Shown one piece after another: positions 1 through 64,000 of a stretch of DNA of 64,000 nucleotides. Made by a program: the position numbers and the translations under genes. Every line of letters begins with the position of its first letter. The stretch's first letter is position 1. The notes under the pieces were generated by a model, which saw only the letters and a list, made by a program, of their open reading frames with translations, was not told the DNA's origin and did no database searches. The stretch spans positions 124,001 to 188,000 of the forward strand of contig JAEUJQ010000058.1 in the NCBI GenBank assembly GCA_016793095.1. Reading direction: 5' to 3'. Source of the DNA: Myxococcaceae bacterium. GTDB lineage: Bacteria > Myxococcota > Myxococcia > Myxococcales > Myxococcaceae.

Positions 1-313
1 CCGCGACGCCACCAGCCGTGCCGCCCGAGACGCCGCCAGCCGTGCCACCCGAGACGCCGCCAGCCGTGCCACCGGCGACGCCGCCGCTCGTGCCACCCGC
101 GGCGCCACCTGCCACGCCGCCACCCCGGCCGCCTGCGACGCCCCCGCCGGTGACTCCGCCGTCACTGGCCGTGCACTGCCCGGCGACGCAGACGAAGTCT
201 CGCGGACAGTTGTCGGACGTGCTGCAGGGGATGACCGAGAAGTCCGGAGCGCAACTGAGAACCACCAGCCCCAGGGCGAACAGCCAGAGCCGGAGAGGAG
301 TCGAGGGAGACAT
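1..313 (-). CDS. Gly/Cys-rich lipoprotein, N-terminal part only
   Basis: Reading leftward from an ATG at 313 the frame stays open to the window edge, so only about 104 residues are visible. It begins with a short basic start and a hydrophobic core ending in a lipobox-like VLSC (Cys near residue 21), which suggests export and lipid anchoring. A short Cys-containing stretch follows with about five cysteines (CSTSDNC, FVCV, GQC), then a GGVAGGTSGG-type linker that runs off the edge. The design (lipobox, Cys motif, Gly-rich linker) is shared with the larger lipoproteins at 8956-11532 and 45273-47051, so the missing part may hold Cys repeats. No function can be assigned. It is divergent from the uridylyltransferase gene, with about 120 bases between the starts. 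Confidence 0.7.
   Translation of the reverse strand, partial: MSPSTPLRLWLFALGLVVLSCAPDFSVIPCSTSDNCPRDFVCVAGQCTASDGGVTGGGVAGGRGGGVAGGAAGGTSGGVAGGTAGGVSGGTAGGVSGGTAGGVA
12..83. repeat. 24-bp tandem repeat encoding Gly-rich linker
   Basis: Three copies of a 24-base unit start at 12, 36 and 60 with few differences, and more diverged copies follow. On the minus strand each unit encodes eight residues of a GGVSGGTA type. The array lies inside the lipoprotein gene and is likely to vary in length by slippage (inference). Confidence 0.6.
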
Positions 314-435
314 GGGAGCACCAGCTCATCGGCCTGAGCCAGCCGAAAGCTACCACCGTTCGTGAGGACGCGCTGCACCGTCGCCCGGGCTCCTTTGCGC
401 TTCCGCCCCGGGCTCCGGCGCGCGAGGGTCAGGCA

Positions 436-1542
436 ATGACCGTGACCATCGACGACAGCACCCGCCGGGCGCTCGGGCCCTACGGCTTCGACGAGGCCCT
501 GCTCGCCTCCTTCGTCTCGAAGCTGGCGGGGCCGTCATCGAACGCCGTGACGGGTGCGCTCGCCCCTCCCGCCGCTGGTGACGTGACCCCGCTGCCGAAA
601 CCGGGCACGCCCGCGCGAGAGGCGCTCGCCGCGAAGGGTCTCGCGGCGATCCGCGCTGGCCGCGTCGGCGCGGTGGTGCTCGCCGGCGGCATGGCGACGC
701 GCTTCGGCGGGGTGGTGAAGGCGGTGGTACCGGTGCTCGGGGACAAGACGTTCCTCGAGCTCAAGCACGATGACGTCGCGCGCGTCGCGCTGAAGGCCCG
801 GCGCGAGGTGCCGACCTTCGTCATGAGCAGCTTCACCACCCACGACCGCATTCGTGCCCACGTGGACGAGAAGCGGCTGACCTCGAACGGCCGGCCCGGC
901 ATCGACGTCTTCCCGCAGTACGTCTCGCTGCGGCTGACCCCCGAGGGCGCGCTCTTCAAAGAGGCCGACGGCTCCCTCTCTCCGTACGCGCCGGGGCACG
1001 GCGATCTCACCTTCGCCCTGCGACGCAGCGGCCTGCTCGAGCGCTTCCGCGCGGGTGGTGGCCGCTACCTGATGATGTCGAACGTGGACAACCTGGGAGC
1101 CACGCTCGACCCGGCGCTCCTCGGACTGCACCTCGAGCTGGGCGCCAGGCTCACTGCCGAGGTCGTTCGCAAGGAGAAGGGCGACAAGGGCGGCGCGCCG
1201 GCGCGGCTCGACGGCCGCCCGCAGATCGTCGAGGGCTTCCGGTTCCCGAAGGACTTCGATCAAGACTCGATCCCCGTCTTCAACACCAACACCTTCGTGC
1301 TCGACGCCGAGGCCATCGATCGCGACTTCGAGCTGCCGTTCTACCGGGTGGAGAAGCAGGTCGAGGGGCGCACCGCCGTGCAGTTCGAGCGGCTCGTCGG
1401 CGAGCTCACCGCGTTCCTGCCGTCCACCTTCGTCGAGGTCGAGCGCGAAGGGGCGGACGGACGGTTCCTGCCTGCGAAGGATCCTGACGAGCTCGCGCGA
1501 CGGTTGCCGATGATCGAGGAGCTCACCCGGACGCGGCGCTGA
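436..1542 (+). CDS. UTP--sugar-1-phosphate uridylyltransferase (UDPGP family)
   Basis: Predicted 368-residue cytoplasmic nucleotidyltransferase. The family joins UTP and a hexose-1-phosphate (glucose or GlcNAc) to give a UDP-sugar. A UTP-binding loop, VLAGGMATRFGG, lies at residues 81-92, where bacterial GalU enzymes and this family carry the Gly-rich signature. The sugar/metal motif MMSNVDNLG is near residue 213, and FNTNTF near 285 matches the UDPGP fold. It resembles the eukaryote-type UDPGP group more than short GalU proteins, and the exact sugar cannot be told from sequence. The ATG at 436 follows a GAGGG-like ribosome site. A phosphohexomutase (12308-14053) and glycogen synthase (52041-53477) are elsewhere in the window but not in an operon with it. 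Confidence 0.85.
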   Translation: MTVTIDDSTRRALGPYGFDEALLASFVSKLAGPSSNAVTGALAPPAAGDVTPLPKPGTPAREALAAKGLAAIRAGRVGAVVLAGGMATRFGGVVKAVVPVLGDKTFLELKHDDVARVALKARREVPTFVMSSFTTHDRIRAHVDEKRLTSNGRPGIDVFPQYVSLRLTPEGALFKEADGSLSPYAPGHGDLTFALRRSGLLERFRAGGGRYLMMSNVDNLGATLDPALLGLHLELGARLTAEVVRKEKGDKGGAPARLDGRPQIVEGFRFPKDFDQDSIPVFNTNTFVLDAEAIDRDFELPFYRVEKQVEGRTAVQFERLVGELTAFLPSTFVEVEREGADGRFLPAKDPDELARRLPMIEELTRTRR

Positions 1543-1695
1543 GCGGTCGGCTGCCGCTCGCCGTTCGGCCCGGCAGGTGCGACGCATGGCTTCAGGAGCC
1601 TGCGGCGAACGTCGAGCCTGTCGTTGAGGCCGCCGCCGCGTCGCTCGCCCGCATGTTCGAAAGGGACAGGGCGTCTCCGGTCCCTCGCACGCTGC

Positions 1696-2451
1696 TCAGT
1701 CGCGATCCTCCGGGGTCGAGGCCGTGCGCTGCGCCTCGAGCCACACCGGCTCCTCGTCCATCCCCGGCCGGCCCATCAACAGCTCGTGCGGCCGGAACAG
1801 GCCCTTGTACGTGAGCGACGCGCAGCCCTCGACCCGGTAGCCCAGGTACATGTGCTGAGCGCCCAGCTCGCGGGCCAGCTCCACGCACTGCATGACGTTG
1901 CCGACGCCCGGCGACAGGCGCGCGATGTCGGGGTGGTAGAAGAAGTACGCCGCTGAGAGGCAGTCGGGCGTCACGTCGATGAGGCCCAGCCCGACGAGGC
2001 GCTCGCCCTCGTACCAGGCCATCTCCCGGCCAGTGCTCGAGGGGAACGCGAACTGCGTCGCGTACTCGTCTTCGGTGAGGTGGGTGGGCTCCCAGCCGCG
2101 GGCGTCCTCACGCGTCGCGTGCCAGGCGGCGTGCAGGGCGAGGCGCTCGTCGTCGATGCGCGGCCGGCCCACCTCCACGCGGAACCGCTTGCTGCGCTTG
2201 AGCCCGCGGCGCTGGCTGTCCGTCGGGGTGAAGCGGTGCACGTCGAGGCGAATCGACACGCACTCGTGGCACGAGGCACACGCGGGCCGGAAGTAGGCAG
2301 GCCCGAAGCGACGCCAGCCACGCAGCACCAGCTCCTGCAGTTCCTGCGGAGTCACGTCCACCATCAAGCGGTACTCGAGCGCCGCCTTGAGCTGCGGCAG
2401 GTACGAGCACGCGCGGGGCTCTTCGATGAAGTGACGGACGAGCCGGGCCAC
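1696..2451 (-). CDS. bpt: Aspartate/glutamate leucyltransferase (Bpt)
   Basis: A 251-residue protein of the Ate1/Bpt family, which moves leucine from Leu-tRNA onto proteins with N-terminal Asp or Glu and so feeds the bacterial N-end rule (ClpS/ClpAP). The N-terminal domain carries the family's Cys set in the segment PACASCHECVSIRLDV (residues about 55-70). The C-terminal GNAT-like half includes AYFFYHPD and MYLGYRVEGC, typical of the family. Length fits Bpt (about 230-260). The start is GTG at 2451, nine bases after the stop of the upstream acetyltransferase, so the two are probably co-transcribed. It acts in the cytoplasm. Confidence 0.92.
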   Translation of the reverse strand: MARLVRHFIEEPRACSYLPQLKAALEYRLMVDVTPQELQELVLRGWRRFGPAYFRPACASCHECVSIRLDVHRFTPTDSQRRGLKRSKRFRVEVGRPRIDDERLALHAAWHATREDARGWEPTHLTEDEYATQFAFPSSTGREMAWYEGERLVGLGLIDVTPDCLSAAYFFYHPDIARLSPGVGNVMQCVELARELGAQHMYLGYRVEGCASLTYKGLFRPHELLMGRPGMDEEPVWLEAQRTASTPEDRD

Positions 2452-2460
2452 GACGCCTTT

Positions 2461-3159
2461 CTAGCGCGACCCGCCCGGCGTCGCCGGAGCGGCCATGACG
2501 GGAGGCGTCATGCGCGCGCGCTGGAACGCCTCGAAGTCGAGCCGGTAGCAGACGTGCGGCTGCAGCGGGTGTCCATCGGGCACTCGCGGGTGCAGGAAGT
2601 CGCTCGCCGGGTCGTGGCGCATGCCCACCTTCTCCATCACCCGGCGCGACGGCCCGTTGGTGGTCGCGGTGAAGGCGAGCAGCTCCGTCAGGCCGAGCGA
2701 GGTGAACGCGAACGCCGCCGCCGCGATGGCCGCCTCGGTCGCATACCCCCTGCCCCACGCGTCACGCGCGAGCCGGTAGCCCAGCTCGACGCTGTTCGTG
2801 AACGGCTCGAAGGTGGGCCGCGCGAGCCCCACGAAGCCGATGAAGGGCGCGCCGCCGAGCACCTCCACCGCCCACAGGCCCCAGCCGTCGCGCGCGAGGC
2901 CCTCGCGGATCGTCTTCGCGAACGCGTCGCTCTCGTACGGCGTCAGCACGGCGGGAAAGTAGCGGCGCACCTCGCGGTCGAGGTTGAGCCGCTGGAACGC
3001 CGGCAGATCGTCATCGCGCCAGTCGCGCAACAGCAGCCGCTCGGTTCGCAGCTGCGCGACCGGCACCCGCGGAGTCCCCGGCGGGAGCCCCACCGCCATC
3101 GGGCCCCGGGGCACCGCGTCGGTGTACGTCACGTGCAGGAACGGCAGCGCCCAGTGCAT
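2461..3159 (-). CDS. GNAT-family N-acetyltransferase (RimJ/RimL-like)
   Basis: Acetyl-CoA-dependent N-acetyltransferase of the ribosomal-protein type (PF13302-like). LRTERLLLRDWRDDDLPAF opens the domain, and GYRLARDAWGRGYATEA is the acetyl-CoA pyrophosphate loop (R/Q-x-x-G-x-G/A form). NGPSRRVMEKVGM is the usual late-domain motif. The frame is open to 3321, but that part overlaps the BMP gene on the other strand. I place the start at ATG 3159; ATG 3099 is an alternative closer to the domain edge. Substrate unknown. The gene precedes bpt by nine bases on the same strand. Confidence 0.8.
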   Translation of the reverse strand: MHWALPFLHVTYTDAVPRGPMAVGLPPGTPRVPVAQLRTERLLLRDWRDDDLPAFQRLNLDREVRRYFPAVLTPYESDAFAKTIREGLARDGWGLWAVEVLGGAPFIGFVGLARPTFEPFTNSVELGYRLARDAWGRGYATEAAIAAAAFAFTSLGLTELLAFTATTNGPSRRVMEKVGMRHDPASDFLHPRVPDGHPLQPHVCYRLDFEAFQRARMTPPVMAAPATPGGSR

Positions 3160-3193
3160 ACAGGCCAGCGTAGCTCGGGTACAACGCCGCTCC

Positions 3194-4345
3194 ATGCGAC
3201 GCCTCCTCCTCCTGCTGGTGCTGGCTGCCGCCGGCTGCAAGAAGTCGAACGACTCGAACGCGCCGAAGGGCGAGGCGCCGAAGCCGAAGGCCGGCGTGGT
3301 GGTGGGCCTCGTCACCGACATCGGCGGGCGTGGCGATCAGTCCTTCAATGACTCCGCGCTGCGAGGGCTCGAGGTGTGGGCGGCTGGCTCGACGTTCAAG
3401 GGCGGCAGCTATGAGCCGATGCCGGCGGCGCAGCGCGACGCGCAGATTCCCGCCGAGCTCAAGGCGCGCGTGACGCCGCTCGCCGTGAAGCCCCTCGTCG
3501 TGCAGTCGAAGGTGCAGGAGGACTACCAGCCCAACCTGCAGCTCGTGGTGGACCAGGGCGCCAACCTCGTCATCGGCGTCGGCTTCGCGCTCGAGAACGC
3601 GGTCGAGACGGTGGCGAAGCAGAACCCCGACGCGAAGTTCCTGCTCATCGACAGCCCGCTCATGGACGCGAAGGGCGCGCCGGTGTCGCTGCCCAACGTG
3701 CGCACCGTCGTCTTCCGGGAGCACGAGGGCAGCTTCCTCGTCGGCGCGCTCGCCGGCCTCGTGGCGAAGGAGAAGGTCGGCTTCGTCGGCGGCATGGAGA
3801 TCCCGCTCATCAAGAAGTTCGAGTCGGGCTTCCGCGCGGGCGTGAAGACGACGAACCCGAAGGCCCAGGTGCTCGTGCAGTACACCGGCACCTTCGACAA
3901 CGTGCAGGCAGGCAAGCAGGTGACGGCCGACCTCGTGGCGAAGGGCGCCGAGGTCATCTTCCAGGCCGCCGGCAGCGACGGCATCGGCGCCATCCAGGCC
4001 GTGAAGGAGGCGCACGCCGCGGGCAAGGCGGTCTTCGCGGTGGGCGTCGACTCGGACCAGTCTCACCTCGCGCCCGAGGCGGTGCTGACGTCGATGGTGA
4101 AGCGCGTCGATCTCGCGGTCTGGCAGGCCGCGAAGGACCTCGAGGCCGGCACGTTCTCGGGGGGCGATCAGATCTCCGGCCTCAAGGAGGGCAGCGTCAG
4201 CCTCGCGCCGGTGACGGTGGACTTCCCCGGCAAGGCCGAGGCGCTCGCGAAGGTGAAGGCGCTCGAGGCCGCCATCGTCGCCGGCACCATCGCCGTGCCC
4301 GCCAACGAGAAGGACCTCGAGGGCTTCGCGCCCCCGGCGAACTAG
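3194..4345 (+). CDS. BMP-family ABC transporter substrate-binding lipoprotein
   Basis: A 383-residue lipoprotein: residues 1-14 are a signal with a LAAAGC lipobox (Cys15), then a Ser/Asn/Lys linker. The rest is a type I periplasmic binding domain of the Bmp/Med/PnrA family. Clear family marks are GLVTDIGGRGDQSFNDSA near residue 40, ANLVIGVGFALENAVE, and KVGFVGGMEIPLIKKFESGF near residue 200. PnrA-type members bind purine nucleosides; others bind unknown ligands. The ATPase and two permeases that fit it lie at 5198-8811, separated by an esterase gene on the other strand. The ATG at 3194 is only 34 bases from the divergent acetyltransferase start. Its 3' end overlaps the esterase stop by four bases. 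Confidence 0.92.
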   Translation: MRRLLLLLVLAAAGCKKSNDSNAPKGEAPKPKAGVVVGLVTDIGGRGDQSFNDSALRGLEVWAAGSTFKGGSYEPMPAAQRDAQIPAELKARVTPLAVKPLVVQSKVQEDYQPNLQLVVDQGANLVIGVGFALENAVETVAKQNPDAKFLLIDSPLMDAKGAPVSLPNVRTVVFREHEGSFLVGALAGLVAKEKVGFVGGMEIPLIKKFESGFRAGVKTTNPKAQVLVQYTGTFDNVQAGKQVTADLVAKGAEVIFQAAGSDGIGAIQAVKEAHAAGKAVFAVGVDSDQSHLAPEAVLTSMVKRVDLAVWQAAKDLEAGTFSGGDQISGLKEGSVSLAPVTVDFPGKAEALAKVKALEAAIVAGTIAVPANEKDLEGFAPPAN

Positions 4346-5076
4346 ACGAGCTGGCCGAGGTAGTGCCGCACCTGCTTGCGCCACCACGTGTAGTCGTGTC
4401 GGCTGTCGTGCCCCCACACCCCGAGGTGGTGCGGCACCCGCTTCTTGTGGAGCCACGCGCCGAGCTCGATCGTCTCGGGAATGCAGCGGTTCTCGAACGG
4501 CCCGCGCCCGACGACGAGCGTGAGGTGGGTGTGCCGGCGAACGCGCTCGAGCTCGTGGCCCGACAGGTTCGGCACGAAGGCGAGCGGATCGTTGAAGTAC
4601 GACGCCTCGGACGCGCCGCCGCGGATGAAGCCCGAGCCCCGGTAGCGGCCCGACATGCACAACGCGCCCTTGACGACCTCGGGGAACTTGAGCGCGAACA
4701 GCGACGACATGAGCGCGCCCATGCTGCAGCCCGTCGCCACCACGCGCACGTGGGCCTGGCGCGTGTCCGCGCGGATGAAGGGCACCAGCGTCTCCAGCAC
4801 GAAGCGCTCGTACAGGTGGTGTCGGTGCATGCGCTCGCCCAGCGGGCCCTCGCACGAGAACGTCTGCGAGATGTTGCTCTCGGGGCAGTACAGCTTGATG
4901 CGCCCCGCCGCGAGCAGCGGCCCCAGCGCGTCCACCATGCCGCTCTCGCGCCACTCGTGCGCGACGCCGGCGTTCGACGGAAAGACGATGACGGGTTGGC
5001 CGACGACGCCGAAGCACCAGACGTGGGCACGGCGACCGAGGGCGGGGCTGTCGAGGAGGATGTGGCGGGCGCTCAT
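4342..5076 (-). CDS. Putative esterase, alpha/beta-hydrolase (PF00756-like)
   Basis: A 244-residue alpha/beta-hydrolase of the esterase D/antigen-85 type. The nucleophile elbow is GCSMGA (Ser near residue 127), inside RVVATGCSMGALMSSLFAL. A late Asp lies in GRGPF and a His in WGHDSRHDYTWWRKQ, which is where this family keeps its catalytic His. No signal peptide is seen, so it is probably cytoplasmic. The substrate is unknown. I chose ATG 5076; a GTG at 5094 would add six residues. The gene sits on the opposite strand between the binding-protein gene and the ATPase/permease genes of one transporter. Confidence 0.8.
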   Translation of the reverse strand: MSARHILLDSPALGRRAHVWCFGVVGQPVIVFPSNAGVAHEWRESGMVDALGPLLAAGRIKLYCPESNISQTFSCEGPLGERMHRHHLYERFVLETLVPFIRADTRQAHVRVVATGCSMGALMSSLFALKFPEVVKGALCMSGRYRGSGFIRGGASEASYFNDPLAFVPNLSGHELERVRRHTHLTLVVGRGPFENRCIPETIELGAWLHKKRVPHHLGVWGHDSRHDYTWWRKQVRHYLGQLV

Positions 5077-5197
5077 GAAGGCGGCCCATCGCACGCGGAC
5101 CCGTGGCCGCCGTCAAGTCGGCAGCTCGTGCGACCTGCCCGTGCATGCGGAGCCACCAGTCCCACACGCTTCATGAGAGAGTGCCGTCGACCTCGGC

Positions 5198-6679
5198 ATG
5201 GGCATCGCGCTCCGGCACATCTCCAAGCGGTTCGGCAGCCAGGTCGCGCTCGACGACGTCTCGCTCGAGCTCGAGCGGGGCGAGCGGGTGGCGCTGGTGG
5301 GAGAGAACGGCGCCGGCAAGTCGTCGCTCATGAACGTGCTGTACGGGCTCTACGCGGCGGACGCGGGAGACATCGCCCTCGACGGCGCCCCGGTGCGCAT
5401 CCGCACGCCCGCCGACGCGCTCGCCCGCGGCATCGGCATGGTGCACCAGCACTTCACGCTCGTGCGCACGCTGTCGGTCGCCGAGAACGTCGTGCTGGGC
5501 AACGAGCCCACCCGCGGCGGGCTGCTCGACCTGCCCCGCGCCATCGCCGAGGTGCAGGCCACCTGCCGCCGCTTCGGCTTCGAGCTCGACCCGCGGGCCC
5601 GCGTCGACGCGCTCACCGTCGGCTCGCAGCAGAAGGTCGAGATCGTCAAGGCGCTCCATCGCGGCGTGTCCACGCTCATCCTCGACGAGCCCACCGCCGT
5701 GCTGACGCCACAGGAGGCTGACGAGCTCTTCGCGGTCACCCGGAAGCTGGCGGACGAGGGCCTCACCGTCGTGCTCATCAGCCACAAGCTGCGCGAGGTG
5801 CTGTCGTTCGCCACGCGCATCGCGGTGATGCGGCGCGGGAAGAAGGTCGCCGAGGTGAAGCCCGCCGACGCCACGCCCGAGTCGCTCGCGGCGCTGATGG
5901 TGGGAGCGCGCACGCCCCCGCCGCCGCCGCCCGCGTCGACGCCGGGCGAGGTCGTGGTGGCGCTCGAGCGCGTCACCGCCGGCAGGCTGAAGGAGGTCAG
6001 CCTCGAGGTGCGCGCCGGCGAGGTGCTGGGCATCGCCGGCGTCGACGGAAACGGCCAGCGCGAGCTCGCCGAGGTGCTGACGGGCCTGCGGAGGGTGGAG
6101 GCGGGAGCGCTGCGCCTCGCCGGCGAGGGCCGTCCCCTCACGCCGCGCCAGGCCCGCGCGCTCGGGGTCGCCCACGTCCCTGAGGACCGGCTGCACCACG
6201 GCATCGTCACCGACTTCACCGTCGCCGAGAACGTGTCCCTGGGCCGGCACCGCCTCGCCCCGTTCGCGAAGGGAGCGCTCATCGACTTCGCGGGCCGCCT
6301 CGGCCGCACCTCCGCGCTGCTCGAGTCGCACGACGTCAGGCCCCGCGAGCCCGGCCTGCGCATGGGCGCGCTCTCGGGTGGCAACCAGCAGAAGCTCGTC
6401 GTGGGGCGTGAGCTCGACGCGGCGCCGAAGCTGCTGGTCGCGGTGCAGCCGACGCGCGGCCTCGACCTCGCGGCGGTGGACGCGGTGCGCGCGCGGCTGC
6501 TCGACTTCCGCGCGAAGGGTGGCGCGGTGGTGCTGGTGTCCCTCGACCTCGACGAGGTGCTCGCCCTCTCGGACCGCGTGGTGGTGCTCTACGAGGGGCG
6601 CGTGACGGGCGGCTTCGCGCGCGCCGCGTTCGACGAGCGCGTCCTGGGGCGCCGCATGCTGGGGGTGCGCGATGCGTGA
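5198..6679 (+). CDS. ABC transporter ATPase, nucleoside/sugar type (two ABC domains)
   Basis: A 493-residue protein with two ABC domains in tandem, as in RbsA/MglA and the YufO/BmpB-type ATPases of nucleoside importers. Domain 1 has Walker A GENGAGKSS (residues about 36-44), the signature region LTVGSQQKVEIVKAL, and Walker B LILDEPTAVL. Domain 2 has a degenerate Walker A (GVDGNGQRE), signature LSGGNQQKLVVGREL near residue 390, and a Walker B in which the usual DEP is replaced by VQP. One degenerate site is typical of this subfamily. The stop overlaps the next permease start by eight bases. It works at the inner membrane with the two permeases and the BMP protein. Confidence 0.93.
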   Translation: MGIALRHISKRFGSQVALDDVSLELERGERVALVGENGAGKSSLMNVLYGLYAADAGDIALDGAPVRIRTPADALARGIGMVHQHFTLVRTLSVAENVVLGNEPTRGGLLDLPRAIAEVQATCRRFGFELDPRARVDALTVGSQQKVEIVKALHRGVSTLILDEPTAVLTPQEADELFAVTRKLADEGLTVVLISHKLREVLSFATRIAVMRRGKKVAEVKPADATPESLAALMVGARTPPPPPPASTPGEVVVALERVTAGRLKEVSLEVRAGEVLGIAGVDGNGQRELAEVLTGLRRVEAGALRLAGEGRPLTPRQARALGVAHVPEDRLHHGIVTDFTVAENVSLGRHRLAPFAKGALIDFAGRLGRTSALLESHDVRPREPGLRMGALSGGNQQKLVVGRELDAAPKLLVAVQPTRGLDLAAVDAVRARLLDFRAKGGAVVLVSLDLDEVLALSDRVVVLYEGRVTGGFARAAFDERVLGRRMLGVRDA

Positions 6680-7772
6680 GACGCTGCGCGCCGCGCTGCC
6701 CTCCGTCGCGTCCATCGTGACGTCGTTGCTGGTGTGTTTCGTCGCGGTGGCGGTGCTGCGCGGCGGGCTCGAGGTGGCGCTCGACGCCTTCCTCGCGATG
6801 ACGTGGGGCGCCTTCGGCGACTTCCCGAAGTTCTTCGACGGCGCCTCGAGCGCGGTGCTGCTGCGACCGCTCGGAGAGTCGGCGACGAAGGCGGCGCTCC
6901 TCACGCTGACCGGGCTGTCGGTGGCCGTCGCGTTCCGCGTGGGGCTCTTCAACATCGGCGCCCAGGGACAGCTCGTCGTCGGTGCGCTCGCGGCGGCGGT
7001 GGTGGGCGCGGCGGTGGAGCTGCCGGCGGTGGCGCACCTCACCCTCTCGCTCCTCGCGGCGGCAGGAGCGGGCGCGCTCTACGCGCTCGGCCCCGCCCTG
7101 CTGAAGCGCTACCGCGGCGTGCACGAGGTCATCAGCACCATCATGCTCAACTGGGTCGCCGTCTCGCTCGTCGAGAACTGGCTGGTGACGGGGCCGCTGC
7201 GGGCGGTGACGAGCGGTGACAACTCCATCGCGGGCACGGCGCAGATTCATGACAGCGCCGCCCTCCCGCGGCTCGTCGGCGACGTCTCGCGGCTCAACGC
7301 CGGCATCCTGCTCGCCGTCCTCGCCGCGGTGGTGCTGTGGCTGTGGTTGTCACGCTTCACTGGCGGCTTCGAGTGGCGGGCCATCGGCGCGAACCCTGCG
7401 GCCGCCGAGGCCTCGGGGATGAACGTGGGCCGCTCGTTCGTCTCGGCGATGCTGGTGTCGGGGGCGCTCGCGGGCCTCGCCGGCGCCGTCCTCATCCTCG
7501 GCACCGAGCAGCGGTACCCGGCCACCATCGGCGCGCCGTACGGCTTCGACGGCATCGCCATGGCGCTCATCGGGAACGGGCACCCGCTCGGGGTGCTGGC
7601 GTCGTCGCTGCTCTTCGGCGGCCTCCGCGCCGGCGGCACCCGCATGCAGTTGTTCGGCGTGCACAAGAGCTTCCCCGAGCTGATCCAGGGCCTCGCGCTG
7701 CTGCTGGTGGCCGCGCGGCTGGTGTGGCTCAAGCTGTCGGCGAAGGTGCTGCCACCGAAGGGAGGCGCGTGA
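6672..7772 (+). CDS. ABC transporter permease, BPD_transp_2 family (first subunit)
   Basis: A 366-residue integral inner-membrane protein of the YufP-like nucleoside/branched-chain group, with about eight to ten hydrophobic segments. A first segment lies near residues 10-30. The family motif NIGAQGQLVVGAL (residues about 95-108) and the EASGMN turn near residue 250 before a cytoplasmic loop support the call. It starts within the ATPase gene (eight-base overlap) and ends TGATG into a small frame that leads to the second permease. Its partner is 7927-8811. Confidence 0.92.
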   Translation: MRETLRAALPSVASIVTSLLVCFVAVAVLRGGLEVALDAFLAMTWGAFGDFPKFFDGASSAVLLRPLGESATKAALLTLTGLSVAVAFRVGLFNIGAQGQLVVGALAAAVVGAAVELPAVAHLTLSLLAAAGAGALYALGPALLKRYRGVHEVISTIMLNWVAVSLVENWLVTGPLRAVTSGDNSIAGTAQIHDSAALPRLVGDVSRLNAGILLAVLAAVVLWLWLSRFTGGFEWRAIGANPAAAEASGMNVGRSFVSAMLVSGALAGLAGAVLILGTEQRYPATIGAPYGFDGIAMALIGNGHPLGVLASSLLFGGLRAGGTRMQLFGVHKSFPELIQGLALLLVAARLVWLKLSAKVLPPKGGA

Positions 7773-7927
7773 TGGTGCGCGCGCGCTTCCGCCTGGCTCG
7801 AGCCGCAGTCGGTGGGACTCGGGGCGCGGAGGGCAGGGGCATGACGCCACGCGCGTTCCTGCTCGTCATGGACATGAGGTGGCCCGGGCTGACGTCCCCG
7901 GCGTCGCTGGTGAGGGGAGTCGCCTGA
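7772..7927 (+). CDS. Possible 51-residue coupled small protein
   Basis: Between the two permeases a short frame starts at ATG 7772, which shares its A with the TGA of the first permease. Its TGA ends at 7927, sharing its A with the ATG of the second permease. Exact TGATG junctions at both ends are what translational coupling would give. The product starts MVRARFRLARAAVGG, is Arg-rich at first and weakly hydrophobic later (FLLVMDM); no domain is recognised. It may equally be a spacer whose open frame is chance in GC-rich DNA. Confidence 0.3.
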   Translation: MVRARFRLARAAVGGTRGAEGRGMTPRAFLLVMDMRWPGLTSPASLVRGVA

Positions 7928-8811
7928 TGCTGCTCGCGCTCCTCCAGTCCGTGCTCGACGCGGCCCCGGCCCTCGTCTTCGCCGCCGTGGGGGCCACGCT
8001 CTCGGAGCGCGCCGGGGTGGTGAACGTCGGCGTCGAGGGCATGATGCGCGCGGGCGCCTTCGCCGCGGCCGCCGCAGCCCTCGTGATGCCAACACCGCTC
8101 GGGGTGCTCGTCGGCGTCGCGGCCGGCGCGCTCGTCGCGGCGCTCCACGCGACCCTCTGCATCCACGCGCGCAGCGATCAGGTCGTCTCGGGCATGGCCA
8201 TCAACCTGGTGCTGCTCGCGCTCGGCCAGTTCCTGCTCGAGGCCGCCTTCTCGTCCCCGTCGGGCACGCCGCCCATCGAGCAGCTGCCGAAGTGGCTGGG
8301 CCACTCCCCGCTCACGTGGCTCGCCGTCGTGCTGCCCTTCGTCGTGCACGGAGCGGTGATGCGCACGCCGTGGGGCCTTCGCCTGCGCGCGGTCGGTGAG
8401 AAGCCGCAGGCCGTCGCGGCGATGGGCGTGCGGGTGACGCGGCTGCGCTTCGGCGCGGTGGTGCTCTCGGGGGGCCTCGCGGGCCTCGGCGGCGCCCAGC
8501 TGTCGACCGCCGTGCTCGACCGCTTCGAGAACCACATGCCCGCGGGCCTCGGCTTCATGGCAGTGGCGGCGATGGTGTTCGGCCGGTGGTCGCCGCTCGG
8601 CGCTGCCGGAGCCGCGCTCTTCTTCGCCTTCGGCAACGCGCTGCGCATCTCGCTGGCGTCGTCGGCGCCCGGGCTGCTCGAGGTCGTCCCCAAGGGCTTC
8701 CTGCTCGCCCTGCCCTATGCGCTGACGCTGGTGGTGCTCGCGCTCCAACCGCGGGGGGCCTCGCGCGCGCCCGCCGCGCTGGGGCAGCCGTACGACCCCG
8801 AGCTGCGCTGA
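7927..8811 (+). CDS. ABC transporter permease, BPD_transp_2 family (second subunit)
   Basis: A 294-residue inner-membrane permease of the YufQ type, with about eight hydrophobic segments. Family marks are SERAGVVNVGVEGMM near residue 25 and LRLRAVGEKPQAVAAMGV in the coupling-helix region, followed by SGGLAGLGGA. The frame is open upstream to 7879, but the ATG at 7927 starts directly on the hydrophobic N-terminus and overlaps the preceding TGA. With 5198-7772 it completes a two-permease importer. A 12-base GC palindrome (8813-8824) follows the stop. Confidence 0.92.
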   Translation: MLLALLQSVLDAAPALVFAAVGATLSERAGVVNVGVEGMMRAGAFAAAAAALVMPTPLGVLVGVAAGALVAALHATLCIHARSDQVVSGMAINLVLLALGQFLLEAAFSSPSGTPPIEQLPKWLGHSPLTWLAVVLPFVVHGAVMRTPWGLRLRAVGEKPQAVAAMGVRVTRLRFGAVVLSGGLAGLGGAQLSTAVLDRFENHMPAGLGFMAVAAMVFGRWSPLGAAGAALFFAFGNALRISLASSAPGLLEVVPKGFLLALPYALTLVVLALQPRGASRAPAALGQPYDPELR

Positions 8812-8955
8812 CCGCCGCGCGGCGTTGACCGGCGACGAGACCCACTCCTTCGCACCGCAGGCGCACGAGCGGTCGCCCTGGCCCGCCCGGGGTGTGTGAC
8901 GCGCGCTGTCGTCGAGGACGCGCTCGACGCTGGCGGAGCTGCGCGCGAACGTCGC

Positions 8956-11532
8956 TCAGCGACACATGCCCGAGACACAGCCTGCATCAGGCGGGCACTG
9001 GCGGCCGCAGGCGCCGCAGTTGAGCGGGTCGGTACGGGTGGCGACACAGCCCGCGCCGCAGCAGCTCCCGACACCGGCGTCGCCCGTGTGACAGGGCCAG
9101 CCGGCCGACATCGGCGAGCACATCGCGAGGGCGCAGCTCCCCCCGGCGCAGACCTCTCCGAGGGCGCAGAGCCGGCCACACTGGCCGCAGTTGAGCGGGT
9201 CGTTCGCCATCGTGGCGCAGGTGGTCCCGCAGCAGGTCCCGGTGCCAGCGTCGGCCGCGGCGCACGGGCGACCCGCCGTCGACGTGGTGCAGACGGGCGC
9301 GACGCACGTCCCGTTCCGGCACGAGAGGCCGGCGCTGCACGCGCTCCCACACGCTCCGCAGTTGGAGTCCGTCGAGCTCGTGTCGACGCAGCCCGCGCCC
9401 GCGCAGCAGAGCGACGAGGTCCCCGCGTCGGGGTTGCAGTAGCGGCCGACGTCGCCGCGCTGACAGGTGGGCCCGCCCGTCTGGCAGACGCCGTTGATGC
9501 AGACGCCTCCCCGGCAGACCGCGCCGCAGCCGCCACAGTTGTTCACGTCGGTGCGCACGTCGACGCACTGCTGAGAGAGGAAGCCGCAGCAGAGCCCGAC
9601 CGCGGCGCCCGCGAGGCAGGGCATGCCCGGCGGCCCGTTGCCACAGGCGGCCGGCTCGCACCGACCGCTGAGGCAGAACGTGCCCTGCATGCACGTCTGG
9701 ACGCAGCCACCCGGGGCCGCCGGCAGACACGTCGCCTGCCCGCCGAAGCTGGAGGGCGTGCAGAGCCCGTTGGTGCACGCGCGGCCGCACGCGCCGCAGT
9801 GGGCCGGGTCCTGCGCTGGATCCACGCAGCGTCCCTGACAGCACAGGCCCGTCGCGCCGTTGGGCGTCACTCCGAAGGCGCACGCGCCGCCTGAGCTGCC
9901 GGGTGGGCAGGCCATCGGCACGCAGCGGCTCCCCTGACACGCAGTGCCGACCGGGCACGCGTCACCTGAAGCCAGGGAGCAGAAAGAGAGGCCGCCGTCA
10001 GGCCGCGTGCATTGCGCGTTGCTGCACGACGCACCTGCCGCGCAGGTCGCGTTGCAGGTGCCGCAGTGCCCCGCGCTCGTCCGCGTGTCCACGCAGGCGC
10101 CGCCGCAGCACGACCCCGTCACGCCCGCGGCGAAGGGGCACTGAGCGCCGTCATTCGTGAGGGAGCAGGTCGGGATGGGGCGACACGAGCCCTGGCTGCA
10201 GAACTCGCCCGAGCGGCAGGCCCGGCCGCACGCGCCGCAGCTCGTGGGCGACGTCAGCAGGTCCGTGCAGCCCGGCCCTCCGCAACAGGCCCCCAGGGTG
10301 AAGGGCCCGCAGGCCTGGCTGGCGCTCGCGCCCGTGCAGTCCGTTCGCAGACACCGGTAGTTCACGCAGGCCGTGCCGGGGCCGCACGTCTGCTGGCAGT
10401 CGTACACCACGCCTGCGTCCGCGCCGACGCAGTTCGAGCTCGAGCAGGTGGTGCCGGTGGGGCACGCGCGGCCGCACCCGCCGCAGTGGGCGCTGTCGCT
10501 CCGCGTGTCCGCGACGCACTGGCCGTCACAGCAGACGCCCGCGCCGCCGTCGACCGAGCACGTCGTGTTCACCATCGCGCCGGCACAGTTCGCCGGTGTC
10601 ACGCACGAGCTGTTGAGGCACTGCGCCGTGCCAGAGCACGTGTTGCCGCACGCGCCGCAGTTCGGAGAGACGCTGAGGTCCACGCACGCGCCGCCGCAGC
10701 ACCGGCCGGCCCGCTCTCCGCCCAGGCTGCACGTCGAGTTCTCGGTGGCGGCCGCGCAGGTGGTGATGGCGCAGGCGCGCTGGCCAGAGCGGTTGACGCA
10801 CTCCGTGCCGGCGCCGCACACCCCGCCATCCGCGCCACAGCGACTGACGCAGGACCCGTTCGCGCACAGGGCCGTCGGGCATGAGAGGCCGCAGCCTCCA
10901 CAGGAGAGTGGATCGGCCTGCGTCGAGCGGCACACGCCATCGCAGCACGAGCCGAACCCTCCATCGGAGAACGAGCAGAAGGAACCTGGCGTGCACACCA
11001 TCGGCCGGCACTGGCCCGCCTGGCACGACTCACCGAAACCGCACCGACGGCCACAGACGCCGCAGTTCGTCGAGTCCGAGCTGACGTTCACGCAGAAGGC
11101 GCCGCATCGCTCGAGCGGGGGCGTGCACGTCACCTGGCCGCCGCCCGCTCCACCGCCCTGCCCTCCCGCTCGCCCGCCTCCGGCGCCGCCACCGCCCGTG
11201 ACGCCGCCCGCGGTCCCGCCCGCGACCGCGCCCCCGCCGGCTCCGCCCGCCACGCCCCCGCTGCTCCCGCCTCCGCCCTGGCCACCCGACCTCGCCAGGC
11301 CACCGGCCGCGCCGCCTCCGCGGTTGAGCACCCTGCAGACGCCAGCCGCGCAGACCTCTTCGCCCACGCAGACCGCGCACGACGCGCCGTTTTCACCGCA
11401 CTGCGTCGGCTGGCTGGGCAGACACTCGCCCGCCGCACTGCAACACCCGAAGCAGGTCCCGGGCCCACACGGAGCCGGACAGCCGGTCAGCCACACGACC
11501 CACGTCGCCACGAAGCAGGTGAGGAGTCTCAT
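8956..11532 (-). CDS. Cys-rich lipoprotein with Stig1-like repeats
   Basis: An 858-residue predicted lipoprotein. ATG 11532 begins a signal with lipobox WLTGC (Cys18). Two Cys clusters (CGPGTCFGCC and CAVCVGEEVC) follow, then a Gly-rich linker at about 70-130. The rest is a long array of roughly 45-residue modules. Each has a CCGGxCVD opening, a CGxCGxxC core and a Cys-bearing end such as GTCVP; they resemble the Stig1 repeats (PF04885) often found in myxobacterial proteins. Cysteines probably pair as disulphides outside the cell (inference). No enzymatic domain is seen. The frame is open to 12552, but that part overlaps the phosphohexomutase and the outer-membrane protein. Compare 45273-47051, which has a different Cys repeat. 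Confidence 0.82.
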   Translation of the reverse strand: MRLLTCFVATWVVWLTGCPAPCGPGTCFGCCSAAGECLPSQPTQCGENGASCAVCVGEEVCAAGVCRVLNRGGGAAGGLARSGGQGGGGSSGGVAGGAGGGAVAGGTAGGVTGGGGAGGGRAGGQGGGAGGGQVTCTPPLERCGAFCVNVSSDSTNCGVCGRRCGFGESCQAGQCRPMVCTPGSFCSFSDGGFGSCCDGVCRSTQADPLSCGGCGLSCPTALCANGSCVSRCGADGGVCGAGTECVNRSGQRACAITTCAAATENSTCSLGGERAGRCCGGACVDLSVSPNCGACGNTCSGTAQCLNSSCVTPANCAGAMVNTTCSVDGGAGVCCDGQCVADTRSDSAHCGGCGRACPTGTTCSSSNCVGADAGVVYDCQQTCGPGTACVNYRCLRTDCTGASASQACGPFTLGACCGGPGCTDLLTSPTSCGACGRACRSGEFCSQGSCRPIPTCSLTNDGAQCPFAAGVTGSCCGGACVDTRTSAGHCGTCNATCAAGASCSNAQCTRPDGGLSFCSLASGDACPVGTACQGSRCVPMACPPGSSGGACAFGVTPNGATGLCCQGRCVDPAQDPAHCGACGRACTNGLCTPSSFGGQATCLPAAPGGCVQTCMQGTFCLSGRCEPAACGNGPPGMPCLAGAAVGLCCGFLSQQCVDVRTDVNNCGGCGAVCRGGVCINGVCQTGGPTCQRGDVGRYCNPDAGTSSLCCAGAGCVDTSSTDSNCGACGSACSAGLSCRNGTCVAPVCTTSTAGRPCAAADAGTGTCCGTTCATMANDPLNCGQCGRLCALGEVCAGGSCALAMCSPMSAGWPCHTGDAGVGSCCGAGCVATRTDPLNCGACGRQCPPDAGCVSGMCR

Positions 11533-11654
11533 CGGAGCCCATGGTGTCCAGCGAGGTGCGCAGCATTCACCGTTCCGCGACGCCAGCCGGCGGCCGGAAG
11601 CGTCGCTGAGGCCTGACCCCCGACGACCGCTGCGGGTGCAGGCCGGCCGCGACG

Positions 11655-12311
11655 TCAGAAGCGGTAGCCAACTCCGAGGTGCGCGTCGAACGAGAGCTCG
11701 ATGAGCCCACCCGGGCGAAGGGTCGGCCCCATGCGCGTCTTGAAGAAGGCGAGGAACTCGCTCTTGAGGAAGTACTCGAGGCCGAGGCCGGGCAGCAGCG
11801 GCACGTTCACGCCACCGCCGCCGCCGAACTGCACCCAGAGCGGCGCCTCGAACGAGAAGCCCAGGGTGATGGCGCTCGAGACGATGACGCCCACCTTCGC
11901 GGCCAGCGGCATCGAGAAGCCGATGACGCTGTTGCCGAAGCGGTCCACGGCGAACAGCGGCCCCGGCTCGAAGGTGAGGCCGAACGAGAGCGCGCCTGAG
12001 TCGATGACGCGGAAGCGCACGAGGCCCTGCAGCTTCGCGCCGGGCAGCACCCGCGTGACGAGCCCCTCGAGGCCATAGTTGAAGGTGACGCGGGCGCCGA
12101 GGTCGAAGTTCGCCAGCACGCCGCGCGTGTAGCTGACGTACAGGCCGGGCCAGCCCAGCCCCGCCTCGATGACGTTCGACGAGAAGCCCGCGGTGCGCGC
12201 TCCGACGACCGACCAGCGCTGGCCGTCGATGACCTCGGTGGGGGGGGGCGGAGGCGGAGGGGGCTCCCCCGCCTGGAGCAGCGCGGCCAGCACCGTGGCC
12301 AACACCGTCAT
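11655..12311 (-). CDS. Predicted outer-membrane beta-barrel protein
   Basis: A 218-residue exported protein. A short signal (MTVLATVLAALLQAG) is followed by a poly-Pro stretch (residues about 18-25). The rest alternates hydrophobic and polar residues, has many Gly and aromatic residues, and ends in GYRF; a terminal Phe is typical of barrels inserted by BamA. No family can be named. ATG 12311 overlaps the stop of the phosphohexomutase (ATGA), so the two are translationally coupled, although no functional link is obvious. Confidence 0.6.
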   Translation of the reverse strand: MTVLATVLAALLQAGEPPPPPPPPTEVIDGQRWSVVGARTAGFSSNVIEAGLGWPGLYVSYTRGVLANFDLGARVTFNYGLEGLVTRVLPGAKLQGLVRFRVIDSGALSFGLTFEPGPLFAVDRFGNSVIGFSMPLAAKVGVIVSSAITLGFSFEAPLWVQFGGGGGVNVPLLPGLGLEYFLKSEFLAFFKTRMGPTLRPGGLIELSFDAHLGVGYRF

Positions 12312-14053
12312 CGCGGCAGCCCCCGCTCGGCGGCCAGCACCAGGAACGAGGCCTCGAGCGCCTCGAGGGCCCGGCCAGCGCGCGCCTTCGCCTCGGCCAT
12401 CGCCTCACCCGGCCCCATCGTCTCGCGCCACTCGAAGTAGAACTTGATCTTCGGCTCGGTGCCCGACGGCCGCAGCGTGACCCGGTGGCCGCCCTCGAGC
12501 TCGTAGGCGATGACGTTCGACTTCGGCAGCGTGAGGGCGGTGCTGGCGCCACCTTCGACGCGCGTCTGCTCGCGGTAGTCGTTGGTGGCGGTGATGCGGC
12601 TCTTCCCGATGGCCGGAGGCGGGCGAGCGCGGAAGCCGTCCATCACCGTCTTGATGGCCGCGGCGCCGGTGGCTCCAGGCAGCGTGGCGTTGAACTGCCT
12701 GGCGACGAAGAGGCCGTGCGCCCGCTGCACCTCCTCGAGGTACCCGAAGAGCGTCACGCCGCGCGCCTTGCACCAGGCCGCCATGTCGGCCACCACCAGG
12801 GCCGCGCCGATGCCGTCCTTGTCGCGCACGACGGGCCCCACCGAGTAGCCGAGCGCCTCTTCGTAGCCGACGACGAAGTTCACGCCGCGCTGCGCTTCGT
12901 CGATGGCGTGGTTCGCGATCCACTTGAAGCCGGTGAGCGTCTCGCCGTACCTCGCCCCCAGCGCCGCGGCGATGGCCCTGAGCTGAGCGGACGAGACGAT
13001 GGTGGTGACGACGAGCGGGTTGGTCGTCTTCTGCTGCGTCAGCAGGAAGTGCCCGAGCAGCACGCCCACCTCGTTGCCGGTGAGCATCACCAGCGCGCCG
13101 GACGCATCGCGCGCCATCACCGCGAGCCGGTCGGCGTCAGGGTCGTTCGCGAGCACGAGGTCGGCGTTCACCTTCCTGGCCAGCGCGGTGGACAGATCCA
13201 TCGCGCCCTTCTCCTCGGGGTTGGGGAAGCGCACCGTCGGGAAGCGGCCGTCGGGCTCCTGCTGTTCGGGCACCGGCGTCACCGCGGTGAAGCCTGCCTC
13301 CTTCATCACCTGCAGCACGAGCGCGCCCCCGACGCCGTGCATCGCCGTGTACACGGTGGACAGCCCGGCGGTCTGGCGCGTCGGGCGCAGCGCGAGGATG
13401 GCGTCGAGGTAGGCGCGGGTGACCGCGTCCTTCACGTCGTGGAAGAGGGCCTTCCGGCGGGCCTCGTCCTCGTTCATCAGCTCGACGTCCTTCGCGGCCC
13501 CGACGGCGTCGATGGCCTTCGCGATGCCGGTGTCGTGGGGAGGGATGATCTGCGCGCCGTTGCCCCAGTACACCTTGTAGCCGTTGTACTCGGGCGGGTT
13601 GTGGCTGGCCGTCACCATGACGCCGGCCGCGGCGTTCAGGTGCTTCACGGCGAACGCGGTGAGCGGCGTCGCGGCGACCCCCTTGAAGACCCACGCGGGA
13701 ATCCCCTCGGCCGCGAGGACGGCCGCGGCGTCTTCCGCGAACTCGACGCTCATGAGCCGCCCGTCGCGGCCCACGACGACGCCGCGGGTGGTGACGTCGG
13801 GCACCGTGGCCTTGAGGTAGCGGGCGAGGCCCTTCGTGGTGCGCCGCACGACGGCGCGGTTCATGCGGTTGGTGCCGCCTCCCAGCACGCCGCGCAGGCC
13901 GGCGGTGCCGAACTCGAGCGACGCGTTGAAGCGATCGTCCAGCTCGGCGGTGTTCTTCGAGTCGATCAAGCCGCGCACCTCGGCGGCGGTGGTGGCGTCG
14001 GGATCGGCGTCGGCCCAGGCCTTGGCGGTGCGCAGCAGCGTGTCCGTGTCCAT
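12308..14053 (-). CDS. Phosphoglucomutase/phosphomannomutase (phosphohexomutase)
   Basis: A 581-residue alpha-D-phosphohexomutase of the PgcA/PGM2 length class, interconverting hexose-1- and hexose-6-phosphates. The phosphoserine loop is TASHNPPEYNGYK (Ser150). The metal loop DPDADR lies near residue 303, the sugar-binding GYEEALGYSVG near 400, and the phosphate-binding RPSGTEPKIKFY near 525. All four active-site segments are intact. It is cytoplasmic. It could feed glucose-1-phosphate to the uridylyltransferase (436-1542) and to glycogen synthesis (GlgA at 52041-53477), but none of these is adjacent. The downstream barrel-like protein is coupled by ATGA. Confidence 0.93.
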   Translation of the reverse strand: MDTDTLLRTAKAWADADPDATTAAEVRGLIDSKNTAELDDRFNASLEFGTAGLRGVLGGGTNRMNRAVVRRTTKGLARYLKATVPDVTTRGVVVGRDGRLMSVEFAEDAAAVLAAEGIPAWVFKGVAATPLTAFAVKHLNAAAGVMVTASHNPPEYNGYKVYWGNGAQIIPPHDTGIAKAIDAVGAAKDVELMNEDEARRKALFHDVKDAVTRAYLDAILALRPTRQTAGLSTVYTAMHGVGGALVLQVMKEAGFTAVTPVPEQQEPDGRFPTVRFPNPEEKGAMDLSTALARKVNADLVLANDPDADRLAVMARDASGALVMLTGNEVGVLLGHFLLTQQKTTNPLVVTTIVSSAQLRAIAAALGARYGETLTGFKWIANHAIDEAQRGVNFVVGYEEALGYSVGPVVRDKDGIGAALVVADMAAWCKARGVTLFGYLEEVQRAHGLFVARQFNATLPGATGAAAIKTVMDGFRARPPPAIGKSRITATNDYREQTRVEGGASTALTLPKSNVIAYELEGGHRVTLRPSGTEPKIKFYFEWRETMGPGEAMAEAKARAGRALEALEASFLVLAAERGLPR

Positions 14054-14136
14054 GGCGGGCTTCTTACCCTCTCGCCGCCGCGCGTTCGCCTGTCGTGTGC
14101 GCTATGACGTCACCGTCTCGCTCTCTGGGGGAACGC

Positions 14137-14439
14137 ATGTTCGCCATCGCACTCGCCTCGCAGCTCTTCCTCGCGGCTGGCCCGACCCAGCTCGTGCTCG
14201 ACATTCAGCCTGCCGGCGTCGAGGTGAAGCTCGACGGCAAGAAGGTGGGCGTGAGCGGCGACAAGCCCATCGTGAAGACCGTGAAGCCGGGCGTGCACGT
14301 GGTGCGCGTCTCCTTCAAGGGCGATTCTCACGAAGAAGAGGTGGCCGTGAAGGCCGGCGAGAAGAAGACCTTCGTCCTCAAGCTGGAGGACGGCCGCAAG
14401 GAGCCGTCGCAGCCCACCCCGGAAGACGCTTCCCCCTGA
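14137..14439 (+). CDS. Small exported PEGA-domain protein
   Basis: About 100 residues: a signal-like start (MFAIALASQLFLAAG) followed by one PEGA-type beta domain. LDIQPAGVEVKLDGKKVG has the P-G-V-x-V-x-L-D-G-K pattern and KPGVHVVRVSF the second half. PEGA domains sit at cell surfaces and are often fused to kinases in myxobacteria. I chose ATG 14137, which has a strong GGGGGA ribosome site six bases upstream; ATG 14104 lies in frame but would spoil the signal. It precedes the membrane-anchored kinase gene by five bases and is likely in the same operon. Confidence 0.7.
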   Translation: MFAIALASQLFLAAGPTQLVLDIQPAGVEVKLDGKKVGVSGDKPIVKTVKPGVHVVRVSFKGDSHEEEVAVKAGEKKTFVLKLEDGRKEPSQPTPEDASP

Positions 14440-14443
14440 ACGC

Positions 14444-16519
14444 GTGAGGGCGCTGCTCCTCGTCAGCCTGGCGTTCGCCGCCGCCTGCACCGAGCCCGAG
14501 GGCGACTACCGCATTCCGTGGGAGGCGCGCGTCGGCGACGGGCCGTGGGAGCGCCTGCTGGTCAGGACACCGCCCGTACGAGGCGAGTTCGTCGTGCGCG
14601 CGAGGCTGCCCGAAGTCAAAGGCCCTGCCCCCGCGCTCCACCTGTGGCACCACCGCATGCTGGTGCAGGTGACGCTCGACGGCGTGCCGCTGCCCCGCGC
14701 CTTCGAGGGTGACAGCTACCTCCTCCTGCCGCCCGATCATGCCGGGCGGCTCGTCGAGGCGACGTACCGCTCGCGAGGGTGGCTGCGCTACAGCCGCTAC
14801 ATCGGCGAGGTGGGCCCGGCCTTCGAGCTGTGGACGCCCTGGGCCCGGCTCGAGCTGCCCGGCTTCTCGGTCGGCGCGTTGCTCGTGCTGCTCGGCCTCG
14901 CGCTCTTCGTGGCCGGAACCACGCGTCGCGGGGGCGCGAGCCCGTGGGCGCGCCTCGGCCTGTTCTCGGCGCCGCTGGGGGTCGTCTTCATCGCCGACAC
15001 CCGGTTCGCCTCCCTGCTCTTCCATCACGCCGAGACGTGGCGGCTCGCGACCGGCATCGCCATCTTCCTCTTCCCGGCCGGCCTCGCGCTCTTCGTCGAT
15101 GGCCTGTTCGGCGACGGCCCCGCGCGGGTGCTGCGGAGGGCGTCGTGGGTGTGCCTCGGCCTGCTCGTGGTCGGCCTCGCCTTCGACCTGCTCGGCGTCG
15201 CGCTCATCGAGAGCGTCAACCTCGTGGTGTACGTCGTGCTGCTCGTCATCGTCGGCCAGTCGCTGCGGCGGGCCTGGCCCCAGGCGAAGGCTGGCGAGCG
15301 CAGCGCCCGGGCGTTCCTCGCAGGCCTGTCGGTGGCCATCGGGGTCGCGCTCCCCGACATCGCGGTGGCGTGGGGCGTCGGGAGCCAGGTGGTGCCGTTG
15401 GCGCCGTGGGGCCAGCTCGCCTTCGTGTTCGCAATGGGCGTCGCCATCGAGGCCCAGTTCCAGGACAACCGGCGAAGGCTCGGCGAGGCGTCAGAGGAGC
15501 TCGCGGCGCGGCTCGAGGCGCTCGAGGCGCGAACCCGTGAGGTGCAGGCCCTCAACGCCGAGCTGCGCCGACAGGTGGCCGAGCGCTCGCACGAGCTGGA
15601 GAAGGCGCTGGGCGGCGCGCTCACCCCGATGCCGGGCTCGACCGCGCTGCAGCCGGGAGAGCTCTTCGCAGGTCGCTTCCGCATCGTGCGGCTGCTGGGG
15701 GTGGGCGGCATGGGCGCGGTGTACGAGGTGACGCGCCTCTCCGACTCGAAGACGCTGGCGCTCAAGGTGATGACGGGCGCGGTCGACGCGGACGCCGCCA
15801 GGCGCTTCGCGCGGGAGGCTGAGATCGCCGCGCGCGTGCAGCACGCTCGGCTCGTCTCGGTGCTGGACGTCGGCGTGACGGACAGCGGGACGCTCTACCT
15901 CGCGATGGAGCTGGTGACAGGGAAGAGCCTCGAGAGCCAGCACGCGCGATACGGCGACCCGGCCTGGGCGCTGCCGCTGCTCGCCGACGTGGCTGAAGGC
16001 CTCGCGGTGCTGCACGCCGCCGGCGTCGTGCACCGGGACCTCAAGCCGGCGAACGTGTTGCTCGAGCCGGACTCGAGCGGCCGGCTGCGCGCGAAGATCG
16101 CCGACTTCGGCATCGCGCGCTGGAGCGCGGCGGACGGCGAGGTGGACCCGCTCGCCGACACCCAGACGCCCGGCTCGACGCCGGTGGGCGCGCACCAGAC
16201 GCTCACCCGCTCGGGCATGGTGATGGGCACGCCCGTCTACATGGCCCCCGAGCTCGCGCGGGGCGCCCAGCGCGCGCAGCCCTCGTCCGACGTCTTCGGC
16301 TTCGCGGTGATGGCGTGGGAGGTGCTGACACGCCAGCGGCCGTTCACCGGGCCACCCATCTTCTTCGTCCTGGCCGGCAAGCCGCTCGACGTCCCGACCG
16401 CGACGCCCGCAGGCGCCGGGGCCGCCGGTGCCCTCCTCCTCGCGGCGCTCGACGTCGAGCCGCAGCGCCGGCCCACCGCCGCGCAGCTCGCGAGCGCGCT
16501 GAGAGCGGCGGCGGGGTGA
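14444..16519 (+). CDS. Membrane-anchored Ser/Thr protein kinase with 7TM-like sensor
   Basis: A 691-residue kinase with an unusual order. Residues 1-15 are a signal ending LAFAAAC, possibly a lipobox. Residues 20-130 form an extracytoplasmic beta-rich region. About seven membrane segments follow at 140-330, an arrangement like the 7TMR-DISM receptors. Residues about 345-395 are a coiled coil (ARLEALEARTREVQAL). The kinase domain runs from about 410 to the end. It has the loop GVGGMG (near 417), Lys in LALKVM, HRDLKPANV (near 529) and ADFGIAR (near 553), so all catalytic residues are present. GTG 14444 follows the PEGA protein closely. The layout suggests an outside signal passed through the membrane helices to the kinase (inference). 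Confidence 0.85.
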   Translation: MRALLLVSLAFAAACTEPEGDYRIPWEARVGDGPWERLLVRTPPVRGEFVVRARLPEVKGPAPALHLWHHRMLVQVTLDGVPLPRAFEGDSYLLLPPDHAGRLVEATYRSRGWLRYSRYIGEVGPAFELWTPWARLELPGFSVGALLVLLGLALFVAGTTRRGGASPWARLGLFSAPLGVVFIADTRFASLLFHHAETWRLATGIAIFLFPAGLALFVDGLFGDGPARVLRRASWVCLGLLVVGLAFDLLGVALIESVNLVVYVVLLVIVGQSLRRAWPQAKAGERSARAFLAGLSVAIGVALPDIAVAWGVGSQVVPLAPWGQLAFVFAMGVAIEAQFQDNRRRLGEASEELAARLEALEARTREVQALNAELRRQVAERSHELEKALGGALTPMPGSTALQPGELFAGRFRIVRLLGVGGMGAVYEVTRLSDSKTLALKVMTGAVDADAARRFAREAEIAARVQHARLVSVLDVGVTDSGTLYLAMELVTGKSLESQHARYGDPAWALPLLADVAEGLAVLHAAGVVHRDLKPANVLLEPDSSGRLRAKIADFGIARWSAADGEVDPLADTQTPGSTPVGAHQTLTRSGMVMGTPVYMAPELARGAQRAQPSSDVFGFAVMAWEVLTRQRPFTGPPIFFVLAGKPLDVPTATPAGAGAAGALLLAALDVEPQRRPTAAQLASALRAAAG

Positions 16520-16525
16520 GCCGCG

Positions 16526-16915
16526 TCAGGCGAAGTCGGTCAGCTTCTTCCGGGTCGAGCGGCCCTTCACGTCCTGCTTCCCCTGGCAGTCCACGCAGAG
16601 CTCGGCGTGCGGCAGGGCCTCGAGCCGGGCGAAGGCGATCTCATCGCCGCAGTCCTGGCAGTTGCCGAAGTCGTCGGGGTCGTTCTTCAGCCGGGCGAGC
16701 GCCTTCTTCGCCTTCTCGAGCGCCGCCGCGTCGGCCCGGTTGAGGTTCGAGGCGATGGCCTGGCTCATCTCGGTGAGCGGCTGCTGGTCCTCGTCCACCT
16801 TCGTGTCCAGGCCGTCGGAGCGTGAGGGCTCGATGGCGCGCGCCTGCTTCTTCGCGAGCGCGGTGATGGTGGCTCTCAGCAGCGCTTCGAGCCTCTTCAG
16901 CCGCGCCGGCGTCAC
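16526..16915 (-). CDS. DksA/TraR-type C4 zinc-finger protein
   Basis: A 129-residue cytoplasmic protein. Residues 1-75 are Lys/Ala-rich and predicted helical. The C-terminal zinc finger is C86-x2-C89-x17-C107-x2-C110, in GNCQDCGDEIAFARLEALPH, the DksA/TraR signature. DksA-family proteins enter the secondary channel of RNA polymerase and alter initiation together with ppGpp. The acidic tip seen in E. coli DksA (Asp-x-x-Asp) is not obvious, although DEDQQ near residue 41 may sit there. It lies seven bases after deoC on the same strand and is probably co-transcribed with it. Confidence 0.85.
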   Translation of the reverse strand: MTPARLKRLEALLRATITALAKKQARAIEPSRSDGLDTKVDEDQQPLTEMSQAIASNLNRADAAALEKAKKALARLKNDPDDFGNCQDCGDEIAFARLEALPHAELCVDCQGKQDVKGRSTRKKLTDFA

Positions 16916-16922
16916 GGACAGC

Positions 16923-17831
<909 letters not shown>

Positions 17832-18198
17832 GAGGGCCGCAGGTGTAGCTCAGCCATCGCGGCTTTTCGAGTGATCACGCAACGGCCGTCAGGCTGGCGC
17901 GGCGCCCCCGTGAATGAGGGGCGAGCCCGCGCGACCTCGGGGAGGTGCTCGAAGACGAGACCGACCTGGTACGACCGCTGCTGCGCCTCGAGCCGCTCGC
18001 GGTCCTCGAGGGGTAGCCGACGAGGCCGCACGTCACAGCTTCCGCGTGGCCGTGGGCGAGGGGCGCCCACCCCTCGACGAGCTCCCGCTCGAACGCCTCA
18101 CGGCCGACGACGGCTCGGAGGAACCGCCGGCCTCGCCCGATCGTCCAGTCACCACAGCCCGGCGCACGCCCGCGCCGGGTGCTACAAGCAGCTGTCAC
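17832..18198 (-). other. Stretch between deoC and the DUF4175 gene; possible frameshifted minus-strand gene
   Basis: No intact gene is certain in these 367 bases. On the minus strand two overlapping frames look protein-like in turn. One (about 18110 to 18010) reads FLRAVVGREAFERELVEGW. The other (about 18015 to 17920) reads LPLEDRERLEAQQRSYQ and continues VGLVFEHLPEVAR. Both have G/C third positions over just those parts, and the switch falls near a run of C residues around 18010. This could be a decayed gene, a programmed frameshift or a sequencing error. The plus strand is also open here in the frame of the next gene. No known family was recognised. Confidence 0.3.
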
Positions 18199-21100
18199 GT
18201 GTTCGAGCCGAGCGCCCCCGTCGAGCCCCCTGCCCCGCCACCACCTCCGGCCCCCGTGCCGGTCATCGACGGTCGCGGCCTCAAGCTGATCGGCGACGTC
18301 CGCGAGGCCCAGGGGCGGGCCTGGTGGACGCAGGGGCTGCTCTACGGCGCCACCGCCTTCCTCCTCTTCTTCTTCGCCGGCGCGCTCGTCGCCAACTCGA
18401 AGCCGGTGCTGGGCCAGTGGCTCCTCGTGTTCGCGCCCCTCAGCGCGGCGGGGTTGCTGGCCTTCTTCGGGGTCTTCCTCGTGCGCCGGCGCGTCGGTGA
18501 CGACGAGCGCACCGCCCGCCTCCTCGCCGAGCGCGCACCGGAGCTGTCCCTCGACCTGCTCGCCGCCGTCGAGCTCTCACGCGCCATGGGCCGACGCGAA
18601 GACTTCTCGCCCCAGCTCGCCGAGGCGTTCCTCCGCGACGTCGACGCACGCGCCGCCCGGCGTCCCATCTCCACCCTGCTCGACCCCCGCCCCGTCCGGG
18701 TCGCGACGTGGACGCTCTCAGCCACGCTGCTCGCGTCGGCCATCACCCTCGGCATGGTCGCCGAGCACGTCCTCGCGGGCGTGGTGAAGGCCTTCGCCTC
18801 GGCCGAGGTCACCGCCCTCGGTCGCCGCGAGCCCATCACCGGCGACTTCGCCATCTCCTACCGCTACCCCGAGTACACCGGGCTCGAGCCGCGCACCGTG
18901 TCGGGCACCGCCGGTGAACTGGCTGGACCGGCGGGCACCGAGGTGTCGATCAAGACGCGCGCCGACCGTGAGGTGGACGAGGCCGTGCTCATCGTCAACG
19001 GCTCGCGCGTGCCGCTCACCGTCTCGGGCCGCGACCTCGCGGGCTCGTTCATCCTCGAGACGACCGGCCAGTACCACGTGGCGTTCGTCGACGGGACGAG
19101 CGTCGAGGCCGAGGGCCCTGACCTGCCGATCCAGATCGAGGCCGACGCCGCGCCTCAGGTGCGCCTCACCGCGCCGGTGGACACGCTCGAGCTCGACGCG
19201 AAGACGACCAGCGTCGCGCTGCAGTTCGAGGCCAGCGACGACTACGGCCTCTCGAGCCTCGAGCTCGTCTACAAGCCCACCGGCGGCGTCGAGAAGCGCA
19301 AGCCGCTGTCCCTCGACGAGTCGCGCTCGGTGCGGGGCCGCTACGAGTGGGACGTGGTCGCGCTCGGCCTGAAGCCCGGCGCCGAGGTCCGCTACTTCCT
19401 CGAGGCGAAGGACGGCAACACGGTGAAGGGCGCCCAGAGGGGCGTCAGCAAGACGCAGGTGCTCAAGCTGTACTCGGCTGCCGAGCACCGCCGAGAGGCG
19501 CTCCGAAAAGCCGAGGCCTTGTGGGAGCGGCTCGTCACCCACCTCGCCGACCGCCAGGAGGCCCCCGACCGCAAGAACCCCACCCCGCTCACCATCGCGC
19601 CCGGCGTGGCCACCGACGAGCGCGCGAAGCTGCTCGCCAGGGGGTTCTCCGAGCTCGCCGACGCGCTCTCCGAGGAGCGCGAGCCCATGCCCGAGCTCAC
19701 CGCGGCCCTCACCATCATCGGCACCGAGCTCGACGACGACGCCCGGCTCGTCGCCCAGCGCCGCGGGTACCTGAAACGAAACGCCGAGCTCGCCTCGCGC
19801 GCTGGCGGCTGGGACACCACGCTCAGCCTCGCCTTCACCTCACGCCTCGCGACCGACATCGCCAACAGCGAGAAGAACGTGCTGTACCTCGAGGCGCTGC
19901 TCGATCGCGCCCGCCTCGACGCCATTCGTGAGCTGGCGAAGCAGCTCAAGGAGGACCGCCGCGAGCTCACCCGCCTCGTCGAGGAGTTCCAGAAGACGAA
20001 CGACCCGAAGGTGCAGGAGGCACTGCTCGAGCAGATGCAGCAGCTCAAGGAGCGCATGCGCGAGCTCGAGCAGCGCATGGGCGAGCTCGCGAAGGGCATT
20101 CGCGACGACTTCATGAACCAGGAGGCCCTCGAGCGCATGCGCGAGGAGCTCGACCTCAAGAACCCGCTCGAGGAGATCGAGCGGCTCGTGCGCGAGGGCA
20201 AAGCCGACGAGGCGCTCAAGAAGATGCAGGAGCTCTCGATGCAGCTCGACGAGATGTTCGACCAGCTCGAAGAGGGCGCTGACGCCGCCGAAGAGAACGC
20301 CGACCCCGAGCTCGCGAAGGCCTTCGAGGAGTTCGACAAGAACCTCGCCGAGACCATCGCCGAGCAGCAGAAGGTCGCCGACCAGACGAAGCGCCTCAAG
20401 GACAAGGCCCGCCAGGCCGCGAAGGAGCGGATCGCGAAGCAGGGCGAGCAGCTCAAGCGAGAGCTGGGGCAGAAGCTCGACGAGCTCGAGCGCTCGCTCC
20501 AGTCGGGCGCGCCCGACCGGCACGGCATGCGCCTCGAGGAAGCGCAGCAGCGGGCGCTCCAGAGCGTGCGCAACACGAAGCAGGCGCTGGAGGCCAACGA
20601 CTTCGACCTCGCCGCCGAGTCGAGTCGCGAGCTCGCCGAGAAGGCCGAGCACCTCGAGGCCCTGGGCCGCGCCCAGCTCGAGCAGGACCGCATGCTTCGA
20701 AACCCCGACAGCCTGATGAAGGAGTCGAAGCGGCTGGCCGAGCGCACCGCCCGCGACGCGCGCAAGGCCGAGGAGATCGCCCAGCAGCTCGACTCACTCT
20801 TCCCACCCGCCTCGCAGTCCCTCGACGCGGCCGACCAGCAGCAGCTCAAGGACCTGGCGAAGCAGCAGCAGAAGCTCGGCGAGAAGGGCCAGGAGCTGAA
20901 GCAGCAGATGAACCAGCTCGGCGAGCAGGCGCCCATCTTCGACGACGACGCGCGCAAGCAGCTCGATCAGGCGGCCCAGCGCATGAGCTCCGCCGGCGCG
21001 CGGCTCAACGGCAAGGACCCGGGCCGGGCGAACGGAGATCAGCAGGCGGCGCTGCAGTCGCTGCAGGACCTGCAGAAGGGCATGGAGCAGGGCCAGCAAC

Positions 21101-21312
21101 AGGGCGGCAAGGGCAAGAAGCTGCCGCGGCCCATGCGCATGTCGCGCGGCTCGCGTGGGCTCAACCAGGACAAGAAGATCGAGATCCCCGAGGAAGACCC
21201 GAACGCGAACCCGCGCGAGTTCCGCAAGGACGTGATGGACGCGATGAAGCAGGGCGCGCCCGACCGCTACAAGGAGCAGAACAAGAAGTACTACGAGGAG
21301 CTGGTCAAGTGA
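18199..21312 (+). CDS. DUF4175-like membrane protein with long coiled coil
   Basis: About 1037 residues from the GTG at 18199; the frame is open to 17914, so the start is uncertain. Two membrane segments lie near the start (GLLYGATAFLLFFFAGALV and LLVFAPLSAAGLLAFFGVF), and another hydrophobic segment (LLASAITLGMVAEHVLAGVV) follows about 100 residues later. A beta-rich periplasmic-type region comes next (PEYTGLEPRTVSG, then a domain with SDDYGLSSLELVYKP). From about residue 550 to the end it is an Arg/Glu/Lys/Gln-rich coiled coil with many MQQLKERMRELEQRM-like stretches. This matches DUF4175/TIGR02302 proteins of unknown function. The end overlaps the peptidase gene (GTGA), so the two are made together. 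Confidence 0.75.
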   Translation: MFEPSAPVEPPAPPPPPAPVPVIDGRGLKLIGDVREAQGRAWWTQGLLYGATAFLLFFFAGALVANSKPVLGQWLLVFAPLSAAGLLAFFGVFLVRRRVGDDERTARLLAERAPELSLDLLAAVELSRAMGRREDFSPQLAEAFLRDVDARAARRPISTLLDPRPVRVATWTLSATLLASAITLGMVAEHVLAGVVKAFASAEVTALGRREPITGDFAISYRYPEYTGLEPRTVSGTAGELAGPAGTEVSIKTRADREVDEAVLIVNGSRVPLTVSGRDLAGSFILETTGQYHVAFVDGTSVEAEGPDLPIQIEADAAPQVRLTAPVDTLELDAKTTSVALQFEASDDYGLSSLELVYKPTGGVEKRKPLSLDESRSVRGRYEWDVVALGLKPGAEVRYFLEAKDGNTVKGAQRGVSKTQVLKLYSAAEHRREALRKAEALWERLVTHLADRQEAPDRKNPTPLTIAPGVATDERAKLLARGFSELADALSEEREPMPELTAALTIIGTELDDDARLVAQRRGYLKRNAELASRAGGWDTTLSLAFTSRLATDIANSEKNVLYLEALLDRARLDAIRELAKQLKEDRRELTRLVEEFQKTNDPKVQEALLEQMQQLKERMRELEQRMGELAKGIRDDFMNQEALERMREELDLKNPLEEIERLVREGKADEALKKMQELSMQLDEMFDQLEEGADAAEENADPELAKAFEEFDKNLAETIAEQQKVADQTKRLKDKARQAAKERIAKQGEQLKRELGQKLDELERSLQSGAPDRHGMRLEEAQQRALQSVRNTKQALEANDFDLAAESSRELAEKAEHLEALGRAQLEQDRMLRNPDSLMKESKRLAERTARDARKAEEIAQQLDSLFPPASQSLDAADQQQLKDLAKQQQKLGEKGQELKQQMNQLGEQAPIFDDDARKQLDQAAQRMSSAGARLNGKDPGRANGDQQAALQSLQDLQKGMEQGQQQGGKGKKLPRPMRMSRGSRGLNQDKKIEIPEEDPNANPREFRKDVMDAMKQGAPDRYKEQNKKYYEELVK

Positions 21313-23039
21313 CGCGCCTGCTCTTCACCGCCTGCCTCGCCGCCGCCGCGCTCGCCGCTGCCCAGGGCGACCCGTCCGACGACGCGCCCCTGCAGCAGCT
21401 CAAGGGCGAGGCGAAGGCGCGCATTCAGAACATCGAGCAGTACCTCGAAGACTGGGACGTCGAGGCGGCCCGCGCCGAGCTGGCCGAGCTGGAGAAGCTG
21501 GCGCCCGCCGACACCGAGCCGGTGCGCTACTTCAAGGGCCGCGTCGCCTTCGAGAGCGGCGAGTACGAGGCGGCCGTCGCCGAGCTCAAGGCCTCGGGCG
21601 TGCGCGACAAGCCCGGCAGCTGGCTGCGCCTCGTCACCGACACCCGCGACATCGTGAAGGACCACCAGCGCGCCGAGAGCGAGCACTTCGTCTTCCTCTA
21701 CCCGAAGGGCAAAGACGCCGTGCTCGTGCCCTGGGCGCTCGACGCCCTCGAGCGCGTCCACGCCGCCCTCGTGAAGGACCTCGGCCACGCGCCGAAGGGG
21801 AAGATCCGCGTCGAGATCGTCAAGAACGCCACCGAGCTCTCGAAGGTGTCGACGCTGACGAAGGAGGCCATCAAGACGACCGGCACCATCGCCATCTGCA
21901 AGTTCAACAAGCTGATGGTGACGTCGCCGCTCGCGGTGCTGAAGGGCTACGACTGGCTCGACACGCTCGCGCACGAGTACGTGCACCTCGTGGTGTCCCA
22001 GAAGAGCCGCAACACCGTGCCCATCTGGATGCACGAGGGCCTCGCGAAGTACCTCGAGTCGCGGTGGCGCGGCCCCGCCGGCGGCGCCATGACGCCGTCC
22101 ACCCTCGCGCTGCTCGGCGCTCGCGTGCGCGCCAACACCCTCGTGCCCTTCGAGAAGATGCACCCGTCGATGGCGCTCCTGCCCACCGCCGAAGACGCGG
22201 CCACCGCGTTCGCCGAGGTCTTCTTCGCGATCCACCTCATCGACACCGAGGCCGGCCCTGGCGCGCTCGAGCGGCTGCTCTCGGAGATGGCGAAGGGCAC
22301 CAGCGACAAGCTGTCAGTCGAGGCCGTGACGAAGAAGCGCTGGCCCGAGTTCGAGCGGGCGTGGATGGCGCACCTCAAGAAGCAGCCCTTCCCCGCCGAG
22401 CTCATCCCTCCGTCGGCACACGAGAAGAAGCAGCTCGTCGAAGGCGGGGACAAGAAGAAGGCCGAGAAGAAGAGCGAGCGTGACGTGTCGTTCGGCGACT
22501 TCGCCGAGGTGAAGGAGACCCCGGCGCGCAAGGCGGCGCACCTGGGCGAGCTGATGCGCGAGCGGAAGCGCATGGCCGCGGCGGCCGAGCACTACCAACG
22601 GGCGTACGCGGCGGTCGGCGACCGCTACGAGTCCATCAGCAACAAGTACGCGCTCACGCTGCTCGAGCTGAAGCAGTACGACGTGGCCGAGAAGGTGCTG
22701 CGCGCGAGCCTCGTCACTCACCCGCAGAGCGCCGCCACCAACACGCACCTCGCCCGCATCGCCCTGCGCGCGAAGAAGTGGGACGTGGTGAAGCAGGCCT
22801 CCCTCGACGCGCTCGCCGTCAACCCGTTCGACCCCGAGGTGCACGTCGCGCTGTACTTCGCGGCGAAGATGCTCGGCGACGAGGGGCTCCGGAAGCGCGC
22901 GGTGGAGGCGCTGGTGGTGCTGCTCGACCTCGACGAGGCGAGGGTGGCGGAGCTGGCGAAGCGGCTCGAGCAGTCCGACCTGGTGGATGTTGACGTGTCG
23001 GGGGCGCCGCCCGCTCCGAAGGCTGCCGACGCCGGCTGA
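21309..23039 (+). CDS. Exported peptidase-MA family metalloprotease with TPR repeats
   Basis: A 576-residue protein starting at GTG 21309, which overlaps the previous stop. Residues 1-20 are a signal peptide (LLFTACLAAAALAAAQG). A TPR-like region (residues about 25-105) is followed by a gluzincin domain of the peptidase MA-like type (PF13485). Its HEYVH zinc motif is near residue 220 and the third ligand is in WMHEGLAKYLESRW. A Lys/Glu-rich linker follows, then more TPRs at about 400-540 (AAEHYQRAYAAVGDRY, SAATNTHLARIALRAKKW). It probably acts in the periplasm or at the surface. The substrate is unknown, but the coupled DUF4175-like membrane protein is a candidate partner. Confidence 0.82.
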   Translation: MTRLLFTACLAAAALAAAQGDPSDDAPLQQLKGEAKARIQNIEQYLEDWDVEAARAELAELEKLAPADTEPVRYFKGRVAFESGEYEAAVAELKASGVRDKPGSWLRLVTDTRDIVKDHQRAESEHFVFLYPKGKDAVLVPWALDALERVHAALVKDLGHAPKGKIRVEIVKNATELSKVSTLTKEAIKTTGTIAICKFNKLMVTSPLAVLKGYDWLDTLAHEYVHLVVSQKSRNTVPIWMHEGLAKYLESRWRGPAGGAMTPSTLALLGARVRANTLVPFEKMHPSMALLPTAEDAATAFAEVFFAIHLIDTEAGPGALERLLSEMAKGTSDKLSVEAVTKKRWPEFERAWMAHLKKQPFPAELIPPSAHEKKQLVEGGDKKKAEKKSERDVSFGDFAEVKETPARKAAHLGELMRERKRMAAAAEHYQRAYAAVGDRYESISNKYALTLLELKQYDVAEKVLRASLVTHPQSAATNTHLARIALRAKKWDVVKQASLDALAVNPFDPEVHVALYFAAKMLGDEGLRKRAVEALVVLLDLDEARVAELAKRLEQSDLVDVDVSGAPPAPKAADAG

Positions 23040-23052
23040 ACCCTGCGCGCCG

Positions 23053-24408
23053 TCAGAGCCGCCACTCCATGCCGAAGGCGACGGCGGGGCCACCCACCAG
23101 CTCGCGCGTGGGCCCGTCGAAGATGGCCGAGTAGCCGAGGCTCGCGCGCAGAATGACGGTGCCGCGCCCGCCTGCGCCCCCGAGGGACGTGCGCACGCCG
23201 AGCTCGCCCTGCGCCCAGCCATTCTCCCCACCCCCGCCTCCCGCGAACAGCCCGAGCCGGCTGGTCAGCGGTACAGAGATCTCTCCCCGCCCCACGCCGA
23301 AGACGAACTGGGTCGGCCGCGAGAAGATGGACGAGTTCCACGACAGGTGGAAGCCGTCGAGCGCGCCGAGCCGCAGGTGCTGATTGATGGTGAAGCCGGT
23401 GTTCACCTCGCACACCGCCGGGCTCAGCGGGTCCATCTGCACGCACGGGCCGACGTTGCCCGTCAGCGCCCCCGCCCCGAGGCCGATCTCGAAGAAGTCC
23501 GTCGTGTACCCCGCCATCGCGAGGAAGGTGCCCGGGTAGTGGGGCTCTCTGCCTCCGAGGCTGAACGCGAACGGCGTCGCCATCACCGTCACGCTCAGGG
23601 GAATGCTCGACGGGTACCACGCGACGTACGCGTCGAGCATGATGCCCACGGGCTTGGTCGAGCCCTCGAGCCCGAGGAAGGGCCGCACCACGAAGCCGAA
23701 GCGCCAGTCGAACGGAGCACGCCGCGGGAAGAAGAGCCGCTCGCTCACGGGCTCGGAGGTGAGCTCGACCCGGTCGCCCTTCTCGGCCGTGTCGCCGCGC
23801 CCCAGCACCGCCATCGCCCGGTTCGCGTCGGCCTGCTCGACGGCGAGGACCGCCGTCACCTCACCGCTCGGCACCTCCACCATCGCCCCGGTGACGAGGT
23901 CGGGCTTGGGCACCTTGCGCTGCGAGAGCACCTTGATGCGTACGCCCTGGCGGAAGCCCTTGCCGGTGCCCCCCTCGAAGATGACTCGCCCCTGCGTGAC
24001 CTCGAGCACGGTGCCGAACGCACCGGGAGCCGGGGCGGTGACGGCCGACGCCGCAGCTGGAGGCGCTGCCGTCGGCGGGAGGACGACGGGCTGGGATGGA
24101 GGAGTGGCGCCACGGGTGAGGCGCGGCCGCTGTGGCTCCTCGAGCGACAGCACCAGGGCCTCTTCCTTCGTCTCGAGCGCGATGAGCCGGTCGCCGTCGA
24201 GCAGGAGCCGGGTGATGAACCGGCCCTCGAGCACGCTCGAGACGACCTTCGGAGCGCCGTCGAGGCTCACGTCGACGACCGCCACCCCGCCACCGACGAG
24301 TGGAACGTAGAGCAGCGAGCCACGTTGAACGGGCGGCCCGCTCGGCTCGAGCCCCGCGGGGAGCTGCGCGAGCTGAAGGGACACGACCAGGGAGAGGAGC
24401 GCGAGCAT
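23053..24408 (-). CDS. Exported protein with predicted C-terminal beta-barrel
   Basis: A 451-residue protein of unknown function. Residues 1-18 are a signal (MLALLSLVVSLQLAQLPAG). Residues about 25-95 look like part of a beta-propeller/WD-like unit (LYVPLVGGGVAVVDVSLDG). A Pro/Ala linker follows, then a small domain at about 130-220 with GRVIFEGGTGKGFRQGVRIKV. The last 220 residues have the alternating pattern and Gly/aromatic content of an outer-membrane barrel (LGLFAGGGGG, AVAFGMEWRL at the end). It converges with the peptidase gene, with 13 bases between the stops. Confidence 0.55.
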   Translation of the reverse strand: MLALLSLVVSLQLAQLPAGLEPSGPPVQRGSLLYVPLVGGGVAVVDVSLDGAPKVVSSVLEGRFITRLLLDGDRLIALETKEEALVLSLEEPQRPRLTRGATPPSQPVVLPPTAAPPAAASAVTAPAPGAFGTVLEVTQGRVIFEGGTGKGFRQGVRIKVLSQRKVPKPDLVTGAMVEVPSGEVTAVLAVEQADANRAMAVLGRGDTAEKGDRVELTSEPVSERLFFPRRAPFDWRFGFVVRPFLGLEGSTKPVGIMLDAYVAWYPSSIPLSVTVMATPFAFSLGGREPHYPGTFLAMAGYTTDFFEIGLGAGALTGNVGPCVQMDPLSPAVCEVNTGFTINQHLRLGALDGFHLSWNSSIFSRPTQFVFGVGRGEISVPLTSRLGLFAGGGGGENGWAQGELGVRTSLGGAGGRGTVILRASLGYSAIFDGPTRELVGGPAVAFGMEWRL

Positions 24409-24484
24409 GCGGGGCAGACCAGCATCACCCGTGCCGCGCCCGCGCTGCGGCGGGTTGCGTGGGGCGGGCGCGCAAAACCTGCCG

Positions 24485-24919
24485 CTACTTCTTGCCGGCG
24501 CCGAGGCCGAGCTTCTTGTCCATCTCAGCGGCCTCGTTCACCTCGCCGCCCTTCTCGATGACGACTTCCTTGCCTTGCCTGGCGTCAGCCTTCTTCGCCG
24601 CCTCGTCCTTGTCGGCGAGGGACTTCTTCGTCGCCTCCACCTTCGCGCGATCGTCCGAGCTCATCTTCGACGAGGCCTTCACCCAGTCACCGGCCTTGAC
24701 GCCGTGCGCGTCGAGCACGGAGCGCTCGGCCGCGGCCTTCTCCTTCGACATCGCGCGCAGCTCGGCGGCGGACAGCTTGCCCTTGCCCGCGTACTTCGCG
24801 TCGACGCTGTCGCTGGCCTTCTGCTGCTCCCGCTGAATGGTGGCGATCTCCTCGGGCGACAGGTCGGCGAGGGCCGTGACGGCGGCGAGCAGGACGACGA
24901 GGACGAGCGGCTTCGACAT
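24485..24919 (-). CDS. Small exported Lys/Ala/Glu-rich protein
   Basis: A 144-residue protein with a clear signal peptide (MSKPLVLVVLLAAVTALA). The rest is highly charged and mostly helical (EEIATIQREQQKASDSVDAKY, SADKDE-like stretches) and ends GLGAGKK. No family is recognised; helical small periplasmic proteins are common in myxobacteria. It lies about 75 bases from the barrel-like gene and 85 from the kinase gene on the same strand, and may be in the same transcription unit. Confidence 0.6.
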   Translation of the reverse strand: MSKPLVLVVLLAAVTALADLSPEEIATIQREQQKASDSVDAKYAGKGKLSAAELRAMSKEKAAAERSVLDAHGVKAGDWVKASSKMSSDDRAKVEATKKSLADKDEAAKKADARQGKEVVIEKGGEVNEAAEMDKKLGLGAGKK

Positions 24920-25005
24920 GGACGGCTCCCGGTGGATTGAGCCCGCAGCCTACTCCGCTGGCGACCCGGGTTTCAGCTCGACCCTTCTCCGGCGAGCCCG
25001 CCGGA

Positions 25006-27114
25006 TCAGTTCGTCTCTTCTTCGAGGTTGAGGCGGAAGACGTTCGAGCCACCGCTCTTCACCTCGAAGGTGCGGGTGACGGTCTTGTTGAGCTCGCGGT
25101 TGACGACCTGGACCCGGTGCGCGCCCGGCGAGAGCTTCACCGGGGGAAAGGGCGTGTCGCCGATGAGCTTGCCGTCCACGCTGACGCTCCCGAAGGGCCG
25201 CACCCGGAAGTCCACCAGCTCGTCCGCAGCTGAGGGCGGCGGTGGCGGTGGCGGGAGCGGCTCCACCTTCGCCCTGGGCTTGCGGTGAGGCCTGGGCTCG
25301 ACGGGCGGCTTCTTCTGATCGACGGGCTCGTTGACCGCTGCTGGCTCCTGGGCGCCCGCGTCGAGCTCCTGCGCGACTGGCAGCGGAGGCTCGACCACCA
25401 CTGGCGGCGTCGGCTTCTCGTCGACGGGCGGCGGGGACACCAGGGGTGGTTCCGGCTTCGAGGGAGCCGTCACCACGACCAGGTCGCGCTCGCGTGTCGA
25501 CAGGTACGCCCACGTCGCGGCGACGCCGACGGCGGCAGCGACCGCGGCGGAGACCATCAACACCGCGGAGGAGCGCTTCGGGACCGGCTCGATGACGACC
25601 AGCGTCTTCTTCTGCGGGGACGGACCGTGCAGGGGCGTCTGGGCCCAGGCGGGAGTGGTGGGTTGTGGGGGCGACGCGGGCCTCTCGGCCGCGGGCAGAA
25701 TCGCGTCGAACGACGCCGCACCACCACCGGGGGCCGCGACGCCCGGGCGCGAAGGCGACCCCTGGGGGGGCGCACCTGGCGGTGCGACGGCTGGTGCAGG
25801 GCCGGGCTGGATTCCAGTCGGCGGGGGCGGCGGAGGCGGTGCGAGCCCAGGCAGCGGCGGCTCGGCGCGCGGCGCTGGCGTGGGCACGGCATCGATGGGC
25901 CCGAGCCGCTCGACCACCTTCACCTGTGGGTGCGGAGTCGTCGCGCCCGAGAGGGTGCTCGCGATGCCTGGCACCGGGTGCGGCGTCGTGACGGCTGAGA
26001 AGGCGTTCGCCGGTGCGGCGACGGCGGCGGGCACGACGCCGGTCGGGAGCGGCGTGGCGGTGGGCTCGGCGGGCACCGTCGCCGGCTGCAGCACCGGCTG
26101 AATCGGGTGCGGCGTGGTCGCGGTGGGCGCGCTGGCCGAGATGGAGGGAGACGGGCGCGGCGTGGCCACCTGCCCCACGGTCGATGGGCCGCCGAGCCGC
26201 TGCACGAGCTGGGAGAGCTCGTACTGCGTCGCCGACAACCCGGCCGTGAGCATCAGGCGCTCGAGATCGTGCGCCATCGCGCGGCAGTCCGGGTAGCGCT
26301 CGTTCGCGTCCTTCGCGAGCGCCTTGTCGAGAATGCGCTCGAGCTCCGCCGGCGCCTCGGGCCGGTAGGTGCGCAGCGGCACGAACTTCTCGTAGAGGAT
26401 GGCGCGCACCACCACCGCGTCGTTCGACGTGTCGAAGGGCTTGCGGGTGGCGAGCAGCTCGTAGAGCACGATGCCCATCGCGAACACGTCGGCGCGCTGG
26501 TCGAGCGCCTGCCCCTGCAGCTGCTCGGGCGGCATGTACGCGAACTTGCCCTTCACGGTGCCCGTGCGCGTGAGGTGCGTCTGGTTGGCAGCCTTGGCGA
26601 TGCCGAAGTCCACCACCTTCACGGCGCCGTTGCGCCCCACGAGGATGTTGTCGGGGCTGACGTCGCGGTGCACGAGGCCCAGCGGCTCGCCGGTCGCGGG
26701 GTCGGCGAACTCGTGCGCGTACGCCAGCCCCTCGAGCGCCATGGCGGCGATCTTCAGCGACAGCCCGATGGGCAGGTACTCGCCCTTCTCGGCCGCCTTT
26801 CGGAACAGGTGGCGAAGGTTGAGCCCGTCGATGAGCTCCATCACCAGGAACCAGGTGCCGTCCTGCTCGCCGAAGTCGAACACCTGCACCACGTTCGGGT
26901 GGTTCAGCTGGGCCGCCAGCTTCGCCTCCGAGAGGAACATGGCGATGAAGGACGGATCTTCGGCGAGGTGCCCGAGGATGCGCTTCACCACCACCGTCTT
27001 CTCGAAGCCCGCGGGCCCAGCGACGCGCGAGAGGAAGACCTCGGCCATGCCACCGGCGGCGAGCTTGCGCAGCAGCGTGTACTTGCCGAGGACCTCGGGC
27101 TGGCCGTCTCTCAC
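25006..27114 (-). CDS. Ser/Thr protein kinase with C-terminal PEGA domain
   Basis: A 702-residue transmembrane kinase. The kinase domain is at about 10-280: loop LAAGGMAEVF, Lys in VVVKRIL (near 45), HRDVSPDN (near 150) and VDFGIAKA, so it is catalytically complete. HRDVSPDN rather than HRDLKPxN is a common variant in myxobacterial kinases. A Pro/Ala-rich region (about 290-500) with repeated TTPHP motifs comes next. One membrane segment (AVLMVSAAVAAAVGVAATW) lies near 515. Outside the membrane a Pro/Lys region leads to a PEGA domain at about 635-700 (VRPFGSVSVDGKLIGDTPF). The PEGA domain probably anchors or senses at the envelope. The ATG at 27114 is the natural start. Confidence 0.9.
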   Translation of the reverse strand: MRDGQPEVLGKYTLLRKLAAGGMAEVFLSRVAGPAGFEKTVVVKRILGHLAEDPSFIAMFLSEAKLAAQLNHPNVVQVFDFGEQDGTWFLVMELIDGLNLRHLFRKAAEKGEYLPIGLSLKIAAMALEGLAYAHEFADPATGEPLGLVHRDVSPDNILVGRNGAVKVVDFGIAKAANQTHLTRTGTVKGKFAYMPPEQLQGQALDQRADVFAMGIVLYELLATRKPFDTSNDAVVVRAILYEKFVPLRTYRPEAPAELERILDKALAKDANERYPDCRAMAHDLERLMLTAGLSATQYELSQLVQRLGGPSTVGQVATPRPSPSISASAPTATTPHPIQPVLQPATVPAEPTATPLPTGVVPAAVAAPANAFSAVTTPHPVPGIASTLSGATTPHPQVKVVERLGPIDAVPTPAPRAEPPLPGLAPPPPPPPTGIQPGPAPAVAPPGAPPQGSPSRPGVAAPGGGAASFDAILPAAERPASPPQPTTPAWAQTPLHGPSPQKKTLVVIEPVPKRSSAVLMVSAAVAAAVGVAATWAYLSTRERDLVVVTAPSKPEPPLVSPPPVDEKPTPPVVVEPPLPVAQELDAGAQEPAAVNEPVDQKKPPVEPRPHRKPRAKVEPLPPPPPPPSAADELVDFRVRPFGSVSVDGKLIGDTPFPPVKLSPGAHRVQVVNRELNKTVTRTFEVKSGGSNVFRLNLEEETN

Positions 27115-27409
27115 GTCAGCGCCATCCTACTCCACCGCTCGGGGAACGGGCGCTGTCGCCCGCCCGACCTGCGCTTCGCTCCCCCTGGTTGCGCGACGGA
27201 ACCCGCGGTCCCCGAAAGGCGTCCTCCCTCGCGGTGCAGTCCCGCGTACGGTGAGCGTGACGACGCCAGGCGCTCTTCGCACGACCAGGCCGCGCGACGG
27301 CTGCCGTGGTGGCGAGTCATCGGCGAGGTCGCACCCGCCGCAACCAGCGCCCTGGCCCTCTGCAGCACGCCCGGCGGCGCCCGGTCGGTGACTCCTCGGC
27401 CGCCCCGAG
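27115..27409. other. Gap between PEGA kinase and OmpA-family gene
   Basis: 295 bases. Frames on both strands are open but give Arg/Pro/Ser-rich translations without domain or signal features, and no clear ribosome site. It probably holds the kinase promoter and the leader of the minus-strand unit. No hairpin or promoter motif was convincing by eye. Confidence 0.4.
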
Positions 27410-29293
27410 TCACTCCTGCGTCTCGATCATGAACTCGACCCGCCGGTTCTGCGCACGACCCGCGGGCTTCTTGTTGTCGGCGACGGGCTTCGTCTCGCCG
27501 TAGCCGGCCGCCTTGAGCCGCTCGCTCTGGACGCCGCGCTCGAGGAGCGCCCGCATCACCGACTTCGCGCGCCGGTCCGACAGGTTCAGGTTGTAGGCGT
27601 CGTCGCCCTGGTCGTCGGTGTGACCCTCGACGCGGATCAGCTTGAGCCGGTCGTTCTCGAGGATGAGCGAGGCGATCTGGTCGAGCAGCGGCGCCGAGTC
27701 GGGGAGGATGACATCGCTCGCGGTCGCGAAGTGGACCTGCTTCTTGATCTCGATCTTCTCCTTCCGCAGCACCACGAGCGTCTGCTTCGGCACCGGCTTC
27801 AAGACGAAGTCGATGACGAGCGCCTCTCCCGGCCGGCCCACCACACGGCGGCCCTGGGTCATGTAGCCGGCGGCCGCGACCTCGAGCATCTGCTCGCCCG
27901 ACGGCAGCGTCAGCTCGTACTCGCCCTTGTCCGACGCCTTCTTCGCCAACGAGGCGCCCGGGGCAGTCACCGTGGCCGCCACCGCCCGGTCGTCCTCACC
28001 CAGCACGGCGCCGCGAATCGTCATCGGCGCGGGCGGCTCGGGCGGCAACTGCGAGAGCGCCGGGTTGAGCTCGACCTGCCCGCCGGCCGCGAGCGTGCCC
28101 GAGACGTCTCGGCTCGCGTAGCCCTGGCGGCTGACCGTCAGCACCAGCGGCCCGGGCTCGACGTCGAGCAGCAGGAAGGTGCCGTCGGCCTCGCTGAGCA
28201 ACCGGCTGCGACCCTTCATCGAGATGATGGCGTCGGCGATCGGCTGCTTCGTCGCCGCGTCGATGACGATGCCCTTCACCCGGCCCTTCGTCGGCTTCGC
28301 CTCGACGAGCTTCTCGCGCTCCACCACGCGCTCGACGTACTCACGCCTGGCTGGCGCGTCGTCGACGCCCGTCTGGTAGCCGACCGACAGCATCAGCTGC
28401 CAGGGAGCCACCGGCGCCACCCCGCGCGCGGTCGGCCGCATGACGCCGATCTCCACCAGGCCGTCGACGAACAAGCCGCGCCACGGCAGCACTCGCACTC
28501 CGGGCGTCACCCGCATGGGCACCGGCCCCGGTGCTCCCAGCGGCACGTCCACCGTGTACTCGACGAAGGGCCGCAGCCCGACGCTCCCGAGCCGCCAGCG
28601 CGCCTCGACGCCCACCCCGGTGCGCCACTGGTTGAAGGTGGTGATGTCGAGCGCGAGCCGCCGTGTCTGGCCGGTGGTGCCGTCGTCGAAGTCGGCCGAG
28701 TTGTCGATGAAGAGGCTGGTGTTGAGGTGCACCACCACCGGCACCGGGCTCTTCTTCGAGGCGTCGAACGACACCACGCCGCCGAAGCCGGGAGAGAGCC
28801 CCAGGGTGATGGGGTTGGCGCGAAAGACGGGTGGCGGCAAGCGCAGGAACACCTCGCCGCCGGCGGCCAGCGCGCCGTCGAGGAAGGTGGAGGTGCTCTT
28901 CACCCGCAGGAAGGCGTCGTTGACGAGGTAGTACGTGCGCAGCGCCGAGGCCGGCTGGTCGAGAATCGACGAGCGCAGCGCCAGCGACACCTCGAGGAAC
29001 TCGAAGGGCGTGAACGACGCGCCCACCACCGTGGTGCGGAACTCGTCGAGGCCGTCGGCGGCGGTGACGCCCGGCGCCCGGAAGAAGCCCGCGGTCGCCG
29101 AGACGCTCAGCGCCCGGTTCGCCATGAAGCCCGAGCGCACGCGCGCAAGCCCAGCGCCGCCGAGGTGCGACCGGCCCACCTCGGGCTCGCCCGCCCCGCT
29201 GCCCCGGGGAACGACCTCGGTCTTCTCTTCCGCAGCCACCGTCAGCGCCGCCAGCAGCGTCGCGGCGAGGCCCCAGCGAGTCACGCGTCGCAT
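27410..29293 (-). CDS. OmpA-family protein with carboxypeptidase-regulatory-like domains
   Basis: About 627 residues. A signal peptide (RWGLAATLLAALTVAAE) is followed by a barrel-like region up to about 300 with many alternating segments. Two carboxypeptidase D regulatory-like beta domains follow (RVKGIVIDAATKQPIADA and IRGAVLGEDDRAVAATV). The C-terminal 115 residues are an OmpA domain that binds peptidoglycan (VEGHTDDQGDDAYNLNLSDRR, GYGETKPVADN, RAQNRRVEF). I chose ATG 29293, which follows a GAGGCGA ribosome site; a GTG at 29311 overlaps the giant gene's stop (GTGA), so coupling is possible either way. It should link the outer membrane to the wall. Its neighbour 29308-37935 is upstream in the same unit. 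Confidence 0.85.
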   Translation of the reverse strand: MRRVTRWGLAATLLAALTVAAEEKTEVVPRGSGAGEPEVGRSHLGGAGLARVRSGFMANRALSVSATAGFFRAPGVTAADGLDEFRTTVVGASFTPFEFLEVSLALRSSILDQPASALRTYYLVNDAFLRVKSTSTFLDGALAAGGEVFLRLPPPVFRANPITLGLSPGFGGVVSFDASKKSPVPVVVHLNTSLFIDNSADFDDGTTGQTRRLALDITTFNQWRTGVGVEARWRLGSVGLRPFVEYTVDVPLGAPGPVPMRVTPGVRVLPWRGLFVDGLVEIGVMRPTARGVAPVAPWQLMLSVGYQTGVDDAPARREYVERVVEREKLVEAKPTKGRVKGIVIDAATKQPIADAIISMKGRSRLLSEADGTFLLLDVEPGPLVLTVSRQGYASRDVSGTLAAGGQVELNPALSQLPPEPPAPMTIRGAVLGEDDRAVAATVTAPGASLAKKASDKGEYELTLPSGEQMLEVAAAGYMTQGRRVVGRPGEALVIDFVLKPVPKQTLVVLRKEKIEIKKQVHFATASDVILPDSAPLLDQIASLILENDRLKLIRVEGHTDDQGDDAYNLNLSDRRAKSVMRALLERGVQSERLKAAGYGETKPVADNKKPAGRAQNRRVEFMIETQE

Positions 29294-29307
29294 TCGTTCG
29301 CCTCGCC

Positions 29308-32300
29308 TCACGGCGCGTTCAGGTAGACGTAGGGCTGGCCACAGTTACCGACGAAGAGGTCTGGCTTCGTGTCGGCGTTCGCGCGGAAGAGCAGCACCTT
29401 CTCGGTGTACGCGGTGTCGAACGGCAGCGAGGCGTTGGTGACATCGACGAAGTTCGCGCTCCCGGTGTTGAGGCGCAGCCGGTTCCGGAACCTGAACTGC
29501 GACGTGTCGCCGCCAGCGAGCACGATGTCCTGATCGCCGTCACCGTCCACGTCGCCCAGTGAGCAGGAGGACGACTCGATGGGCGATGGCGTCGAGGTGC
29601 AGCCCGAGAACGAGTAGCGGAACGGCTGGCTCTCGGCGGGCCAGTTGGTCGGCGTGACGTCGGACAAGATGCCGCTCGCGTTGCCCAGGTTGATGCGGTC
29701 GGTGTCGATGTTGCAGACGAACAGGTCGGGGTAGCCGTCGTTGTTCAGGTCCTGCGTGGCAACGCCGCGGCTGTTCGACTGCACGTTCGGCACGTTCGAG
29801 TTGGTGACGTCCGTGTAGAAGCCCGGCTGAATGGTGCCGCGGTTGAAGAGCAACCGGTTTCGCCCGTTCCCCACGACGTAGAGGTCGGGGTACGTGTCGC
29901 CATTGAAGTCCGCCGACTCCACCGCGCGCGGCTGGAAGTTGTCGCAGGTGCCGATGAGGCTCGGGAACCGCGAGTACGGCAGCTGTCCGGTGACGTCGAA
30001 GTAGAAGCCGTTACCGGTGTTGAGCCAGAGCCGGTGCGAGCCGGCAGAGCCGCAGCCGGAGTACGTGTCGCCCGTCACGTAGATGTCGAGCGCGTTGTCC
30101 TTGTTGACGTCGATGAAGATGATGTCGGTGGCGAAGAAACGATCACCCGGCAGGCGCGGGTAGGTGTTGTCGGTGAACACGCCCGAGCCGTTGTTCAGGT
30201 AGAGCCGCACGCCGTCATCACGTGAGCTGCCACCCGCCGTGCCGACGCCCGAAGTGCCCACCAGCAGGTCGAGGTCGTTGTCGTTGTCCACGTCGCCCAC
30301 CGCGACCGCCGTCCCGTTTCTTCCGAAGGCCGGGAAACGGTTGGTCGTGTCGTCGGTGAAACCACCGGCGCCGTCATTGAGCCAGTAGTGCACGGTGTTG
30401 GTGCGGCACGACACGGGCTCGCTGTCGGTGATGAGCGACTCGTACACGCCGTACTTGCAGCCAGAGACCGAGAAGAGGTCCTGGTCGCCGTCGCGATCGA
30501 GGTCGGCGGCGATGGCGTCCTGCACGCAGTAGCTCTGCTCGGGGATGGTGCGCATCGTCGAGTACGTCATCACGCCGTTGTTGCCGCCGAAGAGCAGGCG
30601 CGGCTGCGTGCCCTCACCCGGCACCAGCATGTCCGGCCGCCCGTCGGAGTTGAGGTCGCCGATGGCCGTCCACTCCTGGCTGTCGAGCGTCGGGGGAATG
30701 CGCGACGCCGTGCCGATGGTGAAGTTGCCGAACCCGTCGTTCAGGTATGTCTGGATGCGCGGGTTGAGATCGACGTGGTTCATCACCAGGTCGAGGTCGC
30801 CGTCGGTGTCGAGGTCGACCGCCTGCACGCCCTTCGTCATGCCGATGGCGGTGGGGAACCCGATGCGCACCGAGGGCGGCGGGTTGGGCAGCCGGAAGAT
30901 GGGAATGGTCGCTTCGTCCGTGAAGCGCCCGGTGCCGTCATTGCGCAGGTACTGGTACGGCTGGCCGTCGCGCACCACGACGAGGTCCTGAATGTTGCTG
31001 CCGTTGCGGAACACGCCCGAGACGCAGCCGGTGCCGGTGCCGCCCACGATGGGGATGAGGGCGTTCGAGAGCGTGAAGACGCCCGCGGGGCCCTGCAGGT
31101 AGTAGTTGGACTGCTGGTTCGACGCGTTCACCACGAAGACGTCGTCGTCTCCGTCGCGGTCGTAGTCGCCGATGCACACGTCACGGCTGTCGTCGTTGAT
31201 GCCGGCGCCGCTCGGGGTCGGCAGGCCGGCGCGCGTACCCACGAAGCCGCCGTCCCGCTGGTTCATGAACATGAAGTCCACGCCCGCCCCGGCCACGAAG
31301 ACGTCCGGGAAGCCATCGGTGTTGAGATCGCCCGCAGCGGCGCCGCGGATCTGAGACACGGCCGGAGTGAAGCTGGTGGCGGGTGTGTCGAACCGCTGGA
31401 AGGTCCCGAGCGGCGCGTTGCGGTAGACGCTGGCGCGCTCGGTGAAGTCATCGGACAAGACGAAGAGGTCTCTCGTGCCGTTGCCTTCGATGTCCATGGC
31501 GAGCGCGCCGACGGTGGTGCGCCCGACATCTCCGGGGAAGGTGGCCAGCACCGAGAAGCTGCCGTTCGAGTTCACCCACAGCTGGTCATTGCCGTCGCTG
31601 TCGCAGGACACGCGCCTGCGTCCCATGAAGGCGTCGAGGTCGCCGTCGCCGTCGAAGTCGAAGAGCGTGGAGAGCTCGTACCCGCGCTCGTTCAGCATCG
31701 GCAGGCGCATGGGCGGCGGCAGGAAGACGACGCCGTTGGAGTAGTTGAAGGCGTTGGCGAGCGTGTTGTTCGCTCCATCGGGGTTGGTCGCCGTCACCGC
31801 GACGGGTCCGAGCGGGTTGGGCGGCGCGGTGACGAGCAACGCCGAGGGGCCCAGGTAGGTGACGCTGGTGGCCATCGTCGCGCCGAAGCGCACCGTCACG
31901 CCCACCTTGAAGCCGGCCCCCGAGATGAAGACGGGCGTGCCTCCTGTCGGGGGCCCCTCGTTGGGCGCCAGCGAGACGACGGTGATGTTGGGCAGGTCTG
32001 CGGGCTGGAAGTAGGTGAACGAGCTCGCGAGCCGGCCGAACTGGGTGTCCGGGTTGGTGACGGTGACGTCCACCACGCCGACGCCTGGCGCGCCGGGCAC
32101 CGTCGCGAGAATCGCCGAGGGGCTGACGACGTTGACGGCGGTCGAGGTGATGGTGCCGAACAGCACCGTCGCGCCCGCCTGGAAGCCCGAGCCCTGAATG
32201 GTGACCTGCTGCCCGCCGGTGACAGCCGCGAAGCTGGGCGTCACCGCCGTGACGATGGGGGGCGGCACCGGCGCGAGGTAGGTGAAGGCGTTGTTCAAGA

Positions 32301-35300
32301 GCCCCGCCTGCCCGTCGGGGTTGGTGACGCGAATCGCGACAGGCCCGGCCGTGCCCGCCGGCGTCTGGCAGGTGATGGTGGTGCCGCCCATCGCCACGTT
32401 CACGTTGGCGCACGCGGTGGAGCCGACCTGCACCGTCGCGCCCTGCCGCAGGAAGGTGCCCGTGATGGTGATGAGCGTGCCGCCCGCCGTCGAGCCCGAC
32501 GTCGGCTGCACCTGCGCCACCGTCGGCGGCGCCACGAAGGTGAAGCCGTTGTTGAGGGTGGTGCTCTGCCCGTCCGGGTTGACGATGGTGAGGTTGACGG
32601 GCCCGTCAGCGCCCGCGGGGGTCACCGCGTCGATCTCGGTGGCGTTCAGCACGGTCGCGACGGGTGACGACGAGGCGCCGAAGCCGACGCTCGCGCCCAC
32701 CTGGAAGCCGTTGCCGGTGATGCGCACGGTGGTGCCGCCCGCGCCCGGGCCCGTGTTCGGCGTCAGCGTCGAGATGGACGGCGGAGGCACCACGTAGGTG
32801 ACGCCGCCGGTCAGCGTCGCCGACTGGCCGTCGGGGTTCGTCACCGTGACGTCGGCCGGCCCGATGGGACCGGGGGGCGCGGTGCCGTCGACGCGGTTGG
32901 GGTTCACCTGCACCGCCCCCGCGACCGGCGAGAGACCGACGAAGGCGAGCGCCTGGTTCGCGAAGTTGCTGCCGTTCACCTGCATCGCCGTACCGCCGAG
33001 GACCGAGAGGCTCTGAGGCGCGACCGACGCCACCGCCGGCGGCGCGCCCAGCATCGCCGGGTCGACATAGCTGAAGCTCAGCGGCAACGAGCCCGAAGCG
33101 CCGTCGAGGTTGATGGCCGTGACGTCCACCACCTCGCCGTTCATGCCTCCGGGCGACACTGCGACGGCCGTGTCGAAGGCGAACGCCTGCGCGCGGGGCG
33201 CGGGCTTGTCGCCATAGAGGAACTGGATGCCGGGCAGGAAATAGGCGCCGGTGATGCGGGACATGGTGCCGCCCGGCGCCGGGCCGGTCGCGGGCCGAAG
33301 CTGCTGCACCGTCGGCGTGGTGATGACCTGCGCCAGGTCGATGAGGTCGCCGCGCTCCCCGGCCGGGTCATTGCCCACCTTCGCCGCGGCTACGAGCGGC
33401 ATGCCGTTGAGCGAGCGCACCTCGACGTAGCCGTTCGACGCACCTGCGCCCAGCGAGGACAGCAGCAGCGCCGCCTGGAAGCTGCCGCGCGGAGGCACCG
33501 CGATGCGCAGCGGCGTGCCGCGCGTGCTGCCCGAATCGACGTAGAGCTGCACCTCGAGGTTGGCCGCCGCGACGCCCGTGTTCACCACCGCGAGGCTGGT
33601 GCGCCCGTCGGCGAAGGGGATGAGCAGCCGCACGCCGCCTCCGGGTCGGCCGTTCATCAGCCGCAGGTCACCGGTGGCCGTCGTCAGCACCAGCGCTGAC
33701 GTCAACATTCGCGTCGTGGTGGTGACGTGCAGGCTCGACTGGGTCTGCGTCGGCACCGTGCGCGAGAGCAGCGTGCGCGCGAGGTCGGCCACCACCACGA
33801 AGCCGTTCGCCGGCACCATGACGTTCTGCGTGCCCAGCACCTGGCCCGTCGCCGAACGAAGCTCGAGGCTGGCGCTGCCGGCGATGGCCTCGGTGTTGAC
33901 GAGCGAGAAGGTGCTCGTCTCGCTGGTGGTGTCCGGCAGGTAGGGGAGCACCTGGCTCGTCGCCGCGTCGCTGAACGGTCGGCCGCCGATGGCGCCTCCC
34001 AGCCGCACGTTCGAGTACACGCGCGCCGCGGCGATGAGGTTCGCGCCCATCGGCCCCGAGACGTCGAGCGAGGCCACCCCGCCCATGACGTTCATCGCGC
34101 CCAGCACGTCGTCCGACGAGTAGAGGCCGTTGGCCGCGACGTTGACCGCCGAGAGCCGGCCCAGCTGCATGCCCGCCGCGTCACGCGCGGTGATGTCGAT
34201 GGCTGCCGCGGTGCTGCCGACGTTGCGGACGGTGAGCCAGGTGCGGAAGGCGCCGACGGACGAGGTGTACGGCACGATGACGCGGCTCGCCGCGCGCGCT
34301 GTCGTGGCGCCCTGGATGACGGAGGCGTCGTTCGACGCGCGGTCGGTCACCACCGTGAAGGCGGTCACGGGCCCGTCGCTCGTGACGACGAGCGACGTCG
34401 TCTTGTTGAGCTGCGCGGTCGCGCCCTCCACGAAGCGCAGCACGTCGGGCACCAGCGTGCGTCCGAAAGCGGGCACCTGCGCCGTGAGCGCGCGCGAGCC
34501 CTGCTGCACGCCGGCGCCGTCTACCGAGGCGACCGTCACCGTCACCGCCGCGCCCGAGAGGTTGATGACGCCGAGGTCGGTCTTGTACGCGGCGTCGTCG
34601 CGCGCCATCGGCACGTACACCGCCGGCTGCATCGACGAGGCCTGCGCCTGGCTGTCGGGGAAGTCGTAGCGGAAGCCGCGGGTCAGCGTCGCCGCCTGCA
34701 TGTCCGGGTTGGTGACGATGACGTCGGCCGCGCCCGGGCTGCCCGACGGCGTCACCGCGTAGAGCTGGGTGTCGCTCACCACGCGTACGGCGGTCGCCAT
34801 GCCGCCCGCGACCTGCACCGTGGTGCCCTGGCGGAAGCCGGTGCCGGTGATGAGCACGGTGGTGCCGCCGGCGACAGGCCCTGCGCCGGGTCGCGCGAGC
34901 GCGATGGTGGGCGCCGAGTTGTAGGTGAAGGCCATCGTCAGCGTGCCCGACTGCCCGTCGGGGTTCTGCACGCGCACGTCGACGACGCCCGCCGCCCGCG
35001 CCGGCGTCGTGCCGGTGATGACGGTGGGCGACTGCACCATCGCCGTCGTCGCCTCGGTGGCGCCGAAGAAGACCTTCGCGCCGGCGCTGAAGTTGCGGCC
35101 GGCGATGGTGAACATGGTGCCGCCGCCGGTGGGGCCCTCGGCCGGGAAGATGGTCTGCGGCTCGGGACGCGGCGTGTAGTTGAAGGCGTTCACCAGCACC
35201 GACGACTGCCCGTCGGGGTTGGTGACGGCCACGTCTACCAGGCCCGTGGGCCCGCCCGGCGTGGTGGCGGTGGCGATGCCGCCGTTCTGCACGTTCGACG

Positions 35301-37935
35301 CCGACGCGGAGAAGCCGCCGAAGAAGACGAGCATGCCCTGCTGGAAGAGCGAGCCGGTGAGGACCGTCTGCGTGCCGCCTGTGGAGTTGCCGCTCGACGG
35401 CGTCACCGAGGCGAGCGTGGGCCCGGGCCCCAGCGTCGATGGGTCGACGTACCGGAAAGCCTGGAGGAGCTGGGCCGACTGCCCATCGGGGTTGACGACG
35501 GTGAGGTCAGTCAGCCCGGACATGCCCGCGGGCGCCCGGCAGGACAGCCGGGTGTCGCTCATCACCACCACGTTGGTCGCGGCGTTCGCGCCGAAGAGCA
35601 CCCGCGCACCCTGCGAGAAGTGGGTGCCCACCAGCAACGCGACAGTGCCGCCCGTCGTCGGGCCACGCGCTGGCGCGATGCTCGTCACCGTGGGCGAGTT
35701 GCCCAGCATGATGTTCGCGTAGGTGAGGCCGTTCATCAGCGTGCTGCGCTGGCCATCAGGGTTGGTGACGGTGACGTCCACCTGGCCGAGCGGGTTCGGC
35801 GGCACGGTGACGAAGAGGAGCGTCGAGTCGACGAAGGTGGTGGCCACCATCTGCGTTCCGATGGTGACGGCGGCGCCAGCGACGAAGCCCCGGCCCGACA
35901 GGAGCACCTTGAGCCCACCGCCCACCGGCACCGTGTTGGGCGTGATGGTGGCCAGCGTCGGCGGCGAGCGGGAGTACGTGAAGCCATTGGCGAGGCGGCC
36001 CGACTGGCCGTCGGGGTTGGTGATGGCGACGTCGACCGCGCCTGGGTCGTCGGGGCCGAAGGTGGCGTCCACCGAGCCGGTGCGCAGCATGACGTTCTTC
36101 GCGGGCCGCCCCCCGGCGAACACCAGCGCCCCCGCCGTGACGTTCTGCGCCGCGATGACGACTGCCGTCTCGTCGGCGCTGCCGCCCGTGTTGGGCGTGA
36201 CCGAGGTGAGCGCAGGCGCCGGGCCCAGCGTCGACCCGTCCACGTAGACGTAGCCCTGGTTGAGCGTCACCACCTGGCCGTCAGGGTTCTGCACGCGCAC
36301 GTCCACCGGGCCCGTCGTGTCACCGGGCGGCGTCACTGCCGTCAGGGTCGAGGCCGTGACGAAGGTGGTGGTGCTCGCGGCCTTCGTCCCGAAGTAGACG
36401 CGGGCTCCGTCGGCGAAGCCGTTACCGGTGAGGAGCACCGTGCTGCCGCCCGCGACGGGCCCGAGCGCGGGCGAGACCGCGGCGATGGACGGCGTCGGGC
36501 CGCGGCGCGAGGGGTCGAAGTACCAGAAGCCCAGCTGCAGCCGCCGGCTGTCTGCGTTCTGCGTGACGACCACCTCGACCGGACCGATCATCCCCGCTGG
36601 CGTGACGCACGAGATGGTCGCGCCGCCGACGACCTGCACGCCGGTCGCGGGCTGTCCCCCGAAGGTGACGGTGGCGCCCGTGGCGAAGCCCGAGCCGATG
36701 ATGGTGACGCGGGTGCCTCCGGCGATGGGGCCGACCTCGGGCGTCACCCGTGAGAGGGCGAAGCTGGGCGGCGGCGCGTTGCCGTAGGCGAAGCCGTTGA
36801 GCAACGTGTCCGACTGGCCGTCGTCATTCTCCACCCGCACGTCCACCGCGCCGGACATGGCGCCGCGTGGCGTCGAGGCGGTGATGGAGCGGTCGTCGAT
36901 GCGCCGGACGTTCTGCAGCGCGCGGCCTCCCACCGTGCCGGTGATGCGTTGCTGGAAGTTGCGGCCGTCGAGGACGACGTCGGTGCCGCCGTCGAGCGGA
37001 CCGAAGGCGGGCGTGATGCGCGCGATGACGGGCCCGCCGACGTAGTAGTTGTACGCCCCGCGGGCGATGGCCGAGCGCCCGTCGGGGTTGGTGATGGCCA
37101 CGTCGACGACGCCTGGTACGGACGGCGGAGACGCTACCGACACGGCGACCGGCGTGGTGTTCGAGGCGGTGGCCAGCTTCCCGCCGAAGAAGACGAGGGC
37201 CCCCGAGCGGAAGTTGCTGCCTCCGACGGTGACGAGCGTGCCGCCCGTCGTCGAGCCCGCGATGGGTGAGATGGCGCTGATGACGGGCCCCACACCCTCG
37301 GCGTCGGAGTAGGCGAAGGCGCCCGGCAGCACCGCGCTCTGGCCATCGGGGTTGGTGACCTCGACGTCGGAGGTGCCGACGGGGTTCGCCGGCAGCATGC
37401 CCGACAGAGAGGTCGCGTCGACCACCACCACGTCCGACGCGGGGGCGCGGCCGATGAGCAGAATCGCGCCCGACTGCAGGCCAGTGCCCGTCACCAGCGC
37501 CACCGTGCCGCCCGATGCGGGGCCGGTGTTGGGCGCGATGGCCGACAGCGTGGGCGCGGGCGCGGTCGTGCCGTCCTTCACGTAGTACTCGAAGCCGTCG
37601 CGGAACGTCGTCGTCTGGCCTTCCGCGCTCGACACCACGACGTTGACGCGACCGGCCGCGCCCGCGGGCGTCACGACGGTCACGGTCGTCGCGTCCACCA
37701 CGCGCACGAAGGTGGCGGCGCTCGTTCCGAAGGTGACGGAGAGGCCGGGGCGGAAGTTGAGCCCGCGGATGACCGCGACCGTCCCTCCCTCGACGGGGCC
37801 GCGGCCGGGCAGCACCTGCCCGATGACGGGCACCTCGGTGCCGGCGGTCACCTTCGGGCTCTTGTCTCCGCACGCCGTGACGAGGGCGCACGAGACGGCG
37901 ACGGCCACGAGGCCGAGACGGTTCAAGCTGGACAT
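29308..37935 (-). CDS. Giant surface lipoprotein with 18 TIG/IPT and 14 FG-GAP-like repeats
   Basis: 2875 residues. The signal has a lipobox LVTAC (Cys22). By eye I count 12 TIG/IPT repeats (about residues 35-1095), each with GPxxGGTxVxIxGxxF and an FG-type strand, and each ending with an NPDGQS-like phrase. A non-TIG block of about 450 residues follows (1100-1550), rich in small residues, with repeats such as LGVINLSG and SLAVVNTG. Six more TIG repeats lie at 1550-2060. The last 800 residues hold about 14 calcium-type FG-GAP/VCBS motifs (DFDGDGDLD, GDYDRDGDDD, GDVDGDGDQD), likely a beta-propeller. TIG and FG-GAP domains are typical of adhesion and surface binding. No enzyme domain is seen. 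The stop is at the start of the OmpA-family gene. Confidence 0.88.
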   Translation of the reverse strand: MSSLNRLGLVAVAVSCALVTACGDKSPKVTAGTEVPVIGQVLPGRGPVEGGTVAVIRGLNFRPGLSVTFGTSAATFVRVVDATTVTVVTPAGAAGRVNVVVSSAEGQTTTFRDGFEYYVKDGTTAPAPTLSAIAPNTGPASGGTVALVTGTGLQSGAILLIGRAPASDVVVVDATSLSGMLPANPVGTSDVEVTNPDGQSAVLPGAFAYSDAEGVGPVISAISPIAGSTTGGTLVTVGGSNFRSGALVFFGGKLATASNTTPVAVSVASPPSVPGVVDVAITNPDGRSAIARGAYNYYVGGPVIARITPAFGPLDGGTDVVLDGRNFQQRITGTVGGRALQNVRRIDDRSITASTPRGAMSGAVDVRVENDDGQSDTLLNGFAYGNAPPPSFALSRVTPEVGPIAGGTRVTIIGSGFATGATVTFGGQPATGVQVVGGATISCVTPAGMIGPVEVVVTQNADSRRLQLGFWYFDPSRRGPTPSIAAVSPALGPVAGGSTVLLTGNGFADGARVYFGTKAASTTTFVTASTLTAVTPPGDTTGPVDVRVQNPDGQVVTLNQGYVYVDGSTLGPAPALTSVTPNTGGSADETAVVIAAQNVTAGALVFAGGRPAKNVMLRTGSVDATFGPDDPGAVDVAITNPDGQSGRLANGFTYSRSPPTLATITPNTVPVGGGLKVLLSGRGFVAGAAVTIGTQMVATTFVDSTLLFVTVPPNPLGQVDVTVTNPDGQRSTLMNGLTYANIMLGNSPTVTSIAPARGPTTGGTVALLVGTHFSQGARVLFGANAATNVVVMSDTRLSCRAPAGMSGLTDLTVVNPDGQSAQLLQAFRYVDPSTLGPGPTLASVTPSSGNSTGGTQTVLTGSLFQQGMLVFFGGFSASASNVQNGGIATATTPGGPTGLVDVAVTNPDGQSSVLVNAFNYTPRPEPQTIFPAEGPTGGGTMFTIAGRNFSAGAKVFFGATEATTAMVQSPTVITGTTPARAAGVVDVRVQNPDGQSGTLTMAFTYNSAPTIALARPGAGPVAGGTTVLITGTGFRQGTTVQVAGGMATAVRVVSDTQLYAVTPSGSPGAADVIVTNPDMQAATLTRGFRYDFPDSQAQASSMQPAVYVPMARDDAAYKTDLGVINLSGAAVTVTVASVDGAGVQQGSRALTAQVPAFGRTLVPDVLRFVEGATAQLNKTTSLVVTSDGPVTAFTVVTDRASNDASVIQGATTARAASRVIVPYTSSVGAFRTWLTVRNVGSTAAAIDITARDAAGMQLGRLSAVNVAANGLYSSDDVLGAMNVMGGVASLDVSGPMGANLIAAARVYSNVRLGGAIGGRPFSDAATSQVLPYLPDTTSETSTFSLVNTEAIAGSASLELRSATGQVLGTQNVMVPANGFVVVADLARTLLSRTVPTQTQSSLHVTTTTRMLTSALVLTTATGDLRLMNGRPGGGVRLLIPFADGRTSLAVVNTGVAAANLEVQLYVDSGSTRGTPLRIAVPPRGSFQAALLLSSLGAGASNGYVEVRSLNGMPLVAAAKVGNDPAGERGDLIDLAQVITTPTVQQLRPATGPAPGGTMSRITGAYFLPGIQFLYGDKPAPRAQAFAFDTAVAVSPGGMNGEVVDVTAINLDGASGSLPLSFSYVDPAMLGAPPAVASVAPQSLSVLGGTAMQVNGSNFANQALAFVGLSPVAGAVQVNPNRVDGTAPPGPIGPADVTVTNPDGQSATLTGGVTYVVPPPSISTLTPNTGPGAGGTTVRITGNGFQVGASVGFGASSSPVATVLNATEIDAVTPAGADGPVNLTIVNPDGQSTTLNNGFTFVAPPTVAQVQPTSGSTAGGTLITITGTFLRQGATVQVGSTACANVNVAMGGTTITCQTPAGTAGPVAIRVTNPDGQAGLLNNAFTYLAPVPPPIVTAVTPSFAAVTGGQQVTIQGSGFQAGATVLFGTITSTAVNVVSPSAILATVPGAPGVGVVDVTVTNPDTQFGRLASSFTYFQPADLPNITVVSLAPNEGPPTGGTPVFISGAGFKVGVTVRFGATMATSVTYLGPSALLVTAPPNPLGPVAVTATNPDGANNTLANAFNYSNGVVFLPPPMRLPMLNERGYELSTLFDFDGDGDLDAFMGRRRVSCDSDGNDQLWVNSNGSFSVLATFPGDVGRTTVGALAMDIEGNGTRDLFVLSDDFTERASVYRNAPLGTFQRFDTPATSFTPAVSQIRGAAAGDLNTDGFPDVFVAGAGVDFMFMNQRDGGFVGTRAGLPTPSGAGINDDSRDVCIGDYDRDGDDDVFVVNASNQQSNYYLQGPAGVFTLSNALIPIVGGTGTGCVSGVFRNGSNIQDLVVVRDGQPYQYLRNDGTGRFTDEATIPIFRLPNPPPSVRIGFPTAIGMTKGVQAVDLDTDGDLDLVMNHVDLNPRIQTYLNDGFGNFTIGTASRIPPTLDSQEWTAIGDLNSDGRPDMLVPGEGTQPRLLFGGNNGVMTYSTMRTIPEQSYCVQDAIAADLDRDGDQDLFSVSGCKYGVYESLITDSEPVSCRTNTVHYWLNDGAGGFTDDTTNRFPAFGRNGTAVAVGDVDNDNDLDLLVGTSGVGTAGGSSRDDGVRLYLNNGSGVFTDNTYPRLPGDRFFATDIIFIDVNKDNALDIYVTGDTYSGCGSAGSHRLWLNTGNGFYFDVTGQLPYSRFPSLIGTCDNFQPRAVESADFNGDTYPDLYVVGNGRNRLLFNRGTIQPGFYTDVTNSNVPNVQSNSRGVATQDLNNDGYPDLFVCNIDTDRINLGNASGILSDVTPTNWPAESQPFRYSFSGCTSTPSPIESSSCSLGDVDGDGDQDIVLAGGDTSQFRFRNRLRLNTGSANFVDVTNASLPFDTAYTEKVLLFRANADTKPDLFVGNCGQPYVYLNAP

Positions 37936-38081
37936 GTGGATCTCCCTGACCTGCGCTGCGACGACAGCCGGGAACCGCTTCCCGGACCGGGCGACAGAAG
38001 CCTAGGCTGGACCGAAGGCTGAGGAAGGTTCTTGCCCTGGTCCCGCGCCCGGAATGACGCACTGCGCACCGCGAGGGCCAA

Positions 38082-40208
38082 TCAGAAGCAGATGGCCTGG
38101 CCGTACAGGTCGAGCCCCTGGCCGCGATCGCACTCGTAGCCCACCACGACGAGGCCGCCGTCCCGGGGGGCGATGGTGGGCGCGAACAGGCCGCTCACGC
38201 CCGACGGCGTCACGTCGAGCAGGCCGGCGTCGGGCGCGAACGAGCGGCCGACGAGCCGGGGCTGGGGCACTCCCTGCGACCAGAAGCTGACGGCTCCCTG
38301 AGCCAGCGACTGCACCGCCAGGTCGGCGATGGCGCCCGAGAACGTCGCGAGCGTCACGGGCGCGCTGGCGGCGCTGAGCGCGTTGGGCACGGCGCGGACG
38401 GTGGAGTTCATGTTGCCGACGCTGCTGACCCAGCTCGCCGCGACCTCGCCAGAGCCGCCGAAGGGGGCCAGGCGCAGCTTGTCGGCCTGCTCGCCGGTGG
38501 TGAAGAGCTCCCGGGGGCCCGCGCCCTGTGGGGCGAGCGTGGGCGAGAACGCGCGGAAGCGCACGCGGAACTCGCCGTTCTGCTGAGACACCCACCCGGC
38601 CACGAAGTCGTTGCTGCTGGGCCGCGGCGAGACGTCGCAGTCGAAGACGAGGTCCATGGTGCCGCCGCCCAGCGTCGTCACCATCGCGGTGCGGTTGCCG
38701 GCGCCGTCGAAGACGGTGCCCTTGAAGACGAGCGAGGGGCTCTCGATCCACCCCACCAGCACCGTCTCGGGCGAGCCGAGCGTCGCCAGGCGGGGCTCCT
38801 TGTAGACGCGGGTGGTGACGGGGGTGGCGTACTGGGTCCACGCGCGGGTGCCGGTGGTGGTGATGCGGCTCAGCGCGACCCGCTGGCCGGCGTCGGGCAG
38901 ATCCTCGATCCACGTGGCGACGAAGTCCTGGCCGAGGCGGGCGATGTTGGGCCGCGCGGCGCGGGCGAGCTCCTGCGCTGACAGCTCGACCTCGAGGCCG
39001 GTGGGCTGGAGGGTGTCGTCGAAGAGTCGGAAGAAGACGCGGTCGACCGCGCTGCGCTCGTCCACGAAGACGCCGCCGAGCCCGCCGGGGAAGCTCGTGA
39101 GCGAGAGGTGCGAACTGAGCGCGTTGGCCGAGAGCACCAGCGGCGTCTCCTTCGACCAGTCGGTGCGGCCGTCGCAGTCGTTGTCGAGCGCGTCACAGAC
39201 GTACTCCACGCGGTTGTAGAGCTGCCCGTACGAGGCCGCCGTGCAGACCGCCTCGCCGTTCCCGTTGATGCAGGCGCGGCCCGGGTTGTTGAGGCAGACG
39301 CCCGTCGACAGCTCGCACTGCCCGGTGCGCACGAGGCCGCCGTCGGCGAGGCGATCGACGACCGAGTCGCAGTCGTTGTCCAGCCCGTCGCAGCGCGTCT
39401 CGGTCAGCTCGTAGTTGGGGCCGTAGGACTCGGGGGTGCACGCCGCCTGCAGCCCGCCGTCGACGCACGACACCGCCGAGCCGGCGCACACGCCCTGCGA
39501 GCGCGGGCAGGCGGTCGCGCCGCGAATGAGGCCGCCGTCGGGGTACCGATCGACGGACCCGTTACAGTCGTTGTCGCGGCCATCGCAGCTCGCCTCGGCG
39601 CTCTCGTAGTTCGGCGCCATGCACACGCCGGGCGCGCCCATGGAGCAGACGCGCGCGGCGCCGGCGCAGACGCCCACCTGCGGGCACTGGCCGCCCGTCA
39701 CGCCCTCGTCGGTGTTGCCGTCGCAGTCGTTGTCACGGCCGTCGCAGGTCGCCTCGGTGGCCTCGAAGAACGACCCGTACTCGCGCGCGCCGCAGGTCGC
39801 CACGTAGCCGCCGTCCACGCACGCCTTCACGCCCGTCGCGCACACGCCCTGGCTCAGCTCGCAGGGACGGGTGGCCACGCCGTCGTCCACCCGGCCGTTG
39901 CAGTCGTTGTCGAGCCCGTCGCACGCCTCGTTCATCGGGCCCACCGCGCCCTCGCAGCCGCCCCACTGCCCATCGACGCAGCGCTGGGTGCCGGCGCGGC
40001 AGACGCCGCCGTCGACGCCGCAGGGGCGGGTCTGCCCCTCCATGCACGCGCCGCCCATGGGCACCTTGCAGACGCCGCCAGTGCACGCGTAGCCGCTGAC
40101 GCAGCCGAGCCCCGCGTCCACGTCGCACCGCTTCTCGCCCAGCTCGCCCAGCGTCGGCACCGTGCAGGCAGCGGCGCACGCGAGCAGCCCCGCGACGGCG
40201 CGCCTCAT
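38082..40208 (-). CDS. MopE-like Cys/Asp-repeat lipoprotein
   Basis: 708 residues from ATG 40208; the open frame continues to 40484 but overlaps the upstream gene. Residues 1-15 are a signal with AACAAAC-like lipobox. The N-terminal half has Cys-rich segments (GYACTGGVCKVPMGGAC) and five CDGxDNDCxG motifs, the putative metal-binding signature (PF11617, first seen in the methanotroph copper protein MopE). The C-terminal half, from about 320, is beta-rich and resembles a propeller (FPGGLGGVFVDERS, EVAASWVSSVGNMN). Such proteins are common in myxobacteria, with no proven role. The start overlaps the TPR/coiled-coil gene by ATGA, so the two are coupled. Confidence 0.85.
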   Translation of the reverse strand: MRRAVAGLLACAAACTVPTLGELGEKRCDVDAGLGCVSGYACTGGVCKVPMGGACMEGQTRPCGVDGGVCRAGTQRCVDGQWGGCEGAVGPMNEACDGLDNDCNGRVDDGVATRPCELSQGVCATGVKACVDGGYVATCGAREYGSFFEATEATCDGRDNDCDGNTDEGVTGGQCPQVGVCAGAARVCSMGAPGVCMAPNYESAEASCDGRDNDCNGSVDRYPDGGLIRGATACPRSQGVCAGSAVSCVDGGLQAACTPESYGPNYELTETRCDGLDNDCDSVVDRLADGGLVRTGQCELSTGVCLNNPGRACINGNGEAVCTAASYGQLYNRVEYVCDALDNDCDGRTDWSKETPLVLSANALSSHLSLTSFPGGLGGVFVDERSAVDRVFFRLFDDTLQPTGLEVELSAQELARAARPNIARLGQDFVATWIEDLPDAGQRVALSRITTTGTRAWTQYATPVTTRVYKEPRLATLGSPETVLVGWIESPSLVFKGTVFDGAGNRTAMVTTLGGGTMDLVFDCDVSPRPSSNDFVAGWVSQQNGEFRVRFRAFSPTLAPQGAGPRELFTTGEQADKLRLAPFGGSGEVAASWVSSVGNMNSTVRAVPNALSAASAPVTLATFSGAIADLAVQSLAQGAVSFWSQGVPQPRLVGRSFAPDAGLLDVTPSGVSGLFAPTIAPRDGGLVVVGYECDRGQGLDLYGQAICF

Positions 40209-41248
40209 GGCGACACCTCCGTCACCTTCGGCGGCGGCGGCGCGTCGGCGGGCGTGACGGCCCACGCGATGCCGCTGATGAGCGCGCCGAGGCCCATGGC
40301 GCCGGCGACCCCGAAGAGCACGTTCGCGACGGTGGCGTTGTTCTGCGCGTCGCGCAGGTGCTGATTGGCCACCATCTGGAACGGCTCGTTGCGGGCGCTG
40401 GTGACGTTCTCCTGGCTGACGATGCCGAAGTAGGCGCCGACGCCGCCCGCCACGGCCCCCGCGCCGAGGAAGACGAAGGGCCACACCGGGGTCGGCTTCG
40501 AGCCCACCACCACCGGCTGCGTCACCTGCACCGGGTCGCTCACCTTCGTCGGGTCCGGCGTCACCGTCGTCACCACCGGGGCGTCCCGCTGGGCGGCCAC
40601 CTTCGCCTCGAGCTGCGCGCGCTCGGCCTTCAGGCGCTCGAGCTCCTTCGCCATCGCGTCGGCCTCCTGGCGGCGGCGCTGCTCCTCGGCGAGTGACTCC
40701 TTCGCCTTCGCGGCCTGGGCCTCGGCCTCGGCCTTCTTCCGCTCGGTCTCGAGGCGGGCGATGTCCTTCGCGCGCTGCTCGAGCTCGGCGCGCTGTCGCT
40801 CGAGCTCCGCCTTCGCCTTCGCCTCGGCCTCCGCCTTCGCCCGCGCCTCTTCTTCCTTCTTGCGCTTCTCCTCGGCCTGCTTCGCGAGCAGCGGCGCGAG
40901 CTCCTTCTGCGCGGCCACGCGGGTGTCCTCGAAGTCCTTCGACACCTTGGGAGACACCTTGATGGGGATGGTGGCGTCGGGCTTGAGCAGCAGCGCTTCC
41001 TTGAACGCGGCGCGGGCGTCCTCAGGCTTGTTGAGGTCCGAGAGCATGATGCCCTCGTAGAGGGCGGCGGAGGCCTGCTGGTCGGGCGTCACCGCCTGCT
41101 TCTTCGCGTTGCGGACCTGCTCGAGGGCACGCTCGTACTCGAGGCTCTCGTACAGCCGGACGGCGGCGTTGAGGAAGCGCTGGAAGTCCTCCTCGGAAGC
41201 GAGCGCGGGAGCAGCGGCGAGCAGGACAGCGACGGCGAGGTGCCTCAT
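40205..41248 (-). CDS. Exported TPR/coiled-coil protein with C-terminal membrane segments
   Basis: 347 residues. A signal peptide (MRHLAVAVLLAAAPALA) precedes a TPR-like region (residues about 20-95, RALEQVRNAKKQAV, PEDARAAFKEALLLKPDA). Residues about 110-230 are a long Ala/Glu/Lys coiled coil. Two hydrophobic segments (WPFVFLGAGAVAGGVGAYFG and VLFGVAGAMGLGALISGIAWAV) lie at the end. The form fits the envelope TPR proteins that often precede MopE-like or PEGA genes in myxobacteria. It is the first gene of a minus-strand run that continues with 38082-40208. No function is assigned. Confidence 0.65.
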   Translation of the reverse strand: MRHLAVAVLLAAAPALASEEDFQRFLNAAVRLYESLEYERALEQVRNAKKQAVTPDQQASAALYEGIMLSDLNKPEDARAAFKEALLLKPDATIPIKVSPKVSKDFEDTRVAAQKELAPLLAKQAEEKRKKEEEARAKAEAEAKAKAELERQRAELEQRAKDIARLETERKKAEAEAQAAKAKESLAEEQRRRQEADAMAKELERLKAERAQLEAKVAAQRDAPVVTTVTPDPTKVSDPVQVTQPVVVGSKPTPVWPFVFLGAGAVAGGVGAYFGIVSQENVTSARNEPFQMVANQHLRDAQNNATVANVLFGVAGAMGLGALISGIAWAVTPADAPPPPKVTEVSP

Positions 41249-41264
41249 GCGGGCGCGACTGTAA

Positions 41265-41680
41265 CCCGAAGCCGTCGTCGCAGGCGTCCTGGGAGCTCAC
41301 TGGCTCGCGGGCTTCGGCAGAACGGAGAGCCGTTGTCTCAGGCGCCCTGGGCGCTCACACGCTCGCCGGGAAGAACGGAGCCATCGTCGCCGGCGTCTCC
41401 TGCCCTCACAGGTGCGCGGGGTTCGGTCGAACGAACCCATCGTCGCAGGCGTCTCCGGCCCTCACAGGTGCGCGGGCTTCGGTCGAACGAACCCATCGTC
41501 GCAGGCGTCTCAAGCCCTCACAGGTGCGCGGGCTTCGGTCGAACGAACCCATCGTCGCAGGCGTCTCCGTCGCTGACTCCGGAAGCTTCGGCGAACCGAG
41601 CCTGCGTGCGCTCACTCACAGGCGCCCGAGCTTCGGCACGTGTAGCCATCGTCGCAGCCGGTCACCGGGCACCCCTCGCG
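41265..41680. repeat. Array of 56-58 bp tandem repeats
   Basis: Three near-identical 56-base units begin at 41403, 41459 and 41515 (1-3 differences). Two weaker 58-base copies begin at 41287 and 41345, and diverged copies continue to about 41680. There is no spacer between units, so this is not a CRISPR array. On the minus strand each unit holds TGCGACGATGG, then a variable core, then CACCTGTGAGGG. This is close to the last 45 bases of the gene at 41612-42238 (encoding CDDGYTC...GAC-E-stop), so the array looks like decayed copies of that gene's end. Each strong unit can form a stem, GGGTTCG with CGAAGCCC (one bulge, loop of six). It fills the 363-base gap between 41248 and 41612. Confidence 0.75.
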
Positions 41681-42238
41681 CCCCGGCGACCCATCGGGCG
41701 GTGGCAGCGCGAAGCGCACCTCGCGCCGCTCACGCTCGACGCACACCTCCCGCTCGACGTCCCCGAGCCCACGCAGACTGACGCGCACCGGCAGGCAGCC
41801 GCTCGGCAAGGCCAGCTGCACCTCACCGCGCTCCACTCGCTGTGACAGGGGCACGCCGGCCACCTCGAACACCGCGCCCTCCCTGCGCTGACGTGACGGG
41901 ACGGACACCTCGAACTCCACCGGTACGCCGGCCGCGGCCCCCACGCTGCCGAGCTCGGCCACCATCGCGCCACCCACCGACACCCGCTGCCGCTCCGCGC
42001 GCAGCGGCGAGGCGAGCACCACCAGCGTCACCTCGCCCTGGGGCACCGAAGTCAGCTCGAACCGACCATCGGCGCCGGGCCGGCTGTGGCGCGTTGGCGC
42101 TTCTTCGACGAACACGAGGGAGTCGGCCGTCGGCTCCTTCACCACGCCACGGATGACGCCGAACCGCAGCGGCGTGTTGTCGAGCCCGCCGCAGGCCGCC
42201 ACGTGGAGCGCGAGGACGGTGAGGGAGAGCGCGCGCAT
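41612..42238 (-). CDS. Small lipoprotein with regulatory-like beta domain and Cys tail
   Basis: 208 residues from ATG 42238 (the frame is open to 42505 but overlaps the caspase gene). Residues 1-16 are a signal with lipobox HVAACGG. The next 70 residues look like a carboxypeptidase-regulatory/PEGA-type beta sandwich (IRGVVKEPTADSLVFVEEAP, FELTSVPQGEVTLVVLASPL). The end is Cys-rich: EGCPVTGCDDGYTCRSSGACE, with five cysteines in 21 residues. Its start shares a base with the caspase gene's stop (TGATG), so it is the fourth member of the sigma-caspase operon. Repeats derived from its 3' end follow it. Confidence 0.7.
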   Translation of the reverse strand: MRALSLTVLALHVAACGGLDNTPLRFGVIRGVVKEPTADSLVFVEEAPTRHSRPGADGRFELTSVPQGEVTLVVLASPLRAERQRVSVGGAMVAELGSVGAAAGVPVEFEVSVPSRQRREGAVFEVAGVPLSQRVERGEVQLALPSGCLPVRVSLRGLGDVEREVCVERERREVRFALPPPDGSPGREGCPVTGCDDGYTCRSSGACE

Positions 42239-43860
42239 CAGAAGCGGTACCCCATGGCCGCCCAGCCGCTCAAGAAGCCCATCGCCCGCGGCGCGCCGTC
42301 GACGGTCAGCAGGGACAGCATCGGCTCGAGGTTCAACGAGAGCTCCCAGTGTCGGCTCAGGTGCACAGCGCCGCCCAGCCACGCCCCGGGCATCATCGAG
42401 AACGCCGCCTGCCGTCCCGAGTAGCCCTCCAGAGAGAAGGACCGCTGCACCCACAGACCGGCCACACGCGCGCCCGCCCACGCCGACCCCGCGCGCCAAC
42501 GCCACTGCCAGCCCACCGAGACTCCGCCCTGTGCCGCCACCCAGGTGAAGGGAATCGGCGCCCCTCCCAGAGACAGGGTGGCGCCGCCTCCGAAGCCGCT
42601 GCCGTCGAGCTGGGCGGCAAGCCCGGTGCCGAACAGGCGCTCGAACCGCAGCGACGCCCCCACCGTCGGCCCGCCCGGGAGCACCTCGGCGCGGCTCTTC
42701 TCGTCGATGAAGACGAAGCCGCCGGCGAGCACGGAGACGGCCGTGTCGGGCTCCTGGCGCGCGACCAGCTCGTCGAGATCGAGGCGCTGCCCGACCTCGA
42801 GCGACAGCTCCTCGCGGACCAGCAGATCAGCGCCCTTCGTCAGCTCCACCAGGTGACGTCCCGGCGTCACGGCGGCCCCTCCGGGCAGCGAGGCGCGCTC
42901 CTCGCCGTCGATCTTCAGCGCGAAGCCATCGAGGCGCTGCGCGTACGAGAAGAGCTCAGGCCGGCCTTCGCGGCGCAGCGCGCCAGCCAGGACGATGGGG
43001 TCGGCGCCCACCTCGAGCACCTCGGCCGAGGGCCGCTGCCGCCCGTTCGAGAAGGCCCACGTCTTGCGCCGGGCATGGTCGTGAGCCTCGGTGGCCGTCA
43101 CGGCGCCGTCGCCGTTGCGGTCGCCCAGACCCGACAGCGCCTCGACGAGGAAGTGCGTGTAGACGTCGTTCTGCAGGCCCTCGTCCTCACGCGCCGGCTC
43201 GCCGAAGTCTGCGGCCGAGAGGGTGATGGCCGCGCGAGACGCCTCTTCGAGTGGACGCACCGGGCCCTTGAGCGAGGCGAGCTCCTTCGACACCTCGTCC
43301 GACAGCAGCGACTTCCCGCCGCCGGAGTGACAGGTGGCGAGCACCAGCACGCGCCGCTTCGAGGGCAGCGCCGCGAACGCCCGCTGCAGCTCGCTCACCG
43401 CGAGGGCCGTCTGCGAGGGGGCGGTGAAGTCGGCGTCGGCGGTGACGAGGTAGCGCTCGAGCTCGCCGCGGCCGTCGCGAGCCAGTGTGCCGTGGGCCGA
43501 GACGTACAGCACGACGATGTCGTCTGCGCGGGTCGCCTCGGCGCCCAGCGCGCGCACGGCCTCGAGCAGCGCCGACCTCGTCGTCTGGGCAGGTTGGGTC
43601 AGCGTCGTGACGCGGTCGTAGCGCCCGCCCTGCGGGTCCCGCAGCACGCGCGCGAGATCCTCGACGTCCTTGTTGGCGAAGCGCAGCGCCCGCCAGCGGT
43701 CGTCCTTCGCCTCGGCGACGGCCACGAGCAGGGCGAACCGCCGGCCCGCGAAGGCCCCGTCGGCCTGCCCCTGCCGCAGCTGCACCACCACGGCGCCCTT
43801 CTCGAGCGGCGCGTGCGCGCAGGCGAGCGCGAGGCAGGCGATGAGAATGAAGCGGCTCAC
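42238..43860 (-). CDS. Exported caspase-type peptidase (C14) with EF-hand-like loop
   Basis: 540 residues. A signal (SRFILIACLALACAHA, possible lipobox) leads to a caspase-like domain at about 40-270. The catalytic dyad is His123 in VSAHGT and Cys177 in LATCHSGG. GDRNGDGAVTATEAHDHAR at 246-264 has a full EF-hand-type loop (D247, N249, D251, E258), a feature common in bacterial C14 proteins and possibly calcium-binding. Residues about 290-340 resemble a PEGA-type unit (FALKIDGEERASLPGGAAV, TPGRHLVELTKG). The last 150 residues are barrel-like and end GYRF. It overlaps the anti-sigma gene by ATGA and the lipoprotein gene by TGATG. It probably acts in the periplasm or outer membrane. Confidence 0.85.
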   Translation of the reverse strand: MSRFILIACLALACAHAPLEKGAVVVQLRQGQADGAFAGRRFALLVAVAEAKDDRWRALRFANKDVEDLARVLRDPQGGRYDRVTTLTQPAQTTRSALLEAVRALGAEATRADDIVVLYVSAHGTLARDGRGELERYLVTADADFTAPSQTALAVSELQRAFAALPSKRRVLVLATCHSGGGKSLLSDEVSKELASLKGPVRPLEEASRAAITLSAADFGEPAREDEGLQNDVYTHFLVEALSGLGDRNGDGAVTATEAHDHARRKTWAFSNGRQRPSAEVLEVGADPIVLAGALRREGRPELFSYAQRLDGFALKIDGEERASLPGGAAVTPGRHLVELTKGADLLVREELSLEVGQRLDLDELVARQEPDTAVSVLAGGFVFIDEKSRAEVLPGGPTVGASLRFERLFGTGLAAQLDGSGFGGGATLSLGGAPIPFTWVAAQGGVSVGWQWRWRAGSAWAGARVAGLWVQRSFSLEGYSGRQAAFSMMPGAWLGGAVHLSRHWELSLNLEPMLSLLTVDGAPRAMGFLSGWAAMGYRF

Positions 43861-44582
43861 GGCTCGACGACGACCTCGACGCGCCCCACGGCCAGGGGCG
43901 AGGAGTCAGAGGCTATCGCCTTCAGCGCCTCGGCGACATCGAAGGGGCTCGCGTGGGCCACCACCCACACCGACACCGCGCCCTGCTCGTCCTCGAGGTT
44001 GACGCCGAAGAGGCCCGACTCCTGCTCGAGCTGGTTGGCGCCGGCGCGCACGCGCACCTGGGCGAGCTCCTCGGGCGCCTCGCGGCGCCGTTGCAGGAAG
44101 ACGCGCGCGGGCCCGTCGACGGGCGACGTGACACGGAAGGCCAGCGTCGAGCCGCGGGGCACCCGCCCGTTCGGCGGCACCTGCTCGAAGTCGCCCGACG
44201 GGAGCTGGCGCGCGGCGATGACGCTCATCAGCACACGACCGCTGCCCTTGACGCCGTCGTCGGTGGGCACCCGCAGCATGCTGCGCACCGAGAGACTCGC
44301 GCCCACCAGCACGAGGAGGCCGGCGGCCAGCGCGATGAGGGCAGCGAGGCTCCGGCGTTCTCTGCCGAGGCGTGCGCGCAGCCGCCGCCAGCCCATCTCA
44401 TCGAGCGGCGCCTCCCGCGGGGACAAGGCGAGCAGCAGTCGGTCGACCTCACCGTCGAGCTCAGGGCGTGCGGCGATCCAGCCGTCGCACACCTCGCACC
44501 CCTCCTTCAGGTGCTCGAGCATGGGGCCGGACGAGGCCGGGTCCTTCCACAGGCGCTGCCAGGTGGCGTCGTCGAGGTGCAT
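43857..44582 (-). CDS. Membrane anti-sigma factor with zinc-type N-terminus
   Basis: 241 residues. The N-terminal cytoplasmic part has H24, C29 and C32 in EHLKEGCEVCDGW, the H-x4-C-x2-C core of zinc-binding anti-sigma domains. One membrane segment (LAALIALAAGLLVLVGASL) lies near 78-97. The rest is a periplasmic beta domain (GRVPRGSTLAFRVTSPVDG, ARVFLQRRREAPEE). It follows the sigma gene by six bases and overlaps the caspase gene. It would bind and hold the sigma factor at 44589-45152 until a signal releases it (family knowledge plus context). Confidence 0.82.
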   Translation of the reverse strand: MHLDDATWQRLWKDPASSGPMLEHLKEGCEVCDGWIAARPELDGEVDRLLLALSPREAPLDEMGWRRLRARLGRERRSLAALIALAAGLLVLVGASLSVRSMLRVPTDDGVKGSGRVLMSVIAARQLPSGDFEQVPPNGRVPRGSTLAFRVTSPVDGPARVFLQRRREAPEELAQVRVRAGANQLEQESGLFGVNLEDEQGAVSVWVVAHASPFDVAEALKAIASDSSPLAVGRVEVVVEP

Positions 44583-44588
44583 GGCGGT

Positions 44589-45152
44589 TCAGACCTTCGC
44601 GGCGAGGACCCGCAGGGCGAGCTCGCGCTTCACGCGGGCACGGAAGCGCTCGAGGCGCATGGTGATGGCGCTCTTCCCGACGCCCAGCTTCTCGGCGATC
44701 TCCCGGGCTGACAGCTGCCCCTCGACGTAGAAGAGGTGCACCGTCTCCTTCTCGGGGCCGTCGGGCAGGCGGGCGATGAGGTCGCGCACGATGGCGAGGT
44801 CGACCTCGAGCGCGAGGGAGTCTGGGAAGGGCGTCACCGCGTCGCGCGACTCCTCCTTCAGGTCCGACCTGGTCCGCTCCTCAGCAGCTCGCCGGGCGAG
44901 CGCCGTCTTCGCGCGGTTGCGGGCGATGGTGTACAGCCACGCCTCGAAGGACGCGGGTGACACCAGGGAGCCGAGGGACTTGAAGGCGCGCGCGAAGGTG
45001 TCCTGCACGATGTCCTCCCGCTCGTCGAAGTCCAGGGACGCGAACGCCTCGAGCAGACGCACCACCCCCGGCCGATAGCGCTGGTAGAGCGCCCGGAACG
45101 CCGACTCCTCGCCCCGCCGGGCGGCCTCGATCTGCCCACCAGGGTCTTTCAT
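44589..45152 (-). CDS. ECF-type sigma-70 family RNA polymerase sigma factor
   Basis: 187 residues from ATG 45152; the frame is open to 45272 but upstream sequence lacks a domain. Region 2 is at about 15-85 (FDEREDIVQDTFARAFKSL, FEAWLYTIARNRAKTALARR). Region 4 is at about 120-180 (DGPEKETVHLFYVEGQLSAREIAEKLGV, then SAITMRLERFRARVKREL) with the helix-turn-helix. Region 3 is absent, as in ECF factors. It is the first gene of the sigma, anti-sigma, caspase, lipoprotein unit. It probably directs transcription of this unit and perhaps of the divergent Cys-rich gene (inference). Confidence 0.9.
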   Translation of the reverse strand: MKDPGGQIEAARRGEESAFRALYQRYRPGVVRLLEAFASLDFDEREDIVQDTFARAFKSLGSLVSPASFEAWLYTIARNRAKTALARRAAEERTRSDLKEESRDAVTPFPDSLALEVDLAIVRDLIARLPDGPEKETVHLFYVEGQLSAREIAEKLGVGKSAITMRLERFRARVKRELALRVLAAKV

Positions 45153-45272
45153 GCCCTCGGTCACCGGAAGACCTGCCTCGTCCGCTTGTGGCCACAGCAG
45201 GCCCGGCTCGTGGCCAGCCGGCTCGACCCGGAGTCGAAGGCTCTGGCCGACTTGTCGCGCGGGAGCGCCCAC
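45153..45272. promoter_or_regulatory. Divergent intergenic region with a 10-bp palindrome
   Basis: These 120 bases separate the sigma gene (leftward) and the Cys-rich lipoprotein gene (rightward), so both promoters should lie here. TGTGGCCACA at 45187-45196 is a perfect 10-base palindrome, with a related TGGCCA about 20 bases on. A palindrome this short occurs by chance fairly often in GC-rich DNA. No convincing ECF -35/-10 pair was found by eye. Confidence 0.25.
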
Positions 45273-47051
45273 ATGACCCGACTCCTTCCTCTGTGCCTCG
45301 TCATCTTCTGGAGTGGCTGCACTTGCAACAACGTCATCGTCGACCCCGGTGACGGCGGCTCAGCGGGCGGAACGACGTCACAGGGCGGCGGAACGTCGCA
45401 GGGCGGCGGGACCGGCACGGGCGGCGGGGCTGGAGCGAGCGGCGGCGCGGGTGGAGGATCAGCCGTCGCGTGCGGCGCCCTGGGTGAGCCCTGCTGTGCC
45501 GGCAACACCTGCACCGCGACGCAGGCGACGTGCCGCAACAACGTCTGCGCGTCGTGCGGCGGTGCAGGGCAGCCCTGTTGCCCCGGGCGGGCGTGCGGGG
45601 CGAACCTCGTCTGCAACGTGCAGCAGGGCTCGGTGTGCGCGCCCTGCGGCGGACCGGGCGAGGCGTGCTGCGCCGGCAACGCGTGCGCGGGAGGCGGCTG
45701 CTGCGTCGCGAACCTCTGCGTCGCCGGCAACGCGACGTGCCCCGCGGTGGGCGGCACGTGCACCAACGGCAGCTGCGGGCAGTGCGGCGGCGCGGGTCAG
45801 ACCTGCTGCCCGAACAACGTGTGCACCGCCCCCAACGTGGTGTGCACGGCGGGCGGGACGAACTGCGCTGCGTGCGGCGGCGCCGGGCAGCCGTGCTGCG
45901 CGCAGCAGTCGTGCACCGCCTCGGGCACCGTGTGCAGCCAGGGCTCGTGCACGCCGTGTGGCGGGCTGGGGCAGGCCTGCTGCGCGGGAGACGCGTGTGG
46001 CGCGACCGCGGTGTGCCGGGGTGGGCAGTGCGCGGCGTGCGGCGGGCCGGGGCAGCCGTGCTGTCCGGGCGCGGCCTGCGCGTCGGGGTGCTGTGACGTC
46101 GGCGGCTCCAACCTGTGCATCGCGGCGGGCCAGCAGTGCGCGCGGGGAGATCTCTGCTCGGGCACCCAGTGCGCCGGCTGTGGCGGCCTCGGGCAGCCGT
46201 GCTGCGGTGGCGCCACCTGCAACCGCATGTCGCTGGCGTGCACCATGGGCAGCTGCGCCCCGTGTGGTGGGCCGCTCCAGCCCGCGTGCCAGGGCACCAC
46301 CTGCCTCGGAGGGGCCTGCCTCGAAGCCGGCGCCTGTGTGCCGGCGGGCCAGGTTGGCGCGAACGGCCAGCTGTGTCTGTCGGGCGCCTTCGTGCCGTGC
46401 GGCGGGGCGGGCCAGCCCTGCTGCGCCAACTCGACCTGCGCCGGCGGCGCCTGCTGTGCGGGCACGACCTGCGTCGCGTCGGCGGCGGCCTGCGGCCCGC
46501 AGCTGGGCACCTGCACCGGCGGCGCGTGCAGCTCGTGCGGCGGCGCGGGCCAGCAGTGCTGCCAGGGCGGCGGGAACCAGGCCGACTTCTGCACCGCGTC
46601 GGGGCTCGCGTGCAGTGACAACGACGTGTGCGCCACCTGCGGCGGGCCGGGCCAGCCGTGCTGTCCGGGAAACCTCTGCGCGGGCGGCGGCTGCTGCGAC
46701 AACAACACGCGCAGCTGCGTGGCGATGGGTGGCACCTGCAGCGCAGCCACCGGCATGTGCGCGAACGGGGGCTGTCAGGGCGGCGGCTGCGGTCGCCTCG
46801 GCCAGCCTGCCTGCAACGGCGACGTCGCGTGCACCGCGCCCTTCACCGTCGAGGCCGGCGGCCAGTGCGTGGCGTGCGGCGGCGTGGGGCAGCGGTGCTG
46901 CGAGGCGCGCGGGGGCAACCAGTGCGGGGCGGGCGCGGCCTGCGGCAACAACAACCAGTGCGACGCCTGTGGCGCCATGGGCCAGCTCTGCTGCCTCGGC
47001 CGCTTCTGCACTGCGGGCGCCTGCACCACCGGCACCGGCCGCTGCCAGTGA
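45273..47051 (+). CDS. Cys-rich lipoprotein with CGGxGQPCC repeats
   Basis: 592 residues from ATG 45273. The signal has lipobox IFWSGC. A Gly/Thr-rich linker (about residues 28-65, GGGTSQGGG) is followed by a long array of Cys modules to the end. The core is CGGxGQPCC then xGxxC, repeated more than a dozen times with 35-60 residue spacing; some modules add GGGCC or CDNNT-like loops. No enzyme or known binding domain is seen. The lipobox and Gly-linker design match 8956-11532 and the edge gene at 1-313, but the Cys pattern is different. It is divergent from the sigma gene and about 70 bases upstream of a second sigma gene, so it may be a regulated surface product. Confidence 0.8.
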   Translation: MTRLLPLCLVIFWSGCTCNNVIVDPGDGGSAGGTTSQGGGTSQGGGTGTGGGAGASGGAGGGSAVACGALGEPCCAGNTCTATQATCRNNVCASCGGAGQPCCPGRACGANLVCNVQQGSVCAPCGGPGEACCAGNACAGGGCCVANLCVAGNATCPAVGGTCTNGSCGQCGGAGQTCCPNNVCTAPNVVCTAGGTNCAACGGAGQPCCAQQSCTASGTVCSQGSCTPCGGLGQACCAGDACGATAVCRGGQCAACGGPGQPCCPGAACASGCCDVGGSNLCIAAGQQCARGDLCSGTQCAGCGGLGQPCCGGATCNRMSLACTMGSCAPCGGPLQPACQGTTCLGGACLEAGACVPAGQVGANGQLCLSGAFVPCGGAGQPCCANSTCAGGACCAGTTCVASAAACGPQLGTCTGGACSSCGGAGQQCCQGGGNQADFCTASGLACSDNDVCATCGGPGQPCCPGNLCAGGGCCDNNTRSCVAMGGTCSAATGMCANGGCQGGGCGRLGQPACNGDVACTAPFTVEAGGQCVACGGVGQRCCEARGGNQCGAGAACGNNNQCDACGAMGQLCCLGRFCTAGACTTGTGRCQ

Positions 47052-47070
47052 GCTGACGGATTCCGCCAGC
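47052..47070 (+). terminator. Possible stem-loop after Cys-rich lipoprotein gene
   Basis: Immediately after the TGA at 47051, GCTGACGG and CCGCCAGC form an eight-pair stem with one mismatch and a three-base loop. There is no T-tract, so it is at best a weak or Rho-assisted terminator. It lies between the lipoprotein and the sigma-fusion gene. Confidence 0.3.
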
Positions 47071-47120
47071 TTCCGCGCCTCGCCAACGTTCTGCGTCCGG
47101 CCCGGATAGGAAGGGCCGTG

Positions 47121-48359
47121 ATGAGCGGAACGAACGACCCGGCGCGGCTGCTCGCGCACGCGGGCTGGGTGCGGGTGCTGGCGACGCGGCTCGCCCGGGG
47201 TGAGGACCGGGACGACGCGGTGCAGGACGTGTGGCTGGCGGCGTTGCGCTCGCCGCCGGACGAGTCCCGGCCTGCCCGCCCGTGGCTCGCGCAGGTGCTG
47301 GCGAACGCCGCGCGCCGGCGGTTCCGCGACGAGGCGACGCGCCAGCGCCACGAGCAGGCGGGGACAGGAGACGAGGCCCCGGCGACCCCCGAGGCGCTGG
47401 TGGCGCGGGCCGAGCTGCACACGCTGGTGGTGAACGAGGTGCTCGCGCTCGACGAGCCGTTCCGCCAGACCGTGCTCTTGCGCTTCTTCGAGGGCGACAG
47501 CAGCGAGGACATCGCGCGGCGGGCCGGGGTACCCGCGGGCACCGTGCGCTGGCGCCTCAAGGAGGGCCTCGACCGCGTGCGCGCCTCGCTCGACGCCAGG
47601 TACGGAGCCCGCTCGAGCTGGCTCGGCGCCCTGTCGCCGCTCCTCCTTCCGCCGGCTGGTCCCTGGCTCACCACGGGAGTCGTCCTCATGGAGCAGAAGG
47701 CGCGGGTCGCCGTCGTCGTCGCCGCGGTCGCGCTGGTGGCCGTCATCGCCGGGTGGGCCTCGGCATCGACGCCATCACCCGAAGGTGGAGCCGCTGCCGA
47801 CTCCACCGCCGACGGGCACGCGCACGTGCGTGGCCCCGGACCCGGCCCCATGGGTGCCCGGGTGCCGGTCGCGACGGCTCCGAGCCCGTCGTCACCGGCC
47901 AACGAGGTGAGGCCGGCCGGGCTCCTGCCACCCGCCTCGGCGGCGCCGACGAGCGCGCCGACCACCGTCGCCGCACCGGCTGGCGTGCCCCCCGGCGTGT
48001 CTGGCGCAGTGGCGTCCACCGCGACTGACGCCGGCGTGCGGTTCGCCATCGACCGCGAGGGCATTCGCGCCGCCATGCGCTCGGCGCTCCCCGAGGTGAA
48101 GGACTGCTACGAGGCGTGGCTCGCGATGAACCCGTCGCTGGGCGGCCGGCTGGTCGTCACGCTCACCATCGACACCGAGGACGGCGTCGAGGGCCGGATC
48201 TCGCGCCTCGCGCCACTCGACGCGGGGCTGGGACACGTGCCCTTCGAGGGGTGTGTCCTGTCGTCGCTGTCCGACCTGCGCTTCGAGCCGCCGCTCGCGG
48301 GCCCGGTGAACGTCAGCTACCCGTTCCTGTTCTCGGCCGGCGACGCTGGAGCGCCGTGA
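47121..48359 (+). CDS. ECF sigma factor fused to membrane segment and AgmX/PglI-type domain
   Basis: 412 residues from ATG 47121 (GTG 47118 adds one residue; GGAAGGG lies just upstream). Region 2 is near 10-80 (DRDDAVQDVWLAALRS) and region 4 near 110-170 (EPFRQTVLLRFFEGDSSEDIA, VRWRLKEGLDRVRASLD). One membrane segment, VAVVVAAVALVAVIAGW, is near 198-216. A Pro/Ala linker follows, then a domain at about 305-410 with IRAAMRSALPEVKDCYEAWL and LVVTLTIDTEDGVEGRI, the AgmX/PglI C-terminal type. The sigma part would be cytoplasmic and the last domain outside. No separate anti-sigma gene is next to it, so control is probably built in. Confidence 0.82.
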   Translation: MSGTNDPARLLAHAGWVRVLATRLARGEDRDDAVQDVWLAALRSPPDESRPARPWLAQVLANAARRRFRDEATRQRHEQAGTGDEAPATPEALVARAELHTLVVNEVLALDEPFRQTVLLRFFEGDSSEDIARRAGVPAGTVRWRLKEGLDRVRASLDARYGARSSWLGALSPLLLPPAGPWLTTGVVLMEQKARVAVVVAAVALVAVIAGWASASTPSPEGGAAADSTADGHAHVRGPGPGPMGARVPVATAPSPSSPANEVRPAGLLPPASAAPTSAPTTVAAPAGVPPGVSGAVASTATDAGVRFAIDREGIRAAMRSALPEVKDCYEAWLAMNPSLGGRLVVTLTIDTEDGVEGRISRLAPLDAGLGHVPFEGCVLSSLSDLRFEPPLAGPVNVSYPFLFSAGDAGAP

Positions 48360-48409
48360 CGCCGCGTCGCAGTTGAGTTCTCACGCCGGCTGCTCCACGG
48401 TGCGCGTCG

Positions 48410-49474
48410 ATGAGCGCCGCTCCCCAGCGCTGGCTGTTCTCGGCCCCGATGGACGGCGCCCTCTTCGCCGGCAGCGCGCTCGTCTCGGTGCTGGTGGTGT
48501 TGGTGGGCCGAGCGCTCGGCGTCTTCGGCGACGCGCCGCTGTGGGCATGGCTCGTCTTCGTGCTGGGCGTCGACGTCGCGCACGTGTGGGCGACGCTGTA
48601 CCGCGTCTACTTCGACCCGGCCGAGGTGCAGCGCCGGCCCCTGCTCGCGGCGGGGGCCCCCCTCGTCGCCTTCGGGCTCTCGGTGGCGGCGCACGCGGTC
48701 TCGCCGGCCTTCTTCTGGCGCTGTCTCGCCTACGTCGCGGTGTGGCACTTCGTGCGCCAGCAGACCGGGTGGATGGCGCTGTACGGGCGCCGCGCGCGGG
48801 ACGACGAGCGCACCCTCCGCTTCGACGAGGTGGTGATGTGGGCCACCACGCTGGGGCCGGTCGTCTGGTGGCACGCGCACCTGCCGCGGCCGTTCTGGTG
48901 GTTCAAGGAGCACGACTTCATCGGCGGCCTGCCCTCGTGGGCGGGAAAGACGGCGCTGGTGGTGCACTTCGCCCTCATCGCCTGGTGGCTGTTGCTGCAG
49001 GTGCTGCGCTGGCGCCGCGGCGTGCCCTTCCCCGTCGGCAAGCTGCTGCTCCTCGCGGCCACCTGGGTGACGTGGTTCGGCGGCATCGTGCTCGCCGATG
49101 ACGACTTCGCCTTCACGGTGATGAACGTCACCCTGCACGGCCTGCCCTACCTCGCCTTCCTCTTCCGCTACGCGAAGGGCCGTGAGGCCGAGGCGGGCTA
49201 CGGCCGCCTGGGCGTGCTGGTGCGCGCCGGGGTGCCCGCGTTCTTCGGGGTGCTGCTCGCGCTCGCCTTCGCCGAGGAGTTCCTCTGGGACACGCTGGTC
49301 TGGCACGAGCGGCCCCTGGTGTTCGGCGCGCTCGGCCTCGACCTGTCCGAGGGCCTGCTGACGCTCGTGGTGCCGCTGCTCTCGCTGCCGCAGACGACGC
49401 ACTACGTGCTCGACGGCTTCGTGTGGAAGTCACGCACCAACCCGGGCCTCGGCGCTCGCCTCGGGTGGAGCTGA
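48410..49474 (+). CDS. Multi-pass membrane protein with conserved-looking His residues
   Basis: 354 residues with about eight or nine hydrophobic segments. Histidines sit in or next to these segments: VDVAHVW, VWHFVRQQTGW, VTLHGLPYL and TTHYVLDGF. Such spacing is seen in membrane di-iron or retinoid-cleaving families, but I cannot place this protein in one. No signal or soluble domain. The gene converges with 49476-49934, with one base between the stops, and follows the sigma-fusion gene by 50 bases on the same strand. Confidence 0.6.
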   Translation: MSAAPQRWLFSAPMDGALFAGSALVSVLVVLVGRALGVFGDAPLWAWLVFVLGVDVAHVWATLYRVYFDPAEVQRRPLLAAGAPLVAFGLSVAAHAVSPAFFWRCLAYVAVWHFVRQQTGWMALYGRRARDDERTLRFDEVVMWATTLGPVVWWHAHLPRPFWWFKEHDFIGGLPSWAGKTALVVHFALIAWWLLLQVLRWRRGVPFPVGKLLLLAATWVTWFGGIVLADDDFAFTVMNVTLHGLPYLAFLFRYAKGREAEAGYGRLGVLVRAGVPAFFGVLLALAFAEEFLWDTLVWHERPLVFGALGLDLSEGLLTLVVPLLSLPQTTHYVLDGFVWKSRTNPGLGARLGWS

Positions 49475-49475
49475 G

Positions 49476-49934
49476 CTACTCCACGCGCTCGAGCTGCGGC
49501 GCCGAGGTCACCAGCACCTCCTTGCGCACCTTGAAGCCGAGCCGGCCGCCCTCGTCGGCGCCGAACGGCAGCACGTCGCCGCGCAGGCCGACGTCGAGCC
49601 AGGTGGCGCCTTCGCGAAAGCCCAGGTGGCGATAGACGAGCGGCACCTCGACGCGCGCCCAGCGCCGGCCGGCGGCGTCGGCCGAGATGTCAGGCGCCAT
49701 CACCACGCCCTCGGCGAACCGGCGCGCCCCGAGCCAGAGCTCCCAGCGCAGCGACAGCACGCGCCGCACCTCGACCGGCAACTGCACCTCGAAGAAGAGA
49801 TCGCCCTGCTCCTCCCGTGGAAAGGCGAGCGTCAGGTTCGCGACCTCGAGCGCGGCGGACGTGTCGGGCGGCGGGGCGCGGCGGCACCCGGCAACAGCGA
49901 GCAGGCCGAGGAGCGCCCACCGCACCTCACCCAC
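49476..49934 (-). CDS. Small predicted lipoprotein
   Basis: 152 residues. Residues 1-16 are a signal with lipobox LAVAGC (Cys17), then a PPPDTS linker. The rest is mostly beta and may be an immunoglobulin-like or LEA14-type fold (VANLTLAFPREEQGDLFFEVQL, RRVLSLRWELWLGARRFAEG). It begins within the kinase gene (eight-base overlap; a GTG at 49925 is a second possible start), so it is coupled to that kinase. No function assigned. Confidence 0.65.
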   Translation of the reverse strand: MGEVRWALLGLLAVAGCRRAPPPDTSAALEVANLTLAFPREEQGDLFFEVQLPVEVRRVLSLRWELWLGARRFAEGVVMAPDISADAAGRRWARVEVPLVYRHLGFREGATWLDVGLRGDVLPFGADEGGRLGFKVRKEVLVTSAPQLERVE

Positions 49935-50856
49935 CCAGCAGCGGCGTCAGCGCGTCGACGGTGGTGGGCCAGCCGTTGCGGCGCGCCAGCACCTCGAGCG
50001 TCTTCGCCATCTCGGCGGCGGTCTGGAACCTGAGCGTGCGGTCGGCGAGGGTGGCCCGACGAATGATGGCGGCCGCCATGTCGGGGGCTTCCCGGTTGTG
50101 GAAGTGCACCGAGGGCACGCGGCAGTCGCGCACCCGGTGCATCATCTCCATCTCGCTGTTGCCGGCGAAGAGGCGCTGCCCGGTGAAGAGCTCCCAGAGG
50201 ATGGTGCCCGCCGCGAAGATGTCGGCGCGGTGGTCGACGGCCTGCCCCAGCACCGCCTCCGGGCTCATGTACGAGATGGTGCCGCGCAGAGCGCCCTGCT
50301 CGCCGCGCATCACGCCTTCCACCTCGGCCACGCCGAAGTCGGTCAACTTCACGTCGCCAGCGACGCTCAGCAGGACGTTCGCCGGGTTCACGTCGCGGTG
50401 GACGATGGTGGCGCCGCCTTCGCCCACCTTCGCGCGGTGGATGTAGTCGAGCGCCTTCATCAGGCAGATGCCGATGTAGGTGGACGCCGACAGCGGCATG
50501 AGCTGCCCGGCCTGCTTGAAGGCGTCGAACATGTACTGGAGCGTGCGGCCGGCGACGAGCTCCTGCACCATGAGGTAGTCGCTGCCCGCCTTGAAGCAGC
50601 GGTAGGTGCGCACGATGTTCGGGTGCCGCAGGCGCACCGTCAGCTTCGCCTCGTCGACGAACTGCTTCACCCACGCCGCGTCGTTCCGGTAGCTCGGCAA
50701 GAGCCGCTTGATGACGATGTCGTCAGGCTCGCCGGGGCTGCGCTGCGTCGTCGGGCGGGGCTTCGCCTGGTAGACCTCGGCCATCCCGCCGACCGCGAGA
50801 CGACCCACGAGTTGGTAACCGCCGAGCTCGGTCTCCTGCGCCACGTCGCCCCTCAC
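49927..50856 (-). CDS. Ser/Thr protein kinase (catalytic domain only)
   Basis: 309 residues. Almost all of it is one kinase domain: loop LAVGGMAEVYQA (near 20), Lys in IVIKRLL, HRDVNPANV (near 160) and TDFGVAEV, followed by SYMSPEAVLG. There is no membrane segment or C-terminal extension, so it is cytoplasmic. HRDVNPAN is a known variant of the catalytic loop. The start at ATG 50856 is 40 bases after the metallo-hydrolase stop. The following lipoprotein overlaps its end. Confidence 0.88.
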   Translation of the reverse strand: MRGDVAQETELGGYQLVGRLAVGGMAEVYQAKPRPTTQRSPGEPDDIVIKRLLPSYRNDAAWVKQFVDEAKLTVRLRHPNIVRTYRCFKAGSDYLMVQELVAGRTLQYMFDAFKQAGQLMPLSASTYIGICLMKALDYIHRAKVGEGGATIVHRDVNPANVLLSVAGDVKLTDFGVAEVEGVMRGEQGALRGTISYMSPEAVLGQAVDHRADIFAAGTILWELFTGQRLFAGNSEMEMMHRVRDCRVPSVHFHNREAPDMAAAIIRRATLADRTLRFQTAAEMAKTLEVLARRNGWPTTVDALTPLLGG

Positions 50857-50895
50857 AGTAGTCGAGGCGCGTGGTGGAGCAAGGCTGGCAGTGGA

Positions 50896-52044
50896 TCAGG
50901 GCGGACAGGCGGGCGCCAGCGGCGGCAGCGCGCGCCACCACGTCGAGCCCCGCGCCCCGGTGAGCGGCTCCACGGGCTCGCCCAGCCTCGGCGTCACCAC
51001 CGACGCGCCGCTCTTCGCGGCCTCGGTCACCAGCGTCTCGGGCGGCTCGTTCCACGCGTGCAGGCCGAGCTCGAAGGTCGACCAGTGCACCGGCAGCAGG
51101 TGCGCAGCGCCCAACCACGCGTGCGCCTCGAGCGCGCCCTTCGGCCCCAGGTGAATCGAGCCCCACGCCGGGTGCCACATGCCGATCTCCAGCATCGAGA
51201 GATCGATCGGCCCGTAGCGCTGCCGCACCTGCTTGAACTGCTCGGTGAGGCCGGTGTCGCCCGAGTAGAAGACGCGGTGCTTCGGGCCCACCAGCGTCCA
51301 CGAGCTCCACAGGGTGCGGTTGTTCGCGAAGCCGCGCCGCCCGGAGAAGTGCCGCGCCGGCGTCGAGACGATGAGCAACCCGTTCGGCAGCCGGTGCTCC
51401 TGCCACCACTCGAGCTCGACGATCTGCGCCGCCGGTACGCCCCAGGCCTCGAGGTGCGCGCCGTTGCCAAGGCCCACGTGAATCGGCACGCCCTTCGCCG
51501 CGAGCGCCTTCACGCTGCGCATGTCGAGGTGGTCGTAGTGGTCGTGCGAGATGACGACGGCGTCGACCTTCGGGAGCGCGTCGAGCGGCAGCGGCACGGG
51601 GTGGAACCGCTTCGGCCCGACGAGGGTGGACGGCGAGGCGCGCTCGCTGAACATCGGGTCCGTCAGCACCACGAAGCCGTCGAGCTCGACGAGGGTGCTG
51701 GAGTGCCCGAGCCAGGTGACGCGCAGGCCGCTCTGCGCCGGGGACGCGAGCCGAGAAGCGGTGTCAGGGACCACCGGCAGCGGACAGCTGGGTACGCGCA
51801 TCACGTCGGTGGAGAACCACTCGAGCATCGTGCCGTAGCCACCCTCTTGCATGACGGTCGTGGGCTCGGCGTTGACGAAGCCGTCTCCCTGCCAGTGCGA
51901 CGACGCCTTCATGCGGGCGAGGCGCTGGCCGTCGGCGAGGCCTCCGAACGCGGCGCACCCCTGTGTGGTGACGATGACGAGGAGGCCCAGCAGCGCGAGC
52001 AGCCCGAGCGGCACGGCGAGCCACCTTCGGCGCCGCCTCGTCAC
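50896..52044 (-). CDS. MBL-fold metallo-hydrolase with N-terminal membrane anchor
   Basis: 382 residues. It begins GTG 52044, overlapping the glgA stop (GTGA). Residues about 8-30 are hydrophobic (WLAVPLGLLALLGLLVIVTT) and end in a Cys (TQGCAAFG), so it may be a lipoprotein or anchored outside the membrane. The hydrolase part begins near 105 (WLGHSSTLVEL) and has SHDHYDHLD near 170, PARHFSG and YSGDTG. This is the NAPE-PLD/UlaG-like subgroup with two metals. The substrate is unknown; relatives act on phosphodiesters or lactones. Confidence 0.85.
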   Translation of the reverse strand: MTRRRRRWLAVPLGLLALLGLLVIVTTQGCAAFGGLADGQRLARMKASSHWQGDGFVNAEPTTVMQEGGYGTMLEWFSTDVMRVPSCPLPVVPDTASRLASPAQSGLRVTWLGHSSTLVELDGFVVLTDPMFSERASPSTLVGPKRFHPVPLPLDALPKVDAVVISHDHYDHLDMRSVKALAAKGVPIHVGLGNGAHLEAWGVPAAQIVELEWWQEHRLPNGLLIVSTPARHFSGRRGFANNRTLWSSWTLVGPKHRVFYSGDTGLTEQFKQVRQRYGPIDLSMLEIGMWHPAWGSIHLGPKGALEAHAWLGAAHLLPVHWSTFELGLHAWNEPPETLVTEAAKSGASVVTPRLGEPVEPLTGARGSTWWRALPPLAPACPP

Positions 52045-53477
52045 CGCAAGACCTCCGACGCGAGCGTCGTGAACAGCGCCTCGTAGCGAACGGCCGACGC
52101 GTGCCACGAGAAGTCCCGGCGCATGCCCCGGCGCTGCACCTCGACGAACGCGGGCGAGGTGAAGAGCTCGAGCGCCCGGCGGAGCGCGCCCTGCACGGCG
52201 TCCACCGTGGCGCCGCGGAACGAGAGGCCTGTGCCTTCGCCGCCGCGGACGTCGGCCACCGTGTCGGCCAGCCCACCGACGGCGTGGACGATGGGCACGC
52301 AGCCGTAGCGTTGCGAGTACATCTGGTTGAGGCCGCACGGCTCGAAGCGGGACGGCATGAGGAAGAAGTCGCAGCCCGCCTCGATGAGGTGCGCGAGCCC
52401 ATTGTCGTAGCCGACGTGCACCGAGGCGCGCATGGGGTAGCGGGCCTCGAGCAGCTTCCAGCCCCGCTCGAGCACCGCGCTGCCGGTGCCCAGCACCACG
52501 ACCGAGGCGCCGTGCTCGAGGAAGACGGGCAGCGCGGCGTGCAGCAGGTCGGCGCCCTTCTGCTCCACCATGCGGCCGATGACGCCGAAGAGAGGCATGC
52601 CCTTCGCGGGAGGCGGCAGCCGCAGTCGCTCGAGCAGCGCAGCTCTGCAGACCGCGCGTCCCGAGAGGTCGACGTCGGAGAAGCGGGCCGGCAGGTACAC
52701 GTCGGTGGCCGGGTTCCACTCGTCGGTGTCGATGCCGTTGACGATGCCGGTGACGCCGCCCTGCTTCGCGCGCAAGACGCCGTCGAGGCCCATGCCGCCC
52801 TCGGCGGAGCAGATCTCCTCGGCGTACGTCGGAGACACCGTCGTCACCGCGTCTGCGAACACGATGCCGGCCTTCAGCATCGACAGGTGGTCCCAGTACT
52901 CCACGCCTCCCGGCACGTAGTCGCTCCAGGGAAGGCCCAGCTCGGGCAGCACGCTCTTCTGGAAGCCGCCCTGGTAGGCGAGGTTGTGAATGGTGAGCAC
53001 GCTCCTGGTGTTCGGGAAGGCGCGCGCGTAGCCGCGGCGCAGCGCCAGCGGCCCCAGGCCCGTCTGCCAGTCGTGACAATGGAGGATGTCGGGCGCGAAC
53101 CTGGCGGCCTGCGCGTCGGTGAGCGCTCCCAGGGTGAGCACGGCGAAGCGGCGCGCGTTGTCCGGGTAGTCACGGGTCTGCTCGCCGTAGAGGGCCGGAC
53201 GGTCGAAGAAGACCGGCACGTCGAGGAAGACGACGGTGACGCCCTTCCTGGGGCTCGTCTCCCAGGTGTGCACCTCGACGCGGCCGAAGGGGAACTCGAG
53301 CGTGAAGGCCCGCCCCGGCGTCAGGCCGTCACGCGGAACGGCCTGGTAGAGCGGCGTGACGACGCGCACCTCGTGGCCACGCGCGGCGAGGGCCTGTGGC
53401 AGGGCACCGGCGACGTCGGCGAGGCCGCCCGTCTTCGAGTACGGCTGGACCTCGCTGGCTGGAAAGAGAACGCGCAC
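52041..53477 (-). CDS. glgA: Glycogen synthase (ADP-glucose)
   Basis: 478 residues, GT5 family, elongating alpha-1,4-glucan from ADP-glucose. KTGGLADV at residues 15-22 is the donor-binding motif, and FARDILHCHDWQTGL-like text near 120 (the His/Asp/Trp segment) is typical. FFLMPSRFEPCGLNQ near 375 is the C-terminal nucleotide site. Length is normal for bacterial GlgA. GTG 53477 is the only fitting start, 13 bases after the stop of the TOPRIM-like gene. No other glg gene is next to it; the mutase and uridylyltransferase are elsewhere in the window. Confidence 0.95.
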   Translation of the reverse strand: MRVLFPASEVQPYSKTGGLADVAGALPQALAARGHEVRVVTPLYQAVPRDGLTPGRAFTLEFPFGRVEVHTWETSPRKGVTVVFLDVPVFFDRPALYGEQTRDYPDNARRFAVLTLGALTDAQAARFAPDILHCHDWQTGLGPLALRRGYARAFPNTRSVLTIHNLAYQGGFQKSVLPELGLPWSDYVPGGVEYWDHLSMLKAGIVFADAVTTVSPTYAEEICSAEGGMGLDGVLRAKQGGVTGIVNGIDTDEWNPATDVYLPARFSDVDLSGRAVCRAALLERLRLPPPAKGMPLFGVIGRMVEQKGADLLHAALPVFLEHGASVVVLGTGSAVLERGWKLLEARYPMRASVHVGYDNGLAHLIEAGCDFFLMPSRFEPCGLNQMYSQRYGCVPIVHAVGGLADTVADVRGGEGTGLSFRGATVDAVQGALRRALELFTSPAFVEVQRRGMRRDFSWHASAVRYEALFTTLASEVLR

Positions 53478-53490
53478 GGGAGGATACGGT

Positions 53491-54192
53491 TCATCGCTTC
53501 GCTGGACGCGCGAGTTGGCCGATGAGCTGGCTCTTCACGTCGCCAAGGAAGCCTCGAAGTCCAACGTCCGAGTGTGCTGTGGTTCGACCAGCGACCGAGT
53601 CCAGCCGTGCCGCAGAGACTTGTGACCAGTCGTCGTCATTCCAGTCGGGAAGGCCCAGCAGGTCACGAACCACCTTGCAGTCACGCCCGGCCGAATTCGT
53701 CGTGGCGCTCAGTCGGAGCGGTTCGTCAACGGGAGAAAAGCCAAGGCGCGCGGTCACCTCCGCAACAACCTGCTCCGGGAGCTCTGCCAGGACGATCTGC
53801 CAGACCTCAACCTCCGGGTCGGGAAGCATGGCCACGAGTCGGAACGCCCAGCCGATCTCCAGGACCCTCTCCAGGTCTTCGCGGTTCGCCTCGTTCCCCT
53901 CGACGTCACGGGCAAAGAAGACGACGTCGTCTGTGGAGAAGCCTTCGGCGACGCGCTGGAGGAGGACGTTGTGGAAGTGGGCAGCGAAGGGGCCGCGGCC
54001 GATATCAGGCTTCTTCCTGAGCCCCGAAAGCTGCGCCCGTCGTGGCAGTTGTTCCCAGTTGCCCACCAGCGTCGTGAAGTCTGTGCGTTCGTGATCGCGC
54101 AGCCACTCGACCTGGTCCATGACCCAGGTCACCGTGAGCGCCCGGCACGCGTTCCAATGTTGCGCGTCCTCGCACCAGACACCAAGCCGCAT
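53491..54192 (-). CDS. TOPRIM/DUF4276-like protein, partner of AAA ATPase
   Basis: 233 residues from ATG 54192 (GAGGAC upstream; a GTG at 54207 is also in frame). Glu8 in MRLGVWCEDAQHW, Asp96 in FFARDVEGNE, and LPDPEVEVWQIV near 123-134 follow the E...D-x-D...PE-x-E-x-W layout of TOPRIM-type DUF4276/DUF4435 proteins. That assignment rests on motif order, not on a search. Such proteins can be metal-dependent nucleases. It is four bases from the AAA ATPase gene. Sampled lines show about 65% GC, against about 75% in glgA next door. Confidence 0.55.
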   Translation of the reverse strand: MRLGVWCEDAQHWNACRALTVTWVMDQVEWLRDHERTDFTTLVGNWEQLPRRAQLSGLRKKPDIGRGPFAAHFHNVLLQRVAEGFSTDDVVFFARDVEGNEANREDLERVLEIGWAFRLVAMLPDPEVEVWQIVLAELPEQVVAEVTARLGFSPVDEPLRLSATTNSAGRDCKVVRDLLGLPDWNDDDWSQVSAARLDSVAGRTTAHSDVGLRGFLGDVKSQLIGQLARPAKR

Positions 54193-54196
54193 CCGA

Positions 54197-55312
54197 TCAG
54201 TCCTCACCGACCCAGTCTTCGCCGACGCTCATCCAGTACGAGCCCGTGTCGAGGTAGCGCTTGTACCTCTCCCACTCGGGGTGTTGGTCCAGCCGCTTGC
54301 ACACGGTGTCGCCCGTCTTCTTGCTCCGCCCGAGGACGCGGACCTCGTGTGCTTCGAAGTGCTCGACGAGATACGGCGAGTGCGAGGTACAGACGATCTT
54401 GAGATCCGGGCGCGCCTGAAGAACGGCGCGAAGCTGCGCGACGAGCGACCGCTGGGCGGCCGGATGGAGCGCACGGTCGATGTCGTCCAGCAAGACGATT
54501 CGTGTTCCAGGCGAGTGGTGAGCGAGCGCGAGCACTGCCAGGGAGATCAGCGTGCCCTCGCTCACGTCGACACCTCGAAGCCGCGCGCCGCCCGCGAACT
54601 CGAACTCCAGCTCGTAGGCCTGAAACGGATTGGGCCCCCGTTCCGGGTCAATGAGCGACTTCGTCTGGGCGCCAATGAAGGCCACTTCTGGAACGACCCG
54701 TTGGAGGGCTTCGAGAACAGCCTGGTGCTCCTTGCGAAACCGCAGTGCGAACTCCGCGATGACGCTGGCGAGGTTCTCGCCTCGCTCTCCGAGGGTTGTC
54801 GACTCGACTCGAGAGGGCTTCGACAGCGCGGTGAACTCCGGCTGAAGGTAGACCGCTTTGAGTGCCCGGATGTGGGGGTCCTTCGTGCGTTCGTTGAAGA
54901 CCGCCTGATCCCTCGCCTCGAGTCGTGCGCGGCCAGGTGGCATGAGCGCGGTGTCGTTCAGGTCCACGGCCAGTGAATAGTGGAGGCGCGAACCCTGGCC
55001 GTAGCCGATCTCGATCGCCCCGACGCCCTGTTGGCCCCACCATGATCGCACGAGCGCCTGGCCCGTGAGCGTGTCCATGGGCTGCTGATATCCGAGGCTC
55101 GTCGCCACCCTTGCCCAATGAGCCAGGCCATATGCGGCTTGATCATCGAGCGCCCCGACGGCGCGGATGGCCTTCAAGACAGTCGACTTTCCAACACCGT
55201 TTGGCCCCACCAGCACGACCATCGGCCCCGAGATGTCCACCGTCAGCTCGCGGTGCTGCTTCACGCTCATGAGCGTGATGCTCAACGGTTCGGGGAGCCT
55301 CGCCTCAGCCAT
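54197..55312 (-). CDS. AAA/ABC-type ATPase (RloA/PARIS AriA-like)
   Basis: 371 residues, an SMC-like P-loop ATPase. Walker A is GPNGVGKST at 36-44. A signature-like SEGTLISLAVLAL is at 251-263. Walker B is RIVLLDDIDRALHP (Asp276/277 where most have D-E). The H-loop is TSHSPYLVEHF near 310. These are the marks of AAA_15/AAA_21 ATPases in systems such as PARIS (AriA), OLD and RloA. There is no fused nuclease, so the following gene is the likely effector. Sampled lines are about 58-65% GC, lower than the neighbours, which suggests acquisition. Confidence 0.75.
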   Translation of the reverse strand: MAEARLPEPLSITLMSVKQHRELTVDISGPMVVLVGPNGVGKSTVLKAIRAVGALDDQAAYGLAHWARVATSLGYQQPMDTLTGQALVRSWWGQQGVGAIEIGYGQGSRLHYSLAVDLNDTALMPPGRARLEARDQAVFNERTKDPHIRALKAVYLQPEFTALSKPSRVESTTLGERGENLASVIAEFALRFRKEHQAVLEALQRVVPEVAFIGAQTKSLIDPERGPNPFQAYELEFEFAGGARLRGVDVSEGTLISLAVLALAHHSPGTRIVLLDDIDRALHPAAQRSLVAQLRAVLQARPDLKIVCTSHSPYLVEHFEAHEVRVLGRSKKTGDTVCKRLDQHPEWERYKRYLDTGSYWMSVGEDWVGED

Positions 55313-55373
55313 ACGTCGGTTCTCTCACCGTCGAGACGACAGCGCCAGAAGTCAGCTCCCCGGCAACTGGTGC

Positions 55374-57017
55374 TCAGAAGCCGGTCGACTTCGGCGCCGG
55401 CACGTTGCTCTTCACGAGGCCCTTCGTCAGCAGGTACGCCTCGAGCTGCGCCGACTGCGCCTCGAGGGTGTCGAAGAGGGCCACCACGGCGTTGATGACG
55501 CGAGCGGCGCGGGCCGGGTCCTTCAGCGCCGCCGTGCGGTAGCGCGAGTCGTAGAGCTGCGCGCAGACGTAGTGGAACACGTCGCTGCGGGCGCGGGAGT
55601 CGAGCTCGGCGTACGGCACGATGCCCGCGAACGACGCCTCGAGCTCGGCCACCAGCGCCGGGTGACGCTCCTTGAGGAACTGGCTGGTGAGCTGCTTGAG
55701 GCGCGCCATGTCCGAGTACTCCTGCATGTCGTTCCCGTTGTTCAGCACGTCGGCGTACGAGGCCTCGCCGGGCCGCAGCTCCTGGCCCACCACCACCTGG
55801 CCCCTCACCGGCTTGCCCTCGGCGTCGAGCTGCCCGGGCCGGGCGAGCGCGCGGGCGATGAGGCCGTAGAACTGCACGTTCGTCATGTTGTAGCCCCAGC
55901 CCAGCGACGCCGAGCTGAACGCCACCCCGCGGTAGTCCTCGATGGCCATCACCGCGTACCAGTCCACCAGCGCCGAGCGGCCGGTGCCCGAGAGCTGCGA
56001 GAACCGCGAGACGTCGCTCTTCACCAGCAGGTCCATCATCACCCGCGCGTAGACGGCGCTGTCCTCAGGCCGCATCTCGCCGAGGTCGAGCAGCTGCCGG
56101 CCGAAGGTGCTGGCGAGCGGGGCGTGGGTCGGCGTGTCCATCACCACGAGGCCGATGCGGGCGCCGCGGCTGGGGCGGTCGGTGATGAAGTACGCCTTCG
56201 AGTCGTCGGCGAACTCCCAGCGCAGGCCGCGGCCGGCCGCCGTGGGGAAGTACATGGCGAAGGTGGACGAGGCGAGGCCGATGTCGGCGATGGGGTCCTT
56301 CAGGTTGGCCTTCAGCGCGGTGCTGTACTTGTACTGCTTCGTCATCCGGCGCGGGTTCGTCTTCACGTAGTCCACGGCGCGCACGACGTTGTGGAACGCG
56401 GTGGACTGCTCGCTCCAGGTCGTGCCGGCGAAGAAGCGGCGCAGCCACGAGCCCGAGCGGTACAGCTCGCAGTCGCGCAGCCAGAAGCCCATCGGGTACG
56501 AGCGCAGCTGCACGTACGCCTCACGGTCGCGGTGCGCCGCCGGCACGATGACCTCGGTGAGGTACGAGCGGAACGGCCGGTCGCCCGGGAAGCCGAGGGT
56601 CATCGGCGGCTTCACGCTGGTGTCGCGCTTGAGCACGAGCGCCGTCCCGTTGACGGTGCCCTCGAGCGAGTCGTCCAGCACGCCGCTCTTGTTCGGCTTG
56701 ATGGCGAGCGACACGCCGGGGCCGGTGAGCGTCTCGCCCGAGCGGGTGAGCCGGTACTGGGCGCCCGCCAGCGTGAGGCGGATGCCCACGGCGCTCCACG
56801 ACTCGACGGTGGCCTCGCTCTGGAGGACGCCGCCGTCCACCACGCTGGCCGTGTACAGGCCGTTCAAGTCGTCGTCGGTGATGGTGGTGAGCGAGTCGAG
56901 CTCCTCCTCGAACACCTCGGGGCCCGACTCCTCGATGGTGGCGAGGTCGTGGCCGCACGCGGCGAGCGCGAGGGCGGCGAGCAGGAACGGGAGCAGCTTC
57001 AGGGAACGCGGTGACAT
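55374..57017 (-). CDS. Large lipoprotein of unknown function
   Basis: 547 residues from ATG 57017 (the frame is open to 57203 without a domain). The signal has lipobox LALAACGHD. The first 130 residues are beta-rich with acidic stretches (SGPEVFEEELDSLT). The rest is mostly helical and has no recognised family; GDRPFRSYLTEVIVPAAHRD and WLRRFFAGTTWSEQ are typical parts. It lies between the amidohydrolase gene and the AAA ATPase gene on the same strand, with 34 and 61 bases between them. Confidence 0.6.
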   Translation of the reverse strand: MSPRSLKLLPFLLAALALAACGHDLATIEESGPEVFEEELDSLTTITDDDLNGLYTASVVDGGVLQSEATVESWSAVGIRLTLAGAQYRLTRSGETLTGPGVSLAIKPNKSGVLDDSLEGTVNGTALVLKRDTSVKPPMTLGFPGDRPFRSYLTEVIVPAAHRDREAYVQLRSYPMGFWLRDCELYRSGSWLRRFFAGTTWSEQSTAFHNVVRAVDYVKTNPRRMTKQYKYSTALKANLKDPIADIGLASSTFAMYFPTAAGRGLRWEFADDSKAYFITDRPSRGARIGLVVMDTPTHAPLASTFGRQLLDLGEMRPEDSAVYARVMMDLLVKSDVSRFSQLSGTGRSALVDWYAVMAIEDYRGVAFSSASLGWGYNMTNVQFYGLIARALARPGQLDAEGKPVRGQVVVGQELRPGEASYADVLNNGNDMQEYSDMARLKQLTSQFLKERHPALVAELEASFAGIVPYAELDSRARSDVFHYVCAQLYDSRYRTAALKDPARAARVINAVVALFDTLEAQSAQLEAYLLTKGLVKSNVPAPKSTGF

Positions 57018-57051
57018 GGGCTTTCTCGGTCGGGGTGAAAGGTGGAGTGAG

Positions 57052-58524
57052 TCAGGGGGTCGGCGCGGGCGCCTGCATGACCGGCGCGGGGCAGGTGCCC
57101 GACAGCGGCCACAGCGGCGCGCCGTCGTTGGTGAGGGTGGTGACGACGTCGGCGAGCGTCTCGGCGCCGCCGTTGGCCACCGTGGCGTCACGCACGAGCA
57201 CACCGCGGTCCTGGCCGCAGACGTTGACGCCGTCGAAGCCGGAGACCCCGAGCGTGCCCAGCATCGTGACGTCGCCGTACATCGCCTGGCCTCCCACGAC
57301 GGTGAGCAGCACGTCGGTCTGTTCGGCCTCGATGAGCGCGCGGCGGGGCTCCTTGCCGTTGCGCTTCACCACCACGAGGTCGGCGGCGTGCCCGGGGAGG
57401 ATGCGGCCGATCTTCTCAGACAGCCCGGCGATCTCCGCGGGCACCGTCGTCGCCATCTCGAGCAGCTGCGCGTCGGTGAGCAGCCCGCCCCACTGCTGGC
57501 GGTTGATGCGGTCGGCGACCTTCAGCTCGGCCAGCAGGCTGTTGGTGCCTGACACCGTCCAGTCTGGAGCCAGCGCGACCTTCACGCCCGCTGCCAGCGC
57601 CGCCGGCACGTTCGTCGTCGCGCCGTAGAGGGCGAGGTTCGACTGCGGCGACCAGACGATCTTCATCTGCGCCTGGCCCATCTCGGTGAGCTGTGCGGGC
57701 GTGAGCGCGGTCGAGTGAATGCCGACGACCTCCTTGCGGAGCAGCCCCAGGGACTTCAGGTGGTCGAACTCGGCGCGCGAGGCGTCGTCGACGCCCTCGG
57801 CGAGGTGAATGAGGTAGGCCTTCGTGGTGCCGGCGTCGAACTGCTGGATGAGCTTCGTCGCGTCGGCCGCGGTGAGGCCCGTCACCGGCAGTACGTTCTG
57901 GCGGATCTTGTCCTGGCAGAAGACGTACGACTCGACGTTGCGGACCCAGCCGTTCTGGCACGCGTAGCCGATGGAGCCTTGAATGGTGGTGGTGCCGCTC
58001 ATCAGCGCGCGCAGCTCGCCGTACTTCTGCGCCTGGCAGAGGTGCCCCGCGTTCTTCACCGCGTTGTAGGGCGCCTTCACCGCGGCGGCGTAGGCCGGGT
58101 CGTTCTGCCACTGGTTGCGGTTGCCGTACGGGCGCGGCGCCGTCCACGGACCAAGGAAGTTGTAGGCGACGTGGTTGTGCAGGTCGATGAGGCCCGGCGC
58201 GATGACGCCGTCGGTGTCGATGATGGCCGCTCCGCAGGGCACCGCGTCACGCGTCGCCACGAGCCCGACGATGGACTCGTCCTTCACCAGCACGTAGCCC
58301 TGCATCACGCCCCACGGCGCCAGAATGCTGCCGCCGAGCGCGTAGGTCGCGCGAACGGTCGAGGGCGCGCAGGTGGAGTTCGTGGACGAGGTGAGCTCGG
58401 CGGTGCCGACCGTGTCGGGTGACGGGTCGTCGATGCCAATGCTGGCGGTGCTCGTCCCGCACGCGGCGGCGACGAGAGACAACACGAGTGACAGGGGCCG
58501 GAGGCCCGGGCAGTGCGTGGACAT
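57052..58524 (-). CDS. Exported amidohydrolase-family lipoprotein
   Basis: 490 residues from ATG 58524, which has AGGAA eight bases upstream. The signal has lipobox VAAACGT. After a Ser/Thr linker comes a TIM-barrel metal-dependent hydrolase. GLIDLHNHVAYN near 120 is the first HxH metal motif, GIHSTAL near 265 a later His, and APDWTVSGTNS near 338 carries the catalytic Asp. AADLVVVKRNG is the usual end of the barrel. Relatives include guanine deaminase, chlorohydrolase and isoaspartyl-type enzymes; the substrate is unknown. It probably acts in the periplasm. Confidence 0.85.
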   Translation of the reverse strand: MSTHCPGLRPLSLVLSLVAAACGTSTASIGIDDPSPDTVGTAELTSSTNSTCAPSTVRATYALGGSILAPWGVMQGYVLVKDESIVGLVATRDAVPCGAAIIDTDGVIAPGLIDLHNHVAYNFLGPWTAPRPYGNRNQWQNDPAYAAAVKAPYNAVKNAGHLCQAQKYGELRALMSGTTTIQGSIGYACQNGWVRNVESYVFCQDKIRQNVLPVTGLTAADATKLIQQFDAGTTKAYLIHLAEGVDDASRAEFDHLKSLGLLRKEVVGIHSTALTPAQLTEMGQAQMKIVWSPQSNLALYGATTNVPAALAAGVKVALAPDWTVSGTNSLLAELKVADRINRQQWGGLLTDAQLLEMATTVPAEIAGLSEKIGRILPGHAADLVVVKRNGKEPRRALIEAEQTDVLLTVVGGQAMYGDVTMLGTLGVSGFDGVNVCGQDRGVLVRDATVANGGAETLADVVTTLTNDGAPLWPLSGTCPAPVMQAPAPTP

Positions 58525-58713
58525 GGTTGGTTCCTGTGAGGGGGAACGAATTCGGGCGTCGTTCTCCGTGCAGGGAGTGAAACCCCGAGGAGTCAGAATG
58601 TGTGCAACGCCGCTCCAGAGGGTGTTCAGCGCTTTGACACGGGCCGGCGGACGTCTCGTCCCTTCAAGCACGTGGGCGGTCAACTCGCCGGGGCTGCGGT
58701 AGGGTCGCGCGCC
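58525..58713. promoter_or_regulatory. Divergent intergenic region, amidohydrolase / membrane kinase
   Basis: 189 bases between two divergent starts, so two promoters are expected. A TTGACA is present at 58634-58639 facing the kinase gene, but no -10-like hexamer lies 16-18 bases further on. No clear operator or hairpin was seen. Confidence 0.2.
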
Positions 58714-60600
58714 ATGCGGGAGCTGCGGCTCGGGGGTGGCGTCACGCTGGACGAGCTGTCGACGCCCGAGGCCCAGCGCACCACCCTCACGGCCAACGGG
58801 CTCGCGACCACGCTGGTGTCGAGCGACGTGCACGGCGCGCTCGAGTTCCAGCACCTCAGCCTGTCACCCCCGCCGCTGGCGGCGACCGAACGTCAGGACG
58901 AGCTGGAGGTGAAGGGCCTGCTCGGCGCCGGCGGCATGGCGCGGGTGCTGCTCGCGCGGCAGCGTTCGCTCGAGCGGGACGTCGCCGTGAAGGTCCTCAA
59001 GAACCCGGGCGCCGGTGGAGGCGCGGTGCTGGTGAACGAGGCGCGGCTCACCGGCGGGCTCGAGCACCCCGGCATCGTCCCGGTGCACGCCCTGGCCTCG
59101 GACGAGCACGGCCACCCGGCGCTGGTGATGAAGCGCGTCGACGGGGTCTCGTGGCGCGAGCTGATCGACCAGCCGGATCACCCCATGTGGAGCCGCCTCC
59201 CGCCGGCCCCCGAGCGCCTCGACGCCCACCTCGCCATCTTCCTGCAGGTCTGCAACGCCATCGCCTTCGCCCACCGTCGCGGCGTGCTCCATCGCGACGT
59301 GAAGCCCGCGAACGTGCTCATCGGCGAGTTCGGCGAGGTGTACGTCGCCGACTGGGGCATCGCCATGCGCAAGGGCGCCGCGCAGCCCGCGTGCCTCGTC
59401 GGGACTCCGGCCTACCTGGCGCCCGAGATGGTCGCTGGTGACGCGGCGCTCTTGAGCGAGCGCACCGACGTGTTCCTCCTCGGCGCAGTGCTCTACGAGC
59501 TGCTCGCGGGCGCGCCGCCGTGGAGGGCACCCAGCCTGAACGAGCTGCTCGAGCAGGTCTCGGCTGGCACCCCGCCTCCCCTGCCCACGTCGGCGCCGGA
59601 CGGGCTGCGCGCGGTGTGCGCGAAGGCGATGCGCCCCCGCCCTGAGGCCCGCTACGGCTCGGCGCTCGAGCTGCGCGACGCCGTCACCCAGACGCTGCGC
59701 CACCGGAGCTCCGTCGCCATCACCGCCGCGACCGAGGCGCGCCTGGACGCGCTCGACGGCGCCATCGCCCGAGGGGAGTCGACCGCCGTCCTCTACCCGC
59801 TCCTGTCCGAGTGCCGCTTCGGCTTCACCCAGGCGCTGCGCGAGTGGCCAGAGAACGAGGCCGCCGCGCGTGGCCTGGCGCGCGCGCTCGAGGCTGGCGT
59901 GCGCTTCGAGGTGTCTCGCAGCCATGGCGCGGCCGCCCGGGCCCTGCTGTCCGAGCTGAAGCACCCCTCGGCCGACCTCGACGCCCTCGTGCGGGGCGTC
60001 GAAGAGCGGGAAGCGCGATTGGCGGACGAGGCGGCTCGCATCACGAGCGTCGCGCGGCAGCTCGACCCCCGGCAGGCGCGTCGGCCTCGCGCGGTGGTGT
60101 TCGCGGTGCTGGCGGTCGCGATGGGCGTCTACAGCGCTTCGCGCGTCCTGGCGCCGCAGCTCTGGGCGCACGCATGGGCCACGGTGTTCGCCTCGGCCTC
60201 GTTCCTCGCCATCTTCCTCGGCGCGATGGTCGCCACCCGCAAGCTGGTGCTCTCGACGCGGGTGAACCGGCAGCTCGCGCTCTTCCTCTCGATGCTGCTG
60301 GTCTCGCAGCTCGTCCACCGCGTCATCGGCGTCGCGTTCGGCAAGTCGGCAGTGCAGGTGCTCACCGAGGAGCTCGTGGTGCTCGGGGCGTGCGCGGCGG
60401 TCGGCGGCGTCGCCTTCCACTGGTCGTTCTACGTCGGCGCGGGGCTGCTCTGGGTCAGCTCGGTCGTCGCCGCGGCCCAGCCGTCCCTCGCCGAGCGCCT
60501 CTTCACCCTCGCCTCCATCTCCACCATCCTCCTCGTCGGTGGCCTCTCGCTCAGGTACTGGCGCAGTGAGTTCGCGGACGACGGTGGCGGGCGCGCCTGA
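58714..60600 (+). CDS. Ser/Thr protein kinase with C-terminal membrane domain
   Basis: 628 residues from ATG 58714. A 60-residue N-terminal part precedes the kinase (about 65-330): GLLGAGGMARVLL, Lys in VAVKVLK, HRDVKPANV (near 193) and ADWGIAM, so the usual DFG is DWG. Residues about 335-455 are helical and lack a known domain. From about 455 there are five or six membrane segments (AVVFAVLAVAMGVYSAS, WATVFASASFLAIFLGAMV, LALFLSMLLVSQLVHRVIGV). The C-terminal location of the membrane part is unlike the single-pass kinases. It is divergent from the amidohydrolase. Confidence 0.85.
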   Translation: MRELRLGGGVTLDELSTPEAQRTTLTANGLATTLVSSDVHGALEFQHLSLSPPPLAATERQDELEVKGLLGAGGMARVLLARQRSLERDVAVKVLKNPGAGGGAVLVNEARLTGGLEHPGIVPVHALASDEHGHPALVMKRVDGVSWRELIDQPDHPMWSRLPPAPERLDAHLAIFLQVCNAIAFAHRRGVLHRDVKPANVLIGEFGEVYVADWGIAMRKGAAQPACLVGTPAYLAPEMVAGDAALLSERTDVFLLGAVLYELLAGAPPWRAPSLNELLEQVSAGTPPPLPTSAPDGLRAVCAKAMRPRPEARYGSALELRDAVTQTLRHRSSVAITAATEARLDALDGAIARGESTAVLYPLLSECRFGFTQALREWPENEAAARGLARALEAGVRFEVSRSHGAAARALLSELKHPSADLDALVRGVEEREARLADEAARITSVARQLDPRQARRPRAVVFAVLAVAMGVYSASRVLAPQLWAHAWATVFASASFLAIFLGAMVATRKLVLSTRVNRQLALFLSMLLVSQLVHRVIGVAFGKSAVQVLTEELVVLGACAAVGGVAFHWSFYVGAGLLWVSSVVAAAQPSLAERLFTLASISTILLVGGLSLRYWRSEFADDGGGRA

Positions 60601-60603
60601 CCG

Positions 60604-60870
60604 TCAGCGCGGCTTCGGCGCGCACGGGCTGAGTGACCACGCACAGGGAGCGCAGAAGACGGCGACTTCATGCTCGGCCGCGTCAGTCAGCGCAGGCGCC
60701 GCCTTCCTCTCCGGGACGCTGCGGTCGTGTTCGTGAAGAGGCGCTGAGGCCTCCTCCGCCGGCGCGGCCTCTTCCTTCTCGATCTGGACCGCGTTCGCTG
60801 TTGTCTCACTGTCAGCTCTCCCGTGCGGAGGCCCTCTGCCCGGAGACCGGTCGAACCCTGTCGCAGTCAT
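60604..60870 (-). CDS. Possible 88-residue small protein in a 331-base gap
   Basis: The stretch 60601-60931 has no clear gene. On the minus strand an ATG at 60870 opens a frame of 88 codons rich in Glu/Ala and ending VAVFCAPCAW then SLSPCAPKPR, with mostly G/C third positions. It has no recognised family, signal or clear ribosome site, and may be chance. The rest of the gap shows no promoter or repeat. Confidence 0.25.
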   Translation of the reverse strand: MTATGFDRSPGRGPPHGRADSETTANAVQIEKEEAAPAEEASAPLHEHDRSVPERKAAPALTDAAEHEVAVFCAPCAWSLSPCAPKPR

Positions 60871-60931
60871 CGCGCACGCGGTGGGCCGCCCTCTGGCGGT
60901 CCGTGTCGGACTCGCGTGATACTGGCGGCGG

Positions 60932-61237
60932 ATGACCAACAGCGACCTCACCATCCAGATCCTGCAGGGTATTCGCAGCGACCTGCAGCAGGCCAGCCGC
61001 GACAGCGCCGCGCGCTTCGAGGCCATCAATGACCGCTTCGAGGCAATGAACGAGCGCTTCGAGGCCATGAACGAGCGCTTCGAGGTGATCGAGACGTCGC
61101 TCCGCGACATGGCTGAGCAGTTCGTCATGCAGTCTCGCGCCATCAAAGCCGCCATCGAGGTGCGGGCCAACGTCGAGAAGCGGCTCGACGAACATGAAGC
61201 CCGGTTGAGCCGGCTCGAGCAGCATCACGCTCCGTAG
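60932..61237 (+). CDS. Small heptad coiled-coil protein
   Basis: 101 residues. Residues about 28-55 are three to four copies of a seven-residue RFEAMNE unit, encoded by 21-base DNA repeats (about 61015-61085). The whole chain is predicted to be a coiled coil with no membrane segment. Similar short proteins with this kind of repeat occur widely and are thought to act through self-association. The ATG at 60932 is preceded by a weak GGCGGG-like site. A hairpin follows the stop. Confidence 0.65.
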   Translation: MTNSDLTIQILQGIRSDLQQASRDSAARFEAINDRFEAMNERFEAMNERFEVIETSLRDMAEQFVMQSRAIKAAIEVRANVEKRLDEHEARLSRLEQHHAP

Positions 61238-61245
61238 GCGACCGA

Positions 61246-61267
61246 TGAGGCCACGTGCGTGGCCTCA
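61246..61267 (+). terminator. Stem-loop after coiled-coil gene
   Basis: TGAGGCCAC and GTGGCCTCA form a perfect nine-pair stem around a GTGC loop, eight bases after the stop at 61237. There is no T-run, so it fits a hairpin rather than a classical intrinsic terminator. It may serve transcripts from both sides, since bcp ends on the other strand at 61365. Confidence 0.45.
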
Positions 61268-61364
61268 CGGCGAGCGAGCCTGCGCGGCTCCATCGCCCAC
61301 CACTTCATCTGAGTCCCAGGCTCAGGTGGCGCAGCGGGTTCGCGGGCCACGGCGCCTCGAGCCG

Positions 61365-61931
61365 TCAGCGCTTCTTCTTCGGCGCGGGCGCGGGCTTCTT
61401 CTTCGGTGCGAGCTTCTTCGCGGTGGCCTTCTTCACCGGCTGCTCCTCAGCCGCAGCCCCACCCGACCGGTGCGTCTCGATGGCCGCGAGCACGTCCTCC
61501 GAGTGCCCGTCCACCTTCACCTTCGGCCACGCCGCGGCCACCGTGCCATCGGGCGCGATGAGGAAGGTCGAGCGGATGATGCCCATGAAGGTGCGCCCGT
61601 AGAGGCTCTTCTCGCCCCACGCGCCGTACTTCGACGCGAGCGCGTGGTCGGCGTCCACCAGCAACTGGAACGGCAGCTGGTGCTTCGCGATGAAGCCCTG
61701 GTGGCTCTTCTCGCTGTCCGGCGACACGCCCAGCACGACCCCGCCCGCCTTCTTGAAGTGCGCGAAGTCGTCGCGGAAGCTGCACGCCTCGACGGTGCAG
61801 CCGGGCGTGTTGTCCTTCGGGTAGAAGTAGAGGACGACGTACTTGCCGCTGAGGTCCGAGAGCGACACGGGCGCGCCGGTCTGGTCCTTCGCGGAGAACG
61901 CCGGCGCCTTCTGTCCCACGGTGATGGCCAT
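61365..61931 (-). CDS. bcp: Peroxiredoxin (Bcp/PrxQ type) with Lys-rich tail
   Basis: 188 residues from ATG 61931. Residues 1-152 are a Bcp/PrxQ thioredoxin-dependent peroxidase: Cys45 and Cys50 in NTPGCTVEACSF are the peroxidatic and resolving residues, with the FYPKDNTPGC lead and the later TFLIAPDGTV. Typical Bcp is about 150 residues. The extra 35 are Lys/Ala/Pro-rich (KKATAKKLAPKKK), like a histone-H1 tail, and could bind DNA or other acidic surfaces. It reduces peroxides in the cytoplasm. The divergent YhfC-like gene starts 87 bases away. Confidence 0.92.
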   Translation of the reverse strand: MAITVGQKAPAFSAKDQTGAPVSLSDLSGKYVVLYFYPKDNTPGCTVEACSFRDDFAHFKKAGGVVLGVSPDSEKSHQGFIAKHQLPFQLLVDADHALASKYGAWGEKSLYGRTFMGIIRSTFLIAPDGTVAAAWPKVKVDGHSEDVLAAIETHRSGGAAAEEQPVKKATAKKLAPKKKPAPAPKKKR

Positions 61932-62018
61932 ACGGTGGTGCTCCTGGGTGAGGTGGGCTGGTGAGCTATCGGGCGCATTGCGCTTTCGCCAGCCTGAACG
62001 ACGTCGGAGACTGGCGGG

Positions 62019-62840
62019 GTGACGTTCGACCCTGCCGTCGCGCTCGGGCTCTCGGCCGCGGCCGCCCTCGCCCTGGGCGGACCAGTGGTGCTGGGCGCGT
62101 GGCTGTGGCGCAGGCTGGGAGCCAACCCCGTCGCGTGGGCCATCGGGGCTGCCACCTTCTTCGTCTCGCAGGTCGTCCTCCGCCTGCCGTGGCAGATCGC
62201 CCTGGGCCTGTGGCTCTCGAAGCACCACCCGGAGCCCGCGGTGCAGTGGGCGTGGCTCGTCGTGTCGGCCTTCAGCGCAGGGCTCTTCGAAGAGACCGGG
62301 CGCTACGTGGCGTACCGGTTCGCGTGGAAGGACCGCACCGCGACGGGCGCGCTGATGCTCGGGGCCGGGCACGGCGGCATCGAGTCCATGCTCCTCGTCG
62401 GTCTGAACCTCGCGGTCAGCGCCGTGATGTACGTCGGCCTCACCCACGGGTACACGCTCGGGCTGGGCCCGGAGAAGCTCGAGCCCGTGCGGCAGCAGTT
62501 CGCGCAGCTGACGCCGGTGTTGGCGCTCGCGGGCGGCGTCGAGCGCGTCTCGTCGATGGCCGTGCACTGCGGCCTGTCGGTGCTGGTGCTGCAGTGCTTC
62601 ACGCGGGGCTCACGGTGGTGGCTGCTGGCGGCCATCGGCTTCCACGGGCTCAGCAACCTCGTGGGCGTCGCCGCAGCGAAGGCGCTCGGCGTCTGGCCGG
62701 GCGAAGGCGTCATCGCGTGCTTCGGGTTGCTGGCCCTGGCGTGGACCGTGCGCATCGTCAGCCGTGACCGCCGCGCCCGCGAAGCCCTGACGGTGTTCCC
62801 CGTGGCGTCATCGCTCCATGATGACCCGAAGCCGCCCTGA
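62019..62840 (+). CDS. YhfC-like glutamic-type intramembrane protease
   Basis: 273 residues with about seven membrane segments. The motif FEETGRYVAYR near 90 has the two Glu, GHGGIES near 120 and IGFHGLSN near 210 carry the His; this is the YhfC family (PF10086) of the CPBP-related intramembrane proteases. The substrate is unknown. It starts at GTG 62019 directly on the first hydrophobic segment. The stop is 14 bases from the convergent DUF2256-DUF3253 gene. Confidence 0.8.
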   Translation: MTFDPAVALGLSAAAALALGGPVVLGAWLWRRLGANPVAWAIGAATFFVSQVVLRLPWQIALGLWLSKHHPEPAVQWAWLVVSAFSAGLFEETGRYVAYRFAWKDRTATGALMLGAGHGGIESMLLVGLNLAVSAVMYVGLTHGYTLGLGPEKLEPVRQQFAQLTPVLALAGGVERVSSMAVHCGLSVLVLQCFTRGSRWWLLAAIGFHGLSNLVGVAAAKALGVWPGEGVIACFGLLALAWTVRIVSRDRRAREALTVFPVASSLHDDPKPP

Positions 62841-62854
62841 CGAGCCGCGCCGGA

Positions 62855-63214
62855 CTATCGCCGCCGGAGCCGAACCGGCCCTCTTGCGGTGGAGCCGTCT
62901 ACCTCTCGGCCGTGCTGCGTCAGGTCGAGCAGCCCCTTCGCGACCAGCCGCCTCGCGGCCTCTCGCACCGGCTGCATGAGCGGCCGCCAGTCATCAGGCG
63001 CCACCATCCGGGCCACCTCCGAGGGACACACCGTCGCGTCCCGTGGCCGCGCCTCGAGCATCACGAGAATCGCCCGCTCGAGCCGGTCGTCGACCGCCTC
63101 ACGCCTGCGGCGCCGACAACCGTCGGAGCAGTATTTCACCCCTGCCCACGAGCGCTCCCACCTCTTCCTCCACTCGATGGTGCGCCCACAGACGACGCAG
63201 GTCTTCGTGTCCAC
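62855..63214 (-). CDS. DUF2256-DUF3253 fusion protein
   Basis: 119 residues. The N-terminus is a DUF2256 zinc-ribbon-like part ([18 protein letters not shown], then YCSDGC), and residues about 45-118 match DUF3253, a winged-helix-type domain ([36 protein letters not shown]). The start is GTG 63214. The joined pair is known in other bacteria; its role is unknown, probably nucleic-acid binding. Confidence 0.85.
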
Positions 63215-63328
63215 GCGCGTCCGTGTAACGAGCGGGCCCAGGCCCCACCACGTCTGACGGGCCGCTCAGGCGATGAGGGCGAGGTACCCGTGACACCGCG
63301 GCCGCCCACGGTTAGGCACCAGGCGCCG

Positions 63329-64000
63329 ATGAACTGGCAGAACCTCTACGACAGCGGCTGGCACCACCCCGGCGTGGCGTGGCTCGGCGTCGCCGCGAGC
63401 GTCGCGGTGCTGCTGCGCACGCCGGCGTCGTCGCTTCGCACCGTGCTGCTCGGGCTCTCGGCGCTGACGGCGGCCGACGCGCTCTTCACCGGCGCGCTGA
63501 GCCCGCTGCCGAAGGACTCGTGGCTCGTGACGCCGGTCAGCATCTTCTTCGTCATCGCCGGCGACCTGCGCCTGCTCGTGCTGGTGGAGCGCTTCTCGGC
63601 CGGACACTCGAGCTGGCGCCGCGCGCTCCTCGTCGCCGTGCCGCTGGCCTTCGTGGTGCCGCTGCTGCAGGGCGTCTCGACGCGGGTCTGGCCAGACGCC
63701 TTCGCGGAGCAGCGCCGCATCTTCCTCGTCTACGAGGTGCTGATGGTGGTGCTGCTCGGCGCCCTGCTGGCGCTTCGCCAACCGCTCGCGCGTCATCCCC
63801 CGGCAGGCCGACTGCTGGTCCTGTTCCTGGTGCAGTACGTGCTCTGGGCGAGCTGCGACGTTCTCCTGCTCTCGGGGAGCGCGTGGGCGCTGGGGCTCAG
63901 GCTGCTGCCGAACGCGCTGTACTACGGCGTCTTCCCCCTCGCCGCGGCGTGGTGGCTGCGGACCGACGCGCCAGTCACGGACGTCGCGAGCGTGTCCCCG
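63329..64000 (+). CDS. Multi-pass membrane protein, 3' end beyond window
   Basis: From ATG 63329 the frame is open to the edge (224 codons). About six hydrophobic segments are seen (VAWLGVAASVAVLLR, WLVTPVSIFFVIAGDLRLLVL, LVYEVLMVVLLGALLAL, LLVLFLVQYVLWASCDVLLL). No family is recognised and the C-terminus is missing. Confidence 0.7.
   Translation, partial: MNWQNLYDSGWHHPGVAWLGVAASVAVLLRTPASSLRTVLLGLSALTAADALFTGALSPLPKDSWLVTPVSIFFVIAGDLRLLVLVERFSAGHSSWRRALLVAVPLAFVVPLLQGVSTRVWPDAFAEQRRIFLVYEVLMVVLLGALLALRQPLARHPPAGRLLVLFLVQYVLWASCDVLLLSGSAWALGLRLLPNALYYGVFPLAAAWWLRTDAPVTDVASVSP

Follow-up and report, generated by a model that had tools for sequence, protein, structure and literature searches.

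A sigma factor, anti-sigma factor, caspase and lipoprotein operon of Myxococcaceae as a candidate proteolytic switch

Introduction

The functions and substrates of bacterial caspases are, to my knowledge, largely unknown. In systems of the RseA-DegS-RseP and RsiW type, a membrane anti-sigma factor with an outer domain is cut near the membrane by a site-1 protease and then by a site-2 protease. The locus considered here differs in that the proposed site-1 enzyme is a caspase whose gene belongs to the operon itself and which is predicted to be tethered to the outer membrane. The locus lies in a stretch of 64,000 nucleotides from a member of the Myxococcaceae (contig JAEUJQ010000058.1), called the window throughout.

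Two related arrangements are already known: operons that combine sigma factors with metacaspases, and a CRISPR system in which a caspase-like protease cuts a sigma inhibitor. The operons have been found in Myxococcus, Anaeromyxobacter, Haliangium, Sorangium, Ralstonia and Fibrobacter, and four of the five metacaspases of Myxococcus xanthus lie in operons with sigma-70 factors (Asplund-Samuelsson 2012, PMC3501461). The window operon shows the same sigma-caspase association; in the accessible part of that article, Lys-Gly sites, a lipid anchor, a barrel and a switch are not described, and a text search for "anti-sigma" gave no match. In the type III-E CRISPR system Csx29-Csx30-CASP-sigma, the caspase-like protease relieves the inhibition of an ECF sigma factor by cleaving its inhibitor (PMC10028731). 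The likeness lies in the pairing of a caspase-like protease with a sigma inhibitor, although here the cleavage is a proposal, and Csx29 is an RNA-activated CHAT protease working with Cas7-11, whereas the window encodes a C14 enzyme, predicted to be periplasmic, and a membrane anti-sigma factor.

Caspases of the EACC2 type often have an ECF sigma factor in their neighborhoods, but the EACC1 and EACC2 systems have effector-associated constant domains, and the part of the source that is accessible describes no membrane anti-sigma factor for them (PMC8195603). The plant metacaspase 4 (AtMC4) matures by a calcium-dependent cut after Lys225 in its linker (PMC7206013), a precedent for the self-cleavage site proposed below. 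AtMC4, Yca1 and MALT1 (4i1p) have the fold and the His-Cys dyad in common with the window caspase, which differs from metacaspases and MALT1 in its predicted export, in its fusion to a PEGA-like domain and a barrel, and in the replacement of the S1 Asp by Ala. In the open-licence papers searched I found none on caspases and anti-sigma factors in myxobacteria, nor any description of an outer-membrane tether, a membrane anti-sigma partner or shared Lys-Gly sites.

Results

Gene order and its conservation

The operon consists of four genes:

44589..45152, minus strand: ECF sigma factor, 187 aa (matches to Sigma70_r2 and TIGR02937)
43857..44582, minus strand: membrane anti-sigma factor, 241 aa, with a DUF4384-like outer domain (profile match to caspase-linked anti-sigma factors)
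42238..43860, minus strand: caspase (C14) followed by a PEGA-like domain and a predicted outer-membrane barrel, 540 aa, GTG start
41612..42238, minus strand: small lipoprotein with a carboxypeptidase-regulatory-like domain (lipobox A-A-C, weak match to PF13620)

A preliminary description of this DNA had noted four genes on one strand with tiny gaps or overlaps, and this is the case, the successive spacings being +6, −4 and −1 bases. It had also called for a survey of neighborhoods, in which the gene order turned out to be widely kept rather than lost. Over the neighborhoods of 40 relative loci and 59 named loci, the sigma, anti-sigma and caspase genes stay together, usually with the lipoprotein gene as well, and the 4-base and 1-base overlaps often recur there. 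Since 50 of 58 named loci keep the first three genes together, the arrangement is far beyond chance; all four genes are found in 43 of the 58, in line with the small lipoprotein previously named as fourth gene. Of the eight loci without the full trio, at least five begin close to or directly at the end of a contig. Conservation of the order extends across Myxococcaceae and beyond, and Myxococcus xanthus AM003 has two copies of the operon (L105 and L111). An Anaeromyxobacter locus (L112), with a caspase but neither a sigma nor an anti-sigma gene nearby, counts against the switch model set out below. The anti-sigma factor and the lipoprotein of the window found no match above the cut-off of a curated family.

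Upstream of the sigma gene lies a promoter-like element:

45169..45196, minus strand: TGTGGCC-N17-GTCT, 44 bases ahead of the start of the sigma gene

Of 53 upstream regions taken from orthologous loci, 28 contain the pattern YGTGGCC-N17-GTC about 28–45 bases before the sigma gene, as compared to at most one in shuffled sequences, and TGTGGCC-N17-GTCT occurs at only four places in the whole genome. These results fit autoregulation, and the sequence upstream of the operon would be a promoter of that type. The three other genomic sites, considered as a possible regulon beyond the operon, are not clearly promoters.

The sigma and anti-sigma factors

The assignment of the first gene to the ECF sigma factors holds up, with region 2 (Sigma70_r2, 3e-14) and TIGR02937 (6e-23) above cut-off and region 4 below its own. 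The second gene had been called a membrane anti-sigma factor of the zinc type, and its product shows the following features:

44487..44513, minus strand: zinc-type motif His24-x4-Cys29-x2-Cys32, conserved among the anti-sigma factors compared
44277..44348, minus strand: transmembrane helix, residues 79–102, from structure prediction
44244..44249, minus strand: Lys112-Gly113 of the juxtamembrane linker, where cleavage is proposed
44073..44093, minus strand: QRRREAP tract, residues 164–170

The motif, with His2 ahead of it, is at least 90% conserved (it is lost in L073), and one membrane helix is predicted. The His24-x4-Cys-x2-Cys spacing is one residue longer than the textbook ZAS motif, and zf-HC2 matches appear in relatives only. 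As modeled, the protein has a cytoplasmic zinc-type domain, one helix, a disordered linker (residues 106–112) and an Ig-like beta domain. A fold search with the model returned only Ig-like matches, without confidence, and PF14326 (DUF4384) found no match above cut-off in the window protein. At E values up to 0.1, DUF4384 matched two of 35 relatives and nine of 12 paralogous anti-sigma factors. The window-type proteins match a profile of caspase-linked anti-sigma factors, proteins that themselves hit DUF4384 and zf-HC2, and by profile comparison the window-type and the divergent caspase-linked anti-sigma factors are mutually homologous.

The caspase

Features of the third gene are listed in order from its N-terminus:

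43819..43830, minus strand: lipobox-like A-L-A-C (Cys14), with LAAC-type boxes in most orthologs
43795..43800, minus strand: Lys21-Gly22 just past the lipid anchor, with Lys-Gly in 54 of 58 orthologs
43492..43494, minus strand: catalytic His123 (S-A-H-G), invariant in 37 sequences
43330..43332, minus strand: catalytic Cys177 (T-C-H-S-G), invariant in 37 sequences
43264..43269, minus strand: Lys198-Gly199 in a disordered activation loop, proposed self-cleavage site
43087..43122, minus strand: EF-hand-type loop D247-R-N-G-D-G-A-V-T-A-T-E258, largely conserved
42778..42993, minus strand: PEGA-like beta domain, residues 290–361, beta-rich in the structure model
42244..42744, minus strand: 8-strand outer-membrane barrel of the structure model, residues 373–539, ending Y-R-F

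The protein is a C14 peptidase with an intact His123/Cys177 dyad, as first proposed, and PF00656 matches it at 37.5 bits (cut-off 21.4; E 2.7e-9). In a Foldseek search with the predicted structure, the closest solved folds to the caspase domain were MALT1 and metacaspases (5e-12 for MALT1; Yca1, 4i1p). The protein comes near the EACC1 type (NCBIfam, 4.5e-27), below the cut-off, and a defence library yielded the general caspase model only. Plasmid-borne relatives were sought with two module caspases, one of which gave three weak matches and the other none. The EF-hand-like loop seen earlier is present and largely kept among relatives, and an involvement of calcium through it is plausible. In the window lineage Ala175 replaces the pocket Asp two residues before the Cys, with Asp65 and Ser121 retained; other module caspases keep the Asp, as does AtMC4 (Asp137). 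Because Ala175 stands in its place, the specificity of the window caspase is less certain.

The protein had been described as exported, which stands, but the description was incomplete, since a lipobox-like motif and a C-terminal 8-strand barrel have to be added. Most relatives have the stronger box L-A-A-C, against A-L-A-C in the window (lipoboxes were recognized by eye and by pattern, membrane helices by a hydropathy rule). Assignment to the outer-membrane beta-barrels rests on prediction: a signal sequence, eight strands, the C-terminal Y-R-F and a barrel fold resembling Ail, OmpX, OmpA and NspA by Foldseek with the predicted structure. The region between catalytic domain and barrel found no family match, and PEGA-like is a label suggested by the model. 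Relatives conserve the caspase over its full length, including the C-terminal third. Given the lipoprotein-type N-terminus and the barrel, the protein should be fixed to the outer membrane with its catalytic domain on the periplasmic face. This predicted location is the periplasmic side supposed from the outset, and not the cytoplasm.

Lys-Gly in anti-sigma linkers

The preliminary description had suggested the outer part of the anti-sigma factor as a possible target of the caspase, and had pointed to QRRREAP as a basic tract favored by metacaspase-like enzymes. The tract is present in the window, but it is ruled out as the cleavage site because it is not conserved in relatives and lies within the folded domain. 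The broader proposal gains comparative support from a shared Lys-Gly at a different position, though the cutting itself is an inference. Among 35 anti-sigma factors the only invariant positions are Leu3, Lys112 and Gly181, with Gly113 at least 90% conserved, and the linker around Lys112 (residues 106–112) is predicted to be disordered (pLDDT below 50). Counting all members that have an anti-sigma factor (L101 as read from the 35-sequence comparison), 53 of 54 window-type proteins carry Lys-Gly and the remaining one Lys-Ala.

The motif extends beyond the window family. Most caspases of this genome adjoin an upstream sigma/anti-sigma pair, and Lys-Gly is among the five invariant residues of 12 divergent caspase-linked anti-sigma factors. 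In a class-wide sample of caspases drawn by family search, blind to gene context, a sigma gene lay directly upstream of 27 of 37 recognized caspases, and in all 27 cases the intervening anti-sigma factor had Lys-Gly after its membrane helix. Extra samples, taken from other groups, agreed with this. After deduplication, the partner anti-sigma factors of D-type caspases (Asp before the Cys) that are linked to a sigma factor have Lys-Gly in 55 of 56 cases, the exception (L311) having Arg-Gly.

For controls I turned to 33 membrane proteins of this genome whose genes directly follow other sigma genes; in two of them Lys-Gly lies close to the first helix. One appears from its sequence to be a CpaB-like pilus protein. 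The second, L271, belongs to the DUF4384-type anti-sigma factors, and the gene that follows encodes a caspase (T-S-H-G, D-A-C) missed by the Pfam search, so that the count for true controls becomes 0 of 31. The contrast between 55 of 56 caspase-linked proteins and 0 of 31 control membrane proteins of this genome (Fisher test, about 1e-22) is to be read with the knowledge that related genomes are not independent and that the samples, being family searches ranked by score, are non-random.

Lys-Gly in the caspases themselves

Lys-Gly is also present in the loop of module caspases that follows the catalytic Cys, where its position is almost always Cys+9. In the window family the loop is longer (pLDDT below 50), Lys198 is invariant at Cys+21, and a small residue comes next in relatives. 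Over the module set, Lys is found in 44 of 44 caspase loops and 45 of 45 anti-sigma factors, and an Arg two residues ahead (R-x-K-G) in 37 and 30 of these, respectively. The loop site of L222 reads TRLKGG, and L310 keeps R-L-K-G within a longer loop. Among D-type caspases the loop motif is present in 55 of 56 that are sigma-linked vs. 13 of 45 with no detected upstream sigma gene, some of the latter loci lying at contig ends or having short flanks.

A third Lys-Gly follows the anchor in several lipid- or membrane-anchored families (the window family, L266, L254, L304, L306, L134 and L217). The four of 58 window-family members that do not have it (L123, L124, L127 and L128) are all without a lipobox. 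As a universal caspase feature an N-terminal Lys-Gly is ruled out, for it is absent from caspases with a signal peptide only.

Discussion

A proposed proteolytic switch

Lys-Gly is common to three unrelated flexible places and is therefore best explained, judging by the sequences, as the cut site of the enzyme. From the operon, the architecture and topology of its products, the promoter and the Lys-Gly sites with their linkage to caspases, all of which come from comparison or prediction, I infer the cutting at Lys-Gly, the caspase as cutter, a trigger and a site-2 step. Together they make it fairly probable that the operon is a proteolytic switch, in which the caspase activates itself, sheds the ectodomain of the anti-sigma factor and frees the sigma factor. 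At rest, the cytoplasmic zinc-type domain would hold the sigma factor at the inner membrane, the Ig-like, DUF4384-like domain would be exposed in the periplasm, and barrel and lipid would tether the caspase to the outer membrane, its catalytic domain facing into the periplasm. A cue, possibly calcium acting through the EF-hand-type loop and possibly sensed by the barrel or the lipoprotein, would lead the caspase to mature by cutting after the Lys of its own activation loop. The mature enzyme would then act on the anti-sigma factor, cutting it after Lys112 in the flexible linker that adjoins the inner membrane on its outer side, and the stump would presumably be finished by a site-2 protease (M50 proteases of the site-2 type are encoded in the genome). 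The released sigma factor would induce its own operon.

The geometry is a point against the model: an enzyme tethered to the outer membrane must reach a substrate in the inner membrane about 10–15 residues from the membrane. The near absence of Arg in place of Lys, stricter than in most metacaspases, also counts against it.

Alternative explanations

The caspase-linked anti-sigma factors are mutually homologous, and Lys-Gly could therefore owe its conservation to something other than cutting, docking for example. The linker would then sit in the caspase pocket as a pseudosubstrate, each partner holding the other inactive until a signal separates the pair with no cut in the anti-sigma factor. 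Lys225 plugs the active site of AtMC4 in this way before cleavage (PMC7206013), and the strictness of Lys-Gly would fit a docking motif as well. I nonetheless consider docking unlikely, as Lys-Gly recurs in flexible, non-homologous places and is missing from the family members that lack the anchor, which is simplest for a cut site.

The caspase may instead be an output of the sigma factor, serving envelope remodeling, defence or cell death, with a site-1 protease of the DegS or another type acting on the anti-sigma factor. It does belong to an operon under an autoregulation-type promoter, as target genes often do, and metacaspases are discussed as cell-death enzymes in Myxococcus in the accessible part of PMC3501461. 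This explanation seems quite improbable to me, however, since it accounts neither for the restriction of Lys-Gly to anti-sigma factors that adjoin caspases nor for the same motif in the caspase loops.

That Lys-Gly merely marks where the DUF4384-like domain begins as a structure and plays no part in proteolysis, its match in the caspase loop being coincidental, would suit the homology of all caspase-linked anti-sigma factors and the modeled position of the motif some 4–8 residues before the first strand, but it is very unlikely, given that the linker is predicted to be disordered and that R-x-K-G occurs in unrelated contexts too.

Significance

Returning to the proposed switch, the chances seem to me about even that Myxococcota and their relatives possess envelope caspases as a large class of site-1 proteases, in which each of many paralogous sigma/anti-sigma/caspase cassettes per genome, with Lys-Gly in the caspase for self-activation and again in the anti-sigma factor, couples maturation in the periplasm directly to transcription. 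The simple sequence rule, which asks for Lys-Gly in the linker and again behind the catalytic Cys, has already exposed one caspase that Pfam missed. If the switch is real, it would assign to an entire class of bacterial caspases a definite substrate, a definite bond and an output that can be read, and myxobacteria, the bacteria best known for multicellular development, would have a caspase-driven route of signaling from envelope to gene.

Additional Caspase and Anti-Sigma Loci

An unlisted caspase gene, not found by the Pfam search of the window's genome, occupies L271:1540-3132, directly 3' of a sigma/anti-sigma pair, and its product carries T-S-H-G, D-A-C-E-A-G and an EF-hand-type loop.

The anti-sigma factors linked to D-type caspases (those with Asp two residues before the catalytic Cys) have an invariant Pro and also a Lys near the C-terminus (alignment A4 of L131 and others; P242 and K254 in L131), which are not seen in the orthologs that make up the window family. 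The anti-sigma factors of loci L073 and L034 have lost the His-Cys-Cys zinc-ligand cluster and retain Lys-Gly, the proposed cleavage site. Two myxobacterial operons (L087 and L108) lie in a record titled 'Comamonas sp. KCTC 72670', probably through a wrong label or assembly.

Surroundings of the Window Operon

41373-41568: tandem repeat, 3.5 copies of a 56-base unit, in the spacer that separates the lipoprotein gene from the one that follows it
45273-47051, plus strand: a Cys-rich repeat lipoprotein, the operon's divergent neighbour

The neighbour contains many copies of the unit Cys-Gly-Gly-x-Gly-Gln-x-Cys-Cys, and a further ECF sigma gene follows it at 47118.

Anchored Caspases beside Trypsin-Like Proteases

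Membrane-anchored caspases with G-A-K-G after the helix are encoded at L134 (C69), a locus in the window's own genome, and at L217, each adjoined by a trypsin-like protease. The L134 protease is a lipoprotein in which G-A-K-G precedes the catalytic domain. The trypsin-like protease is possibly a zymogen substrate.
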